This document shows, in pieces, positions 1 to 64,000 of a stretch of DNA of 64,000 bases. Positions within the stretch are counted from its first letter, which is position 1; every line of letters begins with the position of its first letter. The DNA lies in the NCBI GenBank assembly GCA_913055205.1, contig CAJXJN010000004.1, forward strand, positions 1 to 64,000, read 5' to 3'. Position numbers and translations under genes: made by a program. The notes under the pieces are model-generated. The model was given only the letters and a program-made list of their open reading frames with translations. It did not search any database and had not been told where the DNA came from. Source of the DNA: an uncultured Sulfurovum sp. (lineage in GTDB: Bacteria > Campylobacterota > Campylobacteria > Campylobacterales > Sulfurovaceae).

Positions 1-289
1 TTAATATTTTATTTAAATATGTTTTTTCATTTTGAAGAATAATTGGTCTTAATTTATGCAATAAAATACCTATGCTATCTTTATTTGGCAAATTAATAAT
101 ATATTTTAGTTCATTATTTTTAAATTTTATGTTCATATTTAAAGGAGAAAAAGCCCCTTCATTTCTTTTTATCATTTTTTCAAGTTCTTGTACATATTCT
201 ACAAATCTTTTTATTGTCTCTAGTTCATCATCAGTCCACCTGATTTCTATTGATTTTTCATTAAGAGTAATATTTTTTTGATAATTCAT
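1..289 (-). CDS. hypothetical protein, C-terminus cut by window edge
   Basis: An open minus-strand frame starts with ATG at 289 and runs off the left edge, giving 96 residues without a stop. A good ribosome binding site (AAGGA) lies just upstream. The start reads MNYQKNITLNEKSIEIRW and the rest is rich in Lys, Glu and Ile, with a probable amphipathic helix around residues 20-45. I see no signal peptide or membrane segment and recognise no family. The region is AT-rich. The plus-strand frame over the same bases looks like a shadow because it has no ribosome binding site and an odd Phe/Ser-rich composition. Confidence 0.6.
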   Translation of the reverse strand, partial: MNYQKNITLNEKSIEIRWTDDELETIKRFVEYVQELEKMIKRNEGAFSPLNMNIKFKNNELKYIINLPNKDSIGILLHKLRPIILQNEKTYLNKIL

Positions 290-353
290 TTTAAAAATCC
301 TTAGAATTATAATTGTAACAATGATACCACTTATTTAAAAAGATACAAAAAAG

Positions 354-372
354 ATATGTCAAATTGACATAT
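354..372. promoter_or_regulatory. 19-bp palindrome, candidate operator (copy 1)
   Basis: ATATGTCAAATTGACATAT is a perfect palindrome around a central A. It lies about 75 bp upstream of the partial gene that starts at 289. Close relatives occur at 2890, 30964 and 36487, each upstream of a minus-strand gene. A protein binding site is inferred, not shown. Confidence 0.4.
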
Positions 373-378
373 TATCTC

Positions 379-481
379 GGAAGTGGAGACTTCAGTCCCA
401 CTTCACAATCATAGATTTTTGGAAGTTTTATATAACTTGCTATCAGTTTAAACTTTCTGTGGGACTGAAGTCTCCACTTCC
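379..481. repeat. inverted repeat pair (family G)
   Basis: The arms at 379-401 and 459-481 are exact reverse complements over 23 bp (GGAAGTGGAGACTTCAGTCC at the left start). Each arm can also fold alone: GTGG-a-GACT, a TC loop, then AGTC-CCAC. About 57 bp of AT-rich sequence separates them. The layout, two inverted hairpins in an intergenic gap, matches the other paired repeats in this window. It ends 11 bp from the addB stop codon, so it may also act as a transcription terminator or mRNA 3' stabiliser. Confidence 0.75.
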
Positions 482-491
482 ATTCTAAGTA

Positions 492-2849
492 TCAGAGATA
501 CGTTCCTCTTCCACACATTAGGGTAAACTCACAGTACTTACATTTCTGCAGATCTTCACATTTTTCAGCTACAAAACTTTTTGTCTGTTTTAACTCTATG
601 ATATGTTCTGCCAAAAGTGCATTCTTCTCTTCCAAAGATGTTATCTCTTCCATCTCACCGTTCTCTAATATTTTTATAAAAGCCAGAGTGATGTTTTGGT
701 ATTTTGAGCTAAGCATATGGTGATAAATACTCATCTGAAAATCTGTCAGTTTCTCTAAGTTCTTAGATTTATTTGCCTCTTTCGTTGAGCCACTTTTGTA
801 GTCTAACACAAGTGTATGTGTAGCATTTTGGTCTATGCGGTCTATGCGTCCTTTGAAGCGTAAACCACCTATATCACCTTGGAACTCTTTTTCTCTCTCT
901 ACTACTTTCCAGTCAGCCTTAAAATGTTCTATTTGTCTCTCAATAAACCCTTTTAATTTCTCTTTCCATAAAAGTTTTTGGTAGGCTATCTTCGCGTCAT
1001 TTTGTGGCAATAGCTCGTCTATCAGTTTATGAAGTGCTTGAGTCATTTCCTCTTTTGAGTCATAGCAACTTTGCTCTCTATAGAGATGATCTAAAAGTGT
1101 ATGTAGAAACAAGCCTTCTATGAGCTCATCCTCTTTTTTCGCTTCTATCTTTTGGATATTACGGTAGTAATACTTTCTTTTACACTCCAGATAAGTTTTG
1201 AGTCTTGACGCTGACCATGTAATGGCTTGTGCATCAAAGTTTTCAACCACAGGCTCATTCTCATCTACGAGTTGTGATGATTGTGCATAGAGTAGATCAA
1301 ACTGGGCTTTTGTTTGTTCTGCTTTGTCCAATCCCAACTCATAAAGAAACTTTGAAGGAAGTTTGTTATCACTGCTGCTGTAAAGTATAACTGCTTGTGA
1401 AGCTTGTTCCAACAGACGCTTGTAATACTGTTTTTGTAAGGCTTCTCTGTCATTTTTAGTAGGAAGATTTGCAAAGGCACGCACAGAAGAGTTGAGAAAC
1501 TGATCTTTGCTGGATGTAGCAGGCACCACACCCTCATTAAAATCTACGATCACAATACCCTCAAAGCTCACACCTCTGGTCTCAAGTACACCCATCACCG
1601 TGATCTTACCCCCTCTCACATCATCAAAGGTAATTTTTGAGAGCGTTTTAAGCCATAAAAAGAGCCACTCTTTTATGGAGAGTTTTTGGATTTCAAATAT
1701 CTTTAGGAGATGCAGATACTTTTCATATACTTGTTCGTTAACTTTCTCTTTTTTCTCTAGAGGCTCCAGTGGAATATCCAGCAATTCCAGTCCATTGAGT
1801 AATGAAAAGAATGTTTTTATATCTACTGACTTAGAAGGGGTTATCTTCTCTACCTCCTCAAGTTGGAAGCCGTAACGCTCCAGCAACTTCTTATTCTGGG
1901 TATCAAAGCTTTTCCAATATCCATAGAGGGCTTCTAGTGATTTGTAGATTCGTCCATTACTATAATCATACCCCATCGCAAAGTTTAGGTTGTTGTGTGT
2001 ATCAAAAAGAGTAAAGTGCTCTTTAAAACTCTCATCCGGTAAGATAAGTGCAATCTTTTCCGGCTCTATGCCTAAACGTACCATCTCTTCTATTTTTTCA
2101 AATGCAATAGCGATCTGTTCTTCACGCTCTTCCACACTAAAAACTGCAGCATTGATATTTGCGCTGTTACTCTCCTGCTCTATGATCTTTTTACTTGAAA
2201 AATCAAAACATACATGTGCATCATTGGGTAATTTCATACCATACGCTTCAAAACGCTCTTGCATTTTTTTGTTGAACTTACTTGTCGTATAATGTATGAT
2301 AAGTTGTGTTTGCTGTGATACTTTTTCTAAAAGTGCCAACTCAAAATAACTCAAGTATCCCTCAAGATGGATCTCTATGGTTTCATAACTTTGTAAAAAA
2401 GCCTCATTGAGTCTGTAAGAGCCTGGTATGAATGCTTTATCTGTAAATCCTTTGTCATCAAGAAGTTTTCGGTAATTGTTTAAAAGTCTCTCCAAGATAG
2501 ACAGATGGGCTTCAAACTCTGCATAAGCATCTGCCTGGGCTAAAGTTTCAAAACCTATATTTTCCACTGCCAACTCTTCAAAGAACTTAAAAAGAGCATC
2601 ACTTTTGGTAAAAAACCGTACCAAATCCCGATTGACATTCAAAGTATCAAAAGCCTCAAAACTTGCCGCTTCTCTAAGCAGTAAAATACGCTGTAAGGGA
2701 TCTATCTGTATTCTGTTTTCTATGAGTATGGCACGCTGTTCAAACTCATCCATACGCATGAGTGCAGGAAGAAATCCATCTTGCTCTTTATGCTGAGAAC
2801 TTACTGTTCTTAATGCTCGTGATGTGGGGTAAATATGGAGTTGATTCAT
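492..2849 (-). CDS. addB: AddB-type PD-(D/E)XK nuclease/helicase subunit
   Basis: This 785-residue protein resembles the AddB subunit of the AddAB recombination nuclease, which processes double-strand breaks for RecA. The C-terminal RecB-like nuclease is clear: GLFLHTLLDHLY, then FKGRIDRID and LVLDYKSG with the catalytic Asp and Lys, then QMSIYHHML. A late cysteine set (CKYC...MC), together with the LECKRKYYY cysteine, fits the Fe-S staple of AddB nucleases. I see no Walker A motif at the N-terminus. RGVSFEGIVIVDFNEGVVP resembles a helicase motif. No addA lies within the window next to it, so the partner must be elsewhere. The 19-bp palindrome lies about 50 bp upstream of the start. Confidence 0.85.
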   Translation of the reverse strand: MNQLHIYPTSRALRTVSSQHKEQDGFLPALMRMDEFEQRAILIENRIQIDPLQRILLLREAASFEAFDTLNVNRDLVRFFTKSDALFKFFEELAVENIGFETLAQADAYAEFEAHLSILERLLNNYRKLLDDKGFTDKAFIPGSYRLNEAFLQSYETIEIHLEGYLSYFELALLEKVSQQTQLIIHYTTSKFNKKMQERFEAYGMKLPNDAHVCFDFSSKKIIEQESNSANINAAVFSVEEREEQIAIAFEKIEEMVRLGIEPEKIALILPDESFKEHFTLFDTHNNLNFAMGYDYSNGRIYKSLEALYGYWKSFDTQNKKLLERYGFQLEEVEKITPSKSVDIKTFFSLLNGLELLDIPLEPLEKKEKVNEQVYEKYLHLLKIFEIQKLSIKEWLFLWLKTLSKITFDDVRGGKITVMGVLETRGVSFEGIVIVDFNEGVVPATSSKDQFLNSSVRAFANLPTKNDREALQKQYYKRLLEQASQAVILYSSSDNKLPSKFLYELGLDKAEQTKAQFDLLYAQSSQLVDENEPVVENFDAQAITWSASRLKTYLECKRKYYYRNIQKIEAKKEDELIEGLFLHTLLDHLYREQSCYDSKEEMTQALHKLIDELLPQNDAKIAYQKLLWKEKLKGFIERQIEHFKADWKVVEREKEFQGDIGGLRFKGRIDRIDQNATHTLVLDYKSGSTKEANKSKNLEKLTDFQMSIYHHMLSSKYQNITLAFIKILENGEMEEITSLEEKNALLAEHIIELKQTKSFVAEKCEDLQKCKYCEFTLMCGRGTYL

Positions 2850-2889
2850 GAGAAGAAGTATAACATAGAACCCGATACAAAAAGGGGAA

Positions 2890-2908
2890 ATATGTCAAAT
2901 TGACAGAT
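2890..2908. promoter_or_regulatory. palindrome related to ATATGTCAAATTGACATAT (copy 2)
   Basis: ATATGTCAAATTGACAGAT differs from the copy at 354 at one position and lies about 50 bp upstream of the addB start. The position fits an operator or promoter element for addB. The TTGACA on the minus strand could serve as a -35 box, but I see no good -10 at the right distance. Confidence 0.4.
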
Positions 2909-2944
2909 AATTCATAATGAAAAGAGATTATCTTATTAAAGTTT

Positions 2945-3030
2945 CAGCTGTCGTGGCTTCGCTTTGCTACGACCACTCTGGTTCCAACCCTGCTAACGAC
3001 AAGCAGTTGTCGTTAGCTTAACGGGTCTCA
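2945..3030. repeat. structured repeat, family D copy 1
   Basis: The conserved segment GGCTTCGCTTTGCTACGACC is followed by a perfect 11-bp hairpin (GCTAACGACAA, loop GCAG, TTGTCGTTAGC at 2992-3017) and then TAACG..TCTCAT. A second copy at 29646-29717 keeps the framework, but its stem ends read ATAA/TTAT instead of GCTA/TAGC, so the pairing is preserved. The end of this repeat contains the stop codon of the fixH gene. Confidence 0.65.
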
Positions 3031-3576
3031 TGGTTTTAAATAAGCAGGAATTTGTGAGTACCCTATGGTTTCACCGACTTTTGCTCTTAGCTGTAAAGTA
3101 TATCTGCCCGGTTTTGTAATATTGATATCACCTATATGGAATCTACCCTCTTCAAACGGAATATTCTCAACCAGTTTATCATCTTTAACTGTATGCGGTC
3201 TTGTAAGCAGAAATGTCACATTGGCATTTGAAACTGCTGTACCGTCTTTTTTTAAAATAGTATAGTTAAATGTATTTATTCCCTGTTTTAACTTTACAGG
3301 ATCAACCTGATGAACCTTACTGTTCACATTATCTTTCATAACCATTGTCTCTACATCAATGATATTGATATCATAGTTTTTATCAAATGCCATCTTTCTT
3401 TCTATGATCTCATTGATATTCATATCTGCGATCTGATACTTTAACATATATTCATTTGACTCTTGCACCGGCAGAGATGATGCAGACTTTACTGTCCAGT
3501 AGCTCAGTGTGATACCAACTATAAGAAAGCCAAGTATCATATGTGGCCAATAGGTTTTTTCTTTATTGTTTGCCAT
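3028..3576 (-). CDS. fixH: FixH family protein
   Basis: A 182-residue membrane-anchored protein with one N-terminal transmembrane segment (about residues 11-30) and a large periplasmic part rich in beta strands. FixH/CcoH-type proteins assist cbb3 oxidase assembly, and its place at the 3' end of the cco operon supports the call. It overlaps the preceding gene by 14 bp, suggesting translational coupling. Its TGA stop lies in the conserved end of a family D repeat. Identity to classical FixH is by context and topology more than by motif. Confidence 0.7.
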   Translation of the reverse strand: MANNKEKTYWPHMILGFLIVGITLSYWTVKSASSLPVQESNEYMLKYQIADMNINEIIERKMAFDKNYDINIIDVETMVMKDNVNSKVHQVDPVKLKQGINTFNYTILKKDGTAVSNANVTFLLTRPHTVKDDKLVENIPFEEGRFHIGDINITKPGRYTLQLRAKVGETIGYSQIPAYLKP

Positions 3577-4192
3577 TTTTCATCCTCATAAATATCGGTC
3601 TAAAAATAAACATCCAAAATACCAACAGTGCACCAATGATCACAATAACTTTCAGCACCGTAATAATATATCGTGTTTCGTTTGGAAGCGTGGTTGTCAT
3701 CTCAACATTTTTTGAATCAGCAATCTGATCTGCCAATTCGGAAAAACCTTGTACCACGCCAATATTGTACTTATCTTCTATACTGTTTTTATCTTTTGCT
3801 GCTATTACATCGATCGTTGCATCCATGACATCACTTTTATCATAGAGTAACGCCAATTCTTTACTTGAAGGAATGAGTGCTACTCTACCTTTTGTTCTAG
3901 ATTTTGCGGTGATCACTGCATTGGGTGCAAATATCAGCATCACATAGGGCTTGCTTAGGTTAGCTTCATACTTCTTACTATATGCTACCAAATTGAACTT
4001 CTCAGGGAAGTTTTCATTAGTGGCGACTACATACCCGTTAATAGCTGTTTTAGATAGCAACTCATCTGCCATTTGCTCAATTAGTTTTGAAGCTTCAGGT
4101 TTTAAAATGTCATCTTTGAGAATATGTGTTGCGTTCAGAAGAAGTGGAAGTAACAAAGCAAGCAAGGCGAACCTTACTTGAACTTTGAACAT
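3563..4192 (-). CDS. hypothetical exported membrane protein of the cbb3 operon
   Basis: A 209-residue protein with an N-terminal signal peptide (about residues 1-21, ending LLLNA), a roughly 150-residue extracytoplasmic domain, and one transmembrane helix near the C-terminus (about 178-198) followed by a short basic tail (RMKNGKQ). I do not recognise the central domain, and it has no cysteine pair or heme motif. It lies between a 33-residue peptide and fixH, so a role in oxidase assembly is plausible by position only. The gene ends inside the start of fixH. Confidence 0.7.
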   Translation of the reverse strand: MFKVQVRFALLALLLPLLLNATHILKDDILKPEASKLIEQMADELLSKTAINGYVVATNENFPEKFNLVAYSKKYEANLSKPYVMLIFAPNAVITAKSRTKGRVALIPSSKELALLYDKSDVMDATIDVIAAKDKNSIEDKYNIGVVQGFSELADQIADSKNVEMTTTLPNETRYIITVLKVIVIIGALLVFWMFIFRPIFMRMKNGKQ

Positions 4193-4196
4193 ATAA

Positions 4197-4298
4197 TTAT
4201 CCTATAAAAAGATGGTTAGGTGTAAGTACTGCCCATGCTGTATATACAGCAAAAACAACCATACTCCATCCCAATACTTTATCCATAATTGTAATCAT
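4197..4298 (-). CDS. 33-residue membrane peptide in the cbb3 operon
   Basis: A short frame starts with ATG at 4298 after a good ribosome binding site (AAAGGAT, 6-7 bases upstream) and ends with TAA at 4197. The peptide starts MITIMDKVLGWSMVVFAVYT and continues with a Trp-containing hydrophobic stretch, giving one transmembrane helix. It sits in line between the DUF4006-type gene and the 209-residue gene, with 17 and 4 bases of spacing, as expected for an operon member. Small single-helix subunits are common in cbb3 oxidases (for example CcoQ and CcoM), so a structural or assembly subunit is a reasonable guess. Confidence 0.65.
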   Translation of the reverse strand: MITIMDKVLGWSMVVFAVYTAWAVLTPNHLFIG

Positions 4299-4315
4299 TT
4301 TTTATCCTTTATGAA

Positions 4316-4552
4316 TTACTTAGCATCTACAAATGCAAAGTTTGCATTTTCTTTACTATTTGCTTTTACATTATCCAAACTACCGGTAATAGGTGTTGGA
4401 TCATAGTAATTACTGGCACTGCCTTGTTGTACCCCAATACCCCATACTGTCAGGAATGCAAGGATACTTAGCAAAAGTACAGTTGCTATCAACATACCTG
4501 TTACACCATTGAGACCAAATACGGCTCTATTTGTATTTTCAGTTGCTGCCAT
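4316..4552 (-). CDS. DUF4006-type small membrane protein
   Basis: A 78-residue protein with one transmembrane helix (about residues 17-40) after the segment NRAVFGLNGVTGMLIATVLL, followed by a hydrophilic tail. I recall this sequence type as the DUF4006 family, found beside ccoP in Campylobacterota. The function is not established. It starts 3 bases after the ccoP stop and is clearly part of the oxidase operon. Confidence 0.7.
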   Translation of the reverse strand: MAATENTNRAVFGLNGVTGMLIATVLLLSILAFLTVWGIGVQQGSASNYYDPTPITGSLDNVKANSKENANFAFVDAK

Positions 4553-4555
4553 CTT

Positions 4556-5443
4556 TTATCCTTTTAACGTTTTAATGTATGTTGCAAGCGCTTTTATCTG
4601 CACAGGAGTCATTCTGTCATGGAATGCCGGCATTGTACCAAGTGCACCTTTTTTACCATTTTTAACAACATTTGTAATAAGTGCTTCATCATAGTCAGCG
4701 ATATTTGCTGCCATACCATTCATACCTTTACCATCTGCTCCGTGACAACTAGCACATGCTGCAAAAGCTGCAGGCTGTTCACCTTTCATACCACCGGCAA
4801 CATAAGCTGCAATATCTTCAGCATCTTGACCTGTAGCCATCATTGGAGGCATTGCACCCATCGGATAACCCAATTGGTTAGAACCTTTTTCGATCACATC
4901 AAGTACTTGTGCTTTACTCATTCTAGTTGTAAAGTCATGTGCTTTACCGGAAAGACCATCACCTGTTGTACCATGACATGGTGCACACTGCACTAGGAAG
5001 ATAGACTCACCCATTTGCTGAAGTGTTGCTGTATCAGCATTCTTATGCACTGCTTCAAACTTAGTATTATAAGCTTTTACCTCTTCATTATATTGTCCGA
5101 TCTGGCTAAATGCATTGACAGGATATCCTGAAATCATATACCACATAGCCCAAATCGCAGTTCCTAACCATGAGTATGCCCAACCACTAGGAAGTTCATT
5201 TAAATACTCACCGATACCATCCCAGTTCTCATCAGCAAGTTTACCACCTGATGTATCTGTTTTCATCTGGTTGATATATTTGATAGCTACACCTACTGTA
5301 AGCCCTGCAATCGCTATAGCACCAATTATCGTAATTATATTGATAGGATCACTCAAATCAATGTTCATAGACTTCACTACATAAATCGTAGCTGCTATAA
5401 GCACTGCTGCAAAGAGAAGTCCCTTTATCATTAACGCATTCAT
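4556..5443 (-). CDS. ccoP: cbb3-type cytochrome c oxidase subunit III (diheme cytochrome c)
   Basis: CcoP is the diheme subunit that passes electrons to CcoO. The 295-residue protein has hydrophobic helices near residues 4-24 and 34-55 and another near 90-108. Two cytochrome c domains follow, with heme motifs CAPCH and CASCH, and each has a downstream Met that can ligate the heme (MGAMPP and GTMPAF). It overlaps ccoQ by 4 bases. The extra N-terminal hydrophobic segment before the usual single anchor is typical of Campylobacterota CcoP. Confidence 0.95.
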   Translation of the reverse strand: MNALMIKGLLFAAVLIAATIYVVKSMNIDLSDPINIITIIGAIAIAGLTVGVAIKYINQMKTDTSGGKLADENWDGIGEYLNELPSGWAYSWLGTAIWAMWYMISGYPVNAFSQIGQYNEEVKAYNTKFEAVHKNADTATLQQMGESIFLVQCAPCHGTTGDGLSGKAHDFTTRMSKAQVLDVIEKGSNQLGYPMGAMPPMMATGQDAEDIAAYVAGGMKGEQPAAFAACASCHGADGKGMNGMAANIADYDEALITNVVKNGKKGALGTMPAFHDRMTPVQIKALATYIKTLKG

Positions 5444-5658
5444 TTATTTTGCTCCTTATTTTCACTTGGGCTTGCGGAACTATCGTTGATAGGTTTGCTG
5501 TCGATCTCATCATCTAAAGCAATTTTTCCTAACTTTTCATAGTCCTTTTCACCCTTTTTTTCACTTCTATAAAGGTATATAATATACCCATACAACAACA
5601 TCACTAAAACAATGGTCATAAAGAAACTGGCATAACCTTGAAGTTCTCTAATATCCAT
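5440..5658 (-). CDS. ccoQ: cbb3-type oxidase subunit IV
   Basis: A 72-residue protein with one transmembrane helix (about residues 10-30, FFMTIVLVMLLYGYIIYLY) and a charged cytoplasmic tail. CcoQ stabilises the cbb3 complex. It lies between ccoO and ccoP and overlaps ccoP by 4 bases, which fixes its identity. The long Lys/Glu/Ser tail is low in complexity. Confidence 0.9.
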   Translation of the reverse strand: MDIRELQGYASFFMTIVLVMLLYGYIIYLYRSEKKGEKDYEKLGKIALDDEIDSKPINDSSASPSENKEQNK

Positions 5659-5667
5659 TTTTTCTCA

Positions 5668-6333
5668 TTACTTTAATCTGTTAAGGTAAGCAATAAGTGC
5701 AACAATTTCAGGAATATTCCCTGCTGCAACTGCATCTTTAACATTCTGATTTTTCATATCAGCAGTGATCTTTTTTGCTTCATCCAAAGCAGCAGCTTTT
5801 GCTTCATCCCATGTTCCCAGTTTTACACCATTTGGTGTATCATAAGGTGTATTAAATACTTTTTTAACAGTTACGGCTTCAGCATAAGCTGTTTCAAGGT
5901 CTGCAATATTTGTAAACTGATGTTTATATGCCGGCATAATAGACTCAGGAACTACAGATTTTGGATCCCACATATGGTTTTCATGCCAATCTGTTGTACG
6001 GTAATTACCTATACGGTGAAGGTCCGGACCTGTTCTTTTTGAACCCCAAAGGAATGGTCTGTCATAGGCATATTCTCCAGAAAGTGAATACTGACCATAT
6101 CTGTCAGTTTCTGCTTTAAACGGACGGATAAGCTGTGAGTGACAAGCAATACATGCATCTTTTTTATAGACTTCTTTACCTGCAAGTTCAAGTACCGTAT
6201 AAGGCTTAAGCCCTACTACCGGTCTTGACGCTTCAGCAAAGTTAGGCAGAATCTCAATAAGACCTGCAAACGCGATAACCAAGAATACTCCTACTGCAAA
6301 GAAGAATGGATTTTTTTCTAACCAATGAAACAT
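5668..6333 (-). CDS. ccoO: cbb3-type cytochrome c oxidase subunit II (monoheme)
   Basis: CcoO is the membrane-anchored monoheme cytochrome of the cbb3 oxidase. The 221-residue protein has an N-terminal transmembrane helix (about residues 9-28), one heme c motif (CIACH) followed by SQLIRPF, and the family signature KRTGPDLHRIG. Met in the region MPAYKH is the probable second ligand. It follows ccoN by 11 bases in the same operon. Confidence 0.95.
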   Translation of the reverse strand: MFHWLEKNPFFFAVGVFLVIAFAGLIEILPNFAEASRPVVGLKPYTVLELAGKEVYKKDACIACHSQLIRPFKAETDRYGQYSLSGEYAYDRPFLWGSKRTGPDLHRIGNYRTTDWHENHMWDPKSVVPESIMPAYKHQFTNIADLETAYAEAVTVKKVFNTPYDTPNGVKLGTWDEAKAAALDEAKKITADMKNQNVKDAVAAGNIPEIVALIAYLNRLK

Positions 6334-6344
6334 AACCTACCTCC

Positions 6345-7811
6345 TTATGCCATAGGTGATCTAAACTGTGGTTCTTCAGAAAGCTCTCTGGAAGAAGTCA
6401 TAGTTTTATACATATTGTAAGCGAACATCAAGAAACCAACTAGGTATAACACTCCTGAAAGTGCTCTGATCGCATAGTAAGGGTGAAGTACTGTAACTGT
6501 ATCGATGAAACTATACATCAAGTTACCATACTCATCAACTGCTCTCCACATCATACCTTGTGTGATACCTGCGATCCACATAGACGTAAAGTAAAGAACA
6601 ACAGCTGTTGTTTGAAGCCAGAATTGTGCTTCCAAAAGCTTTTTAGAGTAAATCTCTCTTTTGAACATTCTTGGAGCCATATGGAAAAGACCAGCCATGA
6701 TCATAAATACAACCCAACCAAGTACACCATCATGAACGTGTCCAGGAATCCAGTCTGTAAAGTGTGCAATTGCATTCACTGATTTGATCGCTTGAATAGG
6801 ACCTTCAAGTGTTGAAAGCATATAGAATGTAGATGCAAGTACCATGAATTTGATCAGTGGGTTTTCAGTTAACTGGTTCCACTCACCTTTCATAGTAAGG
6901 AGCATGTTGATCGCTGAACCCCATGAAGGAAGAATAAGTACTACTGAGAATACTGATCCCATTGTTTGCATCCAATCCGGAACTGTTGACCATAAAAGGT
7001 GGTGAGAACCTGCCCAAAGGTAAATAAACATCAATCCCCAGAAAGAGAGAAGTGATAATTTATATGAGTAGATCGCTTGACCAGACTCTTTTGGAAGGAA
7101 ATAATAGATCATAGCAACAATAGGTACAGTAAATCCAAATGCAACAGCATTATGTCCATACCACCATTGCACCAATGCATCATTTGTACCTGAGTACATA
7201 GAAACCGAGTGCATGATATTACCAAGTCCGCCAGATACAAAGTATGTAGGTACTGCCATGTTATTGAAAAGGTAAAGCATAGCTATCCCCAAGAATGTAG
7301 CAATGTAATACCATATAGAGATATAAAGTGCTTTTTCTCTTCTGATACCGATAAGCCCAAAGACAGAGACACCCCAAAGTACCCATATAACAACAATAAC
7401 AACATCTATTGGCCACTCATATTGTGCATACTCTTTAGATTGGGAATAACCTAAAAGAAGACTTATTGTAGCTAAAAGTGCGCCAATAAAATAGAGCCAA
7501 AAGTGAAGTTTACCGATAAACATTAGAAACTTAGACTCTGCCATAGAGACTTTAAGTACTCTCTGCCCTACATAATAGAATGTAGCGAAAACCCCACTTA
7601 CGGTAAATCCAAATATAACAGTATTTGTATGAACTGGTCTTAGTCTTGAAAAAGTACCATATTCACCCAATAAGTAGTTTAATTCCGGAAATGCCAGTTG
7701 TGCTGCGATGAGCGTACCAATTAACATACCTAAAAATCCAAACAAAATCGTTGTATAAGTAAACAATTTTGCTACGGAATAATCGTATTCCAATGCTGCG
7801 TTTGATTGCAT
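6345..7811 (-). CDS. ccoN: cbb3-type cytochrome c oxidase subunit I
   Basis: CcoN is the catalytic heme b/heme b3-CuB subunit that reduces oxygen and pumps protons. The 488-residue protein has about 12 transmembrane helices and the expected His residues (HTNTVIFGF, WWYGHNAVAFGF, GSHHLLW, PGHVHDGVLGW). I chose the start MQSNAALEYDYS at 7811 because AAGGGGGT lies just upstream. An in-frame ATG at 7865 adds 18 residues that do not look like the family. It is the first gene of the oxidase operon, and a TATAAT box lies about 65 bp upstream. Confidence 0.95.
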   Translation of the reverse strand: MQSNAALEYDYSVAKLFTYTTILFGFLGMLIGTLIAAQLAFPELNYLLGEYGTFSRLRPVHTNTVIFGFTVSGVFATFYYVGQRVLKVSMAESKFLMFIGKLHFWLYFIGALLATISLLLGYSQSKEYAQYEWPIDVVIVVIWVLWGVSVFGLIGIRREKALYISIWYYIATFLGIAMLYLFNNMAVPTYFVSGGLGNIMHSVSMYSGTNDALVQWWYGHNAVAFGFTVPIVAMIYYFLPKESGQAIYSYKLSLLSFWGLMFIYLWAGSHHLLWSTVPDWMQTMGSVFSVVLILPSWGSAINMLLTMKGEWNQLTENPLIKFMVLASTFYMLSTLEGPIQAIKSVNAIAHFTDWIPGHVHDGVLGWVVFMIMAGLFHMAPRMFKREIYSKKLLEAQFWLQTTAVVLYFTSMWIAGITQGMMWRAVDEYGNLMYSFIDTVTVLHPYYAIRALSGVLYLVGFLMFAYNMYKTMTSSRELSEEPQFRSPMA

Positions 7812-7873
7812 GCATACCCCCTTGTAAAAATTTCTATGTTGTAAAATGACAATATTTGACAACATTCGACTTT

Positions 7874-7879
7874 ATTATA
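7874..7879 (-). promoter_or_regulatory. -10 box of the cco operon promoter
   Basis: On the minus strand this reads CCTATAATAA, a perfect TATAAT about 65 bp before ccoN. There is no good -35 box, but a T-rich stretch lies upstream of it, as is usual for sigma-70 promoters in Campylobacterota. Confidence 0.5.
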
Positions 7880-8000
7880 GGTTTTTTTTTCACATATAAA
7901 GCTTAAAATAATAAGAGGTAAAAAGGATTTGTTAAATTATGTTTAACAATGTAGAAAAAATTATCGCAAACAGCCTTCTCGTCGCAAAAATTCAAGGTTT

Positions 8001-8025
8001 ATATAGGATAAAATTACTCCTATAT
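8001..8025. terminator. hairpin downstream of ddl
   Basis: The arms ATATAGGA and TCCTATAT enclose a 9-base loop about 20 bases past the ddl stop codon. No T-run follows on either strand, so it may be a weak terminator or an mRNA end stabiliser. The rest of the 180-bp gap before ccoN holds the ccoN promoter. Confidence 0.3.
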
Positions 8026-8044
8026 GAACCTCCTGAAAAAGCAT

Positions 8045-9085
8045 TTATGCTTTTCCTTTTGCACTTTGGATAGAGTGAATATATTGATAATCAATAGTGA
8101 TATTTTGTTCACGTGGTAAATGCTTAGAGAGCCTAGAGATCATCCCTTCAAAATCTTCAAAGAGATAATTTGCCATAGAACCGGGGATAGGATTTATCTC
8201 ATTTAAAAGTACTTCATCATCCACTACAAAAAAGTCACAACGGATAATACTTCCTTTAAAAAGCGGATCATAAATCTTTTTGAAAGTCTCTTGGATTTTA
8301 ACTTTTAAATCATCAGAAATATCTGCAGCTAAAACCTGTGAATCACGTGAGAAATCCATATATTTTTTCTCAAAATCCAAAAACTCTTCTTTATGCGGTT
8401 CTTCTACTATAGAGAGTTCCCACTCTTGAGTATAACAACCTGCCTGATTATATTCTTTGACCCCTTCTATAAATGGTTCAACAATAACATCCGTATCAAA
8501 TTCAAATGCTACATCCAGTGCATAATCAAGTTCCGCTTCACTTTTTACAATACTTACACCTATACTACTGCCCAAGCGTACCGGTTTGATGATAACAGGG
8601 TATGCCATAGTGATTTTTCTTTCATCATTTTTAGAAAGATACTCATAGTCTACTGTCTTCACACCTAAACTTTGCGCTAAAAACTTCGTATAGAGTTTGT
8701 TATACGAAAGTGCCGAAGCTTCCATACGAGGTGATATAAAAGGAATACCGTAGAATTCCATCATAGAAGCCATTTTTCCATCCTCTCCGTCTCTGCCATG
8801 GATAAGATTAAGTGCTACATCAAAATCGACTACTTTACTGCCGAATATACCATCAATGAAAAATCCACCTTTTTTAAGCGTCAACTGCTTACTCTTTTTA
8901 TACTCTCCTGAAGAGAATAGTTTAGAGTTGATCGTTTTTGTATCTATGAGATAAAATTCTCTGTTACTGTCTACAAAGATATAGGTTAAAGTACTTTTTT
9001 TAAATACTTTTTTCATGGTGATAGCAGAGACAATACTTATCTCATGCTCAAAGCTTGACCCACCAAATAAAATGGCTATGTTCAT
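8045..9085 (-). CDS. ddl: D-alanine--D-alanine ligase
   Basis: Ddl joins two D-Ala in an ATP-dependent reaction for peptidoglycan. The 346-residue protein starts MNIAILFGGSSFEHEIS, the usual N-terminus, and has the loop GRDGEDG, the ATP-grasp segment IIKPVRLGSSIGVSI, and the metal-binding end LNEINPIPGSMANYLFE. The length is normal. It is transcribed alone on the minus strand. Confidence 0.95.
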   Translation of the reverse strand: MNIAILFGGSSFEHEISIVSAITMKKVFKKSTLTYIFVDSNREFYLIDTKTINSKLFSSGEYKKSKQLTLKKGGFFIDGIFGSKVVDFDVALNLIHGRDGEDGKMASMMEFYGIPFISPRMEASALSYNKLYTKFLAQSLGVKTVDYEYLSKNDERKITMAYPVIIKPVRLGSSIGVSIVKSEAELDYALDVAFEFDTDVIVEPFIEGVKEYNQAGCYTQEWELSIVEEPHKEEFLDFEKKYMDFSRDSQVLAADISDDLKVKIQETFKKIYDPLFKGSIIRCDFFVVDDEVLLNEINPIPGSMANYLFEDFEGMISRLSKHLPREQNITIDYQYIHSIQSAKGKA

Positions 9086-9205
9086 CTTTTTTTCCTCTTT
9101 TCCAAAAGATATAATATTGCTCTTGAAATTTGATTTCTTATTTTCTTTTTTCTCAAAGAGAGTGATGACGTTGTCACCGTTTCACTTCACAAAAGAAAAA
9201 GTAAA

Positions 9206-9259
9206 CAAAAAGCGTCACGGCTCTCGAATCGCTTCGCTTTCAAGGGCGTTCACCGTGAC
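9206..9259. repeat. structured repeat, family B copy 1
   Basis: A conserved core (CTCTCGAATCGCTTCGCTTT then CAAGGGCGTTC) is enclosed by a 7-bp stem, GTCACGG at 9214 and CCGTGAC at 9253. Copies at 29578 (inverted) and 39339 keep the core but have different stems (GTCGTTAT/ATAACGAC and GTCATTGC/GCAACGAC), so pairing is preserved by paired changes. It lies between ddl and carA, just past the carA stop. Confidence 0.7.
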
Positions 9260-9273
9260 ATTTGTGAATGTAT

Positions 9274-10392
9274 TTACAACATCTTGGCAAATTCACCAAA
9301 GATATAGGCACTTTCATGTGGTCCGGGACTTGCTTCCGGGTGATGCTGTACTGAGATCGTTGGAGAGTCGTTGTACTTAAGTCCTTCAATGGTATTATCA
9401 AAGAGGTTCATATGTGTAACCGTTGCTACTTCTGTAATGTTGTCCGGTACATTATAGTTATGATTTTGTGCTGTGATCTCAACTGTCCCTGTCACTGTAT
9501 TTTTGACAGGATGGTTTCCACCATGGTGTCCAAATTTAAGTTTATATGTATCATACCCGTGAGAAATAGAGAGTAACTGATGCCCTAGACAGATACCAAA
9601 AAGCGGTACTTTGTGTGCAATAAGTTTTTTGATCTTCTCTTGCTCCTCTTTTAAGATAAGCGGATCACCCGGTCCATTGGAAAGAAATACACCGTCTATC
9701 TCTTTAGCATCTATTTTTGCTATGATATCTTCGGCAGACATGGAGTTCGGTACTACTGTGACTTCCATTCCTGCATGTGTAAGCTCATTCAAAATATTTC
9801 TTTTGATACCAAAATCCAATGCAATGATCTTCTTTGTTGTTTTAGGGGTATCATACTTAAAAGTATCTGTATTATAACGTGCTTCTGTGTGTACATAAGA
9901 CTCTTTTGTACTTACTTGCTCGATATAATTAATCTCCTCAATACGAGGTGAAGACTCTAACACTTTTTTAAGTTCATCTTTCTCATGAATTTCGGTTGAA
10001 GCCACCATCATCATAGCACCTTCATTTCTAAGCATCTTTGTCAAGAACCGAGTATCTATCTCAGTGATACCAAGTACATTCTCTTTTTTAAGAAGCTCAG
10101 CCAAAGTCTCTTCACATCTAAAGTTAGACGGACGAGCCTGATAGGAGCGAACAATGATACCCTTACAGTGAGCACCTTTACTCTCCATATCTTGGGCATT
10201 ACACCCTACATTACCTATCTCAGGCATAGTAAATGTTACAAATTGTCCTGCATAAGAAGGATCAGTAACAATCTCCTGGTAACCAGTAAGAGAAGTGTTA
10301 AATACGATCTCTCCTACAGATGTGCCTTCCGCCCCAAAGCTTTTCGCTTCAAGTATTAAACCATTTTCAAAATATAAAGAAACTTTTTGCAT
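9274..10392 (-). CDS. carA: carbamoyl-phosphate synthase small subunit
   Basis: CarA is the glutaminase subunit that supplies ammonia to CarB for carbamoyl phosphate, a precursor of arginine and pyrimidines. The 372-residue protein has the N-terminal domain (FNTSLTGYQEIVTDPSYAGQ) and a class I amidotransferase domain with nucleophile Cys in PLFGICLGHQLL and the His-Glu pair in QHHPEASPG. It follows the DUF507 gene with a 1-base overlap. carB is not in the window. Confidence 0.95.
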   Translation of the reverse strand: MQKVSLYFENGLILEAKSFGAEGTSVGEIVFNTSLTGYQEIVTDPSYAGQFVTFTMPEIGNVGCNAQDMESKGAHCKGIIVRSYQARPSNFRCEETLAELLKKENVLGITEIDTRFLTKMLRNEGAMMMVASTEIHEKDELKKVLESSPRIEEINYIEQVSTKESYVHTEARYNTDTFKYDTPKTTKKIIALDFGIKRNILNELTHAGMEVTVVPNSMSAEDIIAKIDAKEIDGVFLSNGPGDPLILKEEQEKIKKLIAHKVPLFGICLGHQLLSISHGYDTYKLKFGHHGGNHPVKNTVTGTVEITAQNHNYNVPDNITEVATVTHMNLFDNTIEGLKYNDSPTISVQHHPEASPGPHESAYIFGEFAKML

Positions 10393-10943
10393 TATAACAT
10401 TCCTCTCTTAGCAAGTTCTTCTTGATAAAGTCTTTCATATAAAAGCTCATAATCCTGTGATCCGGGGATCACCTCTCTTTTCATATTTTTAATCTTTTCG
10501 TAAACAATATCATCTATCTCATCATAGGCATCTGCAAATGCTTTAAATGATTTAAAGATAACATTTTTGACCTGATTTTCATTTACAGTGTATTCTGCAA
10601 GATAATTTTCATAAAGTTCATCCAAAATGAGATGAGCCAGATCATTATAGCGGTCATCATAATTCATAATCACACCATATTCAGGAGCCATCTTCTTTTT
10701 GATCATAAAAAAAAGTTGCCTCTCATCTGCATGTTGAAATTCTATCTCATCATAATTCTCATCTAAAATCTTTTTCACTTTTTCATCAAGTGCATGCTCT
10801 TTGGCAAGATTTTCATCAATGATCTTTTTTGCTGCTGCAACCACTGCTTCTTTACCTTTTGGCATTGTAATAAAAGGTGCATTGGCTAAGTCAATCCCTA
10901 TTTTGGTTGCTACATATCCTGTCTGTTGTGGTTTTAATCTCAT
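10392..10943 (-). CDS. DUF507 family protein
   Basis: A 183-residue, strongly charged, helical protein starting MRLKPQQTGYVATKIGIDL, which I recognise as the DUF507 family conserved in Campylobacterota. The function is unknown. It has no signal peptide or membrane helix. The stop overlaps the carA start by one base, so the two are probably translated together. Confidence 0.8.
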   Translation of the reverse strand: MRLKPQQTGYVATKIGIDLANAPFITMPKGKEAVVAAAKKIIDENLAKEHALDEKVKKILDENYDEIEFQHADERQLFFMIKKKMAPEYGVIMNYDDRYNDLAHLILDELYENYLAEYTVNENQVKNVIFKSFKAFADAYDEIDDIVYEKIKNMKREVIPGSQDYELLYERLYQEELAKRGML

Positions 10944-11049
10944 TGCTATGAACTCCTTTTATTCATTCTTAAAAGCGATGAATCGCTTGAGCCTGCTGTT
11001 AAAGCAAACCCGATATTAATGTAGTATACAGGGCAAAATCCTATATACG

Positions 11050-12306
<1,257 letters not shown>

Positions 12307-12437
12307 TTATCCTCTGTTATTATTATTGAACATTTTTTGAGCAAAGCCCAAAAAACTACGCTGTCGCTGAGACTGCTTCAGCAGCAGGCTCATATGACTA
12401 GTCATATTTAAATGCTTAGTTAGTACTGACATACTAC

Positions 12438-13283
12438 CTATCCTCTGTTCATTTTATTTGCAATACACTCATCTGTATAGAGTGCAAATCCTGCTGCTTC
12501 AACACCATCTATCGTGTAGATTCCGCCCATGGCTAAGAGATTATTTCCCTCGAACATTCTAAATGTCAAAGAATCATAATATCTCATCTTCGCATAAAAA
12601 AGCGGAGAGATCACCATATTACTGTATTCTACTTTTGAAGCTGCCTCTTTAATTTTTTCAAGTTCTACTTTAATATCATCAGGGAATGCACTTAGGTCAT
12701 CTAAATCACCTATAGCGTTCAATCTTACAAGTTGTTCGATCCAAGGTAAATCAGCGCCCATGATCTGTTCAACATGCATAGACTTTAAAACCTCCAAAGA
12801 GACACCATATTTCTCATTTAAAAGATGAGGAATACGGATATTTGCTATCTGCATCACTGGTTCTGCACCTATCTCTTTTAGAAGCATGGTTGTTGTCTTC
12901 GCTATCTCTTCAAAACTTCCATCTATCACTTCTGCACCTATCTGATACTGCTCTTTAGTTGGAAATGTTACCGTTGGTTGGATGTAAAACCATTTTTTAG
13001 ACTCTGTACTACGCCCAAGTCTTTTTGTTACGATGCGTACTACATCTGCTGTAGAGTCTGCACGAAGTGTTACTTCATGATTCTCTTCATCATTGAGCCT
13101 TACCAAAGGCTTCTTATCATCAAAACACTCATGCTGATGGTATGAGAAGAGTGGTGTGACGATCTCTTCAAAACCAAGATTATCAAGTATCTCACTAGAA
13201 ACAAATTCTATCTCTCTTTTTACTCTGGCACTTTGCCCAAAATAGAGTTTTGACCCACTAGGGATTTCGTGTTCAAATATCAT
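12438..13283 (-). CDS. hisZ: ATP phosphoribosyltransferase regulatory subunit
   Basis: HisZ is a histidyl-tRNA synthetase-like protein that activates the short form of HisG in histidine synthesis. The 281-residue protein has class II synthetase-like elements (GFEEIVTPLFSYHQ, LRADSTADVVRIV, FYIQPTVTFP), and it lacks the anticodon-binding domain of true HisRS. The short C-terminal motif LLAMGGIYTIDGVEAAGFALY fits. It overlaps the aminotransferase stop/start by 4 bases. Confidence 0.8.
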   Translation of the reverse strand: MIFEHEIPSGSKLYFGQSARVKREIEFVSSEILDNLGFEEIVTPLFSYHQHECFDDKKPLVRLNDEENHEVTLRADSTADVVRIVTKRLGRSTESKKWFYIQPTVTFPTKEQYQIGAEVIDGSFEEIAKTTTMLLKEIGAEPVMQIANIRIPHLLNEKYGVSLEVLKSMHVEQIMGADLPWIEQLVRLNAIGDLDDLSAFPDDIKVELEKIKEAASKVEYSNMVISPLFYAKMRYYDSLTFRMFEGNNLLAMGGIYTIDGVEAAGFALYTDECIANKMNRG

Positions 13284-14407
13284 TTCTCTTCTTTGCTCAA
13301 CATTGTTTTGAAGTAGGTCTCATTAAAGACACGACTTGCCGTACCGTCAAACTCTCTACGACCAAGTTTAGCCAAGGCAAGCTCCACAGCATTCACAACC
13401 CATACCATCTCATAAGGCTCTATAAGTCCCATCTGGTTGATACGGAAGATCTTACCTTTGAGGTGGTCTTGCCCTCCTGCAACATTCACACCAAACTCTG
13501 TTTTTAACAGCGTACGGATCTCAGATGCATTCTCATCATCTATCGTAGTCATAGAACGTGCCGGTCTGCTTGGGTATGAATGCAACCCGAGAGCCTCTAA
13601 CGCAAAGCGTGTTGCTTTTGCACGACGTGCGGTATCACAGTAAAGCTTCCCGATACCACCGTTGGCTTCTATCCGCTGAAGTACTTCTCGAAGTCCGATG
13701 ATGAGTGTGGTCGCTGCAGTATATGCCGTGGTATTTTGAGACTGTTTTTTAATCTCAGAAGCAAGGTTGAGATAGTACCCTTTGCCTGCACCGATCTTCT
13801 CAATCGCTGCGGAGCTTAAACCAAGGATAGACAAACCTGGTGGTAACATCAACGCTTTTTGACTCCCCGCTATCAAACAGTCAATATTGGAGACATCAAT
13901 ACGTTCAACACCCACAGCTGTAATACCATCAGCAATGACCATGATCTCCGGATTGATCGCTTTGACTGCTGCTGCTATCTCCTCAACATTATGACGAAGA
14001 CCGCCCGCAGACTCAGAAATCTGGATAGCCAGCGCATCTATCTGAGGATTTGCTTTCACTGCCTCAAGCACTGCTTCCACAGAAGCTGGTGTATCCCACT
14101 CATTTTTGATCTCTACATTTTTCAATCCGCTGGCAAGTGCGATCTTCCCAAAACGTTCACCAAACTTCCCTGAGTTAATACTGAGTAAAGTATCATGACA
14201 AAGATTCGTTACCGCAGCTTCCATCGCTCCTGTACCTGACGAGGCAAGCATGATCACTTCATCCGTAGCAAAAAGGTTAAAAAGAAGTTCACGGGTCTCT
14301 GCAAAAATCGCTTCAAACTCTGGTGTTCTGTGATGCAGTGTCGGTGTCGCCATAGCCAGTCTTACTGACTCCGGTACTGGCGTAGGTCCTGGTGTAAAAA
14401 GTAACAT
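13280..14407 (-). CDS. class V aminotransferase (serine-pyruvate/alanine-glyoxylate type)
   Basis: A PLP enzyme of fold type I. The 375-residue protein starts MLLFTPGPTPVPESVR, typical of the alanine-glyoxylate/serine-pyruvate group. The PLP lysine is in GSQKALMLPPG, the cofactor Asp in IADGITAVG, and SSGTGAMEAA binds phosphate. Members transaminate serine, alanine or phosphoserine-like substrates, and the exact substrate cannot be read from sequence. It forms an operon with hisZ (4-base overlap). Confidence 0.85.
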   Translation of the reverse strand: MLLFTPGPTPVPESVRLAMATPTLHHRTPEFEAIFAETRELLFNLFATDEVIMLASSGTGAMEAAVTNLCHDTLLSINSGKFGERFGKIALASGLKNVEIKNEWDTPASVEAVLEAVKANPQIDALAIQISESAGGLRHNVEEIAAAVKAINPEIMVIADGITAVGVERIDVSNIDCLIAGSQKALMLPPGLSILGLSSAAIEKIGAGKGYYLNLASEIKKQSQNTTAYTAATTLIIGLREVLQRIEANGGIGKLYCDTARRAKATRFALEALGLHSYPSRPARSMTTIDDENASEIRTLLKTEFGVNVAGGQDHLKGKIFRINQMGLIEPYEMVWVVNAVELALAKLGRREFDGTASRVFNETYFKTMLSKEEK

Positions 14408-14578
14408 ATTTATCCTCTAAAATCACTTTTGTGATGGCATAATTAGTGGCGATTATAGCTAAAAAGAGGTTAGAAGTTGGTAAAGCGTTTTAAACGGGAT
14501 TTGGGTATCTATACTAAATTTTACTTTACAGATCAAAAAGGTCTATAATTAAGAATAGTCTGAAGCAGAAGGAGACCA

Positions 14579-14775
14579 ATGATGAAAAATATAAAACAAA
14601 AAATTTTTTCAAAGACGGGATCATATTCCTCTATCATAAAAAAGAGGATTATTTAAGACTACAGCTCAAGCATAGCGACAAAGTCGGCAATAAAAATTAT
14701 GTGTGCTATTCTGATTTTTGCAATAAACTCTCCAAATTCATTCTTGAAGATGAGAAGAGGATCAAAAACAGTTAA
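14579..14775 (+). pseudogene. small frameshifted ORF
   Basis: ATG codons at 14579 and 14582 follow a ribosome binding site (AAGGAG), but the frame stops after about 25 codons. Shifting one base at the A6/T6 tract (14598-14609) opens a frame to 14775 that reads FFKDGIIFLYHKKEDYLRLQ and ends in EDEKRIKNS, giving about 65 residues that look like a coherent cytosolic protein. It is either a decayed gene, a read error in the run, or a slippage-controlled gene. The family is not recognised. The rest of the 466-bp gap to the lipoprotein gene shows nothing clear. Confidence 0.4.
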
Positions 14776-14873
14776 AGATTGCTATTGAGTTCTATTGTAA
14801 AATTAATTTTCACTATGATACATATATAAAGTCTATATTTGATACAATTTGGCTTGCAAACAAGGATCATTAT

Positions 14874-15563
14874 ATGAGATATATACCAATCATTCTACTC
14901 ACTTTAACCCTCACTTTTACTGCATGCCAAAGTGATCACAAACAAATACAAAAGCCTCATTTACTGCGCGATAAAAGTTCCATTGAAAAAGAAAGAAATA
15001 CACAAGAGACAAAAGCTCCTCTGCATCAAGAAACATCTCCAAAAACGACAGCTGTTTCCAAAGAAGACAGGATCATTGCTCTGACAACCATTAAAGCGGA
15101 ACATGAAGAAAAACTTGCTGCAATTGCTGCCAAAAAAGAGAAAGACCTTAAAGAGATAGAACTCCAAAAAAGCAAAATAGAGCATCAAACAAAACAAAAA
15201 ATAAATCAGACCGAATATGAGAGCAAGATCATCATTGCCAAAGAGAAACAAAAGTACATTGTTGAGATAGAAAAAGAGAAAACGAAAGTGTACCAGCAAT
15301 ATTTAATTGCCGGCACACTATTGATACTTGCCTTTTTTCTGCTCTTCTATCTTATTCATAGAAGAAATCAGCTACTCAAACTTCAACTTCAAGAAGAAGA
15401 GCTTCTTCACAAAGCACAGATGCAAGAGAATCAACATCAACATGAACGGATCAATAAAACCTTGGAGATCATTGCCAATGAAAGTACAGATAAAAATCTT
15501 AAAAAAGAGTTGATACAACTACTGAAACATCAACAGAAACCATCTACAAAGTTACTTAAATAG
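14874..15563 (+). CDS. putative lipoprotein with coiled coil and internal TM helix
   Basis: A 229-residue protein with a lipoprotein signal peptide (lipobox LTFTAC, Cys at about residue 18), a long Lys/Glu/Gln-rich coiled coil (about residues 55-135), a hydrophobic helix (about 141-160, LIAGTLLILAFFLLFYLIH) and another charged helix to the end. No catalytic motif is visible. The combination of lipobox and second membrane helix suggests a tethered structural protein. The tail overlaps the convergent CiaB-like gene by 8 bases. Confidence 0.65.
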   Translation: MRYIPIILLTLTLTFTACQSDHKQIQKPHLLRDKSSIEKERNTQETKAPLHQETSPKTTAVSKEDRIIALTTIKAEHEEKLAAIAAKKEKDLKEIELQKSKIEHQTKQKINQTEYESKIIIAKEKQKYIVEIEKEKTKVYQQYLIAGTLLILAFFLLFYLIHRRNQLLKLQLQEEELLHKAQMQENQHQHERINKTLEIIANESTDKNLKKELIQLLKHQQKPSTKLLK

Positions 15564-17385
15564 TCACCGTCTGCTGCCCGATCTCTTTATACCGTGTATA
15601 ATAATGCTCTACGAATGATCTTATCTCCTCTTTCACAGGGAGATAGACACCCTCTTCTTTGACAGCATACTGTTTCAGATACTCATTTGCATCTATTTTG
15701 GAGAGGTAGGTTTGCGCTAAATTCCTGTAAGCATTCTGATAGCTTTTCTTCATCGCATCATACCTACTGTAGTCTATCTTTATCTGTTCATCATAGGTGA
15801 TGACACCTGAACCGAACAGTATGTCCAAATGGATAAGCCCTTCACAATAATACGGCAATACTTCACCGACTTCTCTCCAAGCCATCAGCCCCACAGCACG
15901 AGATACAAGATCATCTACAATATGCTTTTTTAACGCTTCCCTTTCATTCGAGAAAAATGCCATGAGCCCACCGGAAGTTGCTTTGAACTCTTCTATATTT
16001 TTAAATTGCCCTGAGCCGTTCATCTTTGTCTCTGTGTCTGAGTCTATCCAGAGGATATGCCCGTATTCATGCCCCACGGTTGAGATATCATAGATCTCCT
16101 GCCAGAGTTTCGGCTCGTTTTCTATGAGTGCTTTTTGTTTTTTCACAAACGCTTCACCCATTGTCTCGACTGAAAGTTTCATGGTCGGTTTGGACTTTTT
16201 ACTCTCCATCACAAAATCTGCGTAAGCAAAGATCTTCTTACCAAGTTCAGCTGAGACCTGTTCATCATTAGGAACGACCTGTGCAGAGAAAAGTCCGTTA
16301 AATTCTGCTGCATAGTAGAGGATCGGCTGACCGATGTAGAGTTGCGTTTCATCCACTTGGGTGAGGTTTTTAGCCATGATCTTTTGGGCTTCATTTCCAA
16401 ACTCTTCTGCCATTTTGGAAGCAAAGTGCTTGATGTTTTCTCGTGTGTGTGAGCCTTCTTGAAGCTTAGGATTTACGATGCGAAGATCCCATTCCAAGGC
16501 TACTGCTTTTCTGTAGTGATCTTCATAATACTCCAACGGGTGCCCTACCTGAAGTGGTGTTTTGACTGCCATCCAGGCTCTGTCTACATCTGCCCACTCT
16601 TTGATAAGTTTCTCTGTTCTGGTTTCGTTCAGTGCTGTTTTAATTGCCTTAAAATAGGATATCCACTCCTCTTTTTGTCCAAATACTTCATCTTCAAGCA
16701 TTCCCAAAAGTCCTATGAGTTGCTCCAAAGCCGTAGTAACACTTTTTACCTCTTGGGGAAATGCTTCAGCATAGGCCACACTTCTGTACTTCTCCCGGTC
16801 GTCTTTCATCAATACAGAATAGCAACGGTCTCCTGTACATCCATTGGTATCGACATCCAAAAGCCCTTCCTCTTGAAGTTTTGCAAAAACTTTACTGTCA
16901 TCCCCTTTGAACATTTTTGAGAGTTCGATATTAATACCATGAATAATATGATCTGTCCAAACACTCTGCCAGACACTCATTGCAATACCTACCTGATGTA
17001 CCCCAAGCAGAAGTGCACGGTAGAACGGTGTCAGCAACTCTTTCTGATCTACCCAGTTGATGAAAGCTTCATGACGGTTAATGTGCATACTGCTCACAAA
17101 ACCATACGCCAACTCTTTTTTAACGATAATATCTTCATCACTCAAACCACTCTTTTGAAGTACCTGCTCCAATGCATCTTCTCTAAGGTTCACTATACGC
17201 GTAAGTGCTGCCATCACAGAATCATCATTTTTCTCCAGATCCAACAGCGTTAAAAAAGCATCCACCACCTCTGCTGCTCTCTCATGCCCTTTGTCTACAA
17301 GCTCATAAAAACTGTTTAACTCAGCTTGTCTCTTTTGCAACTCATCATAAATTGTTTGCAGGTCTTGCATAAATTGTTTTTTCAT
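15556..17385 (-). CDS. ciaB: CiaB-like protein with HEXXH metalloprotease motif
   Basis: The 609-residue length and overall character match the Campylobacter invasion antigen B family, which is widespread in non-pathogenic Campylobacterota. A clear HEYGH motif (about residue 436) with a downstream Glu-rich segment (NIEEFKATSGG) suggests a zinc peptidase fold. No signal peptide is visible. I chose ATG at 17385 because AAGGGAAG lies between it and an upstream in-frame ATG at 17400. Family assignment rests on my recall of length and genome context. The metallopeptidase motif is directly visible. Confidence 0.6.
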   Translation of the reverse strand: MKKQFMQDLQTIYDELQKRQAELNSFYELVDKGHERAAEVVDAFLTLLDLEKNDDSVMAALTRIVNLREDALEQVLQKSGLSDEDIIVKKELAYGFVSSMHINRHEAFINWVDQKELLTPFYRALLLGVHQVGIAMSVWQSVWTDHIIHGINIELSKMFKGDDSKVFAKLQEEGLLDVDTNGCTGDRCYSVLMKDDREKYRSVAYAEAFPQEVKSVTTALEQLIGLLGMLEDEVFGQKEEWISYFKAIKTALNETRTEKLIKEWADVDRAWMAVKTPLQVGHPLEYYEDHYRKAVALEWDLRIVNPKLQEGSHTRENIKHFASKMAEEFGNEAQKIMAKNLTQVDETQLYIGQPILYYAAEFNGLFSAQVVPNDEQVSAELGKKIFAYADFVMESKKSKPTMKLSVETMGEAFVKKQKALIENEPKLWQEIYDISTVGHEYGHILWIDSDTETKMNGSGQFKNIEEFKATSGGLMAFFSNEREALKKHIVDDLVSRAVGLMAWREVGEVLPYYCEGLIHLDILFGSGVITYDEQIKIDYSRYDAMKKSYQNAYRNLAQTYLSKIDANEYLKQYAVKEEGVYLPVKEEIRSFVEHYYTRYKEIGQQTVTI

Positions 17386-17405
17386 GTTACTTCCCTTCAT
17401 TATCC

Positions 17406-17510
17406 GTCATCCTCGTGCTTGACACGGGGATCTAGAAATCAATATATAGTAAATCTTTAAATATTCTCTTTAGTTTTAACTCTAGATCCCCCAGTCAAGC
17501 TGAGGATAGC
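17406..17510. repeat. paired hairpin repeat, family C copy 1
   Basis: The left arm (GTCATCCTCGTGCTTGACAC, then GGGGATCTAGA) and right arm (TCTAGATCCCCCAGTCAAGC, then TGAGGATAGC) are inverted versions of one unit around a 44-bp AT-rich spacer. Each arm folds alone: CCTCGTG-cttga-CACGGGG and CCcCAG-tcaag-CTGaGG. A second copy lies at 44228-44332. It fills the gap between the ciaB-like gene and rdgB. Confidence 0.7.
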
Positions 17511-17516
17511 GATATT

Positions 17517-18107
17517 TTATTTGTTTTTTAACATCCGAATAATCGGCTTAGCCAACTTCAACGCCTTTGCCCTGTGTGAGATCTCTTTTTTCACTTCATC
17601 ATCAAGTTCACCCAAGGTCTTGTCAAATCCGGCAGGGATGAACATAGGGTCATACCCAAAACCTTTATCCCCTCTGGCTTCATCTATGACATCACCATGC
17701 ATCCATCCATGCACTACATATTCACCATACTTGGAGACGATGGCAATAGCCGCTGTATAGTACGCCGGTGTTGATTTCAGACCTTTTTCTTTCACAGCAT
17801 CAATGAGTTTATAGAGGTTATCTTTATCTGTAACATTCTCTCCTGCATATCTGGCAGAGTAGATCCCCGGTGCACCATCCAATATGGGAAGTGAAATACC
17901 ACTGTCATCAGAGATGACCAGGTATTCCTCTCCCAATTTTTCATAAATCGTACGTGCTTTGATAAGAGCATTGGCTGCAAATGTATCGCCGTCTTCTACG
18001 ATATCAAACTCACCCAACAGATCAGAAAAAGCTACCACTTCATCTTGACACATCTGTTTAAATTCACGTAATTTACCCTTGTTACTTGTTGCTAAGACTA
18101 ATTTCAT
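17517..18107 (-). CDS. rdgB: dITP/XTP pyrophosphatase
   Basis: RdgB/HAM1 hydrolyses non-canonical purine triphosphates (dITP, XTP) to protect DNA and RNA. The 196-residue protein starts [17 protein letters not shown], and has the substrate and metal segments [24 protein letters not shown] and [13 protein letters not shown], then SHRAKAL near the end. All signatures are intact. It is a single gene, divergent from the MFS gene. Confidence 0.95.
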
Positions 18108-18167
18108 CAGTAGTTAACCTTTAAGTTATATAATTAGGAGAAATTTTACCCTATTGGAGATATTACC

Positions 18168-19499
18168 ATGATTAAACAGATTATGCCACTCAGTCTCATT
18201 GTTGCATTAAGATTTTTTGGACTCTTTATTGTCCTTCCAGTACTCTCCATTTATGCACTTGAGATGGAAGGCTCTACACCATTTCTTGCTGGTCTTGTTG
18301 TGGGTGGATATGCACTGACACAAGCTGCTTTTCAAGTACCTTTTGGACTGATGAGTGACAAAGTAGGACGTAAGAAAACGCTGCTTTTTGGTCTTCTTAT
18401 CTTTATTGCGGGTTCTGTTATTGCTGCTCTTTCCGATAACATCTATATGCTTCTCATAGGTCGATTCCTACAAGGAGCTGGCGCCATTGGTTCAGTAGTG
18501 TCTGCAATGATCGCTGACTTGGTAAGAGAAGAACAGCGTGCACATGCCATGGCTATCATGGGTGGAACGATCGCTATGAGTTTTGCAGCTGCGATGATCA
18601 TCGCCCCTGTTGTAGGAGGTCACTGGGGGATAGACAAACTCTTTTGGCTCACTGCCATCCTTTCGGTTATGGCAATAGGCATACTCTTTACTGCCGTACC
18701 GCAACCTCCCAAGATCATACATAGTTATGCGGAGGAAGAGTCTAAGATGATGGATGTCTTTAAAGACAAATCACTCACACGTATGTACATCACTTTCCTT
18801 TTTCACTCTTCTATCATGACAATGGCATTTTTCATCATCCCGCTTGTAATGACACAAAGTGTAGCTGAGGGTGGTTTTGGATGGGCAAAAGCAGAATTGT
18901 GGAAAGTCTATCTGCCAGCAATGGTATTTGGGCTTCTCTCTATGGGTCCGGCTGCGGTATTTGGAGAAAAATACAGTAAAGGCAGAGAAGTCTTTATGAT
19001 CTCTGTTGCTGTGATCTTCCTAGGCTTTATCGCTATGGGATTTGCAACAACACCTTGGGTTTTCATCGTAGGAGTTGTCTTTTTCTTCATAGGGTTCAAT
19101 ATGTTCGAACCACTTCTGCAAAGTTTTGTAGCCAAATTTGCCAAAGTGCATCAAAAAGGAGCTGCACTGGGTGTAGCCAATACCTTTGCTTATGTGGGTA
19201 TCTTCCTTGGAGGTCTCTTATCCGGGTATCTTATGCAGCATTTTGGCAGAGGTACACTTGCCATAGTCGTAGCCATTATCTCAGTAGCCTGGTTTATCTG
19301 GGTAGCTACCATGCCAAACCCGAACAACAGAGGAAACGTCTACCTACCATTGGATATTTTTGACAGAGACAGGGTCAATGCACTTACAAGCCATGAAGCC
19401 ATTGTAGAAAGTTATGTAAATGAAACAGAAAATATCGCTGTAGTAAAGTATGAAAAAGATCTGATAGATGAAGATGAGATCAGAGGGATGTTGAGTTAA
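18168..19499 (+). CDS. MFS transporter with C-terminal domain (YajR-like)
   Basis: A 443-residue major facilitator with 12 predicted helices. The loop 2-3 signature GLMSDKVGRKKTLLFG is classical. A helix-5 motif region (GGTIAMSFAAAMIIAPVVGG) suggests a drug:H+ antiporter. After helix 12 a soluble stretch of about 55 residues (from LPLDIFDRDRVNALTS to the end) resembles the C-terminal ferredoxin-like YAM domain of E. coli YajR. The substrate is unknown. The start is supported by the divergent rdgB promoter region. Confidence 0.8.
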   Translation: MIKQIMPLSLIVALRFFGLFIVLPVLSIYALEMEGSTPFLAGLVVGGYALTQAAFQVPFGLMSDKVGRKKTLLFGLLIFIAGSVIAALSDNIYMLLIGRFLQGAGAIGSVVSAMIADLVREEQRAHAMAIMGGTIAMSFAAAMIIAPVVGGHWGIDKLFWLTAILSVMAIGILFTAVPQPPKIIHSYAEEESKMMDVFKDKSLTRMYITFLFHSSIMTMAFFIIPLVMTQSVAEGGFGWAKAELWKVYLPAMVFGLLSMGPAAVFGEKYSKGREVFMISVAVIFLGFIAMGFATTPWVFIVGVVFFFIGFNMFEPLLQSFVAKFAKVHQKGAALGVANTFAYVGIFLGGLLSGYLMQHFGRGTLAIVVAIISVAWFIWVATMPNPNNRGNVYLPLDIFDRDRVNALTSHEAIVESYVNETENIAVVKYEKDLIDEDEIRGMLS

Positions 19500-19500
19500 A

Positions 19501-19578
19501 TGGTCGGAGTGACCGGACTTGAACCGGCGACCTCTATCACCCCAAGATAGCACGCTAGCCAGACTGCGCTACACCCCG
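19501..19578 (-). tRNA. tRNA-Pro (GGG)
   Basis: On the minus strand the sequence runs from CGGGGTGTAGCGCAG to the T-arm GGTTCAAGTCC and an encoded CCA. The acceptor stem pairs CGGGGTG with CACTCCG (one G-U). The anticodon stem CTATC/GATAG encloses TTGGGGT, giving anticodon GGG for proline. It lies one base after the MFS stop codon, on the opposite strand. Confidence 0.95.
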
Positions 19579-19634
19579 AAATCTACATTGCGATTATAAA
19601 AGATTTTTTCTTAGAATTTGACATATAGCAGAAT

Positions 19635-19670
19635 AAAAGCACTTTTTTCTGCTGTTACAGTGCTTTTTTT
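19635..19670 (+). terminator. rho-independent terminator
   Basis: AAAAGCAC and GTGCTTTT form an 8-bp stem around a 17-base loop, followed by a T-run on the plus strand. It lies between the two tRNA genes and probably ends plus-strand readthrough from the MFS gene. Confidence 0.6.
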
Positions 19671-19672
19671 GC

Positions 19673-19678
19673 TATAAT
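19673..19678 (+). promoter_or_regulatory. extended -10 box of tRNA-Leu
   Basis: TTTTGCTATAATACC contains a TGC-TATAAT extended -10 element 14 bp before the tRNA-Leu 5' end, which fits a direct tRNA promoter. Confidence 0.55.
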
Positions 19679-19691
19679 ACCCATACCATTT

Positions 19692-19778
19692 GCGGCTGTG
19701 GTGAAATTGGTAGACACGCTAGATTCAGGTTCTAGTAGGCGCAAGCCTGTGGAGGTTCGAGTCCTCTCAGCCGCACCA
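19692..19778 (+). tRNA. tRNA-Leu (CAG)
   Basis: An 87-base tRNA with acceptor stem GCGGCTG/CAGCCGC and encoded CCA. The anticodon loop TTCAGGT sits between CTAGA and TCTAG, giving CAG, and a long variable arm of class II (GTAGGCGCAAGCCTGT) is present. This identifies leucine. Confidence 0.96.
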
Positions 19779-19799
19779 CTCAATCTATAACCCGAAAAA

Positions 19800-21788
19800 C
19801 TAAAGTTTACACTCTCCTAGATCTACCTCTTTATACTCCACATCCATCAACTTACATGCACGTTTCATAATACCTTCTTTAGTAAATCCAAACTTCTCAA
19901 AGAGCTGCTCTGCCGGTGCTGAAGCACCAAAGGTTTCCATACCCAGTACGTCATCTGCATAACGGTAGTACTCTATTGCCGTGGCAGCTTCTACAGCTAA
20001 GACTTTTGTATTGGGGTCTATCACTGCTGCTTTATACTCTGCATCCTGTTCATTGAAGAGGTCAAGACATGGTACAGAAACAACATTTGCAATGATACCC
20101 AGAGGAGCAAGGTAGCACGCTGCTTTCAAACAAGGCATAAGTTCTGAACCACTCGCCATCAGTGTAAAGTTTGCATTCTTTCTTTTTTTAACAATGTATG
20201 CACCCCTGCTTACATCACCAAAATCTCTTTTTGGTTTAAGTGTTTTGAGTTTTTGACGACTCAAGACAAAACCGTGTGGCGCATTCATGGTAAGTGCAGT
20301 TTTCCATGCTTCGACATTTTCTGTAGCATCTGCAGGTCTCCATACATAGAAGTTCGGCAATGCTCTGAACTGACTGATATGCTCAATAGGCTCATGCGTA
20401 GGGCCATCTTCACCTACACCAATACTGTCATGTGTCCATATAAAGAAATTTTGGATACTCGTCAATGCCGCAATACGTGCACTTGGCTTAAGATAATCAG
20501 AAAAGACAAAGAATGTTGCATTAAACGGAATAAGTGTTCCATAGAGTGCCATTGCATTGGTGATCGCCGCCATTGAGTGCTCTCTGATTCCAAAGTGAAT
20601 GTTTCTACCTTTAGGAAAGTCACCCATATCTTTAAGCTCAGTTTTGTTTGATGGTGCAAGGTCAGCAGATCCACCAATAAACCCAGGGACAGCCGTTGCT
20701 ATAGCGTTGAGTATCTTACCGTTACTGTCTCTTGTCGCCATTTCTTTATCAGCAGAAAAATCCGGGAAGTCAATATTTGAAAAATCCGGATTAAGAAGGC
20801 GTGCAAGTGCTTCATTTTGTTCGATAAGTGGTGCTTCTTTTTGTCTATGGATCCACTCTTTCTCTGCCAGTTCACCTTTTTCAACTGCACATCTAAATCT
20901 TAGCAACACATCTTCAGGGATATGGAATGCCACCTCCGGATCAAAGCCCTCTTTTGTTTTTGATTCAGCAATGATCTTCTCGCCCAGAGGGGCACCATGT
21001 GTATGGTGTGTCCCCTCTAACTCACCTGCTCCCTTACCAATAATAGTATTGGCAATGATAATGGTTGGTTTTGTAGCCGTTTTTATTTCATTAAATGCTT
21101 TATCGATATCATCATAACAGTGACCATTGATCTTAATTACATTCCAGTTCTGTGCTTCAAAACGTTTAGCTACATCTTCACTCCAGGCGAGGCTTGTATC
21201 ACCCTCGATGGTAATCTCATTTGAATCATAGATCAGTACCAGATCTTTAAGTTTAAGATGTCCTGCCAAGGCACATGCTTCGTAAGAAATACCCTCTTGC
21301 AGGTCACCATCACCACATAAACAGTATACTTTATGGTCGATGAGTTCACATGTCTCTGAGTTTACCTGGTTTGCTGTATAGGCTTCAGCCATTGCAAAAC
21401 CAACTGCATTAGCAACACCTTGCCCTAAAGGACCTGTTGTTATCTCTATGCCTTCTGTGTGACCGTATTCTGGATGCCCTGGTGTTTTAGAGTCAAGTTG
21501 ACGAAAGTTCTTAAGATCATCAAGACTTACATCATAACCCCAAAGGTGTAGCAGTCCATAAACAAGGCTGGAACCATGTCCTCCTGAAAAAACCAAACGG
21601 TCACGATTGAGCCATTTTGGGTTTTTGGGGTTATGGTTGAGATGTTCAGAAAGAACAACTGCAATATCTGCAAGGCCCATAGGTGCACCCGGGTGTCCTG
21701 AGTTTGCTTTTTGTACCATATCTGCAGCTAAAAATCTAATGGTGTTAGCCATTTTTTTACGCATTTTATTTTGCTCTGTCATTGCCAT
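19800..21788 (-). CDS. tkt: transketolase
   Basis: Transketolase moves two-carbon units between sugar phosphates in the pentose phosphate pathway (and the Calvin cycle if present). The 662-residue protein has the TPP motif GDGDLQEGISYEACALAGHLKLKDL..YDSN, the N-terminal ANSGHPGAPMGLADI, and the pyrimidine-domain GIREHSMAAITNAMALYG. The start at 21788 has AAGGAAG six bases upstream. It is followed by ispA in the same direction only on the far side of its promoter, so the two are probably separate units. Confidence 0.96.
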   Translation of the reverse strand: MAMTEQNKMRKKMANTIRFLAADMVQKANSGHPGAPMGLADIAVVLSEHLNHNPKNPKWLNRDRLVFSGGHGSSLVYGLLHLWGYDVSLDDLKNFRQLDSKTPGHPEYGHTEGIEITTGPLGQGVANAVGFAMAEAYTANQVNSETCELIDHKVYCLCGDGDLQEGISYEACALAGHLKLKDLVLIYDSNEITIEGDTSLAWSEDVAKRFEAQNWNVIKINGHCYDDIDKAFNEIKTATKPTIIIANTIIGKGAGELEGTHHTHGAPLGEKIIAESKTKEGFDPEVAFHIPEDVLLRFRCAVEKGELAEKEWIHRQKEAPLIEQNEALARLLNPDFSNIDFPDFSADKEMATRDSNGKILNAIATAVPGFIGGSADLAPSNKTELKDMGDFPKGRNIHFGIREHSMAAITNAMALYGTLIPFNATFFVFSDYLKPSARIAALTSIQNFFIWTHDSIGVGEDGPTHEPIEHISQFRALPNFYVWRPADATENVEAWKTALTMNAPHGFVLSRQKLKTLKPKRDFGDVSRGAYIVKKRKNANFTLMASGSELMPCLKAACYLAPLGIIANVVSVPCLDLFNEQDAEYKAAVIDPNTKVLAVEAATAIEYYRYADDVLGMETFGASAPAEQLFEKFGFTKEGIMKRACKLMDVEYKEVDLGECKL

Positions 21789-21856
21789 GAGAGACTTCCT
21801 TTTTTATATTTAATGTAGGTTTGGCACTACCAAATATCTATTTAGTAATACTAAAC

Positions 21857-22708
21857 CTACTGTTTATGACGGAAAAGATACTTCCGCACTGTTACACCTA
21901 AAGCATCTTGAAGCTTCTCATCGAAGTTTTCAAATTGTCTTTGCAGATCTTTTGCCAGAGCATCAGCTTCTTCGATGCTCTTCTCTAAGCCCAAAAGATT
22001 GACAAAGCTATTTTTATCTCCATCGTTGCTTGTAGTTTTACCTGCTTCCTCTTCACTCTGTGTTTCGTCTATAATATCATCTTGTATCTGAAAAAGTAAT
22101 CCAAGATCTATACCAAAAGCATAAAGTGCCTCTTGTTCTTTCTTTTCAAGCCCCACGATGACTCCACCCATCTGCAGACTCACCGCAATGAGTTTAGCTG
22201 TTTTGTTGGTATGCAATATCTTTATCTGTTCAAGATCAAGTGGTTTGTTTTCAAAATAACAATCTATGGCTTGCCCAAGTACCATCCCTCTGCTCCCACC
22301 GTCACGGGCAAGAAGTTCAACAAGTTTTATTTTGACATCTTCACGAAGTGGCGCTTTTGCTATAAGATAAAATGCATCAGAATTCAGTGCATCCCCTGTA
22401 AGTATGGCTGTGACTTCATCATAACGCTTATGAAGCGTCATATGGCCACGACGCAGATCTGCATTATCCATCACAGGAAGGTCATCATGGATGAGTGAAT
22501 AGGTATGAAACATCTCTAATGCAAGCGCTACCGGTAGTGCAGAGTTATAAAGCATGGGTTCATAAGCATCTACAATATTAAGCAGCAACATCGGACGAAA
22601 ACGTTTTCCCCCGGCCTCAAGCATTACACCTAAAGCATCTTCATAAATAGGGTGAAAACTTGGTACTTGTGGTAAGTTCTCTTTTAGGTAAGTTTCAAAT
22701 CTTTGCAT
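21857..22708 (-). CDS. ispA: polyprenyl (farnesyl/geranylgeranyl) diphosphate synthase
   Basis: Short-chain trans-prenyltransferase that extends DMAPP with IPP to farnesyl or geranylgeranyl diphosphate. The 283-residue protein shows both Asp-rich motifs: first DDLPVMDNAD with HDDLP context, and second FQIQDDIID. The GGKRFRPML segment and KTAKLIAVSLQMGG are typical. Product length cannot be fixed from the sequence. It connects functionally with dxr at 49 kb in the MEP isoprenoid route. Confidence 0.92.
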   Translation of the reverse strand: MQRFETYLKENLPQVPSFHPIYEDALGVMLEAGGKRFRPMLLLNIVDAYEPMLYNSALPVALALEMFHTYSLIHDDLPVMDNADLRRGHMTLHKRYDEVTAILTGDALNSDAFYLIAKAPLREDVKIKLVELLARDGGSRGMVLGQAIDCYFENKPLDLEQIKILHTNKTAKLIAVSLQMGGVIVGLEKKEQEALYAFGIDLGLLFQIQDDIIDETQSEEEAGKTTSNDGDKNSFVNLLGLEKSIEEADALAKDLQRQFENFDEKLQDALGVTVRKYLFRHKQ

Positions 22709-22997
22709 TTAGTCTCATTGAGGGTTTATTGGTGGAATTATATCGAATTAGGATAAAATACTGCTATGACAAAAGAACAAAAACTTACAATTATTATATG
22801 GCAAAAAGGCTGGTTGGAATTACTACATTGATCGTTTGGTGATATGTGATCTTCATAATTCCCTGCTCCTTTTGCAAAGCAGGCACCTTACTGTAAGGAA
22901 AGCACCATGCTGATATTTGGTATTTTAACAATGATCTATAAGGGTTTTGTCTATGGGGAAAAAACAAAATAGTCCTAAATAACGAAAGGTATCTGAA

Positions 22998-23228
22998 ATG
23001 AAGAAAAAAACAATAAAACAATCAACCATGCTTAACTTAAAAGGTTTTTTGATCCTGATCGCTTTTGGTATCTGGGTATATGTCATCATGAATTCAGGTG
23101 AATCAATCCAATCAACCAAAGAGGCAATCTACTCTTATGGAGGGAATACACTTCTTATTATTAGCGTACTCTATATCCTGATTATACTTCTCGAATTTTT
23201 TATTGATATTGAAAAGATCAATAAATAA
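22998..23228 (+). CDS. hypothetical small membrane protein
   Basis: A 76-residue protein with two predicted transmembrane helices (about residues 14-31 and 50-68) and a basic N-terminus. A ribosome binding site (GAAAGG) lies upstream. No family is recognised. The 289-bp gap before it holds only two roughly 21-codon frames and a small hairpin (CCTGCT/AGCAGG) and looks like decayed sequence. Confidence 0.6.
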   Translation: MKKKTIKQSTMLNLKGFLILIAFGIWVYVIMNSGESIQSTKEAIYSYGGNTLLIISVLYILIILLEFFIDIEKINK

Positions 23229-23243
23229 GGGGTTTATCTACCT

Positions 23244-23753
23244 TTATTTACACTTCTTTGCTATCTCATCTATGATATCATCAATATTTTTATCTTCAAC
23301 ATTGACAATGACATCGGCTACTTTTCTATAGGCTTTTTCCCGCTCTTTATAAAGCTTTTTTGCTTCTTTTTCCTGAGCGAAGAGTGGTCTTTTTGCTAAT
23401 TTTGCTTCAGCATTCTTGGCTGTTTTCAGACGATTATGTATCCATTCGAAGGAAGCATCAAGCAATACAACCGTTCCGAGTTTTTTAAGGTTTTTTACTT
23501 TATAAAATCCACCGCCACAGCTAATGAATGTATTTCTAACACACTTTTCTATCCAATCAGCAGTTATCTGCTCCTGTTGTCTAAAATATGCTTCACCTTT
23601 TTTTTCAAAGATCTTTTTTACTTCCTTGTTCTCTTTGGATTCTATCAGATCATCTGTATCTATAATATAGGTCCCGTATTTCTTTGTAAAGGCACGGGCT
23701 GTGGTCCCTTTACCTATGCCCATAAAACCGATTAAGATAATATTTTTTTTCAA
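23244..23753 (-). CDS. aroK: shikimate kinase
   Basis: Phosphorylates shikimate in the aromatic amino acid pathway. The 169-residue protein has the P-loop GFMGIGKGTTARAF, the substrate segment DTDDLIE, and CGGGFYKVKNL with the shikimate-binding Gly triplet. The lid region RPLFAQEKEAKKLYKEREKAYRKVAD is complete. Unusually, GKG replaces GKS/GKT at the start of the P-loop end, but the following Thr can serve. It starts 3 bases after the small HicB-like gene upstream. Confidence 0.9.
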   Translation of the reverse strand: MKKNIILIGFMGIGKGTTARAFTKKYGTYIIDTDDLIESKENKEVKKIFEKKGEAYFRQQEQITADWIEKCVRNTFISCGGGFYKVKNLKKLGTVVLLDASFEWIHNRLKTAKNAEAKLAKRPLFAQEKEAKKLYKEREKAYRKVADVIVNVEDKNIDDIIDEIAKKCK

Positions 23754-23756
23754 AAT

Positions 23757-23996
23757 TTACACCATATTGTAACGGTCAATGATCTTCTTAAGTCGCTTAC
23801 GTAGATTTTTCAATGCTTCTTCCGCTGTCTCACCCTCCGCAACAAGTGATTCAAATTCATCAAACTGTACCTTTGCTACCCAACCTATCTTCTTATGTTT
23901 TTTGATCCCTGCAAAACGTACTTCACCAAAGTGCTCTTTTGCCATTCGATAAATACGTTCAATTCTTTCATCCAGACTTCTTATTTCTTTACTCAT
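23757..23996 (-). CDS. hypothetical protein, possible HicB-like fold
   Basis: A 79-residue charged protein starting MSKEIRSLDERIERIY. I chose ATG at 23996 because AAGGAT lies just upstream, while the in-frame ATG at 24011 precedes that site. The part WVAKVQFDEFESLVAEGETAEEALKNLRKRLKK resembles the beta-alpha pattern of HicB-type domains, but no partner HicA is adjacent. It is 3 bases from aroK and probably cotranscribed. Confidence 0.6.
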   Translation of the reverse strand: MSKEIRSLDERIERIYRMAKEHFGEVRFAGIKKHKKIGWVAKVQFDEFESLVAEGETAEEALKNLRKRLKKIIDRYNMV

Positions 23997-24069
23997 TCTT
24001 ATCCTTTGCAATAAATATAATCTACTTTGTTATAATTATAGCACAGCAAGAGAAAAAAAGGATTACATT

Positions 24070-24765
24070 ATGAAGAATATACTCATTACAGGTGTCAGTT
24101 CCGGGCTAGGTAAAGCATTGGCCAGAGAATATCTTGCCAATGGTGATAGAGTTTATGCCATTGGCAGATCATTTCCAAAGATATTCAGCACCGATCCCCA
24201 CTTTTTCTTTTTCCCTTATGATTTGAGTCAGACCTTTATGATCAAGGCAGAGATCAAGACATTCATAGCAAATCATTCTTTTGACATAGTGATCCTCAAT
24301 GCCGGAATACTCGGTGAAATCCAAATGTTAAATCAAACCAACTTAGGAAAAATCAAAGAGGTTATGGAACTCAATGTCTGGGCAAACAAAGAGCTCATCG
24401 ATACACTTCATGAATATGCATATGTTAAACAAGTAATAGGTATCAGTTCAGGAGCAGCAGTCAACGGATCGAAAGGCTGGGGTGCATATTCACTTTCCAA
24501 AGCCGGGCTGAATATGCTGCTCTCTATCTATGCAAAAGAGTTACCTGATATCCATTTCACTGCACTTGCTCCCGGTGTTATAGATACATCTATGGTGCGG
24601 CATATCATCAACAAAGTAGATGACCAAATATTCCCATCTGCTAAAAAACTGAAAGAAGGAAAGATCCAAACCCCTAGAGAAGCAGCCAAACTGCTTATAT
24701 CTATATTTGATACACTTTTAAAGTATGAAAGTGGTAGTTTTTTAGATGTAAGGACAATGAGCTAG
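24070..24765 (+). CDS. short-chain dehydrogenase/reductase
   Basis: A 231-residue SDR with the NAD(P) loop ITGVSSGLGKAL, the structural LNAGI motif, catalytic Ser in ISSGAAV and the YSLSK active site (Tyr-x3-Lys). The basic residue pattern after beta-2 (GRSF) suggests NADPH. The substrate is unknown; the resemblance is to the small carbonyl reductases of the YciK/sepiapterin reductase type. Confidence 0.85.
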   Translation: MKNILITGVSSGLGKALAREYLANGDRVYAIGRSFPKIFSTDPHFFFFPYDLSQTFMIKAEIKTFIANHSFDIVILNAGILGEIQMLNQTNLGKIKEVMELNVWANKELIDTLHEYAYVKQVIGISSGAAVNGSKGWGAYSLSKAGLNMLLSIYAKELPDIHFTALAPGVIDTSMVRHIINKVDDQIFPSAKKLKEGKIQTPREAAKLLISIFDTLLKYESGSFLDVRTMS

Positions 24766-24780
24766 GAGTCTGTCGGACCC

Positions 24781-26106
24781 CTAGACTTTTATCTTTTGCC
24801 ATTCACCTTTATTAAAGGTGATCCAAAGCCATGTTGCTTTCACAAAGGTATCTGAGATCATTGCCAGATAGACAAAAAGGATAGACTCAAAATACCATGA
24901 GAGTAAAAATGCAGGGATGATACGTACGAACCACAGAGAGATAAGATTTATCTTCAAAGTTCGCTTACTGTCACCTGCCCCTCTAAGTGCTCCTGAAAGT
25001 ACAAAGTTAAATGCCAAAGGGATCTGAGAAAATCCTACAATAACCAAATAAAGGCTTGCCTCTTTGATGGTTTTGGCATCATCCGTAAAAAGCCATACGA
25101 TCTTCTCCGGCGTAAATATCATAAAGAATGAAAGAAAAAACATAAATCCCGAAGTGTACTTAAGTACAAGAAGCACATCTTCTTTTGCTTGCTCAGGCTT
25201 CTTCGCACCCAGTCCCTGCCCCATCAATGCCATCGCTGCAATGGTGAACCCGATACCTGGCATAAATGCCAAGCCCTCTACACGCAATCCTATCTGGTAT
25301 CCTGCCAATACCTCGGTACCATAGTGAGCGATGATGATAGTGAAGAGCATAAAACTTCCAAAAGTAAGCGACCGCTCAAACGATGCCGGTATCCCTACTT
25401 TAAGTGCACGTGAGAGTAGCACTTTAGAGTAGTGCCATAGAGGAATGTAGGGTGTTTTATGTCTGAGGTACAAGACCACATACACGATAAACTCTAACAT
25501 ATTTACTATGACTGTCCCCACTGCCGCACCCATCACACCAAGTTCCGGGAAACCATAATGTCCAAAGATAAAGAGATAATTTAAGATGACGTTGAGAATG
25601 ATAGAGCCTATCTTGACCTTCATGGGTGTATGGGTATCTCCTGCAGAATTAAGTGCTGAGACAAAAACCAGTTTCATAAAAACAAAAGGCATCATCCATG
25701 TAAGCATCTGCACATAATCTGCTCCAAGTGCCACTACCTCAGGTGCTGTTCCAAACCATACATAGATGTTAGAAGCAAGAAAATACCATGCCACCATCAC
25801 CGGTAGACTCAACAGGAATGCAAATTGAAGCAGTGTTGAAAGCCCTGTGGAAGCCCGTTTTATCTGACCTGCTCCCACAAAGCGTGAAAGCAAAGCGGAT
25901 GTACCTACATGCAACAGGGTCAGCACGGCAAAAACAAACATAAGTGACTGCAATCCAAGTCCTACAGCTGCCACAGCAAATGCAGAGATACGCCCTACCA
26001 TTATGAGGTCAGTGATCACTTGCAGCATATCCAATAGTGAATTAATTGCCGCGGGGATGGAAAGCTTGAGTATCTTTTGATGTTTGGGTGGAAAAAGTCG
26101 TATCAC
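24781..26106 (-). CDS. MATE family efflux transporter
   Basis: A 441-residue membrane protein with 12 predicted helices in two halves, typical of Na+ or H+ driven multidrug and toxin extrusion pumps. Family segments include SIPAAINSLLDMLQVITDLIM at helix 1, MVGRISAFAVAAVGLG, and the second-half repeat GIGFTIAAMALMGQGLGAKKPEQA. The transport substrate is not predictable. It converges with the SDR gene, 15 bp apart. Confidence 0.92.
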   Translation of the reverse strand: MIRLFPPKHQKILKLSIPAAINSLLDMLQVITDLIMVGRISAFAVAAVGLGLQSLMFVFAVLTLLHVGTSALLSRFVGAGQIKRASTGLSTLLQFAFLLSLPVMVAWYFLASNIYVWFGTAPEVVALGADYVQMLTWMMPFVFMKLVFVSALNSAGDTHTPMKVKIGSIILNVILNYLFIFGHYGFPELGVMGAAVGTVIVNMLEFIVYVVLYLRHKTPYIPLWHYSKVLLSRALKVGIPASFERSLTFGSFMLFTIIIAHYGTEVLAGYQIGLRVEGLAFMPGIGFTIAAMALMGQGLGAKKPEQAKEDVLLVLKYTSGFMFFLSFFMIFTPEKIVWLFTDDAKTIKEASLYLVIVGFSQIPLAFNFVLSGALRGAGDSKRTLKINLISLWFVRIIPAFLLSWYFESILFVYLAMISDTFVKATWLWITFNKGEWQKIKV

Positions 26107-26127
26107 GCTATCTCTTTTTAAAGCGTA

Positions 26128-26451
26128 TTATACTCCTGCCAGCTGAGAAAGATGTGCATACAGCAGTATGATGATAAGAGAAGCCCATCCCATCATCCAA
26201 CCCACAGCACGCAATCTTTTTTCTTTTTGGAACATCTGTCTGGCTTTGTAAAGGACCACAGGGTAGACCACAAAAGCCAATACCACAGGCATGTATGCCA
26301 TAAAAGTCAAAGAATATTTGGCTATAGCGAGCTTCACTGCCAAAAAAGAGGTATAGACAAAACTATACACGATAAGTAATATGAACATTTGCACGATGTA
26401 AAAAAGCATATAGCTTGCTTTTTTATTTTGTTCATCGCTGTAGTATTTCAA
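26128..26451 (-). CDS. hypothetical membrane protein
   Basis: A 107-residue protein with three predicted transmembrane helices (about residues 13-32, 42-65 and 82-102). No family is recognised. It lies 21 bp upstream of the MATE gene in the same direction and is likely cotranscribed with it. Confidence 0.65.
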   Translation of the reverse strand: MKYYSDEQNKKASYMLFYIVQMFILLIVYSFVYTSFLAVKLAIAKYSLTFMAYMPVVLAFVVYPVVLYKARQMFQKEKRLRAVGWMMGWASLIIILLYAHLSQLAGV

Positions 26452-26497
26452 CCCTCACCCTCTTCCTCATACTGTTGAATCTAAATGTATCATATTT

Positions 26498-26743
26498 TTA
26501 TTCTAACCAAAAATTATCATCACTGAGCTCAAGAGATTTTTGATAAATATCTTCACCATATTTATCTATAAAATCTTGCAGCTGATCCCGATATTCTTTT
26601 GTGTTGTCTCTTCCATATAAGATATCTAATGTATCTAGAAGTTTTCTGTACTTTCCGGTACCTTCTTTACTATTGATAAATCTTAATTGCGAATACACAT
26701 TAGATGCTTTAGAAAATAATATTGATGCTTTTAATATTGACAT
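26498..26743 (-). CDS. hypothetical protein
   Basis: An 81-residue soluble helical protein (MSILKASILFSKASNVYSQL at the start, acidic end DDNFWLE). A short AGGAGG-like site (CCTCCT on the plus strand) lies just upstream of the ATG. No family is recognised. The 213-bp AT-rich gap on its 5' side shows no other gene. Confidence 0.6.
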   Translation of the reverse strand: MSILKASILFSKASNVYSQLRFINSKEGTGKYRKLLDTLDILYGRDNTKEYRDQLQDFIDKYGEDIYQKSLELSDDNFWLE

Positions 26744-26956
26744 TATGTACTACCTCCTATTTTTCTCTTTATATATATAAAATAAATCTTATAATCATAT
26801 CTAACAAAAGGTTTATAAAACTTTATGAAAGCTGTCAGTTTAATGAAACTCCCCGATCCATAAGGTACGAGGTATCTTCATTTTTCAAAAATCTGTTGAA
26901 ATATCATATAATGACATATCAATTAAAAATATAACAAAATACCGAAAAGGCACTCC

Positions 26957-27454
26957 ATGAGACTCTTTATTGCTTCCCCTGTCAAACTTGATAACTATAC
27001 ATCCATACAAGAGGATTTCAAAGAGATCATTGAGGGGAAGTGGGTAGAAGAGGAGAACTTGCATTTGACCTGGGTATTTTTGGGTGATTTAAAAGAAGTG
27101 AAACATATCATCGATAAACTCAAAAAGGTATCGCCACTAGAAAGTGAAGTAAGCATCTCTAAAATGGGGTATTTCGGGCGGCCTCCAAGAATTTTCTTTG
27201 CCAAAGCCGAGGAGAAGTTACTCTACAGCAAAGCAAGAGAGTTTAAAGAAGCAGAATTTGATCTCTATCGTTTTAAACCACATATCACTCTATGTCGCAT
27301 CAAGAACATACATGATTATAAAGCTTACAAGGAGAAACTCAAAGCATATCGTGAAAAAAAACTAGGGCTGATCTTACCAGAAATTAATCTCTATGAAAGT
27401 ACAGTTACATCTAAAGGTGCAAAGTATACATGCAGATATAAAATAGAAATTTAA
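26957..27454 (+). CDS. thpR: RNA 2',3'-cyclic phosphodiesterase
   Basis: A member of the 2H phosphoesterase family (LigT/ThpR), which opens 2',3'-cyclic phosphates on RNA. The 165-residue protein has both catalytic motifs: HLTWVFLG near residue 36 and HITLCRI near residue 111. The start MRLFIASPV is typical. It overlaps the convergent purN by 4 bases. Confidence 0.88.
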   Translation: MRLFIASPVKLDNYTSIQEDFKEIIEGKWVEEENLHLTWVFLGDLKEVKHIIDKLKKVSPLESEVSISKMGYFGRPPRIFFAKAEEKLLYSKAREFKEAEFDLYRFKPHITLCRIKNIHDYKAYKEKLKAYREKKLGLILPEINLYESTVTSKGAKYTCRYKIEI

Positions 27455-27999
27455 TGATGTATCACCCTGATAGCTTCTACCAGTGCATCTTTTTCAATGC
27501 TTCGTATCTTTTCATTATAGGCTTCAAAGCTCAACTCCTCTTTTGAAATCTCTTTTTGTAGAATCACCTCTCCACCATCAAGTTCAGAACTTACCCAATG
27601 TACAGAAACACCACCTGTTGGATACTCATCTCCATAACTTTTTTCTATGGCATTAAGTCCTTTATGCCTAGGAAGTAAAGAGGGATGAAGATTGATGGCT
27701 TTGATCTGCTCTGTAAATACTACTGTCAAGATACGCATAAAGCCTGCAAGTACAGTCAAGTCCGGGCTGTACTGTTGCAATCGTTCTACTACTACCGCAT
27801 CGAAAGATTCTCTACTCTCATAGATTTTTGAGTCTATCACTTCTAAAGAAATAGCATGCTTTTTTGCAATGGCTATGCCATCAGCATTTGGGTTATTTGT
27901 CAATGCTACGACAACCTCAAATTCCTTTTGGTGTAAAGTCTTGACAATATGGGCAAAGTTAGAACCTTTGCCACTAAAAAGTACAGCTATTTTTTTCAT
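27451..27999 (-). CDS. purN: phosphoribosylglycinamide formyltransferase (folate-dependent)
   Basis: PurN transfers a formyl group from 10-formyl-tetrahydrofolate to GAR in purine synthesis. The 182-residue protein has the phosphate loop AVLFSGKGSNFAHIV, the catalytic segment AGFMRILT and NLHPSLLPRHKGLNAIEK with its His, and the Asp in SSELDGGEVI. The formate-dependent alternative, purT, is also in the window at 36.6 kb. Confidence 0.93.
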   Translation of the reverse strand: MKKIAVLFSGKGSNFAHIVKTLHQKEFEVVVALTNNPNADGIAIAKKHAISLEVIDSKIYESRESFDAVVVERLQQYSPDLTVLAGFMRILTVVFTEQIKAINLHPSLLPRHKGLNAIEKSYGDEYPTGGVSVHWVSSELDGGEVILQKEISKEELSFEAYNEKIRSIEKDALVEAIRVIHH

Positions 28000-28028
28000 A
28001 AAAGAATTTTACATTAAAATATTTAAAT

Positions 28029-28079
28029 GTAGGGGTGCACTTATGTGTATACCCTTTGGATAGATACACAGGTCTGCTT
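28029..28079. repeat. degenerate GTAG repeat (family E-like)
   Basis: GTAGGGGTGCACTTATGTGT followed by ATACCCTTTGGATAG matches the family E copies at 50182 and 50786 with several changes. It fills the gap between purN and nnr and ends at the nnr stop codon. Confidence 0.45.
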
Positions 28080-29486
28080 CTATAATTCCAACCTCCCTAC
28101 TTCATCTATCAGGTCTACAGGCAACATCGAATAAGAGCTTCCATCATAATTCTGTGCCGCAGTCACTAACGCTAATGAAGCTTGAATGGCTGCATCGATA
28201 GCCATATAACCTTGTGCAAGCAGTGAAACTATGAGACCGGAGAGCACATCACCACTGCCACCCTTGCTGAGTTTGGAAGACCCCAGAGGGTTAATGTACA
28301 ATCGTTCTTCCTGCATGATAAGCATATTGGCACCTTTGAGCAAAAGCGTAACATGTGGGTACCTGGCATTAAACTTACGCACCATTTCAAAACGTTTGGC
28401 TTGTACTTCTGACACCGTGAGTTGTTCTCCTGTAAGTATCTTCCACATCACAATAAACTCTTTAGGGTGTGGGGTAATGACAATCTCCCTCTCTTTTTGT
28501 TCTAAAACAGATAAGATCTCTTCACTATGAAAACTGTCTGCATCCAAAACAATAGGCAAGTGGCTCTCTACAACATACTTTTGTAAAAATTCACACTCAA
28601 AATGTTCCCCGAGTCCCATACCTATGGCCAAAGCTGAAGCATTGTCCGGCACTACTGTTGCGTGCATCAAGTATGCAGGAGGAGAGACTTTTGCATGGAC
28701 GACCAGCGTTGTAAGCCCTGCACCGAATGTTGCTGCTGCCATTCCTGCAATGATACCTGCACCTTCTTTCTCTCCACAAAAAATGGCTGCATGTCCAAAA
28801 TCTCCTTTGTGTGTAGATTGAGCTACTCTACTTGGCAGTTTTAAGTCAAATGACTCAAGCACAAAGGTATCACTATCCCCTTCATACAGTATACTGCTGA
28901 CACCCAGATCAACACGGATTATCTTGCCTATATCATCCTTACTATCATCCAAATATAGCGCCTCTTTATAAGCCCCCATCGTAATGGTCACATCTCCCCT
29001 GAAAGCCATAGGCACCAATACTCCATTTTGGCTTACACCGGTAGGTACATCACACGCGATCTTATGTCCTTGAAAACTGTTCAGTTGATGAAGGATATGT
29101 TGTACTTTCTCATCGATATTTCTATTAAGCCCTGCTCCAAAAATGGCGTCGACTATCACATCAGCATCATGGAGTTCGGTGATTCTTTTTACACCTAAGG
29201 CATCTGCTCTCTGAAGCTGCAATTTTGCCATCTCTGATTTGACTCCAAAAGGCACGACCAATCTCACATCATACTCCCCATGCAGTTGCCGAGCAAGAAC
29301 GATGCCATCTGCACCGTTGTTGCCCACACCTGCTACAATGAGCACAGAGGAGCCTTTATCAAAATGATTTTGAATATACTCAGCCATTCCTCTGGCTGCA
29401 TGTTCCATAAGTATATCTTCCGTGAGTCCATACGTCTCGTAACATTTTTTATCTAAGTCATAACAGGATTTAAATACTTTTTGCAT
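28080..29486 (-). CDS. nnr: bifunctional NAD(P)H-hydrate epimerase/dehydratase
   Basis: Repairs hydrated NAD(P)H: the N-terminal YjeF_N domain epimerises NAD(P)HX and the C-terminal ribokinase-like domain dehydrates it. The 468-residue protein starts MQKVFKSCYDLDKKCYETYG, with VAGVGNNGADGIVLARQLHG in the first domain and SKLSKGGSGDVLSGLI (ATP/ADP site) in the second. I chose ATG at 29486, with AAGGAG upstream. The open frame continues 69 codons further, but that stretch is repeat DNA. Confidence 0.9.
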   Translation of the reverse strand: MQKVFKSCYDLDKKCYETYGLTEDILMEHAARGMAEYIQNHFDKGSSVLIVAGVGNNGADGIVLARQLHGEYDVRLVVPFGVKSEMAKLQLQRADALGVKRITELHDADVIVDAIFGAGLNRNIDEKVQHILHQLNSFQGHKIACDVPTGVSQNGVLVPMAFRGDVTITMGAYKEALYLDDSKDDIGKIIRVDLGVSSILYEGDSDTFVLESFDLKLPSRVAQSTHKGDFGHAAIFCGEKEGAGIIAGMAAATFGAGLTTLVVHAKVSPPAYLMHATVVPDNASALAIGMGLGEHFECEFLQKYVVESHLPIVLDADSFHSEEILSVLEQKEREIVITPHPKEFIVMWKILTGEQLTVSEVQAKRFEMVRKFNARYPHVTLLLKGANMLIMQEERLYINPLGSSKLSKGGSGDVLSGLIVSLLAQGYMAIDAAIQASLALVTAAQNYDGSSYSMLPVDLIDEVGRLEL

Positions 29487-29577
29487 CACTAGTCTCCTTA
29501 TGGTTACTATCATCTTAGCATAACTGACCTTACGCAGTAAGAAATAACTTGTTGTTAAATCACACGGAGTGTGCATT

Positions 29578-29631
29578 GTCGTTATGAACGACCTTGTAAG
29601 CGAAGCGATTCGAGAATAACGACGCTTTTTT
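29578..29631. repeat. structured repeat, family B copy 2 (inverted)
   Basis: On the minus strand the core CTCGAATCGCTTCGCTTACA is enclosed by GTCGTTAT and ATAACGAC (29616-29623 and 29578-29585), a perfect 8-bp stem. The stem sequence differs from the copies at 9206 and 39339 while remaining paired. Confidence 0.7.
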
Positions 29632-29645
29632 GCTTCTGCCTTCAT

Positions 29646-29717
29646 GGCTACGCTTTGCTCCGACCATTTCGGTTTCAATGCTATAAACGACAAACAGTTG
29701 TCGTTTATTTAACGCAT
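29646..29717. repeat. structured repeat, family D copy 2
   Basis: GGCTACGCTTTGCTCCGACC and a perfect 11-bp hairpin (ATAAACGACAA, loop ACAG, TTGTCGTTTAT at 29683-29708) match the copy at 2945 with compensated stem changes. Confidence 0.65.
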
Positions 29718-29830
29718 CTCATCTAAAAAAATGAAGAGAGAAACAACGCCTCGGCTCAAATGGAGACGGAAATTGTAAAAAACAGAATAAAGTGCGTAAG
29801 GCCAGTTAGCATAAATTAAACTTGTTTGGA

Positions 29831-29836
29831 TATAAT
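29831..29836 (+). promoter_or_regulatory. -10 box of rpsU promoter
   Basis: GGATATAATCC holds a perfect TATAAT about 100 bp upstream of the rpsU leader ORF. No clear -35 is seen. It lies just outside the repeat island, so the island may have replaced upstream sequence. Confidence 0.45.
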
Positions 29837-29937
29837 CCGCTTCATATTTATCTCTTTTACCCATAATCTGAACCATTTTGGTGAAGCTTTAGTGAGAGGA
29901 ATTTTGTAGGAGCTTTGCTTCTGCAAAAGGAGATCTC

Positions 29938-29994
29938 ATGGTAAAAAATTTTGATAAGGAAGGGGGTGCTTTTCGATGCCAGGAATTAAACTAA
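29938..29994 (+). CDS. possible 18-residue leader peptide overlapping rpsU start
   Basis: A strong ribosome binding site (AAAAGGAG) precedes ATG at 29938. The frame encodes [18 protein letters not shown] and stops at 29994, inside rpsU but in another frame. The rpsU site AAGGAAGGGGG is within this ORF. Such an overlap could couple or tune S21 synthesis. It may also be accidental. Confidence 0.4.
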
Positions 29995-30188
29995 CTTCAC
30001 GTGATTCATTTGATGACGCTTACAGAAAATTCAAAAGACAATGTGACAGAAACCTTATCGTAACTGAAGCGAGAGCTAGACAGCACTACGAAACTGAAAC
30101 TGAAAAAAGAAAAAAAGAGAAAATTGCAACGCGCAAGAAGATCCTTAAAAAACTTTTCATGCTCAGAAGATACGAGTCTAGACTGTAA
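29976..30188 (+). CDS. rpsU: 30S ribosomal protein S21
   Basis: S21 is a small basic protein of the 30S platform, near the anti-Shine-Dalgarno region of 16S rRNA. The 70-residue protein begins [20 protein letters not shown] and has the conserved Arg/Lys-rich helices ([20 protein letters not shown]). The start is supported by AAGGAAGG upstream. A 44-bp piece of its 3' end is repeated at 30412. Confidence 0.95.
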
Positions 30189-30263
30189 TCCAGTCTTTGG
30201 CAGAGCTTTGGCTCTGCTACTCAATCTATATTTTACTACAAACTATAATAAACTCCTCGCAAT

Positions 30264-30292
30264 TTGCATTCCACACAATATTATATTATAAT
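30264..30292 (+). promoter_or_regulatory. sigma-70 promoter of candidate small RNA
   Basis: TTGCAT (30264-30269), a 17-base spacer, and TATAAT (30287-30292). This is one of the best matches to a full sigma-70 promoter in the window. Transcription is predicted to start near 30299. Confidence 0.6.
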
Positions 30293-30298
30293 ACATTT

Positions 30299-30399
30299 GT
30301 ACTCGTTCAAGAGACCTCCTTTATAAAGTTCGGATGATTACCAAACTTTTACCGGATGAAAAGGCAATTAGGGCTTTGGCTCTGGTTGCCTTTTTTTTT
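30299..30399 (+). ncRNA. candidate ~100-nt small RNA with anti-Shine-Dalgarno segment
   Basis: A complete transcription unit without an ORF: a consensus promoter, about 100 nt, and a strong terminator. The segment GAGACCTCCTTT (30311-30322) contains ACCTCCTTT, as in the 3' end of 16S rRNA. It can pair at 11 of 12 positions with AAAGGAGATCTC (29926-29937), the ribosome binding site of the rpsU leader ORF. A direct repeat CGGATGA occurs twice in the middle. I recognise no known RNA family. It could act as a separate RNA or, by readthrough, as an rpsU 3' UTR. Confidence 0.5.
30361..30399 (+). terminator. rho-independent terminator
   Basis: AAGGCAATTAG pairs with CTGGTTGCCTT (two G-U pairs) around GGCTTTGGCT, followed by a run of nine T. 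This ends the candidate small RNA. Confidence 0.85.
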
Positions 30400-30411
30400 G
30401 GCTAATTTTTA

Positions 30412-30455
30412 AAATTGCAACTCGCAAGAAGATCCTTAAAAAACTCTTCATGCTT
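30412..30455 (+). pseudogene. duplicated 3' fragment of rpsU
   Basis: About 44 bp match rpsU positions 30118-30161 with only two visible changes (for example GCAACTCGCAAGAAGATCC for GCAACGCGCAAGAAGATCC). The copy has no start and runs directly into the GTAG repeat at 30458. It probably arose with the insertion of the RAYT element. Confidence 0.75.
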
Positions 30456-30477
30456 TTGGTACGATAGCAATCGCCCC

Positions 30478-30942
30478 CTACGTGAATGATGAATATTTCC
30501 ACTCTTTTGGGTTCTCTACCAGCTCATGTTTGATAGGATTATTTTTCATATACTCTAAACACCGCAGATAATCTTTTTCATCTCTGATGGTATGCTCATA
30601 ATATCGTTTTTGCCATATGGGGTTCATCCCTTTTTTGTGTCGTGCCATAGATTGTTCTTCCTCTTGGGTTACTTTGATAGAGAAATTATATTTAATGGCT
30701 CTCACAATTTTAGGATACTCTTTGGCTTGTTTGGGTGTGATTATCATATGCAGATGGTCAGGCAACACCACAATAGCATCTATACTGTAACGATAATATT
30801 GCTTACTTTGGCGAAAACTCTCTCGTAATGCTTCAATATTATCTATCAAGATAGGATTACGTCGATGGGCAACAATAGTCAAGTAGTAACTATGCCCTTC
30901 TAAAAAGAGTCGCTTATAATCTGCCATTTTTAATTTTAACAA
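30478..30942 (-). CDS. tnpA: REP-associated tyrosine transposase (RAYT)
   Basis: A 154-residue Y1-family (HUH) transposase of the TnpA-REP type, which cleaves single-stranded REP DNA. Visible motifs are VVLPDHLHMIITP with the His-x-His metal site, WQKRYYEHTIRDEKDYLRCL, the catalytic Tyr in CLEYMKNNPIKHELV, and the conserved end WKYSSF. The stop codon TAG lies within the GTAG foot of the flanking repeat. The ORF appears intact, so the enzyme may be active. A palindrome related to the addB upstream site lies 22 bp before the start. Confidence 0.9.
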   Translation of the reverse strand: MLKLKMADYKRLFLEGHSYYLTIVAHRRNPILIDNIEALRESFRQSKQYYRYSIDAIVVLPDHLHMIITPKQAKEYPKIVRAIKYNFSIKVTQEEEQSMARHKKGMNPIWQKRYYEHTIRDEKDYLRCLEYMKNNPIKHELVENPKEWKYSSFT

Positions 30943-30963
30943 AAGAAAACAACCAACCCAAAA

Positions 30964-30982
30964 AATATGTCAAATTGTCATA
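30964..30982. promoter_or_regulatory. palindrome related to ATATGTCAAATTGACATAT (copy 3)
   Basis: ATATGTCAAATTGTCATAT differs from the copy at 354 at one position and lies about 30 bp upstream of the RAYT start, where a regulator could block transcription. Confidence 0.4.
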
Positions 30983-31080
30983 TTTATAAAAAACCGTAGG
31001 GGGCGATTGCCATCGCACCAAGATTACAAATACCAAAATAAAACCTAATATATCATACGATTTTATTAACAAATTGCATA

Positions 31081-31212
31081 GGCGATTGCCATCGCACCAA
31101 ATATTCAAACAGAAATAATCTTGATTTTTATCTTTCAAATACAAATATTTTATGTTGTATCAAATTTTATTGTATGCAAATATATAATGGTGCGATGGCA
31201 ATCGCCCCCTAC
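31081..31212. repeat. 132-bp family A doublet, copy 1
   Basis: It runs from GGCGATTGCCATCGCACC to the inverted end GGTGCGATGGCAATCGCCCC, followed by CTAC. All 132 bases appear identical to 36017-36148. The GTAGG foot of the left arm is replaced by GCATA, so the left end is truncated. Together with the repeat at 30995 it fills the 372-bp gap between the RAYT gene and res. Confidence 0.9.
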
Positions 31213-31314
31213 AACCCACCAATCAAGTACACAACAAAGAGTAGTACCAAATAGGGCTTCCATAATACAAGTAGTATAAAAACCCATTTAATAACATCTT
31301 TCATTTTTAATTAT

Positions 31315-33867
31315 TTATCGTAATAAAACTTCCTCAAACTCAACTTTAAAATCACTCTCCAAAGCATTATTGTAAAACGGTAATCCCAAAACCCTATAAC
31401 ACCCATTCTCATACAAAGGTAAAGCTTTAACATTCATATCTTTTAAAAGCAATCTCTTCTCTTTCGTACACTCTGTAATCGCTTCTAAAAATTCATTTTT
31501 CCATTTGTCATACTCAAAAAGATGTTCTCCTTTGGGTTCACAGAAAACTTGATAGAAACACCCCTCTTTATCTTTTAGCAATAAGATGAAATCAGGTTCA
31601 AACTTTGCACCATCAAGAGCTTTATCGAAGCTAAAAATATCAAATGCTTTTTCATTTCTTATGAGTTTAACCTCTGCATAATGTTTTTGAAGCTCACTCA
31701 TTGAAGCTTTGATAAACTCCACAAAGTGCATCTCTTCTATGGTTCCATTATGAGGCTCAAAAATATACCAATCTTCTACTCTATGAATAGGGCTATCACT
31801 CTCTTTAAGTTTCAGTCTCTTTTGTGGTGGGATTTTTTGGCTTATTCTAACTGGGTAAAATGCACAACTTCCTACATAGTTTTTAGCATTTTTGACAATC
31901 TCTTTTTCTATTATATCGAGCAACTCTAACAAATAGTCCAAAACCACTCCATTGGTTAGCTCAAAGGGTTTAGTGGTATGTAGTGCAAAGGTAACCTCAG
32001 CCAAATAATTACTACTGTCTATAAACTCTCTTATGCTTCTTAGATGAATAAAATACTTTTTCAAGTTAGCAAAGTAGAAAAACGGTTTTTGATTGATGGC
32101 TAATCTCACCAAATCACTCTCCAACTCTTTTACCACAAACTTCTGAACATGAAAAAAAGTCACCTCCGTAACCTCATCTTCATAGACCATAAGTTCATGA
32201 CTTTGGTTATCGATATACCTTTTTTGGCTTTTATATGAAGCCACATAGTCACCTATACCCTTAATCTCTTCTCTTTTTTGTTCAACTCTTCTGTTTACAT
32301 AGATGACTCCCTCTTTATAAAGACTATGGTTTAAAAAACTCTCTTTGACTTTCAGTGTAACGGTTTGGGCATTCTCCTCTTTCTCATCAAGCAGCCCTAT
32401 TCTTCTAAGCTCTTTGGTAATGGCATTGATATAGTCGCTTTGATTAATACTGTGAAAATACATCTCTTCAAGTATCTTTAATGGATCATCTATCTCTTCA
32501 TCAAATTTTCTTTTATATCTGTTGGCATTATCATACACAAAAGGGAAATACCTCGCCCCTCGTCCTATGAGTTGGGCTTCACTGACTGTAGAACTTGCAC
32601 TCTTTTTAACCTCATCAAGCTTGACTATATCAAAAAGATTGAGTACATCCCATCCCTCATTGAGTATATCAACAGCAAAGATAGCCCTCATGGGGTTATG
32701 TTCATCTTCAAGGCTATTGAGGTATTGAAGTTTCTGCTCTTTATCTTTTACCTTTGAGTGAATGACCAAACAGTTTTTCCTAGCAAATCCATACTGTAAC
32801 TGTTTTACAAAAATCTCTTTATCTTCAATATAACTTTGCAACTTTTCTATGGCTTCGAGTCCAGAAGTCTGAAAAACCTCATCAATCTCTTCAATACTTA
32901 ACTGTTCTATAAGCTTTGCAAACATTTCAAATTTGGCATCAGCATCCACGGTATTTTTGACACTCTTAAACATCACTACAGGCTTTATGCTTAGATTTAA
33001 CTTTTTTTGAGCCACAAGCCGTCTGTATTCACTTATCATCACAGCTTGAAGCATCCGTTTTTTATCATCAAAGTTATCACTAATAAGCTTTATCTCTTTG
33101 GAGTAGCCGTCATCTCTAAACTTTTTAAGCGTATAGTCATAGATGATTTTATCTCTATACTTTTGGGCTATTTTTGTATCTGTCAAATCTTGTGTAGCTG
33201 TAAACTCCAAAAGGATATTTTTCTCATTCATATTAAGCAGATTTTGAGTAGTTCTCTCCCAGTTTTGTTCACTCTCTTTTTGGCTTTTTGTATTGGCATT
33301 GAGATGATGGGCTTCATCGGCTATCATCACTATTTTTCTCTCTTTAAAATCCTCATAGGTTATGCTGTTTTCTTTGACAGTCGTCTCTAAATCAATATGC
33401 AGTTTGTTGATTGTTGTAAACAAGATATTGATATCATCAGTCCTACTGCTATCGAAAGTATCTTCTATAAGATTGACTCTAACCTCTTTATTATCGATGC
33501 GTATCTGCTCAGCAAAAAGATATTTACTACTCAATCCATTGAGCAAATTCTCTTTAGTTTTTGTAATGATATTGTTTGTATTGACAAAAAAGATAAAATC
33601 TCTATAGCCTTGTTCATAGAGGTACAAAATCGTACTTGCGATAATATTGGTCTTTCCACTTCCCGTTGCCATGTGAAAGAGTAGATGTTTGTGGGGTATA
33701 TTTTTATGTTTTAAGCTCTTGCTCTGATAAAATACAAAATTCTCTAATGCCTCTACTTGGTAGCCTCTTAGCTTATGTTTGAGGTTGTCACTGATAGATG
33801 ATGGTATCTGGGGCTTTCCTACATACTCATAAGCCTGTTGTATCTCTTGGTATAGCACTCTACTCAT
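31315..33867 (-). CDS. res: type III restriction enzyme, Res subunit
   Basis: Res is the helicase-nuclease subunit that translocates and cuts DNA with Mod. The 850-residue protein has Walker A MATGSGKTNIIA (about residue 65), the DEAH-type box ADEAHH (about 185), and the later helicase motif LIGRGARYFPF. A C-terminal nuclease motif is present: FEPDFILLLKD..FYQVFCEPKG (about 755-780), with Asp and Glu-x-Lys. It overlaps mod by 8 bases. All key residues are present, so it is probably functional. Confidence 0.92.
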   Translation of the reverse strand: MSRVLYQEIQQAYEYVGKPQIPSSISDNLKHKLRGYQVEALENFVFYQSKSLKHKNIPHKHLLFHMATGSGKTNIIASTILYLYEQGYRDFIFFVNTNNIITKTKENLLNGLSSKYLFAEQIRIDNKEVRVNLIEDTFDSSRTDDINILFTTINKLHIDLETTVKENSITYEDFKERKIVMIADEAHHLNANTKSQKESEQNWERTTQNLLNMNEKNILLEFTATQDLTDTKIAQKYRDKIIYDYTLKKFRDDGYSKEIKLISDNFDDKKRMLQAVMISEYRRLVAQKKLNLSIKPVVMFKSVKNTVDADAKFEMFAKLIEQLSIEEIDEVFQTSGLEAIEKLQSYIEDKEIFVKQLQYGFARKNCLVIHSKVKDKEQKLQYLNSLEDEHNPMRAIFAVDILNEGWDVLNLFDIVKLDEVKKSASSTVSEAQLIGRGARYFPFVYDNANRYKRKFDEEIDDPLKILEEMYFHSINQSDYINAITKELRRIGLLDEKEENAQTVTLKVKESFLNHSLYKEGVIYVNRRVEQKREEIKGIGDYVASYKSQKRYIDNQSHELMVYEDEVTEVTFFHVQKFVVKELESDLVRLAINQKPFFYFANLKKYFIHLRSIREFIDSSNYLAEVTFALHTTKPFELTNGVVLDYLLELLDIIEKEIVKNAKNYVGSCAFYPVRISQKIPPQKRLKLKESDSPIHRVEDWYIFEPHNGTIEEMHFVEFIKASMSELQKHYAEVKLIRNEKAFDIFSFDKALDGAKFEPDFILLLKDKEGCFYQVFCEPKGEHLFEYDKWKNEFLEAITECTKEKRLLLKDMNVKALPLYENGCYRVLGLPFYNNALESDFKVEFEEVLLR

Positions 33868-35671
33868 TATCTAGTCCATAAAACTTTTTATTTAGCTTTA
33901 TCTCCTCTGATGATATGCTATACTCCTCATCTTCTATCTCGCTAATAGGGAGATACTGCATATTTTTATTTAACTTAGCGATAGGTGTATTTAAAAAGTT
34001 ATCTATCTCTTTTAGTTCGGCATAGACAAAACTTCCACCACCTTGCCAATTTAAAGCTTTACTTATACCTCCTTGCTCTCCATCTATCACTTTTTTAATC
34101 CTTTCAACTGCTATATCTTCTATATAGTCCATCTGCTCAATACCTATGTATCTTCTGCCCATTTTGTGAGCTACTGCACAAGTTGTTCCGCTTCCTAAGT
34201 GAAAGTCCATAACTATGTCATTTGCATTGGTAGTTAAACTGATAATTCGATAAAGTAATAGTTCAGGTTTTTTCCCATTAGGAAAAGGTACTCCTCCCTC
34301 ATTTTGAGTATTTTGAAAATCTATATCATCCCAAAAATCACATAGCAATGTAGCCAAATCCTCTTCAATTTTTTGATTATAATATATTGGCTTTAATGTT
34401 TTTGACAAAAATGTAAGCCTTCGTCCATTTATTGCATAATTAATATTTTTCTCTTCTCCATATGGAATTATTTCATCTTTCTTTTCTTTTGAGAGCTTTT
34501 TTATTTCAACTGGTAACTCTGGTGCTGTTTGAAAAATTTCATCTTTATGTTTTATATAAAAATGAACAAAATCTTTATTTTGAATATCTAAATCATTTAA
34601 TGTTTCTTTATCTGATAAAATTCCTTTCTCTAATAGCACATCTTTTAATTTTAATATCTTCATATTCTTTTTATCAAGCATATAAGAATAATGCGTATCC
34701 CATTTTTCTTTTTTCATATATTGAGGATTCAATGAGATATTTTTTGTTTTTTTATAAGTTAAAATAAAATCTTTTTGCTTAATAATGGTTCTTTCTCTAT
34801 GAGCTGTTTTCATTCCACTTGCAGTAGAAGACCTTACAGCAATAGTATTTAGATAATTATCTCTACCAAAAATCTCATCACATAAAACCTTCAAATAGCT
34901 TTCTTCATTATTATCAAGATGAATAAATAATATTCCATCATCAGATAAAAATTCTCTTGCCACTTCAAGCCTATTTTTAATAAAAGTAAGCCAAGTAGAA
35001 TGTGTAAAACTATCGTTATATTGAAAACTATCATTCTCTGTATTATAAGGTGGATCAATATAAATCAACTTCACTCTCCCTGCATACCTCTTTTTCAAAC
35101 TATGCAATGCCAAAAGGTTATTACCTTTGATGATAAGATTATCATCCTCTTTTATCTCTTCTACGCTATGCTTACCCTCTTTGTCATAACGTTTAACATT
35201 GGTCAAGACTTTTGGCTCAAAAAGTCTATCTATCTCATCACGGCTTATGATTGCATTGTAAAAAATCTCTTTTTTCTTCTGCTCATCTTTGGTCTGCCCA
35301 CCCTCTAAAACACAATCTTTATAAGGAAATGCCAACACCACATCATCAAACTTTTTGATAAAACTATCTTTTTTGATAAGCCCTATCTTGTTAGTATAGC
35401 TGGTAAATGAGTGGTCAAAATACTCATTCATCGTAAAAAACTCTATGAGATCATTTTGGTTCAGTACATAGACATCCTCTACCTTTATAAAAAACTGCTC
35501 TTTGGCTTTTTTGTCACTTAAAAGTAGTTTGATTAGGTCGCTATCTATTTTTTCTATCGCTTCAAGGATTTTTGGAATAAAAAGTTTCCCCTCTTTGTCT
35601 GTAAATTTTTTAGAAGTTTTAAAGAGGGTTTCCATATGTTCTATAAGAGGTAGAGTAGTATTGGATAGCAT
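33860..35671 (-). CDS. mod: type III DNA methyltransferase, Mod subunit
   Basis: Mod recognises the site and methylates adenine. The 603-residue protein has catalytic motif IV DPPYN (about residue 207) before the SAM motif FHLGSGTT (about 487), the order of beta-class N6-adenine enzymes. The middle part, about residues 270-430, is visibly more AT-rich than the flanks and should hold the target recognition domain. No simple sequence repeat is present, so there is no sign of phase variation by slippage. Confidence 0.92.
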   Translation of the reverse strand: MLSNTTLPLIEHMETLFKTSKKFTDKEGKLFIPKILEAIEKIDSDLIKLLLSDKKAKEQFFIKVEDVYVLNQNDLIEFFTMNEYFDHSFTSYTNKIGLIKKDSFIKKFDDVVLAFPYKDCVLEGGQTKDEQKKKEIFYNAIISRDEIDRLFEPKVLTNVKRYDKEGKHSVEEIKEDDNLIIKGNNLLALHSLKKRYAGRVKLIYIDPPYNTENDSFQYNDSFTHSTWLTFIKNRLEVAREFLSDDGILFIHLDNNEESYLKVLCDEIFGRDNYLNTIAVRSSTASGMKTAHRERTIIKQKDFILTYKKTKNISLNPQYMKKEKWDTHYSYMLDKKNMKILKLKDVLLEKGILSDKETLNDLDIQNKDFVHFYIKHKDEIFQTAPELPVEIKKLSKEKKDEIIPYGEEKNINYAINGRRLTFLSKTLKPIYYNQKIEEDLATLLCDFWDDIDFQNTQNEGGVPFPNGKKPELLLYRIISLTTNANDIVMDFHLGSGTTCAVAHKMGRRYIGIEQMDYIEDIAVERIKKVIDGEQGGISKALNWQGGGSFVYAELKEIDNFLNTPIAKLNKNMQYLPISEIEDEEYSISSEEIKLNKKFYGLDNE

Positions 35672-35701
35672 TAGATTTTCCCTTTTTTTGTATTTTTTAG
35701 A

Positions 35702-35741
35702 AAATATTTAACTATTTTACTCTTTGTGTAGTTAAATATTT
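35702..35741. promoter_or_regulatory. inverted repeat operator between mod and the HTH gene
   Basis: AAATATTTAACTA (35702-35714) and its exact reverse complement TAGTTAAATATTT (35729-35741) are 14 bp apart. A third half-site AAATATTTAA begins near 35764. It lies between the divergent mod and HTH genes, which fits control of both by the small HTH protein. Confidence 0.55.
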
Positions 35742-35828
35742 GCTTTTTTTGTCATAAAAAGAAAAATATTTAATGTGTTGGGAAATTAGGTCATATAAGT
35801 TAGCTTTATAAGTAAAAAAGGCAATAAA

Positions 35829-36014
35829 ATGACCCAAAGAGATAAAGCCATTTACCTAGACATTACACCTGTAACTCTAAGAAACTGGAGAAAAAACAAA
35901 CCAAACCTCTACAAAATCATCATGCTAGGCTTCGCATTTGAAGAGGCTGTTAAAAAGTCCAAAGAGAATTATGAGACGTTGGAGAGGTTGGAGCGTGAGG
36001 TGGTGGATTCGTAG
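35829..36014 (+). CDS. small HTH protein beside the R-M genes
   Basis: A 61-residue protein whose first half (DKAIYLDITPVTLRNWRKNK) reads as a helix-turn-helix, with a helical tail. It is divergent from mod with an inverted repeat between them, so it could be a controller for the R-M genes. AAAGGCAATAAA precedes the ATG. Its stop codon TAG is the GTAG foot of the 138-bp repeat at 36011, so the original C-terminus may have been altered by the insertion. A degenerate copy of its 3' half follows the repeat. Confidence 0.6.
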   Translation: MTQRDKAIYLDITPVTLRNWRKNKPNLYKIIMLGFAFEEAVKKSKENYETLERLEREVVDS

Positions 36015-36148
36015 GGGGCGATTGCCATCGCACCAAATATTCAAACAGAAATAATCTTGATTTTTATCTTTCAAATACAAATATTTTATGTTGTATCAAA
36101 TTTTATTGTATGCAAATATATAATGGTGCGATGGCAATCGCCCCCTAC
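36011..36148. mobile_element. 138-bp REP doublet (family A), copy 2
   Basis: Complete inverted ends GTAGGGGGCGATTGCCATCG and CGATGGCAATCGCCCCCTAC enclose 90 bp of AT-rich sequence. Its last 132 bp appear identical to 31081-31212. With no gene inside, it is a non-autonomous element that the RAYT at 30.5 kb could mobilise. Confidence 0.85.
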
Positions 36149-36160
36149 AGATGGTACCAA

Positions 36161-36225
36161 TTTCTAATGCTAGGCTTCACCTTTAAAGAGACTGTCAAAT
36201 TATGAGGCGTTGGAGAAGCAGATAG
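36161..36225 (+). pseudogene. remnant of the HTH gene 3' half
   Basis: ATGCTAGGCTTCACCTTTAA and TTATGAGGCGTTGGAGAAG match the sequence near 35930-35985 of the upstream gene, with changes and a deletion of about 17 bp. The copy lies just past the 138-bp repeat, so a gene 3' end is present on both sides of the element. Confidence 0.6.
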
Positions 36226-36250
36226 ATTTTTCATTTTATAGCTTTTATGC

Positions 36251-36256
36251 TATAAT
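36251..36256 (+). promoter_or_regulatory. extended -10 box of antisense RNA
   Basis: TATGCTATAATCTT gives a TGC-TATAAT extended -10 element facing the small hydrophobic ORF on the other strand. No -35 box is needed for this promoter type. Confidence 0.55.
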
Positions 36257-36262
36257 CTTCGC

Positions 36263-36360
36263 ATGGAGCCAAAGAGTTGCACCTCTTTGACTCTACTATT
36301 GGGCTACCAGCACCGAATGGTGAGGATAACCAGCAACAGTATGACTATGCCTAGAATACG
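36263..36360 (+). ncRNA. candidate antisense RNA (type I antitoxin)
   Basis: A transcript from the promoter at 36251 would cover the whole toxin ORF in antisense. Near its 5' end, AGCCAAAGAG and CTCTTTGACT form a 10-bp stem with one mismatch around TTGCAC. A second hairpin region follows (CCAGCACCGAATGGTG). The 3' end is not defined. The layout recalls ptaRNA1-type plasmid-transferred antisense RNAs, but that is from memory. Confidence 0.45.
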
Positions 36361-36363
36361 CAT
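36304..36363 (-). CDS. 19-residue hydrophobic peptide, candidate type I toxin
   Basis: The peptide MRILGIVILLLVILTIRCW is a single hydrophobic helix with basic residues at both ends, the usual form of type I membrane toxins. A ribosome binding site (AAAGGAT) lies 5 bases upstream. A strong plus-strand promoter about 50 bp past its stop codon would make antisense RNA. A longer in-frame start at 36534 exists but lacks a good site. The call is from form and layout. Confidence 0.5.
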   Translation of the reverse strand: MRILGIVILLLVILTIRCW

Positions 36364-36486
36364 TGCATATCCTTTCTCTTGGGCTAGCCCAAGCCCCAAC
36401 CCTGCCAAGATATAAAATCTCCACTTGCAAAACCTAGTCATAACATGCACAAAAATTCTAACAAAATTTTTTACCCAGTAGGAAAA

Positions 36487-36505
36487 ATATGTCAAGTTGT
36501 CATAC
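36487..36505. promoter_or_regulatory. palindrome related to ATATGTCAAATTGACATAT (copy 4)
   Basis: ATATGTCAAGTTGTCATAC, with three changes from the copy at 354, lies about 130 bp upstream of the candidate toxin ORF and about 90 bp before purT on the other strand. Confidence 0.3.
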
Positions 36506-36591
36506 TTTTTCAATCTAACCTTCCATGAACTCATTACACCTTATCTAACTTTTCGCTAAAATAATTCTAATATTTTTTCAAAGGTTTCCCT

Positions 36592-37755
36592 ATGACATTT
36601 ACAACCCCATTACAAAAAGATGCTATCAAAATTATGTTACTTGGTTCCGGTGAACTTGGTAAAGAAGTTGCTATAGAAGCACAAAGGCTTGGTGTTGAAG
36701 TCATTGCTGTTGACAAGTACGAAAATGCACCTGCACATCTTGTAGCCAACCGTTCGTATGCCATCGATATGCAAGACAAAGAAGCCGTACTTGCTCTCAT
36801 CGAAAAAGAGCAACCTACCTACATTTTGCCAGAAGTAGAAGCCATCAGCATCGATGCACTTTTTGAAGCAGAAGCAAGAGGTTTTCATGTGATTCCAAAT
36901 GCTGAAGCGGTAAACAAAACTATGAACCGTAAGAACATCCGTGTTTTTGCAGCTGAAGAACTTGGTCTTAAAACAAGCGAATATGAATTTGTAACCACAC
37001 TTGAAGGACTCAAAGATGCAGGTGAACGCATAGGTTTCCCTTGTGTCATTAAACCTGTGATGAGTTCTTCCGGTCACGGTCAAAGCATCGCCAGAACAGC
37101 AGAGGATATAGAGAACTCCTGGGAGATAGCCAAAGAGGCACGTGGTGATGCAAGTGAACTCATCGTAGAGGAGTTTGTACCATTTGACTATGAGATCACC
37201 CTTTTGACTATCCGTAATGAAACCGGCACAACCTTTTGTGAGCCCATAGGTCACGTACAGAAAGATGGTGACTTCGTTCTCTCATGGCAGCCTATGCAGA
37301 TGAGTGCTGAAGCACTTAAAAAGGCTCAAGAGATCGCTAAGTCCGTGACAGATGGTCTTGGGGGCAGAGGTATCTTCGGTGTAGAGTTCTTCGTCAAAGA
37401 TGAAGAGGTTTACTTCTCTGAGCTCAGTCCACGCCCACATGACACAGGGATGGTCACACTCATCACCCAAAGCCAAAGTGAGTTTGCACTTCATGTAAGA
37501 GCGGTACTGGGTCTGCCACTTGACTTTACTTTCTATGGTAGTGGTGCGTGTGGTGCGTACAAAGCTAAAAATGAGAGTCATAACCCAAGCCTTGAGATTC
37601 CTGATGATGCTTTCACAAAAGACAGCTTCGTAAGAGTCTTCGGAAAACCAGAGTCTCATGTAGGTCGTCGTATGGCAGTCTCACTTGTACTGGATGAAGT
37701 CGAAGAGGCAAAGCGTAGAGCTACGCAGATCGTCGATCAGATCAATGACCACTAA
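36592..37755 (+). CDS. purT: formate-dependent phosphoribosylglycinamide formyltransferase
   Basis: PurT makes formyl-GAR from formate, ATP and GAR, an alternative to PurN. The 387-residue ATP-grasp protein has [20 protein letters not shown] at the N-terminus, [13 protein letters not shown] in the ATP site, and [17 protein letters not shown] with metal ligands. It overlaps the next gene by 11 bases. Having both PurT and PurN suggests a choice of formyl donor depending on formate or folate supply. Confidence 0.96.
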
Positions 37756-38161
37756 GCAGTATACGCTTACACTTCCCCCTTACAAAAGGGGGATGCACCT
37801 TATCACAGATCAGATAAAAGCACTTTTTGACGGCTCTGTCTCTACAGGCATCGCACACCTTTTTTTACAACACACCAGTGCCAGTCTGACAATCAGTGAA
37901 AATGTCGATCCCTCTGTACGCAGTGACGCTGAAACATTTATGAATGACCTCATCCCGGAATCCTACTCAAAGTTCCAACACACCTATGAGGGGAGTGATG
38001 ATATGCCTGCACATCTAAAGAATATGCTTCTTGGCACCTCACTCACTATTCCTTTAAGTGGAGGGAGACTATCACTTGGAGCCTGGCAAGGGGTTTATCT
38101 TTTTGAACACAGAGACTATGCAAGCAGCAGAACTATTATTATTACCCTACAAGGAGATTAA
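37745..38161 (+). CDS. YjbQ family (UPF0047) protein
   Basis: A 138-residue protein of the YjbQ/UPF0047 family, which has weak thiamine phosphate synthase activity in some members. Visible marks are the [16 protein letters not shown] segment and ending GVYLFEHRD. The start [11 protein letters not shown] at 37745 overlaps the purT stop (ATGACCACTAA). The open frame reads further upstream inside purT, but that part is a shadow. It is probably translated by coupling with purT. Confidence 0.85.
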
Positions 38162-38164
38162 GTT

Positions 38165-39103
38165 ATGAAACAGATCGTCATACTCGATGCAAAAACACTC
38201 GGAGAGGACTTGGACCTTAGCCCGCTAGGTGACTTCGGTGAAGTGACAACCTACCAGACGACCCGTCCTGAAGAGACACTGGATCGCATTAAAACCGCTG
38301 AGATCATCATCACCAACAAAGTGGTCATCACAGCGCAGATGATGGAGGAAGCACCACAGCTCAAACTCATCTGTATCGCTGCTACAGGGATGAACAATGT
38401 CGATCTGGATGCAGCCAAGACCATGGGCATAGAAGTGAAGAATGTCGCAGGATACTCTACTGGAAGCGTAGTACAACATACCTTTGCAATGGCACTTTAC
38501 CTGGTGGAGAAACTGGCTTATTATGACAATGCAGTCAAAAGCGGGGCATGGTCTAAGTCTGGGCTCTTTACAGACGTTTCAAAACCATTTTATGAGATCT
38601 CAGGGAAAAAGTGGGGGATCATCGGTCTGGGAAGCATCGGTAAAGAGGTGGCACGTGTAGCTACAGCTTTTGGTGCGAATGTTTGCTACTTCTCGACCAG
38701 TGGGGAGAACTATGGACAGAAATACCCACATGTAACACTTGAGAATATGTTACAAGAGTGTGACATCATCTCCATACACTGCCCACTCAATGACAAAACA
38801 CAGAACCTCATCAATGCTTCAAATTTAAGGCTGATGAAAGAGGGTTCGGTGCTACTTAATCTTGGAAGAGGAAGCATCATCAATGAAGCCGATCTGGCCG
38901 CAGAACTGGATAAAAGAGAGATCTATGCAGGTTTAGATGTACTTACCCCTGAGCCTATCGCAGAGGACAATCCTCTTATGAAAATCAAAAATCAACACCA
39001 ACTTCTCATCACGCCACACATCGCATGGACAAGCAAAGAAGCCAGAGTTAAGCTTCTTAAAGGCATATTTGACAACATTAAAACTTTTTTAAAACTTATT
39101 TAA
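38165..39103 (+). CDS. D-2-hydroxyacid dehydrogenase
   Basis: A 312-residue NAD-dependent enzyme of the D-isomer 2-hydroxyacid dehydrogenase family. The Rossmann loop is GIIGLGSIGKEVARV, with the catalytic Arg in LLNLGRGSII, Glu in DVLTPEP and His in TPHIAW. The probable reaction is reduction of glyoxylate or hydroxypyruvate, though the substrate is not fixed by sequence. It follows the YjbQ gene by 3 bases, in the purT operon. Confidence 0.88.
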   Translation: MKQIVILDAKTLGEDLDLSPLGDFGEVTTYQTTRPEETLDRIKTAEIIITNKVVITAQMMEEAPQLKLICIAATGMNNVDLDAAKTMGIEVKNVAGYSTGSVVQHTFAMALYLVEKLAYYDNAVKSGAWSKSGLFTDVSKPFYEISGKKWGIIGLGSIGKEVARVATAFGANVCYFSTSGENYGQKYPHVTLENMLQECDIISIHCPLNDKTQNLINASNLRLMKEGSVLLNLGRGSIINEADLAAELDKREIYAGLDVLTPEPIAEDNPLMKIKNQHQLLITPHIAWTSKEARVKLLKGIFDNIKTFLKLI

Positions 39104-39189
39104 TGTTTATTGCATATCATATGCATTTACTTTATGCTAATTTCTTTATCCCAAATTATGCAATAGGATTATGAAAATAGCGTTTATGC

Positions 39190-39270
39190 TTGAGTTTAGG
39201 GCGTTTACAAAAAATTTAAGGTTAACCCAAAGGTTAATCGATGATTTTCTTGTGAATGCCCTAGGCTCAA
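39190..39270. repeat. inverted repeat with G-U compensated arms
   Basis: TTGAGTTTAGGGCGTTTACA and TTGTGAATGCCCTAGGCTCA (39190-39210 and 39250-39270, 21 bases each) pair along their full length if G-U pairs are allowed. A small palindrome GGTTAACC follows the left arm. This and the family B copy at 39339 make up the 326-bp gap between the dehydrogenase and sdhA. Confidence 0.5.
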
Positions 39271-39338
39271 TGATAAATGATAGTTTTATGATTTCTATTG
39301 CATATTTTGGGTTTATCTACTTTTTTAGTAAAAGTAGG

Positions 39339-39392
39339 CAAAAAGCGTCATTGCTCTCGAATCGCTTCGCTTTCAAGGGCGTTCGCAACGAC
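39339..39392. repeat. structured repeat, family B copy 3
   Basis: The core CTCTCGAATCGCTTCGCTTT then CAAGGGCGTTC is identical to the copy at 9206, but the enclosing stem is GTCATTGC/GCAACGAC. An 88-codon open frame over this gap (39171-39437) is repeat DNA and is not called as a gene. Confidence 0.7.
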
Positions 39393-39429
39393 AATATTTT
39401 ATTAATGATAATAGACAAAGGAACTTTGT

Positions 39430-41043
39430 ATGGTTGATGTACTTATTATTGGAAGTGGTGGTGCAGGCTTAACTGCTGCACTCTCTGCTAAAGGATCAGG
39501 AGCTTCCGTACTTGTGGCAGGAAAGAGCTACCCTACCAACTCACAAACTTCCATGGCACAAGGAGGCATCAATGCCGCTCTTGGAAATGTGAGTGAAGAC
39601 CATATAAGCTCCCACATTGCAGACACTATCAAATCCGCACATGGACTTTGTGATGAAGCTATGGTACGGCAAATGTGTGCTGATGCACCTAAGACCATAG
39701 AGTGGCTGGAACATTTAGGGGTACCTTTTAGCCGTATCACCCCTTCCTCAACGCTCACCGCTCAACACTCAACACTTTCTATAGCACAGCGCCAAATGGG
39801 TGGAGCTTCCGCCAAACGTGCGTGTTACGCACAGGACTACACAGGACTCAAGATACTCCATACACTTTATGACACCTGCTTGAAAGAGAACATAGACTTT
39901 ATGGATGAACACTATCTACTCAACCTTATCACTAAAGATGGGGTAGCTAAGGGAGCAACCTTTTTAGACATCCGCACAGGCGAAGTCAAACAGATAGATG
40001 CAAAATCTGTCATCCTTGCTACAGGTGGATACGGTAGTCTCTATCATGGCTTTACTACCAATGCTTACGGCTCTACCGGTGACGGGGTGGCAGCTGTGCT
40101 TCGTGCGGGCGGTGCTGTAAGTGACATGGAGTTCATACAGTTCCACCCTACTGCACTCAAACACTCCAGCATCCTCATAAGCGAGAGTGCCAGAGGCGAA
40201 GGCGGGTACCTGGTCAACTCTGAGGGTGAGCGTTTTGTGGATGAACTCAAACCCAGAGATGAAGTAGCCAGAGCCATCTTTAAAGAACTTCAGGAAAATA
40301 AAGAAGTTTTCCTCGATGTCAGACATTTGGGTGAGGAAAAACTCATGGAGCTTCTACCTCAAGAGATAGCTCTGTGTAAACTGCATGAACATGTAGATCC
40401 TGCCAAAGAACTCATCCCCATCAAGCCAGTTGCACACTACACCATGGGTGGCATAGATGTGGACTATGCACTGGAAGTCACAGGCATCAAAGGGTGCTTT
40501 GCCGTAGGTGAATGTTCCAATGCCAAAGTACACGGAGCCAACCGTCTTGGTGGGAACTCCCTGCTTGAGATCACTGCTTTTGGAAGGTTTGCAGGGGAGA
40601 ATGCCTACAAACACTCTATCTATGCAAGCTCTAAACCCGCAGATGACACACAACTGCAAAAAGACAAAGCCCATCTTGAAAGTATCTATGCACAAGAGAG
40701 CAGTGTAAACTTCTATGAGCAAAGAGAGGCTCTTGGTAAACTCTTTTACCAAAATGTTGGCATCGTAAGACACAACGATACTCTGACCAAAGCGCTTGAT
40801 GAAGTCATTGCCATGCAAGTACTTTCAAACAAGATAGGCATAGAAGACAAAAGCCCAACCAACAACACAAACCTCATAGACTTTTTAGAGTTCAGCAATG
40901 CCCTACTGCTTGCACCTACTGTTATCTCCTCAGCCATTGCCAGAGATGAGAGTCGTGGCGCTCATTTTAAAGTAGGGTTTGAAGAGGAAAATGAGGATTT
41001 TAAAAAGCATATTGTTTTGCAATGGAAGAAGGAGACAGAATGA
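39430..41043 (+). CDS. sdhA: succinate dehydrogenase/fumarate reductase flavoprotein
   Basis: The FAD subunit that interconverts succinate and fumarate. The 537-residue protein begins [20 protein letters not shown] (FAD loop) and has [14 protein letters not shown] (histidyl-FAD region), [38 protein letters not shown] and [21 protein letters not shown] precedes the start. Without a known membrane subunit nearby, the class (menaquinone type, soluble or MfrA-like) is open. Its partner sdhB follows after a REP insertion. Confidence 0.9.
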
Positions 41044-41062
41044 AAAATAACTCTATTTCATC

Positions 41063-41155
41063 CGTAGGTCGGGTTCTCCTGATCCCGACACTTATTTGCA
41101 AAAAAATATCTTCTGCATCTTTAATAAACGTCGGGATGAGGGCAACCCGACCTAC
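41063..41155. repeat. GTAG hairpin pair (REP family F), copy 1
   Basis: The left arm is CGTAGGTCGGGTTCTCCTGA then TCCCGAC (41063-41089), and the right arm is GTCGGGATGAGGGCAACCCG then ACCTAC (41130-41155). Each has a GTAG foot and a GTCGGG/CCCGAC hairpin. It lies inside the sdhA-sdhB operon and could alter the ratio of the two proteins. Confidence 0.85.
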
Positions 41156-41170
41156 AGAAGGATTTATATT

Positions 41171-41893
41171 ATGAAAATATCTATTCAAAGAGATAAAAGC
41201 ATTGAAGAATTTGAAATCTCCAAATCTATGACACTTCTTGCAGCCCTCTACGAGATCAAAGAGAACCAAGATGCCTCACTGACATTTTCTGCAGGATGCC
41301 GTGCTTCTGTCTGTGGTACCTGTGCTGTTCGTGTAAATGGTAGAGAGGTACTCTCTTGTGCTCATAAAGTACAAGATGGTGATGTAGTAGAACCGTTGCA
41401 ATACCACCCAGTCCTACGTGACCTCAAAGTAGATAAAAACAAGGCCAAAGAGACACTGCTAAAAAGTACAGCATGGCTTCATGAGAGTAAAGAAGCTTCA
41501 CTGACACACAGTGACGAGAAACTCACCGAAACACAAACTGACTGCATACTCTGTGATTCATGCTACTCTGCCTGTCCTGTGTACGCAGTAAATCCGGACT
41601 TCTTAGGACCTTTTGCCCTTACTCGCGCTTACCGTTACAGCTCTGACAAACGTGAAGGCGATGCCAAAGCCATCATAGACAACATTCAGAGCAACGGTGT
41701 GTGGGACTGTACCTTATGTGGAGAGTGTACGGCTGTCTGTCCTAAAGGCATAGATCCTAAGATGGACATCACTATGTTAAGAGGAACCTCACTGCAATTC
41801 GGACACTCTGACCCAAGTTTTGCTACGCAGAGTTTTGGAACACCTGATTTTGGCGGAGGAGGATTTGGGTTTGACCCGAATAGTGGGTTTTAA
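41171..41893 (+). CDS. sdhB: succinate dehydrogenase/fumarate reductase iron-sulfur protein
   Basis: The electron-transfer subunit. The 240-residue protein has a [2Fe-2S] site (CRASVCGTCAVRVNGREVLSC over residues 45-65) and two C-terminal clusters (CILCDSCYSACP and CTLCGECTAVCPKG). I chose ATG at 41171 (AAGGAT upstream). The frame extends upstream into repeat DNA. A Gly/Phe-rich tail (FGGGGFGFDPNSGF) is unusual. No third membrane or CCG-domain subunit follows. Confidence 0.92.
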   Translation: MKISIQRDKSIEEFEISKSMTLLAALYEIKENQDASLTFSAGCRASVCGTCAVRVNGREVLSCAHKVQDGDVVEPLQYHPVLRDLKVDKNKAKETLLKSTAWLHESKEASLTHSDEKLTETQTDCILCDSCYSACPVYAVNPDFLGPFALTRAYRYSSDKREGDAKAIIDNIQSNGVWDCTLCGECTAVCPKGIDPKMDITMLRGTSLQFGHSDPSFATQSFGTPDFGGGGFGFDPNSGF

Positions 41894-41895
41894 TT

Positions 41896-42453
41896 ATGAA
41901 TGATTTTACTAAAAAATATTCAAAGATCTGGAAAGATGATCCAAAAAAACTATTAAAATCATATGACTATCAACTAGAACTAACAAAACAATTAGATAAT
42001 CTATCCATTGATAAATTTGATCGAAAAATATTTTATGAGATTATTTTATGGAAATTAAATAGATACCCACAAATAGATAATACCTTAATAGAGAAATTAA
42101 AACCTCTATCATCTCTTAAGCCTAAAGAACATTACAAATCAAAACAACTTTTAAAAGAACTATTGTCTTGTCGTGGGATTCGTTTACCTATGGCATCTAC
42201 CATCTTGAGGTTTATCAATCCAAATGTTTTTCAAATTATTGATGACAGAGTATTTAGAGTTTTAGAATTAGAAGGAAAAATTCCTACTAAACCAAAAAAT
42301 ATCAATAATAACTATCTTGAAAAATCTTGTGAAATTTATTTTCACTACTTAGATAGATTACGTGATATTTGTAATGAAAAATTACCATTTGAAGATTCTG
42401 ATAGAATTTTATACTTATTAGATATTAAATTAGAGAATAAAATAGGTGATTAA
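41896..42453 (+). CDS. hypothetical protein with HhH-like segment
   Basis: A 185-residue protein, Lys/Asn/Ile-rich and clearly more AT-rich than its neighbours, suggesting recent acquisition. The segment LLSCRGIRLPMASTILRFIN, followed by PNVFQIIDDRVFRVL, resembles the helix-hairpin-helix and following Asp of DNA glycosylase-type folds. I would not assign an activity. It starts 3 bases after sdhB and overlaps the convergent thioesterase by 4 bases. Confidence 0.65.
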   Translation: MNDFTKKYSKIWKDDPKKLLKSYDYQLELTKQLDNLSIDKFDRKIFYEIILWKLNRYPQIDNTLIEKLKPLSSLKPKEHYKSKQLLKELLSCRGIRLPMASTILRFINPNVFQIIDDRVFRVLELEGKIPTKPKNINNNYLEKSCEIYFHYLDRLRDICNEKLPFEDSDRILYLLDIKLENKIGD

Positions 42454-42863
42454 CCACTCTGAAAAGCCTCAAACCCCTCAACGATCACAACAGGGATCTT
42501 CATAGGTCTCATCTTCTTGCTGTCTACAAAAACCCACTCCGTTTTCCCTTCACAGATGAGGACATCATCTTTAGGGCAGGTTAAAACATAACGGCGGATA
42601 GACATGATCTTGCCTATCTCTTCTACCCATGTTTCCATTTGTAGTTCATCGTTTTCAAAGGCGGGTTTTTTGTATTCTATATTATGAGATTTGGCTACCC
42701 AGGTGCCTCCAAGTTCAAGACATTGTTCGTAGCCGAAGCCTACGGCTGCTGAGTGTTTTGTGGCAGCTTCTATCATCCAGCTAAGATACGTAACATTATG
42801 CACATGACCATTGAAGTCAATCTCATCACTTGCTACTTTAAATCTGTAGCTGTAAGTATTCAA
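42450..42863 (-). CDS. acyl-CoA thioesterase (hotdog fold)
   Basis: A 137-residue protein of the 4HBT/YbgC type. The active-site segment is FKVASDEIDFNGHVHNVTYLSWMIEAAT, with Asp-x2-Gly-His. The expected substrate is a small acyl-CoA thioester. It is 1 base from leuC and probably in the same operon, though functionally unrelated. Confidence 0.82.
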   Translation of the reverse strand: MNTYSYRFKVASDEIDFNGHVHNVTYLSWMIEAATKHSAAVGFGYEQCLELGGTWVAKSHNIEYKKPAFENDELQMETWVEEIGKIMSIRRYVLTCPKDDVLICEGKTEWVFVDSKKMRPMKIPVVIVEGFEAFQSG

Positions 42864-42864
42864 A

Positions 42865-44145
42865 CTAGATATCTCTAGGGTCTACGATCTTCCCTGCAAT
42901 AGCAGATGCCGCAGCAACCGCTGAGTTAGCCAAGTAGATCTCAGATGTTCTTGCACCCATACGACCTACGAAGTTACGATTTGTTGTAGCAACACAACGT
43001 TCACCGTCACCCAGGATACCCATGTACCCACCCAAACATGCACCACAGGTAGGATTGGAAACCACGGCACCCGCTTCAATAAGGATATCCATCAAACCTT
43101 CATGTTGTGCCTGTAGAAAGATCTTCTGTGTTGCAGGTGTAACGATCATACGTGTATGACGTGCCACTCTTTTGCCCTTCATGATCTCCGCTGCAATGCG
43201 CAAGTCTTCGATACGCCCATTCGTACAAGAACCGATCATCACCTGGTCTATCTTCAAGTCATCTGCAACTGCCTGCTCTACCGGTTTACCGTTTGACGGC
43301 AGGAATGGATAGGCGATCACTGGTGAAAGTGCTGCAACATCTATCTTAATGACTTGGCAATAGTTCGCATCTTCATCTGAATAGTGGATCTTAGGCTCTG
43401 CTCTAAGTCCGCCATTTTCCTCTCTTCTCTCAATAAGATATGCTTCTGTAATATTATCTACAGCGATGATCCCTGACTTTGCTCCGGCTTCTATGGCCAT
43501 GTTACACATGGAGAATCTGTCATCCATACCAAGGTGTTGGATGGTATCACCTGTAAATTCCAATGCTTTGTAAAGTGCACCATCCACACCTAAAATGCGG
43601 ATGATCTCCAAGATGATGTCTTTACCGTAAATATGCTCACCCGGTTTACCTGTAAGCTCTACTTTGATCGTCTCAGGTACTTTGAACCAGTTACCGCCCG
43701 TGATCATACCAAAGGCAAGGTCTGTACTTCCCATACCTGTTGAGAATGCGCCGAGTGCTCCATGTGTACAGGTGTGGCTGTCTGCACCGATGATGACATC
43801 ACCGGGGATGACCAAACCTTTTTCAGGAAGCAAGGCATGCTCGATCCCCATATCTTTCTCATCAAAGAAGTATTTAAGGTCATGCTTATAGGCAAACTCT
43901 CTTGAAATCTTCGCCTGGTTCGCTGAAGCAATGTCTTTAGCAGGGATGTAGTGATCCATTACGATGCTGAAGTTGTCCGGTCTGGCCAATTTTTCTGCCC
44001 CGCTCTCTTCAAATGCTCTGATCGAGATAGGTGTTGTAATGTCGTTACCGATGATCATATCAATATCTACTCTAACGATCTCTCCTGCATGCACCTCTTT
44101 ACCTGCATGCTCCGAGAATATCTTTTCTGTAATGGTTTGTCCCAT
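42865..44145 (-). CDS. leuC: 3-isopropylmalate dehydratase large subunit
   Basis: LeuC isomerises 2- to 3-isopropylmalate in leucine synthesis with LeuD. The 426-residue aconitase-type protein has GADSHTCTHGALGAFSTGMGSTD, the cluster ligands in IGSCTNGRIEDLR and NPTCGACLGG, and the C-terminal RNFVGRMG. The length is that of the archaeal/HacA-like group of short LeuC proteins. leuD is not beside it within the window. Confidence 0.92.
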   Translation of the reverse strand: MGQTITEKIFSEHAGKEVHAGEIVRVDIDMIIGNDITTPISIRAFEESGAEKLARPDNFSIVMDHYIPAKDIASANQAKISREFAYKHDLKYFFDEKDMGIEHALLPEKGLVIPGDVIIGADSHTCTHGALGAFSTGMGSTDLAFGMITGGNWFKVPETIKVELTGKPGEHIYGKDIILEIIRILGVDGALYKALEFTGDTIQHLGMDDRFSMCNMAIEAGAKSGIIAVDNITEAYLIERREENGGLRAEPKIHYSDEDANYCQVIKIDVAALSPVIAYPFLPSNGKPVEQAVADDLKIDQVMIGSCTNGRIEDLRIAAEIMKGKRVARHTRMIVTPATQKIFLQAQHEGLMDILIEAGAVVSNPTCGACLGGYMGILGDGERCVATTNRNFVGRMGARTSEIYLANSAVAAASAIAGKIVDPRDI

Positions 44146-44227
44146 TTTTTATCCTTAATTCATTATCATTATTACGCGAATTATAGCGAAATAAAATTAT
44201 GCTAGAATTTCATCATTATTTTAGTTC

Positions 44228-44332
44228 GTCATTCTCGTGCTTGACACGGAAATCTAGACTTTATACTATCAAGACAATTTAATATACACTACATAAAAAA
44301 TTCTAGATCCCCTGGTCAAGCCAGAGGATGAC
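44228..44332. repeat. paired hairpin repeat, family C copy 2
   Basis: The left arm is GTCATTCTCGTGCTTGACAC then GGAAATCTAGA, and the right arm TCTAGATCCCCTGGTCAAGC then CAGAGGATGAC. In the right arm the stem is CTGG/CCAG where copy 1 has CAG/CTG, a compensated change. It covers an alternative ATG at 44328 of the following gene. Confidence 0.7.
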
Positions 44333-44351
44333 AAAGGAAAGGCTCTTTTTA

Positions 44352-45695
44352 ATGAAACTCTACGAACTTAAAGCCATTGCAAAACGATTAAACAACTTTA
44401 CTTTTATCAGCCGTGCAAGACGAATTGAAGACAATACCATTGAAATTATGTTCGATAAATCCGACAGTTATTTCTTCAATATGACCAGAGGACACAGTTT
44501 CATTTACAAAGCACCCAGCCAAAGACCGCTTCAAGGCTACAATGCACCTTTTGATACGCTACTGCATACACTTTTATCTGCAAGTAAACTCATCTCTGTA
44601 GATGTACCGAACAATGACCGTATCTTACGCTTAACACTTGCACCCAAAAGCAGCTACAAAGACAAGATCATCTACCTGCAACTTGAATTTACAGGAAAGA
44701 ATACCAATGCCATACTTATAGATGACAATGAAGTCATCATCGAAGCACTCAGACACATCGATGCCGACAGCTCTTTTCGTGTCATCCGCCCGGGTATGGA
44801 ACTGCTTAACATCCCCCCATATGAGCGTACAGAAGAGGCAAAAGAGATAGCTGATGTAGATGCATATCTCGAAGAAAAATATACACAGATACAGGCGAAA
44901 AAACTGCTGGAGATGAAAAAGCAGAAACTCTCTGTAACTTTAAAAAAGAGTCAAAAGCTGGCACAACTTTTAGCAAAACTGCCCGATGAAAAAGCTTTGG
45001 CAAAAGAGGAACAAAAATACAAACAGTATGCCAACCTCATCCTGGCGAACCTCTATCAGATCAAACCTTATGATACTAAGCTGAACACCTATGATTTTGA
45101 GGGTAATGAGATCAGCATCAAACTCCCTAAGAATATCAAAGTCAACCGTATGAGCGACTACTTTTTCAACCTTGCCAAACGCGCTAAAAATAAAGCAAAA
45201 AATATACACATAGAAAAAGAGAACTTAGAGAGTAAAAAAGCCTTTTATGACAACATCTACTACGCACTTGAGCAGGCCAAAGAACCTTATGAACTTGAAC
45301 TTCTTGTCCCTAAAAGAGCAAAATCGCAACGTAAAAAAGAGAAACTCAAAGAGGGAGAACTCTTTTGGATAGAGGACTACAAAGTATTGGTAGGAAGAAA
45401 CAGTAACGAAAACCAAAAACTCCTTGCCATCGCCAAAGCCAATGACCTCTGGATGCACATCAGAAATGTACCCTCTTCCCATGTCATCATCAGAACAGAC
45501 AAACAGAACCTGCCTGAAAGCGTCATCAAAGCAGCAGCGAAACTCTGTGTTGATTTCTCCGTAAAAAACCCCGGAGATTACGAAGTGGACTATACCAAAC
45601 GAAAATTTGTAAAAGTACAGGAAGGCTCCAATGTACTTTATAACAAATATGATACGATTCGTGTTACCAAAGAGGGTGTAGAGATAAGAGAGTAA
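44352..45695 (+). CDS. NFACT family (RqcH/FbpA-like) protein
   Basis: NFACT proteins of the RqcH type bind 60S/50S subunits with peptidyl-tRNA and add alanine tails in ribosome rescue. The 447-residue protein has an N-terminal NFACT-N part, a coiled coil (about residues 175-245) and the C-terminal NFACT-R domain with DLWMHIRNVPSSHVIIR. I chose MKLYELKAIAK at 44352 because the upstream ATG at 44328 lies in a repeat. It is about 100 residues shorter than typical RqcH, so its exact function is open. Confidence 0.8.
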   Translation: MKLYELKAIAKRLNNFTFISRARRIEDNTIEIMFDKSDSYFFNMTRGHSFIYKAPSQRPLQGYNAPFDTLLHTLLSASKLISVDVPNNDRILRLTLAPKSSYKDKIIYLQLEFTGKNTNAILIDDNEVIIEALRHIDADSSFRVIRPGMELLNIPPYERTEEAKEIADVDAYLEEKYTQIQAKKLLEMKKQKLSVTLKKSQKLAQLLAKLPDEKALAKEEQKYKQYANLILANLYQIKPYDTKLNTYDFEGNEISIKLPKNIKVNRMSDYFFNLAKRAKNKAKNIHIEKENLESKKAFYDNIYYALEQAKEPYELELLVPKRAKSQRKKEKLKEGELFWIEDYKVLVGRNSNENQKLLAIAKANDLWMHIRNVPSSHVIIRTDKQNLPESVIKAAAKLCVDFSVKNPGDYEVDYTKRKFVKVQEGSNVLYNKYDTIRVTKEGVEIRE

Positions 45696-45703
45696 TATTT
45701 TAC

Positions 45704-45847
45704 CGTAGGTCGGGGTGCCCTCTCCCCGACATAAACCTGCATACTATTACATTTAAAAAGCAAGACCAAATGTATATGCAATTACCAAAAAATAACAACA
45801 TTATTTCCAATTATATTATTGTCGGGGAGAGGGCACCCCGACCTACG
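45704..45847. repeat. GTAG hairpin pair (REP family F), copy 2
   Basis: The left arm is CGTAGGTCGGGGTGCCCTCT then CCCCGAC (45704-45730), and the right arm its exact inverse at 45821-45847 (GTCGGGGAGAGGGCACCCCG then ACCTACG). On the minus strand the TAG of the GTAG foot is the cytochrome stop codon. It fills the gap between two convergent genes. Confidence 0.88.
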
Positions 45848-48208
45848 CGTTTTTCCTTCGGCGTAAAAACAAATACATCAAACCAAGCCCTAACAATAAC
45901 CCGCCAAGCACCTGAACCCATGCCGTCATAAGTAATGATTTATTCACCAATGTATGGTGCATCTCATTATCTATCTTCACACCTGCAACTTTTGCTGTAT
46001 GTACCAATAACGAGACAGCCAGATCCTCGCTTGGCATCTCTTTATGGCAACTTAAACATACCCCTCTTCTATCCATCTTGGCTCTGGTCTCATTATCAAG
46101 AGCTTGTGAAAGCTTCCAATGGTTTCCTACAGTTTGCAGTTGAGTGCCGTTTTCATCAACAAATCGCGAAAGATCATCTTTGAGATTCGGTACTGCCGGC
46201 ATCTGCTCATCCACCTTGTGTGGCAGTACTTTTTGCTCTGCTGTCATCAGATCAACAATGGTCGTTTTACTCTGATCAGCAAAATATTTACCCCCTTCGA
46301 TCCCATATCCCAATGCTTTGGCGCTATCATGACAACTTGTACATGTTCGCCCTTTTTTAGTAATGGTATGAGGGTTGACAGGAGACATCACGATGGAGTT
46401 AACCCCTCTTTTCCTCTTCCTTCTGCATTAGGGATCTTGAAGATATGGTTTTGGAGTTTTGCTTTACCATCTTTTCCTATGACCGTTAAGATCACTTGAC
46501 ATCCGGGAATGACCGGGGAGATACGTCCTTCACCATTTTGTGCCAAAGCAGGGTTTTCCCATCGTAAGTAGGAACGTGTCTCTGTCACTTTTCCATCTAC
46601 CAGGAAATCTTTCAGACTGTGCACTTCACCTGTTACACCATTATGATGTGATTTAGAGGCAGCAAGATAATCAGGGTTCTGTTTCCCGCCGGAATAGTCT
46701 ATCTTAACATGACATCCATAACATTGCGGTGCCCATGTTGCATGGCAGGTATAGCACTCAAGTTTATCGGGGTATGGGCTTTGACCTGATCCATCGCTAC
46801 AAGACCCTCTTGGGAGATCTTTCCCTCTTTTTTGAGTGTTTTAAGGGGTTTAAGCTCTATATCTTTCCCTGAAGCAAGATGCATGATGACCTTGTCACCC
46901 TTTCGTACCGCTTTGGTTAGAGGATTACCTCTGGCAGAAAGCAAGAAACCATCCCCTTTATCTTTAGGGATACTTCCTTGTTTCAGATACTCGGCCAAGG
47001 TCTTGGTCGTACCTCTGGCTTTACCTGTTTTAGGCATGGTTTTAAACTCATCGCTATAACCCAAAGGCAGTTCCCAAGGGTATTTATCGGTGGTTCCGTG
47101 ACAATCCTGGCATTCTATCTCCACGGCACCCAGGTTGGCACCTACATTGAACCCGTCACCGTGATGGTCTATAGAGGTATGGCAATCCTGACACAACATC
47201 CCTTTAGAGTAGTGAATATCCTCCTGCAGGTGCATATAACGCTTGGTATGGAGTTTGGGTTGCCCATTCCCCTCACTGTCAAAGGTTGCCTGATACTCCG
47301 TCTCCATAAGTCCCTGATAAGAGACTCCGATACGTTTACCACGGTTATGACATGTCGTACAAGTCTCTACGGGGATACCTGAATAGTTATTGTCATGCAC
47401 TTGTACCTTTACTTTACGCGAAGACTGTATAGAGTGCACAAGCAGATGTCCCTGCTCTTTGGAGATATTTCTATCTCCGCCCTCATAGTACCCCTCATTT
47501 GAGTAAGGAATATGGCAAGAGGCACAGCCTATTCCTCTATAATCCCCTCGTCGTTTACGCCCTTTTCCACTGGTATGACAACGCAGACACTCTTGACGAA
47601 GATAAGTATAGACTGAGAGAGTCGGGTCTTTTTCTATCTCATCTGCTGTCGGTGCAGGGGGGAGTTTGTGCATGACCTTTGGAAACCCTTGAGGCTCTTT
47701 TACCCCCAACTCTTTCATATATTTTCCATACACCTCTGTACCGATACGCTTATGAATATTTTTGCTATCGAAATTACTATGGTCATGGTTATACCCGTCT
47801 TTTGCACCAAAACCCCATAAAGCCCCATGGATTTTTCCTGCTTCGCTGCTCATAAGGTTATTCCACTGCGATTTCACCTGCTCCTGGTGGCACATCCCGC
47901 AGGTATGCTCATTGATCCAAGGACTTCCCGGTGCAGGGTAAAATGCTTTAGGACCTTTGTGGGTTTTAAAGTATTCCAATGTTCCACTATGTGCTGCTTC
48001 TTTCGTAGTTGCCTCAGGATTTCCCCCGTGACATACCACACAATCATTCTTTTGGGCACCAGCTTTTTGGGCCACCTTAAAGATCTCTTGCATCATTTTA
48101 GAGTCGGGGTCCCGTATATCTTCTATACCTTTATGACAAGAGAGGCAGGCATTGTTGGCTTGTAGTAAAAATGGTAAAAACAGCCCTAAAAAAAAATAGT
48201 TTTTTCAT
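45843..48208 (-). pseudogene. 12-heme cytochrome c, three frameshifts
   Basis: Three frames together encode one protein of about 785 residues. The first reads MKK, then at a T9 tract (48188-48196) shifts to a signal peptide with CLSCHKGIEDI. A second shift lies in a C4 tract (46769-46772), after which CYTCH and CYGCH appear. A third shift near 46403-46412 leads to CTSCH and CLSCH and a C-terminal membrane helix. Twelve CxxCH motifs are visible in total. A ribosome binding site (GAGGGA) precedes the ATG. The family is not recognised. Confidence 0.75.
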
Positions 48209-48334
48209 TATAGTCCCTCATTATCTTTAATTATCAACAATTATATCTAAAGTGACTAAAGGGAACCTCTAAAATCAGAGTATAACGCAAAGCGTGGTAT
48301 AATGTTCTCTATTTAATCATTTAGGAACAGTAAG

Positions 48335-49093
48335 ATGACAAAAATTTTTACAGACTATCAAGAGCGTTGGCTTACAGGCATTGGACTACTTGCACTTGTT
48401 GGGTTTATCGGCTGGATAGACAGTTTTTTTGTAATGTGGGTATTTTTAGGCGTCATATATATGCTTGCTTTTTATGAAGCAATGAAACTCTTTAAACTTG
48501 TATCCCCGGCAGCTTATTTTTGGGCTGTACTTTTATGGATTTCAGCCTATTTCTACCCTAATCCTGATGACCTGTTCTTCTTGGTTGCTATTATCTTTGG
48601 TGCCTCTATCGCCTACCTGCATAACTTTGATAAAAGACTTATCCTTCCTTTTCTCTACCCTGTAAGCGGTATACTCTTTTTTCTTATCCTTTATAAAGAC
48701 TTTGGGATACAGGCAATGTTCTGGCTTTTAGTTACCGTTGCACTTACTGATGTAGGAGCATTTTTTACAGGTAAAGCCATTGGTAAAACCAAATTTTCAG
48801 ACACCTCTCCAAACAAAACACTTGAAGGGGTAATTGGTGGTATCATTGTTGCTACCATCTTTGGTACGTATGTCGGGCTTTACATCGCACCATTCTGGAT
48901 AGCACTTATCGTGACTTTAGTAACCGCAGTGGCTTCAGTCTTTGGTGATCTGTTTGAGTCTTATCTCAAGCGTGAAGCAGGTGTCAAAGACTCTGGTGAT
49001 CTACTTCCTGGTCATGGCGGTATACTGGACAGAATAGACGGATACCTATTTGGTGCCCCTATGATGCTCATTGCACTACGAGCCTTTTTGTAG
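48335..49093 (+). CDS. cdsA: phosphatidate cytidylyltransferase
   Basis: CdsA makes CDP-diacylglycerol from phosphatidate and CTP for phospholipids. The 252-residue membrane protein has about 7 helices and the C-terminal signature SYLKREAGVKDSGDLLPGHG then GILDRIDGY. DVGAFFTGKAIGKTKFSDTSP is the usual loop. It is followed by dxr after 3 bases, a common pairing in the isoprenoid and lipid operons. Confidence 0.95.
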   Translation: MTKIFTDYQERWLTGIGLLALVGFIGWIDSFFVMWVFLGVIYMLAFYEAMKLFKLVSPAAYFWAVLLWISAYFYPNPDDLFFLVAIIFGASIAYLHNFDKRLILPFLYPVSGILFFLILYKDFGIQAMFWLLVTVALTDVGAFFTGKAIGKTKFSDTSPNKTLEGVIGGIIVATIFGTYVGLYIAPFWIALIVTLVTAVASVFGDLFESYLKREAGVKDSGDLLPGHGGILDRIDGYLFGAPMMLIALRAFL

Positions 49094-49096
49094 TCT

Positions 49097-50185
49097 ATGT
49101 CAAGCATTGTCTTACTAGGTTCTACAGGCTCCATAGGGGTCAATACTCTCATCATTGCCAAGCGTTACAACATTGCCATAGAGGCCCTTGTAGCGGGGAA
49201 TAATATTGATCTGCTCAATGAACAGATCAAGGAACACAACCCTAAGGTGGTCGCCATTGCCAATGAAGCAGACAAAGACAAAGTTGACCACTCCAATGTG
49301 CTTTGTGGAGCTGACGGCATCCTCTCGGTCATAGAGGAATCAAAAAGTAAAACTGTGGTCAATGCCCTCGTAGGCTATGCAGGACTGGCACCCACGCTCA
49401 AAGCCACAAGCCTTGGTAAAAAAGTAGCCCTTGCAAACAAAGAGTCACTCGTCGTTGCAGGTGAGTTCATAGATATGTCCCTCATCACACCCATTGACTC
49501 TGAGCATTTTGGATTATGGTACCTGATGAATGAACGTCCCGTCTCCAAACTTTACATTACGGCAAGTGGTGGTGCCTTTAGAGACTGGGAACTGGAGAAA
49601 ATGAAAGATGCTACTTTTTCAGATGCACTCAAACATCCTAACTGGTCAATGGGAAATAAGATCACCATAGACTCAGCAACGATGACAAACAAACTCTTTG
49701 AACTTCTGGAAGCCAAATGGCTTTTTGACACCAACAATATCGACGCAGTCATAGAAAAAAAGTCTATCATCCATGCCTTGGCAGAGTTCAAAGACGGTTC
49801 AACCACTGCACACTTTGCAGGAGTAGACATGAAACTCCCTATTGCCTTTGCACTTAGAGGTGAAGTAAGTGAAGCCATCTTGCCTCCTACAGATCTACTC
49901 AGTATGGGAGCTGTAGAATTTTTACCCATAAAAGCAGAGCGTTACCCGATCTGGAACATTAAAGAGCACATTTTAAACAATCCTCATTTAGGTGTGGTAG
50001 TCAATGCTGCCAATGAAATAGCTATAAAGGCCTTTCAACAAGAGAAATGCTCTTTCTTTGGAATGAGTAAAATGGTTTTGGATGCGTATGAGAAGTTTGG
50101 AGATGTCAAAGCAAACAGTATTGATGAGATTGTGGAAATAGATAGAGAGGTCAGAGCATATGTTGGTTCATTCAAATCTATGTAG
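49097..50185 (+). CDS. dxr: 1-deoxy-D-xylulose 5-phosphate reductoisomerase
   Basis: The second step of the MEP isoprenoid route, making MEP with NADPH. The 362-residue protein starts MSSIVLLGSTGSIGVNTLII (NADPH loop), has ANKESLVVAGEF, PIDSEHFGLW and the flexible loop HPNWSMGNKITIDSATMTNK. The TAG stop is part of the GTAG foot of the family E repeat at 50182, so the repeat is fused to the gene end. Confidence 0.95.
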   Translation: MSSIVLLGSTGSIGVNTLIIAKRYNIAIEALVAGNNIDLLNEQIKEHNPKVVAIANEADKDKVDHSNVLCGADGILSVIEESKSKTVVNALVGYAGLAPTLKATSLGKKVALANKESLVVAGEFIDMSLITPIDSEHFGLWYLMNERPVSKLYITASGGAFRDWELEKMKDATFSDALKHPNWSMGNKITIDSATMTNKLFELLEAKWLFDTNNIDAVIEKKSIIHALAEFKDGSTTAHFAGVDMKLPIAFALRGEVSEAILPPTDLLSMGAVEFLPIKAERYPIWNIKEHILNNPHLGVVVNAANEIAIKAFQQEKCSFFGMSKMVLDAYEKFGDVKANSIDEIVEIDREVRAYVGSFKSM

Positions 50186-50223
50186 GGGTGCCCTTTATGG
50201 GTACCCACAAGGGATACCCCTAC
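50182..50223. repeat. GTAG hairpin (REP family E), copy 1
   Basis: GTAGGGGTGCCCTTTATGGG is followed by TACCC, and then an inverted end CACAAGGGATACCCCTAC. The stem is GGGTgCCC/GGGTACCC (one G-U). It supplies the dxr stop codon and fills the gap to the hydrolase gene. Confidence 0.8.
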
Positions 50224-50242
50224 AGTTAAAGAAGGTACCTCT

Positions 50243-50773
50243 ATGAAGACCCTTATTTTGCACGGTTGGGGAGGGAGTGATGCTCCACACTGGCAGGCAG
50301 AGCTTGCAAGTGAAATAGCCAAAAACTACGGTACTGTCTCATTTCCACTGCTTGACAACTGTCATTTTCCCTCTAAGAACAGATGGTTAAAACAGGTCAA
50401 AGCTTTGCTTGAAGATTTTAAACCTGACACTGTGGTGTGCCACTCTTTAGCCAACACACTTTGGTTTTGGCTCTGTGAGGAAGATATAATTCCGGTTAAA
50501 AGACTTTTTATGGTCTCACCACCAAGTCTTACTACAGAGATCGATACCATTAAAACGTTTTTCCCTTGTAAGTTGCCACAAAAACTCTGTGCAAAAGAGG
50601 TACAGATGATCGTCTCAGACAATGATCCCTATATAAAAGTCGAGGAAGCACAACAAATGGCTTCTCATTATGATATTCCTTTAACGATCATCCAGAATGC
50701 GGGCCATATCAATGCTGACTCAGGGTATGGGAAATGGGGACTTATAGAAAAACTTGTAATGGAAGAGCTATGA
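50243..50773 (+). CDS. RBBP9/YdeN-type alpha/beta hydrolase
   Basis: A 176-residue serine hydrolase of the RBBP9 family. The start is MKTLILHGWGGSDAPHWQ. The nucleophile Ser is in VCHSLANTLWFW, the acid is probably the Asp in VSDNDPYI, and the His is in NAGHINADSGYG. The substrate is unknown. It lies between two family E repeats in the plus-strand run from cdsA to tsaD. Confidence 0.85.
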   Translation: MKTLILHGWGGSDAPHWQAELASEIAKNYGTVSFPLLDNCHFPSKNRWLKQVKALLEDFKPDTVVCHSLANTLWFWLCEEDIIPVKRLFMVSPPSLTTEIDTIKTFFPCKLPQKLCAKEVQMIVSDNDPYIKVEEAQQMASHYDIPLTIIQNAGHINADSGYGKWGLIEKLVMEEL

Positions 50774-50785
50774 TATTTTTTATTC

Positions 50786-50857
50786 GTAGGGGTGCCCCTT
50801 GTGGGTACCAAAAAAACAAAATTCAAAGACAAGGGTACCCACAAGGGATACCCCTAC
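50786..50857. repeat. GTAG hairpin pair (REP family E), copy 2
   Basis: GTAGGGGTGCCCCTTGTGGG then TACC (50786-50809) and the inverse GGGTACCCACAAGGGATACC then CCTAC (50833-50857) form an inverted doublet. It sits just before the tsaD ribosome binding site and creates a false upstream extension of tsaD. Confidence 0.85.
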
Positions 50858-50870
50858 AGCAGGAGCACCA

Positions 50871-51884
50871 ATGATTTTAAGCATCGAAAGTTCTTGTGAT
50901 GACAGCTCCATCGCCATTACTGAAATAGCGACGAAAAAAGTCCTCTATCATAAAAAAATCTCTCAAGAAGAGCAGCACTCCTGTTATGGTGGTGTAGTGC
51001 CGGAACTGGCCTCAAGACTTCACGCAGTTGCACTCCCGGAGATACTAAAAGAGACGAAACCCTACTTTGACAAACTCAAAGCTGTTGCAGTGACTAACCA
51101 GCCAGGATTAGGGGTAACGCTCCTTGAAGGCATCGCTATGGCAAAAACTTTGGCTACCTTACAAGATATCCCTCTTATATCAGTACATCACCTTAAAGGG
51201 CATATTTACTCACTTTTTATTGAAAAAGAGACACTCTTCCCACTTTTGGTACTTCTTATCTCTGGAGGACATACGCAAGTCATTCGTGTAGAGAGTTTTG
51301 ACCATATGGAGATACTTGCCACAAGCATGGATGACTCTGTGGGTGAGAGTTTTGACAAGTGTGCAAAGATGATGGGCTTGGGTTACCCTGGTGGACCCCT
51401 TATAGAACAACTTGCACTCAGCGGGGATGAGAACCGTTTTGATCTCCCCGTACCACTGCGAAATTCACCACTCATCGCTTTTTCCCTCTCCGGACTGAAA
51501 AATGCTGTACGTTTAGTAGTTGAAAAGCTTGGGGGGGCTTCTGAAATGACAGAACAGGATAAAGCAGACCTCTCTGCCTCCTTCCAAAAAGCAGTCAAGC
51601 TCCACCTGCTTCAAAAAAGCAAAAAGATCTTTGCAAAAGAAGAGATAAAAGAGTTCGCCATCGTAGGTGGTGCATCTGCAAACAAATATATACGAAATGC
51701 CTATGAAGATCTCTGTAAGGAGTTTGGCAAAACACTTCATGTTGCTCCACTGCAGTATTGTTCTGACAATGCTGCCATGATAGGCAGATATGCAGTCGAT
51801 GCCTATGAAAAAAAGCAGTTTACGGATCCAAATAAAATAGATATTGTCAGTACCAAAAAACAGCAGAGTGGAATGCTACTTTAA
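50871..51884 (+). CDS. tsaD: tRNA N6-adenosine threonylcarbamoyltransferase
   Basis: TsaD completes t6A modification at position 37 of ANN-decoding tRNAs. The 337-residue ASKHA protein starts [16 protein letters not shown], has the metal-site His pair in [20 protein letters not shown], and the late Asn/Asp loop [13 protein letters not shown] chose ATG at 50871 with AGGAG upstream. The open frame starts 24 codons earlier, inside the REP pair. Confidence 0.95.
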
Positions 51885-52010
51885 CACCCATTTCCCCGAC
51901 TCTTCTGCTTTTTCTCCTTTCACACTTGGTACTTAGTCTTTAACACTCATTTCCTAAGCAATATTTAGCTAAAATATATACACTTATAATCCACAAATCG
52001 GAGTCTACAC

Positions 52011-54326
52011 ATGGCAGAATATGGTGCTAGTAATATTAAAGTTCTTAAAGGGCTGGAAGCGGTAAGAAAAAGACCAGGAATGTACATCGGTGATACCTCT
52101 ACAAAAGGACTTCACCACCTCGTCTATGAAGTTATAGATAACTCCATCGATGAAGCAATGGCAGGGTTTTGTGACACTATCAAAGTGACACTTACCAAAA
52201 ACGGTTCAGCGATTATCGAAGACAATGGTCGCGGTATCCCTGTTGCAGAGCACCCTACTGAAAAGATTTCGGCTGCCACTGTTGTACTTACGGTACTCCA
52301 TGCCGGTGGTAAATTTGACAAAGACACCTATAAAGTCTCCGGTGGACTTCACGGGGTTGGGGTTTCTGTTGTAAATGCACTCTCTAAAGATTTAAGACTT
52401 ACCGTCTACCGTGATGGTAACATACATGAACAATCTTTTGCTGCCGGTATCCCTCAAGAGCCTTTAGCAATTACTGGCCCTACACGGAAAAAGGGAACTA
52501 AAATAGAATTCTGGCCAGATAATACGATCTTTACAGAGAGTGTGACTTTCCAAAAAGAGATCCTCATGAAGCGTTTCAAAGAGCTTTGCTACCTGAACCC
52601 TAGAATCACTATTGATTTTAGAGATGAGAGAGATGGAACGAAAGAAGTTTATCACTTCGAAGGGGGTATCAAGCAGTTTGTAGAAGATATGAACACGAAA
52701 GAACCCCTTTCAAAAGCACAGTTTTTCCAAGGCAAGGCTGATGACATTGAGATAGATATTGCTCTGATGTATTGTGACGCAGACAGTGAAAAATCTCTCT
52801 CCTTTGTCAATAACATCAAAACACCGGATGGCGGTACGCATGAAGCAGGATTCAGAGCAGGGTTAACACGTTCTATGGCAAGTTACATTGCCAAAAATGC
52901 AAATGCCAAAGAAAAAGGTACTAAAATTACCGGGGAGGACTGTAAAGAAGGTCTCATAGCTATCGTCTCTGTACGTGTACCTGAACCACAGTTTGAGGGA
53001 CAGACCAAAGGAAAATTAGGTTCAAGCTATGTAAGACCTCTTGTCCAGAAATTCTTCTCTGAGAACTTTAACAAGTACCTCGAAGAAAATCCTATAGAGG
53101 CCAAAGCCATTATGGCACAAGTACTACTTGCAGCACGAGGTAGAGATGCAGCAAAAAGAGCGAAAGACCTGGTAAAACGTAAAGACTCTATGAGCATCGG
53201 TACACTTCCCGGTAAACTTGCAGACTGTCAAAGTAAAGACCCTGAAATCTCAGAGATCTATCTGGTGGAAGGGGACTCGGCAGGAGGTTCTGCAAAACAA
53301 GGCCGTGACAGAGTATTCCAAGCGATTTTACCACTTAAAGGTAAGATCCTTAACGTTGAGAAAGCAAGACTTGAGAAGATCCTCAAATCTGATGAGATCA
53401 AGAACATGATCACTGCACTTGGTTGTGGCATAGGTGAAGAGTTTAACGAAGAGAAACTTAGATACCATAAGATCATCATCATGACCGATGCTGATGTTGA
53501 CGGTAGCCATATCCAGACACTTTTAATGACATTCTTCTTTAGGTTTTTACAACCTGTTATTGAAAAAGGGTACCTCTATCTTGCACAACCACCACTTTAC
53601 CGCTACAAAAAAGGGAAAAATGAAACTTTTCTAAAAGATGATAAAGCACTCAATGATTTCCTTATCGAAAACGGTATCTCGGTAATAGAGAGTGAAACAA
53701 TGGGGCAAGCTGATCTTGTGGATCTTTTCAAACTTGTAGCCTACTATCAAATGACACTCAAAGAGATAGAGAAACGTTTTGCACTACCTGAGGCACTGCG
53801 TTATATGATTGAAAATCCTGATATCATTGGCACATCAAATAAAGCTTTAGCAAAAACACTTGAAACATATATTGGTGAGCTAGGATATAATATCCTTAAT
53901 AAAACAATTACGGATGATAAACTACACTACTTCGTTCAAACCAATGATGGGCTCGAAGAGCTTATCATCGATGAAGTACTCTTTAGCAACCCTCACTATA
54001 ATGAAGCGATCCATATTCACCAAAAGATCCAAGAGCACATTACAGAGGAATTTAAAGATAAAGATCTCTTGGCACTTTTTTCAGAAGTAGAAGCTTCTGC
54101 TAAAAAAGGTGCCTATATCCAACGCTACAAAGGTCTTGGTGAGATGAACCCTGAACAACTTTGGGAAACAACCATGACACCTGAAAACAGAAGACTGCTT
54201 CAAGTGAAGATAGATGATGTTGAAGAAGCAAGTGATACCTTTACCCTCTTTATGGGTGATGAAGTTGAACCAAGAAGAAACTACATTGAGAGCCATGCCA
54301 AAGATGTAAAACACTTGGATGTTTAA
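52011..54326 (+). CDS. gyrB: DNA gyrase subunit B
   Basis: The ATPase subunit of gyrase. The 771-residue protein has the GHKL ATP site (YEVIDNSIDEAMAGF, EDNGRGIPV, GLHGVGVSVVNALS), the Toprim motif EGDSAGGSAKQGRDR, the DADVDGSH metal site, and GLGEMNPEQLWETTM. The length is normal. The stop codon overlaps the ATG of the next gene (TAATG), so the two are probably translated together. Confidence 0.97.
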   Translation: MAEYGASNIKVLKGLEAVRKRPGMYIGDTSTKGLHHLVYEVIDNSIDEAMAGFCDTIKVTLTKNGSAIIEDNGRGIPVAEHPTEKISAATVVLTVLHAGGKFDKDTYKVSGGLHGVGVSVVNALSKDLRLTVYRDGNIHEQSFAAGIPQEPLAITGPTRKKGTKIEFWPDNTIFTESVTFQKEILMKRFKELCYLNPRITIDFRDERDGTKEVYHFEGGIKQFVEDMNTKEPLSKAQFFQGKADDIEIDIALMYCDADSEKSLSFVNNIKTPDGGTHEAGFRAGLTRSMASYIAKNANAKEKGTKITGEDCKEGLIAIVSVRVPEPQFEGQTKGKLGSSYVRPLVQKFFSENFNKYLEENPIEAKAIMAQVLLAARGRDAAKRAKDLVKRKDSMSIGTLPGKLADCQSKDPEISEIYLVEGDSAGGSAKQGRDRVFQAILPLKGKILNVEKARLEKILKSDEIKNMITALGCGIGEEFNEEKLRYHKIIIMTDADVDGSHIQTLLMTFFFRFLQPVIEKGYLYLAQPPLYRYKKGKNETFLKDDKALNDFLIENGISVIESETMGQADLVDLFKLVAYYQMTLKEIEKRFALPEALRYMIENPDIIGTSNKALAKTLETYIGELGYNILNKTITDDKLHYFVQTNDGLEELIIDEVLFSNPHYNEAIHIHQKIQEHITEEFKDKDLLALFSEVEASAKKGAYIQRYKGLGEMNPEQLWETTMTPENRRLLQVKIDDVEEASDTFTLFMGDEVEPRRNYIESHAKDVKHLDV

Positions 54327-55753
54327 TGCTTCTGTCACAAAAAGAAGAGAGACAACGGCGCTTTACTCTGGCTCTTAGAGCAGGTATCCCCGTACTCATT
54401 CTTATTTTTCTTGTTTTTTATACCACTATTTATAAAGGTGAAACATTTACTCTCAGTATAAAAGATGGTATGCTGCTTGCTGCTATCACCTTTATTACCA
54501 TCTATTTTATCTATTTCTTAATGAACCTGAGTGTTCAGGAAACTTTGTTGGACCAAACCACTCAAGGCTTTAACAAAAAAACATTTATCAAAAAACTACA
54601 ACACTATCAACCAAAATCCATAGCATGTCTAAATATAGCGAACCTCTCCTCACTCAATGAAAATTATAGTAGTGACCAGATAGACAATCTTCTCTATACG
54701 ATTAGCCGTAAATTACACCTTATCTTCAAAAAAAATGGTTTAGATACTGTACTTATAGGTCGATCTAGAGGTTCGGAATTTTTAATTGCCCTCAATGAGA
54801 ACTATGATAATATACAAACTATTTTAGAAACAATGATAGAAGAGAACCAAAGCATTAACCATATTGAGGTTGATTATAAATTTGCTATTATTACCAATGC
54901 AAATGGCGATTTTGAAAAAGAAATATCTCAACTTCGAAACATTATAGCAAGTCAATCCATGGAGTACGATAAAGAAAAAAATACAAATAATATCCAAGAT
55001 GCCAAAGAGCTCTCGGATATAGAAAAAGACATCATTGATTCTATTCAGAAGAAGAACTTATTCTTATCATTCAGACCTCTACTCAATACACATAGCGATG
55101 TTACAGATATCTATGAGATTTCAGTCAAACTCAAATCCGGTACCCATCAAGATATCTTACCAAGAGTCTTTTTACCTATCATCAACCGTTTAGGACTGGG
55201 TAGAGAATATGATCTTACACTTATTAAACATGTCATTGACCTCTTGCCTCTTGTTGATGATACTATTTCATTTACATTCAATCTTTCACCTTTTTCTCTT
55301 AGAGACGACTCTTTTCAGAAAAAACTTTTTGCTTATTTAAATGAAACACAAATAGATCCATCTCGTCTTATTATCCAACTTTATGAACGTAAAACACACC
55401 ATGACCTTAGTGGCTACCTCAAAACACTCAAAAACTTCAGATCACAGGGTATACGGATTTGTATCGATAATTTTGGTTCGTCTAATGCTTCCCTGGAATA
55501 TATGAAACATTTTAAATTTGACATGGTCCAATTTGATAGAGACTATGTGACAAATCTAGAAGATAAAATAACATATGCTATGCTAAAATCTTTAATTAAA
55601 ATGTCAAAAGATTTAAAAGTACAAACCGTTGCAAAGTGGGTAGATAAAAATAAACAAAAAGAAAAACTAAAAGCAATCGGGATAAATTATCTTCAAGGAT
55701 TTGGCATTGGCAAACCTATCACAGAAACACAACTTCTTAATAAATACAATTAA
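54326..55753 (+). CDS. degenerate GGDEF-EAL domain membrane protein
   Basis: A 475-residue protein with two N-terminal transmembrane helices (about residues 14-34 and 46-66), a remnant GGDEF domain in which the signature site reads GRSRGSEFLIAL, and an EAL-type domain (about 230-475). The catalytic segments are changed: the EAL site reads YEISVKLKS, DDFGTG is DNFGSS, and IKID is VQFDRD. It is probably not a phosphodiesterase and could be a c-di-GMP sensor. It is coupled to gyrB by a 1-base overlap. Confidence 0.75.
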   Translation: MLLSQKEERQRRFTLALRAGIPVLILIFLVFYTTIYKGETFTLSIKDGMLLAAITFITIYFIYFLMNLSVQETLLDQTTQGFNKKTFIKKLQHYQPKSIACLNIANLSSLNENYSSDQIDNLLYTISRKLHLIFKKNGLDTVLIGRSRGSEFLIALNENYDNIQTILETMIEENQSINHIEVDYKFAIITNANGDFEKEISQLRNIIASQSMEYDKEKNTNNIQDAKELSDIEKDIIDSIQKKNLFLSFRPLLNTHSDVTDIYEISVKLKSGTHQDILPRVFLPIINRLGLGREYDLTLIKHVIDLLPLVDDTISFTFNLSPFSLRDDSFQKKLFAYLNETQIDPSRLIIQLYERKTHHDLSGYLKTLKNFRSQGIRICIDNFGSSNASLEYMKHFKFDMVQFDRDYVTNLEDKITYAMLKSLIKMSKDLKVQTVAKWVDKNKQKEKLKAIGINYLQGFGIGKPITETQLLNKYN

Positions 55754-55762
55754 AGGATATAC

Positions 55763-56140
55763 ATGAAATACGGTGAAAAAGAGATACAGGAATTTGACAT
55801 CAACAGTGAAGAAAACTATTGGCCAAATGAACATACAAAAAATTATACGATCAATATAGAACTCCCTGAATTTATGTGTATGTGTCCTCGTTCAGGCTAC
55901 CCTGATTTTGCAACAATGAAACTCAGTTATGTACCAAAGAAAAAAGTAATAGAACTCAAAGCACTCAAGCTCTACATTAATTCATTTATGCATAGACATA
56001 TCTCTCATGAAAATGCTGCAAATGAAATTTACGATGCACTTTACAGCAAACTGGAACCAAAGTCTATGAAGCTAATTGCAGACTTTAATCCTCGTGGCAA
56101 TGTACACACTGTGATCGAAATAGACAGTACAAAAAATTAA
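55763..56140 (+). CDS. queF: 7-cyano-7-deazaguanine reductase
   Basis: QueF reduces preQ0 to preQ1 in queuosine synthesis, using NADPH. The 125-residue protein is the short, single-domain type. The nucleophile Cys is in MCPRSGYPDFATM, the substrate loop KKVIELKALKLYI, and FMHRHISHENAANEI follows. AAAGGATATAC precedes the start. It follows the degenerate EAL gene by 9 bases. Confidence 0.93.
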   Translation: MKYGEKEIQEFDINSEENYWPNEHTKNYTINIELPEFMCMCPRSGYPDFATMKLSYVPKKKVIELKALKLYINSFMHRHISHENAANEIYDALYSKLEPKSMKLIADFNPRGNVHTVIEIDSTKN

Positions 56141-56171
56141 GTCTCTCTCAAAATCATTACAATTTGACATA

Positions 56172-56193
56172 TTTTTAGATGCTTGTCTAAAAA
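56172..56193. promoter_or_regulatory. inverted repeat upstream of HTH gene
   Basis: TTTTTAGA and TCTAAAAA are separated by 6 bases (TGCTTG), about 35 bp before the HTH start, and overlap the region of a possible promoter (TTGACA at 56163). This is where a self-regulating repressor would bind. Confidence 0.4.
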
Positions 56194-56228
56194 TTGATTA
56201 TCATTGCATATTCTAAAAAAGGATATGT

Positions 56229-56486
56229 ATGATAGATTTTGATAAAATCATCCAAAGACTTAAAACAATCATTTCATTCAACAGCAAACAAAAGAAAATA
56301 TTAGATAGAGACATTGCCAACTATCTTGGACTTACACCTCAATACTTTGCAGTCATAAAGCGGCGAAAAAAAATACCTTATGAAGCCATTGCATATTTTT
56401 GCAAACAATATTCAATCAATATGAATTGGATACTTTTAGAACAGAAGCCAAAATATTTGGACGAGAAGAGAGATAGTTACAAGTGA
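56229..56486 (+). CDS. phage CI-like HTH regulator
   Basis: An 85-residue protein with a helix-turn-helix of the XRE/CI type (DRDIANYLGLTPQYFAVIKR about residues 27-46), then KKIPYEAIAYFCKQYSINMNWIL, which resembles the CI-repressor HTH family in Campylobacterota. It has no protease or oligomerisation domain. An inverted repeat lies upstream, and an IS256-type element sits 29 bp downstream. The target genes are unknown. Confidence 0.65.
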   Translation: MIDFDKIIQRLKTIISFNSKQKKILDRDIANYLGLTPQYFAVIKRRKKIPYEAIAYFCKQYSINMNWILLEQKPKYLDEKRDSYK

Positions 56487-56515
56487 GCCAAAAAGTCAAT
56501 GTACGTCTAAATTCA

Positions 56516-57816
56516 GGGAGTGTTAGAAATTTTGTGTCAATCTGATAGAATACACTATTCTAAAGGAAGGACACATGAACGAGAAGTTCGATTTAAATGA
56601 AGCCCTTGAAGCGATCAAGGCAGGTGCAAAAATAGATGGCAAAGACGGGGTACTTGCTCCGCTTATTAAACAATTGACAGAAGCTGCATTGGAGGCAGAG
56701 CTTGAGACTCACTTGAGTAATGAGCTTCGTAACCGTAAAAACGGCAGATCCTCTAAGACCATGAAAAGTTCCGTAGGAGAGTTTGAGCTGGAAGTTCCAA
56801 GAGACAGGAACGGAACCTTCGAACCCCAATTCGTTAAAAAACATCAAACCCATATATCAGACCAGATCGAGCAGAAGATCCTGGCACTGTATGCCCTTGG
56901 CAACAGTTATGCCCAGATATCTGAACATATTGAAGATTTCTATGGGGTGCATTTCTCCAAGGCTACAATCAGCGCTGTAACCGATAAAGTAATTCCTATG
57001 CTTAAGGAATGGCAACAGCGTCCTCTTGAAAGCGTCTATCCTTTTGTATGGCTCGATGCCATACACTACAAGATCAAAGAGAATGGCAAATATGTCTCCA
57101 AAGCCATCTATACCATCCTTGGAGTCAACCTCAGTGGCCAAAAAGAGATACTGGGCTTGTACCTTAGTGAAAATGAGGGGGTTAACTTCTGGCTGCAGGT
57201 TCTGACCGACCTTTCAAACAGAGGTATAGAGGATATTCTTAGTGCCTCTGTAGATGGTTTGAAAGGCTTCCCTGAAGCCATTAATGCGACTTTCCCGCAA
57301 ACAGAAGTACAGCTGTGTATTGTGCATCAGATCAGAAATTCACTCAAGTATGTAGCCTCTAAAAACCAGAAAGAGTTCATGAAAGATCTCAAGCTGGTCT
57401 ATCAGGCACTCTCCAAAGAGGCTGCTGAACTTGAACTGGACAGGCTTGAAGAGAAGTGGGGAACAAAATACCCTATCGTTATTCAGTCATGGAGAAACAA
57501 GTGGGAAAATCTCTCCTACTATTTCAAATATCCTGAAGATATCAGACGCATCATCTATACGACCAATATTATTGAGTCAGTACATCGTCAGTTCAGGAAA
57601 CTGACCAAAACAAAAGGAGCCCCAATGAAAATTCATTGCTGAAATTGCTTTATATGGGAATTCAAAATGCTCAGAAGAAATGGACGATGCCTATGAGAAA
57701 CTGGTCGCTGACTATCTCTCAGTTGGCGATCTTCTTTGAGGGTAGATTGGATAAGGCTCTGGAGTTGTGATATAATTCACTTATCTATCGGGTGACACAA
57801 AATTCTGAACGGTCTC
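56516..57816 (+). mobile_element. IS256 family insertion sequence with 8-bp target duplication
   Basis: The 1301-bp element has inverted ends (GTTAGAAATTTTGTGTCA left, TGACACAAAATTCTGAAC right, three mismatches) and one transposase gene. The target sequence TAAATTCA is repeated exactly on both sides (56508-56515 and 57817-57824), so insertion was recent. No gene was broken: it went in downstream of the HTH gene. Confidence 0.93.
56575..57770 (+). pseudogene. IS256 transposase, one frameshift
   Basis: Mutator/IS256-type DDE transposase. The first 355 codons carry Asp in WLDAIHYK, Asp in SVDGLKGFPEAI and Glu in TTNIIESVHRQFRK. The frame then stops early at 57642. Adding one C in the C4 tract at 57620-57623 restores GAPNENSLLKLLYMGIQNAQ and ending EGRLDKALEL at 57770, about 398 residues, the usual length. 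The loss may be real, or a read error in the C tract. Confidence 0.88.
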
Positions 57817-57847
57817 TAAATTCACTATTTTGCCCTATACAAAAACA

Positions 57848-58213
57848 CTATAGTTTAATGAAGAGTATATACTTTTTCTCCTCAATAGACTTACCAAACC
57901 CAACAACCTCGATATCATTATACTGTGCATTCACGTCCATTTTAAGCTCATACATCATAGCATCCATAGGAAGTATCAACAAAGGCTTTACTAGCTCTCC
58001 TATCTCTACTCTAGAGTGACTACCATCTATCTTAAAAATAAGCTGCTTACTTGACTCATCCAAATCAAATACATTAATAGGTGCTTCACCTGCATAGATC
58101 AATTTTTCTGCATCTTCAGGATTCTCCTTTAAAAGCATAGCTGTCAAAATAAAATCTTCTTGATTGCCTATTTCTTCACGTATATCCTCTATAAGATCGA
58201 TGATGACTTTCAT
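57848..58213 (-). CDS. hypothetical protein
   Basis: A 121-residue acidic, soluble protein starting MKVIIDLIEDIREEIGNQED. The second half is predicted to be beta-rich. I recognise no family. AAAGGA lies upstream of the ATG. It is a single gene between the IS element and fusA. Confidence 0.6.
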   Translation of the reverse strand: MKVIIDLIEDIREEIGNQEDFILTAMLLKENPEDAEKLIYAGEAPINVFDLDESSKQLIFKIDGSHSRVEIGELVKPLLILPMDAMMYELKMDVNAQYNDIEVVGFGKSIEEKKYILFIKL

Positions 58214-58311
58214 AATTGTTCCTTTAAATACTATTGTATGCCAATTTTATAAATTGAAATAAAATAATACTCTTGTATTTTTATAATTTGGTGTTAATTT
58301 GCTATGAATTT

Positions 58312-58384
58312 GGCTAAACGGATTTTCTGTAGAGCGGGAGCGTACAACAAGTACATGACTAAACGGAACAAAGTCCGTTTAGTC
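58312..58384. repeat. hairpin with third half-copy downstream of fusA
   Basis: GACTAAACGGA and TCCGTTTAGTC (58357-58367 and 58374-58384) form a perfect 11-bp stem 26 bases past the fusA stop. GCTAAACGGA occurs again near 58312. There is no T-run, so it may be a weak terminator or another repeat family. Confidence 0.55.
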
Positions 58385-58409
58385 GAAGGTATAGTGAAGA
58401 AACGCTAAA

Positions 58410-60500
58410 TTAGCTGTTTCTTTTTTCTATGATTTCTTTTGCTACATTCTGTGGAACTTCTTCATAGTGATCAAATTCCATTGCGTATGTCGCACGACCT
58501 TGTGTCATTGAACGTAGGTCAGTTGAATATCCGAACATTTCAGAAAGTGGAACAAATGCGTTAACGATTTTGTTTCCGGCTCTATCATCCATTCCAGAGA
58601 CTTGACCACGTCTTTTAGCAACATCACCGATAACGTCACCCATAAAGTCTTCAGGTACTTCAACTTCAACTTTCATCATAGGCTCAAGAATAACCGGATT
58701 TGCTTCTCTTGCACCTTCACGGAATCCCATAGAACCTGCAAGTTTAAATGCCATTTCAGATGAATCGACATCATGGTAAGAACCATCATAAAGTGTAACT
58801 TTTACATCTTCTACAGGGTAACCAGCCTGGATACCTCTTTGCATAGCTTCCTGAATACCTTTGTTTACCGGTTGGATAAACTCTTTTGGAACAACCCCAC
58901 CTTTAACTTCATCTACGAATTCATAACCGAAGCCTGGCTCTTGCGGTTCAATTCTTAGGTATACATGACCGAATTGTCCACGTCCACCTGATTGTTTCGC
59001 ATATTTGTACTCTTTATTAACCGCTTTTCTGATCGTTTCACGGTATGCAACTTGCGGAGCACCTACTTCTGCTTCAACTTTAAACTCTCTCTTCATTCTG
59101 TCTACAAGAATTTCAAGGTGAAGTTCACCCATTCCTGAGATGATCGTTTGACCAGACTCTTCATCTGTCGCAACACGGAAAGATGGATCTTCTGCAGCAA
59201 GTTTACCTAGTGCAAGTCCCATTTTTTCCTGGTCAGCTTTTGTTTTAGGCTCAACCGCAACAGAGATAACCGGATCCGGGAAATCCATTCTCTCAAGTAC
59301 CACTTTATCTTTATCTGAACAAAGTGTATCACCTGTTGTTGTATTTTTAAGACCTACAACCGCACCGATCTCACCAGCATAGATCTCAGAGATCTCTTCT
59401 CTTTTGATCGCATGCATTTTCATGATACGTCCGATACGCTCTTTTTTGTTCTTAGTAGAGTTAAGTACATATGAACCTGACTCTAGTGATCCTCTATATA
59501 CACGGATAAATGTCAACTGCCCTACAAACGGGTCAGTCATGATCTTAAATGCAAGTGCAGCAAATGGTCCGTTATCTGTAGATTCAACAATAACTTCTTT
59601 GTCTTCATCATCCATTTCAGTACCTTTGATTGCAGGTGCTTCAACTGGAGACGGAAGGTATGCAACAACAGCGTCAAGTAAAGTTTGAACACCTTTGTTC
59701 TTAAATGCTGTACCTGGAAGCATTGGAACTACATGCATACCGATAGTCGCTGCTTTAATTCCGGCAACGATCTCATCTTGAGTAAGCTCTTCACCTTCCA
59801 TGTATTTTTCCATAAGCTCTTCGTTACCGTCGACTTCAGAGATACCTTCAATCAACTTTTCTCTAAACTCTTCAGCTTGTTCTAAAAGTTCTGGACGAAT
59901 ATCCTGCTCGTGGTATGCAGAACCCATTTCAGCGTCTTTGTCCCAAACAACTTCTTTCATTTTAACAAGATCAATAACACCTTCAAAGTTCTCTTCAGCA
60001 CCGATAGGAAGTTGGATAACAAGTGGGTTACCTTTAAGTCTGTCACGGATCTGTCTTTCAACCTCAAGGAAATCTGCACCTGTTCTATCCATTTTATTCA
60101 CAAATACAAGTGATGGTACACCATAACGGTTTCTTTGTCTCCATACTGTCTCAGATTGCGGTTGAACCCCACCAACAGCACAGAATACAGATACAGCACC
60201 GTCAAGTACTCTCATAGATCTCTCAACTTCAATCGTAAAGTCAACGTGACCCGGAGTGTCGATGATGTTGATCTGCTTACCTAACCACTCACAAGTAGTT
60301 GCAGCAGAAGTAATGGTAATACCTCTTTCCTGCTCCTGCTCCATCCAGTCCATTGTTGCAGCACCATCATGTACTTCACCAATTTTATGTTCAACACCTG
60401 TATAGAAAAGAATTCTTTCCGTTGTTGTTGTTTTACCTGCATCAATGTGAGCAGCGATACCGATGTTTCTTACGTCTTCAAGTTTGTGCGTTCTTGCCAT
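58410..60500 (-). CDS. fusA: elongation factor G
   Basis: EF-G is the GTPase that moves tRNAs during translation. The 696-residue protein has G1 [21 protein letters not shown] (G3), NKMDRTGAD (G4), and the domain IV segment [15 protein letters not shown], with [14 protein letters not shown] near the end. It lies 11 bases after rpsG in the str cluster. Confidence 0.97.
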
Positions 60501-60511
60501 AACTTAATCCC

Positions 60512-60991
<480 letters not shown>

Positions 60992-61178
60992 TCAATCTTA
61001 TATTGTTGATTTACTCAAGTCTTGTCCCCTAAGGATAAATGACAACACCTGTTTCAAGCCTGTTTCTAGACTAAACTATGCTTATTTCTTCTTGATCAGC
61101 AGCAAAACTACTATTCAACTCATCTCACTAAAGCTACGCTCTCGGCGAGAATATTTAGCTATTTTTTTAAGTAATTTC

Positions 61179-61550
61179 TTACTTAGGTTTTTTAGTACCG
61201 TATTTAGATCTTGCAACTTTTCTGTTTGCAACACCTGAAGCATCGAGAGCACCACGAACAATGTGATACTTAACACCAGGTAAATCTTTAATTCTACCGC
61301 CTCTTACAAGTACGATTGAGTGCTCTTGAAGGTTGTGACCCTCACCACCGATGTATGAGATCACTTCAAAACCACTTGTCAATCTAACTTTAGCAACTTT
61401 TCTAAGTGCTGAGTTAGGTTTCTTTGGTGTTGTAGTATATACTCTGGTACATACGCCTCTTCTTTGAGGACATTTTACAAGTGCAGGTGATTTTGATTTT
61501 TTCACTTGCTTCTTACGTTCTTTACGAATCAATTGGTTAATTGTAGGCAA
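61179..61550 (-). CDS. rpsL: 30S ribosomal protein S12
   Basis: S12 lies near the decoding centre. The 123-residue protein starts [20 protein letters not shown] and has [21 protein letters not shown] with the Lys whose change gives streptomycin resistance in other bacteria. The wild-type Lys is present, so a sensitive form is expected. It is the first gene of the str operon. Confidence 0.97.
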
Positions 61551-61929
61551 ATCGTTTCCTTTCTGGTTAGTTTGAATTGAATCTGGCTGTTACACCATAT
61601 AAAAACACTCTAAAAATGCTTTTATATACTGTATGTACGAGAAAAATGGAGGCATATTATAGTGAAAAAAGCTTTATTTAGGCTTATGTCGAACAATAAC
61701 TGCATGCGTGTAAGAAGTTGATTTTTTATTAATTTTATGATACTAAAATTTAGTCTATAGAAATCAAGTTGTAGAAATTTTATCTCTGTTTGTGTAGGTA
61801 CCACTGATTTTACATAGAGTAGACCTGAGGTAAACATTAACGCTAAAATAGCAGAAAGCTAAAATAAGCTACACTAATTCAAGCCCGAAGAAAAAAGATT
61901 CGTTTGGGTAAAACTATAAGGAGTATAGA
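61551..61929. other. intergenic region with str operon promoter
   Basis: This 379-bp gap separates the divergent rpsL and HdeD genes. On the minus strand, CACTATAATATG (61656-61661 for TATAAT) is a good -10 box for rpsL-rpsG-fusA, giving a leader of about 100 nt. A 71-codon open frame on the minus strand (61622-61837) overlaps this promoter, lacks a ribosome binding site and is not called. Confidence 0.55.
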
Positions 61930-62475
61930 ATGTGGAACTACCCGATTGAAGAAAATTTATTATACAAGTTTGGTAAATATGCCAAAGTAGCCGGTATTAT
62001 TTTTATCCTACTTGGTATTGTAGGAATTGTTTATCCTGTATTTATGACTATGGCAACCGTCGCATTTATATCATGGTTGATGCTTTTGGCAGGAGTTTCA
62101 GCAGGCTATTTTACATGGCTTAGTAACAGAAATGATTGGTTGGGATGGCTCAAAGCTGTGATACTTGTTGGGGTTGCACTCTTTATACTTTTTTATCCGT
62201 TGAGTGGCGCAGCAACGGTTGGACTGCTATTGTCGATCTACTTCTTCATGGATGCCTTTGCAGGATTTGGTCTTGCCTCTACAATGCATCCATCCAAAGG
62301 ATGGTGGATCTGGCTCCTCAACGCATTGCTTTCATTGGGACTTGGATTCATCTTTATTGCAGGGTGGCCGTTCAGTTCTCTGTATCTGGTAGGACTCTTT
62401 GTTGGTATCAGCCTATTTTTTGACGGGATTGCCCTCTTTTTTACAGGTTCATTGTTCCAGAAAATAAATAGATAG
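61930..62475 (+). CDS. HdeD family (DUF308) membrane protein
   Basis: A 181-residue protein with six short predicted helices, matching the HdeD/DUF308 type linked to acid resistance in enterobacteria. Segments such as GWWIWLLNALLSLGLGFIFI and GISLFFDGIALFFTGS are typical. AAGGAG precedes the ATG. Its role here is unknown. Confidence 0.8.
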   Translation: MWNYPIEENLLYKFGKYAKVAGIIFILLGIVGIVYPVFMTMATVAFISWLMLLAGVSAGYFTWLSNRNDWLGWLKAVILVGVALFILFYPLSGAATVGLLLSIYFFMDAFAGFGLASTMHPSKGWWIWLLNALLSLGLGFIFIAGWPFSSLYLVGLFVGISLFFDGIALFFTGSLFQKINR

Positions 62476-62655
62476 CATGAAAAAACTTTTTATCAATCCA
62501 TCCAATAAGAGAGGTTATATAAAAAAGAAAAACTGAGCTCCCCTGAATAAAGATAAAATTATAGGAGGAGCCAGAGAATAAAAGTAGCTCTCCTTATTAT
62601 TACAGTATTTGCATTATATTCATTATGATAGTAGAATAGAAAGCAAGGATACTAC

Positions 62656-63861
62656 ATGAATGGATTTGACCTTGGGCGTTTACTTGTCTCTTTATCATCT
62701 ATTTTCTTACTTACTTTTGCAGTAGGATATTTTTTCTCAAAATTTCGTATTCCCGGTATTCTTGCTGCACTTTTTGTTGGAATGGGACTAAGCTATACGC
62801 CTTTTTCTACGATAATACACTCCCCACAGTTTGAAAATATTTTTTCCTTTTTATCCAATCTTGGTGTATTGTTTTTACTTTTTTATATCGGTTTGCAGAT
62901 TGAACTTGATGAAATGAAAAAATCCAGCTCTGATATCATATGGCTTACTGTTTTAAACACAGCTGTTCCTTTTATGTTTGGTGTAATTGTTATGCTGCTT
63001 TATGGATACGGATGGGCAATTGCTCTGGTGATCGGGATGACACGTATGCCTACTGCTGAGGCGGTCATCGTACCGATACTCGATGAATTTAAAATGATTA
63101 AAACAAAAATAGGTACTTTTATCATTGGTGCGGGTGTCCTGGATGATATCATAGAGGTGATACTCGTTGGCATTGTATCTGTATGGATAGGCACCAAAGC
63201 GGGGGAAGGTCATGGTGAACTTGCTGTGTTAATCGCAGGAATAAGTGCTTTTATGATACTTTCATGGATTTTTTATCGCTATCTTCCACGGATACTTCAC
63301 AATTATAAAGCAAGAGATCTTAGTTCATTAATGCTTTTTGCTCTTATTATTCTTTTTGGATTTGGTGGATTTGGTGAATATATCGAGATTGGTATGGTAG
63401 TAGGTGCTATTTTTGCGGGTATCATTATGCGGCCGTTTTTCGAGTGCAATGAAGAAAAAGGAGAATTACTCTCTAAAACAACACAAACACTCAGTTATGG
63501 TTTCTTTGGTGTACTGTTTTTCTTTTGGGTAGGTTTCAATGCTGATATCGAAGGCTTTTTAAAAGAGCCTCTATTGGCTATCGTGCTTTATCTTGCCGGT
63601 ACTGTTGGGAAAATTGTTGGTGTATTGTTAATGGTACCGATGAAAAAACTTACTTTTAAGGAAGCTGTGATTATTGGTGTAGGACTGGATGCGAGGTTAA
63701 CCACAGAAATCATTATCGCACAACTGCTTTTTTCTTCATCTATCATTGATGCCAAACTCTTTACCGCTTTAGTTGCTGCATCTTCATTTACGGCGATTAC
63801 AGTACCTCTTCTTTTTACACTTCTTATCCGTTTTTGGGGGAATACGGCTTATGAAAAATAA
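62656..63861 (+). CDS. cation:proton antiporter (CPA2/Kef type)
   Basis: A 401-residue membrane protein with about 12-13 helices of the Na+/H+ exchanger domain. The helices contain GILAALFVGMGLSYTPFS and GAGVLDDIIEVILVGI, with the conserved Asp pair of the ion site. It has no C-terminal TrkA-N domain, so it is the short form. It overlaps the P-type ATPase by 11 bases, pointing to a joint role in ion balance. Confidence 0.85.
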   Translation: MNGFDLGRLLVSLSSIFLLTFAVGYFFSKFRIPGILAALFVGMGLSYTPFSTIIHSPQFENIFSFLSNLGVLFLLFYIGLQIELDEMKKSSSDIIWLTVLNTAVPFMFGVIVMLLYGYGWAIALVIGMTRMPTAEAVIVPILDEFKMIKTKIGTFIIGAGVLDDIIEVILVGIVSVWIGTKAGEGHGELAVLIAGISAFMILSWIFYRYLPRILHNYKARDLSSLMLFALIILFGFGGFGEYIEIGMVVGAIFAGIIMRPFFECNEEKGELLSKTTQTLSYGFFGVLFFFWVGFNADIEGFLKEPLLAIVLYLAGTVGKIVGVLLMVPMKKLTFKEAVIIGVGLDARLTTEIIIAQLLFSSSIIDAKLFTALVAASSFTAITVPLLFTLLIRFWGNTAYEK

Positions 63862-64000
63862 TCGATCTTTAAAAAGGAAAACAGCTCCTGCAGATACACA
63901 AACTTCATGGCATACAAGAACGACTCAGGAAACCATACGTTATTTTAAAAGTGATCCCCAACAAGGCTTATCAGAACAAGAGGCTTTAGAAAAATTACAG
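63851..64000 (+). CDS. P-type cation ATPase, N-terminal part (cut by window edge)
   Basis: ATG at 63851 overlaps the antiporter stop (ATGAAAAATAA). The visible 50 residues contain SWHTRTTQETIRYFKSDPQQ and GLSEQEALEKL, the N-terminal cation-ATPase domain of P2-type (Ca2+ or Na+/K+-like) pumps. The rest is beyond the window, so the ion is unknown. Confidence 0.75.
   Translation, partial: MKNNRSLKRKTAPADTQTSWHTRTTQETIRYFKSDPQQGLSEQEALEKLQ

Follow-up and report, generated by a model that had tools for sequence, protein, structure and literature searches.

RAYT locus

The window (the whole stretch of DNA analysed, 64,000 nt of a contig from an uncultured Sulfurovum sp.) contains a REPtron, in which a RAYT gene is flanked by GTAG-foot hairpins that belong to its own family and are inverted to one another, the RAYT and the REPs both being of known kinds. 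The following features were located at the RAYT and in the adjoining region:

30458..30481, minus strand: REP of family A at the RAYT 3' end, two mismatches to the consensus
30478..30480, minus strand: RAYT stop codon TAG; the downstream REP supplies it as letters 2-4 of its GTAG foot
30481..30927, minus strand: RAYT (TnpA-REP-like) coding sequence, 149 aa, with H58-L-H60 as HUH motif and the catalytic Tyr aligned to Y126
30966..30982: near-palindromic operator (predicted), TATGTCAAATTGTCATA, 38 nt upstream of the RAYT ATG
30996..31019, plus strand: REP of family A upstream of the RAYT, foot facing the gene
31081..31104, plus strand: REP of family A, left-truncated, foot lost
31081..31213: exact direct repeat of 133 nt (REP pair and spacer), identical to 36017-36149
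31189..31212, minus strand: REP of family A
31315..33867, minus strand: type III restriction subunit (ResIII/DEAD) between two REP pairs, a bystander
33860..35671, minus strand: type III modification methylase, a bystander
35829..36014, plus strand: ORF of 61 aa, its stop likewise the TAG of a REP foot
36011..36034, plus strand: REP of family A
36125..36148, minus strand: REP of family A
36011..36148: complete family A REP pair (REPIN) of 138 nt, feet outward

RAYT protein

The ORF at 30478-30942 (minus strand) was matched by NF047646 REP_Tyr_transpos (151.2 bits, cut-off 80) and by Y1_Tnp (45.9 bits, cut-off 23), and E. coli TnpA-REP (PDB 4er8) was matched to the window RAYT at an E value of 2.3e-19, bearing out a preliminary description of this DNA that had placed a RAYT with HUH and Tyr motifs there. 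The start is likely ATG 30927 rather than TTG 30942, and the alignment with 4er8 begins at this ATG. H58, H60 and Y126 are invariant among six related proteins of the same genome and are also aligned with 4er8. Residues W105, Q106, E111, H112 and R115 correspond, as read off the same alignment, to E. coli W94, Q95, E100, H101 and R104, to which GTAG recognition in E. coli TnpA-REP has been tied, with the role of W94 termed unclear (PMC6006769, PMC8266576).

The locus resembles E. coli RAYT/TnpA-REP (group 2, 4er8) and its REPtrons in the Y1 HUH family, the HUH and Tyr motifs and the GTAG-contact residues, and in having inverted REPs of its own family on both sides of the gene (PMC6006769). Unlike the E. 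coli protein, the window RAYT has no C-terminal tail and ends at the position of E. coli residue 137-138 (of 165); in E. coli the tail contacts GTAG and tunes activity, and a derivative, delta144, is said to be defective (PMC8266576). Since the window RAYT is shorter than delta144, its activity is not a given. Two further differences from E. coli are that the REP foot closes the reading frame and that the promoter carries a predicted SOS-like operator. In the accessible text of PMC7606416, E. coli rayT is given with Sigma70 only.

REP families of the genome

All copies of family A (consensus GTAGGGGGCGATTGCCATCGCACC; five full and one truncated) lie inside 30458-36148, within 5.7 kb. The two that bracket the RAYT (30458-30481, minus strand, and 30996-31019, plus strand) have arms that are 93% complementary and are the inverted GTAG-foot hairpins of the preliminary description, which had also stated that further copies follow; more family A copies are indeed present, confined to this 5.7-kb region, and the rest belong to a sister subfamily. 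Searched through the whole genome at up to three mismatches, the family A pattern gave 14 matches (0 in the reversed control), of which the remaining nine are of this subfamily, A' (GTAGGGTGCGTTTGCCAACGCACC), on other contigs; as to whether copies are few elsewhere in the genome, family A itself has no exact copy there and A' supplies its nine matches. The stem of A' departs from that of A at three places: both letters of the second base pair counted from the loop are altered (A-T to T-A), and where A has a mismatched pair A' has T-A. With A' as query 21 matches were obtained for A and A' together. As single-stranded DNA the family A hairpin has a folding energy of −6.6 kcal/mol (z −2.9); the z values of the others are −5.1 (A'), −5.3 (C), −1.8 (D) and −1.4 (F), so that hairpin stability is weak for D and F. 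The stem begins directly after the GTAG foot in A, A', C and D, and one base after it in F. Automatic hairpin finders missed mismatched stems, those of family A included.

The genome assembly (1.66 Mb, 86% complete) holds three close RAYTs and three distant relatives, and the supposition that other RAYTs lie outside the window proved right, with RAYT2 on contig C2 (61% identical to the window RAYT) and RAYT3 on contig C1 (54%). RAYT2 is flanked by REPs of family C (GTAGGTCGGG..., GTCGGG; 31 genome matches, control 0), whose copies in the window start at 41064, 41130, 45705 and 45821. A third family, GTAGGTNTGACC..., flanks RAYT3, with five matches, all beside RAYT3; the control also gave three matches, so that this count alone is not evidence. 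Family F has 20 genome matches (control 0), none of them beside any RAYT of this 86%-complete assembly. The GTCGGG family and family F confirm that other GTAG-foot families with different hairpins share the window:

41064..41155: REP pair, GTCGGG family (RAYT2 cognate)
45705..45846: REP pair, GTCGGG family (RAYT2 cognate)
50182..50857: four REPs of family F (GTAGGGGTGCCC...), no adjoining RAYT in the assembly

The preliminary description had raised the possibility that one RAYT handles several hairpin families, and had proposed comparing copy counts with the number of RAYT genes over the whole genome. Each of the three close RAYTs was found to have its own flanking family, which makes a shared enzyme unneeded except for F, whose 20 matches have no RAYT beside them. 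A single RAYT that mobilises several families, F included, would account for F, and in relatives, OWN1-clade RAYTs do bear both A- and A'-type REPs; we nevertheless consider it improbable, given the separate families at all three RAYTs and an assembly that is just 86% complete. The one-contig relative G001 (99% complete), with eight F matches and no RAYT match at 1e-15, fits an orphan family equally well.

RAYTs and REPs in relatives

Related loci (179) were obtained from a scan of named genomes and the best 80 of the 179 were used, of which 52 are Campylobacterota by title, mostly Sulfurovum and kin (L089, titled "bacterium", counted in). A quick tree was built from 62 Campylobacterota RAYTs, namely relatives, the three of this genome and nine further loci from the genus, leaving out 28 non-Campylobacterota loci, the truncated L119 and L121, and 16 genus loci whose protein was identical to that of another locus; with 22 of its 59 inner branches open, the tree is weakly supported. 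Judged by eye on these 62 rows, REP type follows RAYT clade: GGGGCGAT REPs occur with the nearest OWN1 kin, whose neighbours have GGGTGCGTT-like types; the 23-row OWN2 clade has GTCGG types and GGGTGTTGT types too, and GGTTTGG and GGTGTGAC REPs go with OWN3.

RAYTs (E ≤ 1e-15) were found in 32 of 78 genomes of the genus; 30 were taken as RAYT-bearing in the count test (G044 and G064 dropped, having a distant match only), some of their copies being partial or decayed. Over the 78 genomes, counts were higher with a RAYT for A' (median 4.5 vs 0, p = 2e-5) and for C (median 7 vs 0, p = 1.4e-5), and not for F (p = 0.12). A' was most abundant with an OWN1-type RAYT (median 21, n = 7, vs 1, n = 71; p = 1.7e-4), and C was higher with an OWN2-type RAYT over all 78 genomes (p = 3.2e-4) and not clearly so among RAYT-bearing genomes only (p = 0.083); clade labels came from one RAYT locus per genome, and genomes with several RAYTs may be mislabelled. 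Five to 28 C copies were counted in 10, and 5-13 A' copies in seven, of the 48 genomes with no detected RAYT, some of the RAYT-less carriers being nearly complete. The question whether such REPs are equally common in relatives lacking a RAYT thus receives a mixed answer: A' and C are commoner with a RAYT, F shows no difference, and the RAYT-less carriers imply that REPs outlive RAYTs or that RAYTs are missed in fragmented assemblies. RAYT loss following REP spread is the model of PMC3686654.

The GTAG foot, short stem and paired arrangement agree with the GTAG repeats of Di Nocera et al. 2013 (PMC3733652), which were reported in Sulfurovum sp. NBC37-1; unlike the present loci, those are described, in the accessible text, with no word of operator control or of a regular role as RAYT stop codon.

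REP foot as stop codon

The minus-strand end of the window RAYT reads ...TCA TTC ACG TAG GGG GCG. Such use of a REP foot is in itself known, GTAG-repeat termini often supplying TAG stops to ORFs (PMC3733652) and REPs being known directly after RAYT stop codons (PMC2817692); the addition here is its regularity at Campylobacterota RAYTs, where it was found in 32 of 62, RAYT1 and RAYT2 included and RAYT3 not (31 of 60 without L072 and L077, which have internal stops; L099, with ATAG instead of GTAG at the stop, was scored as negative). It could be argued that this is a by-product and simply reflects how often REPs land at gene ends, with nothing special to RAYTs, since 8 of the 57 feet read in the genome end an ORF of at least 60 aa, two of these ORFs being RAYTs, and Di Nocera et al. 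noted the same for ORFs generally (PMC3733652). Against this stand the RAYT frequency itself, the reading frame (of the feet overlapping an ORF end, 32 of 34 are in frame), and the spacing between the foot and the conserved WxYxS, which takes eight different values between 1 and 27 codons, so that the frame was kept through shifts. A minimum of 17 changes of the foot-as-stop state is also needed on the tree, which is weakly supported. The naive p value of 1.4e-13 is too small, the rows being related. On balance we hold the by-product explanation to be rather doubtful.

Promoter palindrome

All three RAYTs have a 17-bp palindrome, TATGWCAAWTTGWCATA, in front of the ATG at a distance of 38-54 nt. 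A repeat search of the window found the palindrome around ATATGTCAAATTGACATAT at 349, 2885, 30960 and 36482, and besides the site at the RAYT the window has these predicted copies:

355..371: operator copy (predicted), exact palindrome, upstream of an ORF
2891..2907: operator copy (predicted), one mismatch, upstream of an AddB-like ORF
36488..36504: operator copy (predicted), upstream of purT

Nine exact and seven one-mismatch sites were found in the 1.66-Mb genome (control 0), and 15 of the 16 contexts were read, three of them RAYTs. Genes after sites that were matched above NCBIfam cut-off encode RecA (558.9 bits), RecG (586.2 bits), RadA/Sms (623.9 bits), RadC (213.8 bits) and PurT (560.3 bits), and a gene for an S24/CI-type repressor has a site 54 nt before its ATG. 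The AddB-like ORF is a weak match (25.2 bits, cut-off 486.5); the remaining contexts hold a rhodanese, an ORF matched to an N6-methylase, one unnamed ORF, and OsmC and SecA/LolA, these last by eye only.

Across the 78 genomes, 300 exact sites were found (reversed control 8), in 67 genomes, and 119 of the 300 contexts were read. Queries from the present genome named 40 of the 119 (S24 repressor 15, RecA 13, RadA 7, PurT 2, AddB 1, RadC 1, and one doubtful RAYT, L218, at 23% identity), and the other 79 were unmatched by them; 112 candidate ORFs were listed at these, many of them spurious because both strands were listed. A scan of 59 of the 112, picked by eye, gave DprA (4), Y-family polymerase (3), DUF2130 (3), Gp49-like (3), RuvA (2), Mg-chelatase/YifB (2) and NgoPII (2), among others. 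When ten ORFs were searched with NCBIfam, YifB, an integron integrase and RuvA scored above cut-off and RecQ above a subfamily cut-off, DprA fell just below (177.1 vs 191.15), the polymerase fell below its cut-offs, UvrA was a piece ending at the locus edge, and two had no match. The integrase (L210, 1644-2639, genome G020; TIGR02249, 422.6 bits) lies about 156 nt downstream of its operator and the UvrA start more than 200 nt from its site, which makes both weaker members. The operator also precedes recA in RAYT-less genomes (L198 in G007, L201 in G010), so that the predicted regulon is independent of RAYTs. One predicted operator stands before recA, the repressor gene and repair genes, as in an SOS regulon, and we take the palindrome to be the operator of an SOS-like regulon with RAYTs among its members.

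A weight matrix built on 118 sites at other loci was used to score the regions upstream of 61 Campylobacterota RAYTs (L074 was left out, its upstream sequence being too short); the site pattern was first seen partly at RAYTs, and the matrix loci include no close RAYT. Forty of the 61 scored above the 99% shuffle level and 21 had no clear operator. The 40 operators are placed regularly, 38 of them 34-56 nt and 31 of them 38 or 39 nt before the ATG. By Hamming distance (within four mismatches) the operator was found at 31 of 43 RAYTs in the larger clade and 5 of 18 in the smaller. None of 27 RAYTs outside Campylobacterota passed the matrix, and an E. coli-type LexA box was not found beyond shuffles before 24 RAYTs of other groups (one at one mismatch; shuffle rate 5%).

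Two uncharacterised groups of ORFs follow the operator in other genomes. One, a conserved ORF and putative member of the regulon that starts MYxKKKE(R/K) 39-56 nt after it, was seen at L216, L217, L223, L226, L229, L246, L265 and L294 (no NCBIfam match for L226), and the other, a family of about 100 aa (MKPTSKELLE..., MDASSKSYIE...), at L199, L232, L255, L260, L290, L293, L302 and L307 (no NCBIfam match for L232). Genome G017 has nine identical TATGCCAAATTGACATA copies, which probably belong to a mobile element; they were kept out of the weight matrix and, L207 excepted, of the contexts.

Candidate repressor

The S24/CI-type protein scores above cut-off for PF07022 (29.9 bits, cut-off 22) and PF00717 (74.6 bits, cut-off 23.3) and below it for the LexA equivalog TIGR00498 (34.9 bits, cut-off 110.95), so that it is not formally LexA. 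Fifteen orthologues are 83-97% identical to it, with Ala97-Gly98, Ser138 and Lys175 invariant in all 16, residue roles having been set by eye from the S24 features in PMC8565304. By sequence, the protein has the features of an autocleavable S24 (CI/LexA-like) repressor, with HTH and S24 domains, Ala-Gly, Ser and Lys. In a protein search 2964 relatives came up at the 1e-10 level, and the named organisms among the 120 listed are mostly Sulfurovum; the structure model is poor (mean pLDDT 45.3). The closest analogue known to us is the non-canonical LexA of Bacteroidetes, which is alike in its CI-type HTH and S24 domains, scissile Ala-Gly and Ser-Lys dyad, and in controlling SOS genes through a palindromic motif (PMC8565304). 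It differs in phylum, the comparison made here covering domains, residues and type of control, and its authors' searches, in the accessible text of PMC8565304, did not find this type outside Bacteroidetes.

Mechanism and alternatives

REPs build up slowly and RAYTs are kept as host-inherited genes; for the timing of RAYT action, an operator shared with recA offers a concrete candidate trigger. The locus is a REPtron that probably works as TnpA-REP does and is probably switched by DNA damage through the operator of an S24/CI-type repressor, and the RAYT takes its stop codon from the REP foot. Most likely the RAYT would cut and join REP hairpins in single-stranded DNA and so seed REP pairs in the genome, as E. 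coli TnpA-REP does. We infer that the autocleavable repressor binds the site and would hold down the RAYT, recA, radA, recG, radC and its own gene; damage or DNA uptake would yield single-stranded DNA and RecA filaments, on which the repressor would cleave itself, and the RAYT would then be made just when REP hairpins are single-stranded. The gene is bolted at its 3' end to a REP, the GTAG foot that acts as stop codon being also the probable recognition site of the enzyme. As the RAYT promoter shares the recA operator and the stop comes from the REP, the spread of the repeats may be linked with DNA damage.

Two other accounts of the palindrome have to be weighed. The locus could be an ordinary REPtron, of the kind implied by the GTAG REPs already reported from Sulfurovum sp. 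NBC37-1 (PMC3733652), with the palindrome a general promoter element or the site of an unrelated regulator and no link to damage; the TTGACA part of the operator does resemble a −35 box by eye. A general element would not be so rare (9 exact sites in 1.66 Mb; 300 vs 8 in the control over 78 genomes), nor placed for the most part, among identified contexts, before recombination or repair genes or the S24 gene, and we regard this account as quite improbable. Sites at DprA (four members), YifB/ComM, RadA and RadC would also suit a natural-competence regulon responding to uptake of single-stranded DNA, in which RAYTs are made with RecA, DprA, RadA, ComM and RadC in place of an SOS response. The candidate controlling protein, however, is a repressor of the S24 autocleavage type with its own operator, and sites occur at RuvA, Y-family polymerase and RecQ genes as well, with an integron integrase about 156 nt from another; competence instead of SOS therefore seems unlikely, though the two readings may both be true.

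The damage-switched reading points to an SOS-like regulon under a non-LexA repressor in Campylobacterota, to our knowledge a phylum without classical LexA control. Among the matches listed from the open-licence PMC literature, no paper describing RAYTs under SOS control, or such a repressor in Sulfurovum and its kin, was found. SOS-controlled ISCR transposases are alike in that a transposase gene is under an SOS repressor and differ in that this was shown with E. coli LexA (PMC13393415), RAYTs being IS200/IS605-like and not insertion sequences. As a tentative extension, Campylobacterota RAYTs might belong to a single-stranded-DNA alarm regulon under a CI-type S24 repressor, with REP spread scheduled in the damage or uptake response and the foot-as-stop making the RAYT self-reporting: a flanking REP that is lost or cut would leave a longer RAYT tail, and in E. 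coli it is the tail that tunes activity.

Neighbouring genes and other repeats

The type III restriction-modification genes were considered as RAYT cargo and rejected: res, mod, purN, nnr and the 61-aa ORF gave no tblastn match at ≤1e-5 at 110 other RAYT loci (flanks of up to 3 kb at 80 loci and up to 1.5 kb at 30), and the pair is therefore treated as a bystander. The two copies of the 133-nt exact direct repeat (31081-31213 and 36017-36149) bracket the pair, and recombination between them would delete it. On the other side of the RAYT lies an rpsU-like ORF (29976-30188, so named by eye), whose 3' part has a 44-nt near-copy at 30411-30454; this near-copy ends where the downstream REP starts, which suggests insertion beside or into a duplicated gene end.

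A hairpin family that lacks the GTAG foot, GGAAGTGGAGACTTCAGTCCCAC, occurs in the window at 379-401 and 459-481 and also at L004 383-480 and 1107-1130; it recurs by a distant RAYT relative on contig C40 and may be its cognate. Another distant relative (L005) lies between 41-nt inverted repeats (1381-1421 and 2082-2122), in which it resembles the transposases with flanking TIRs of Di Nocera et al.
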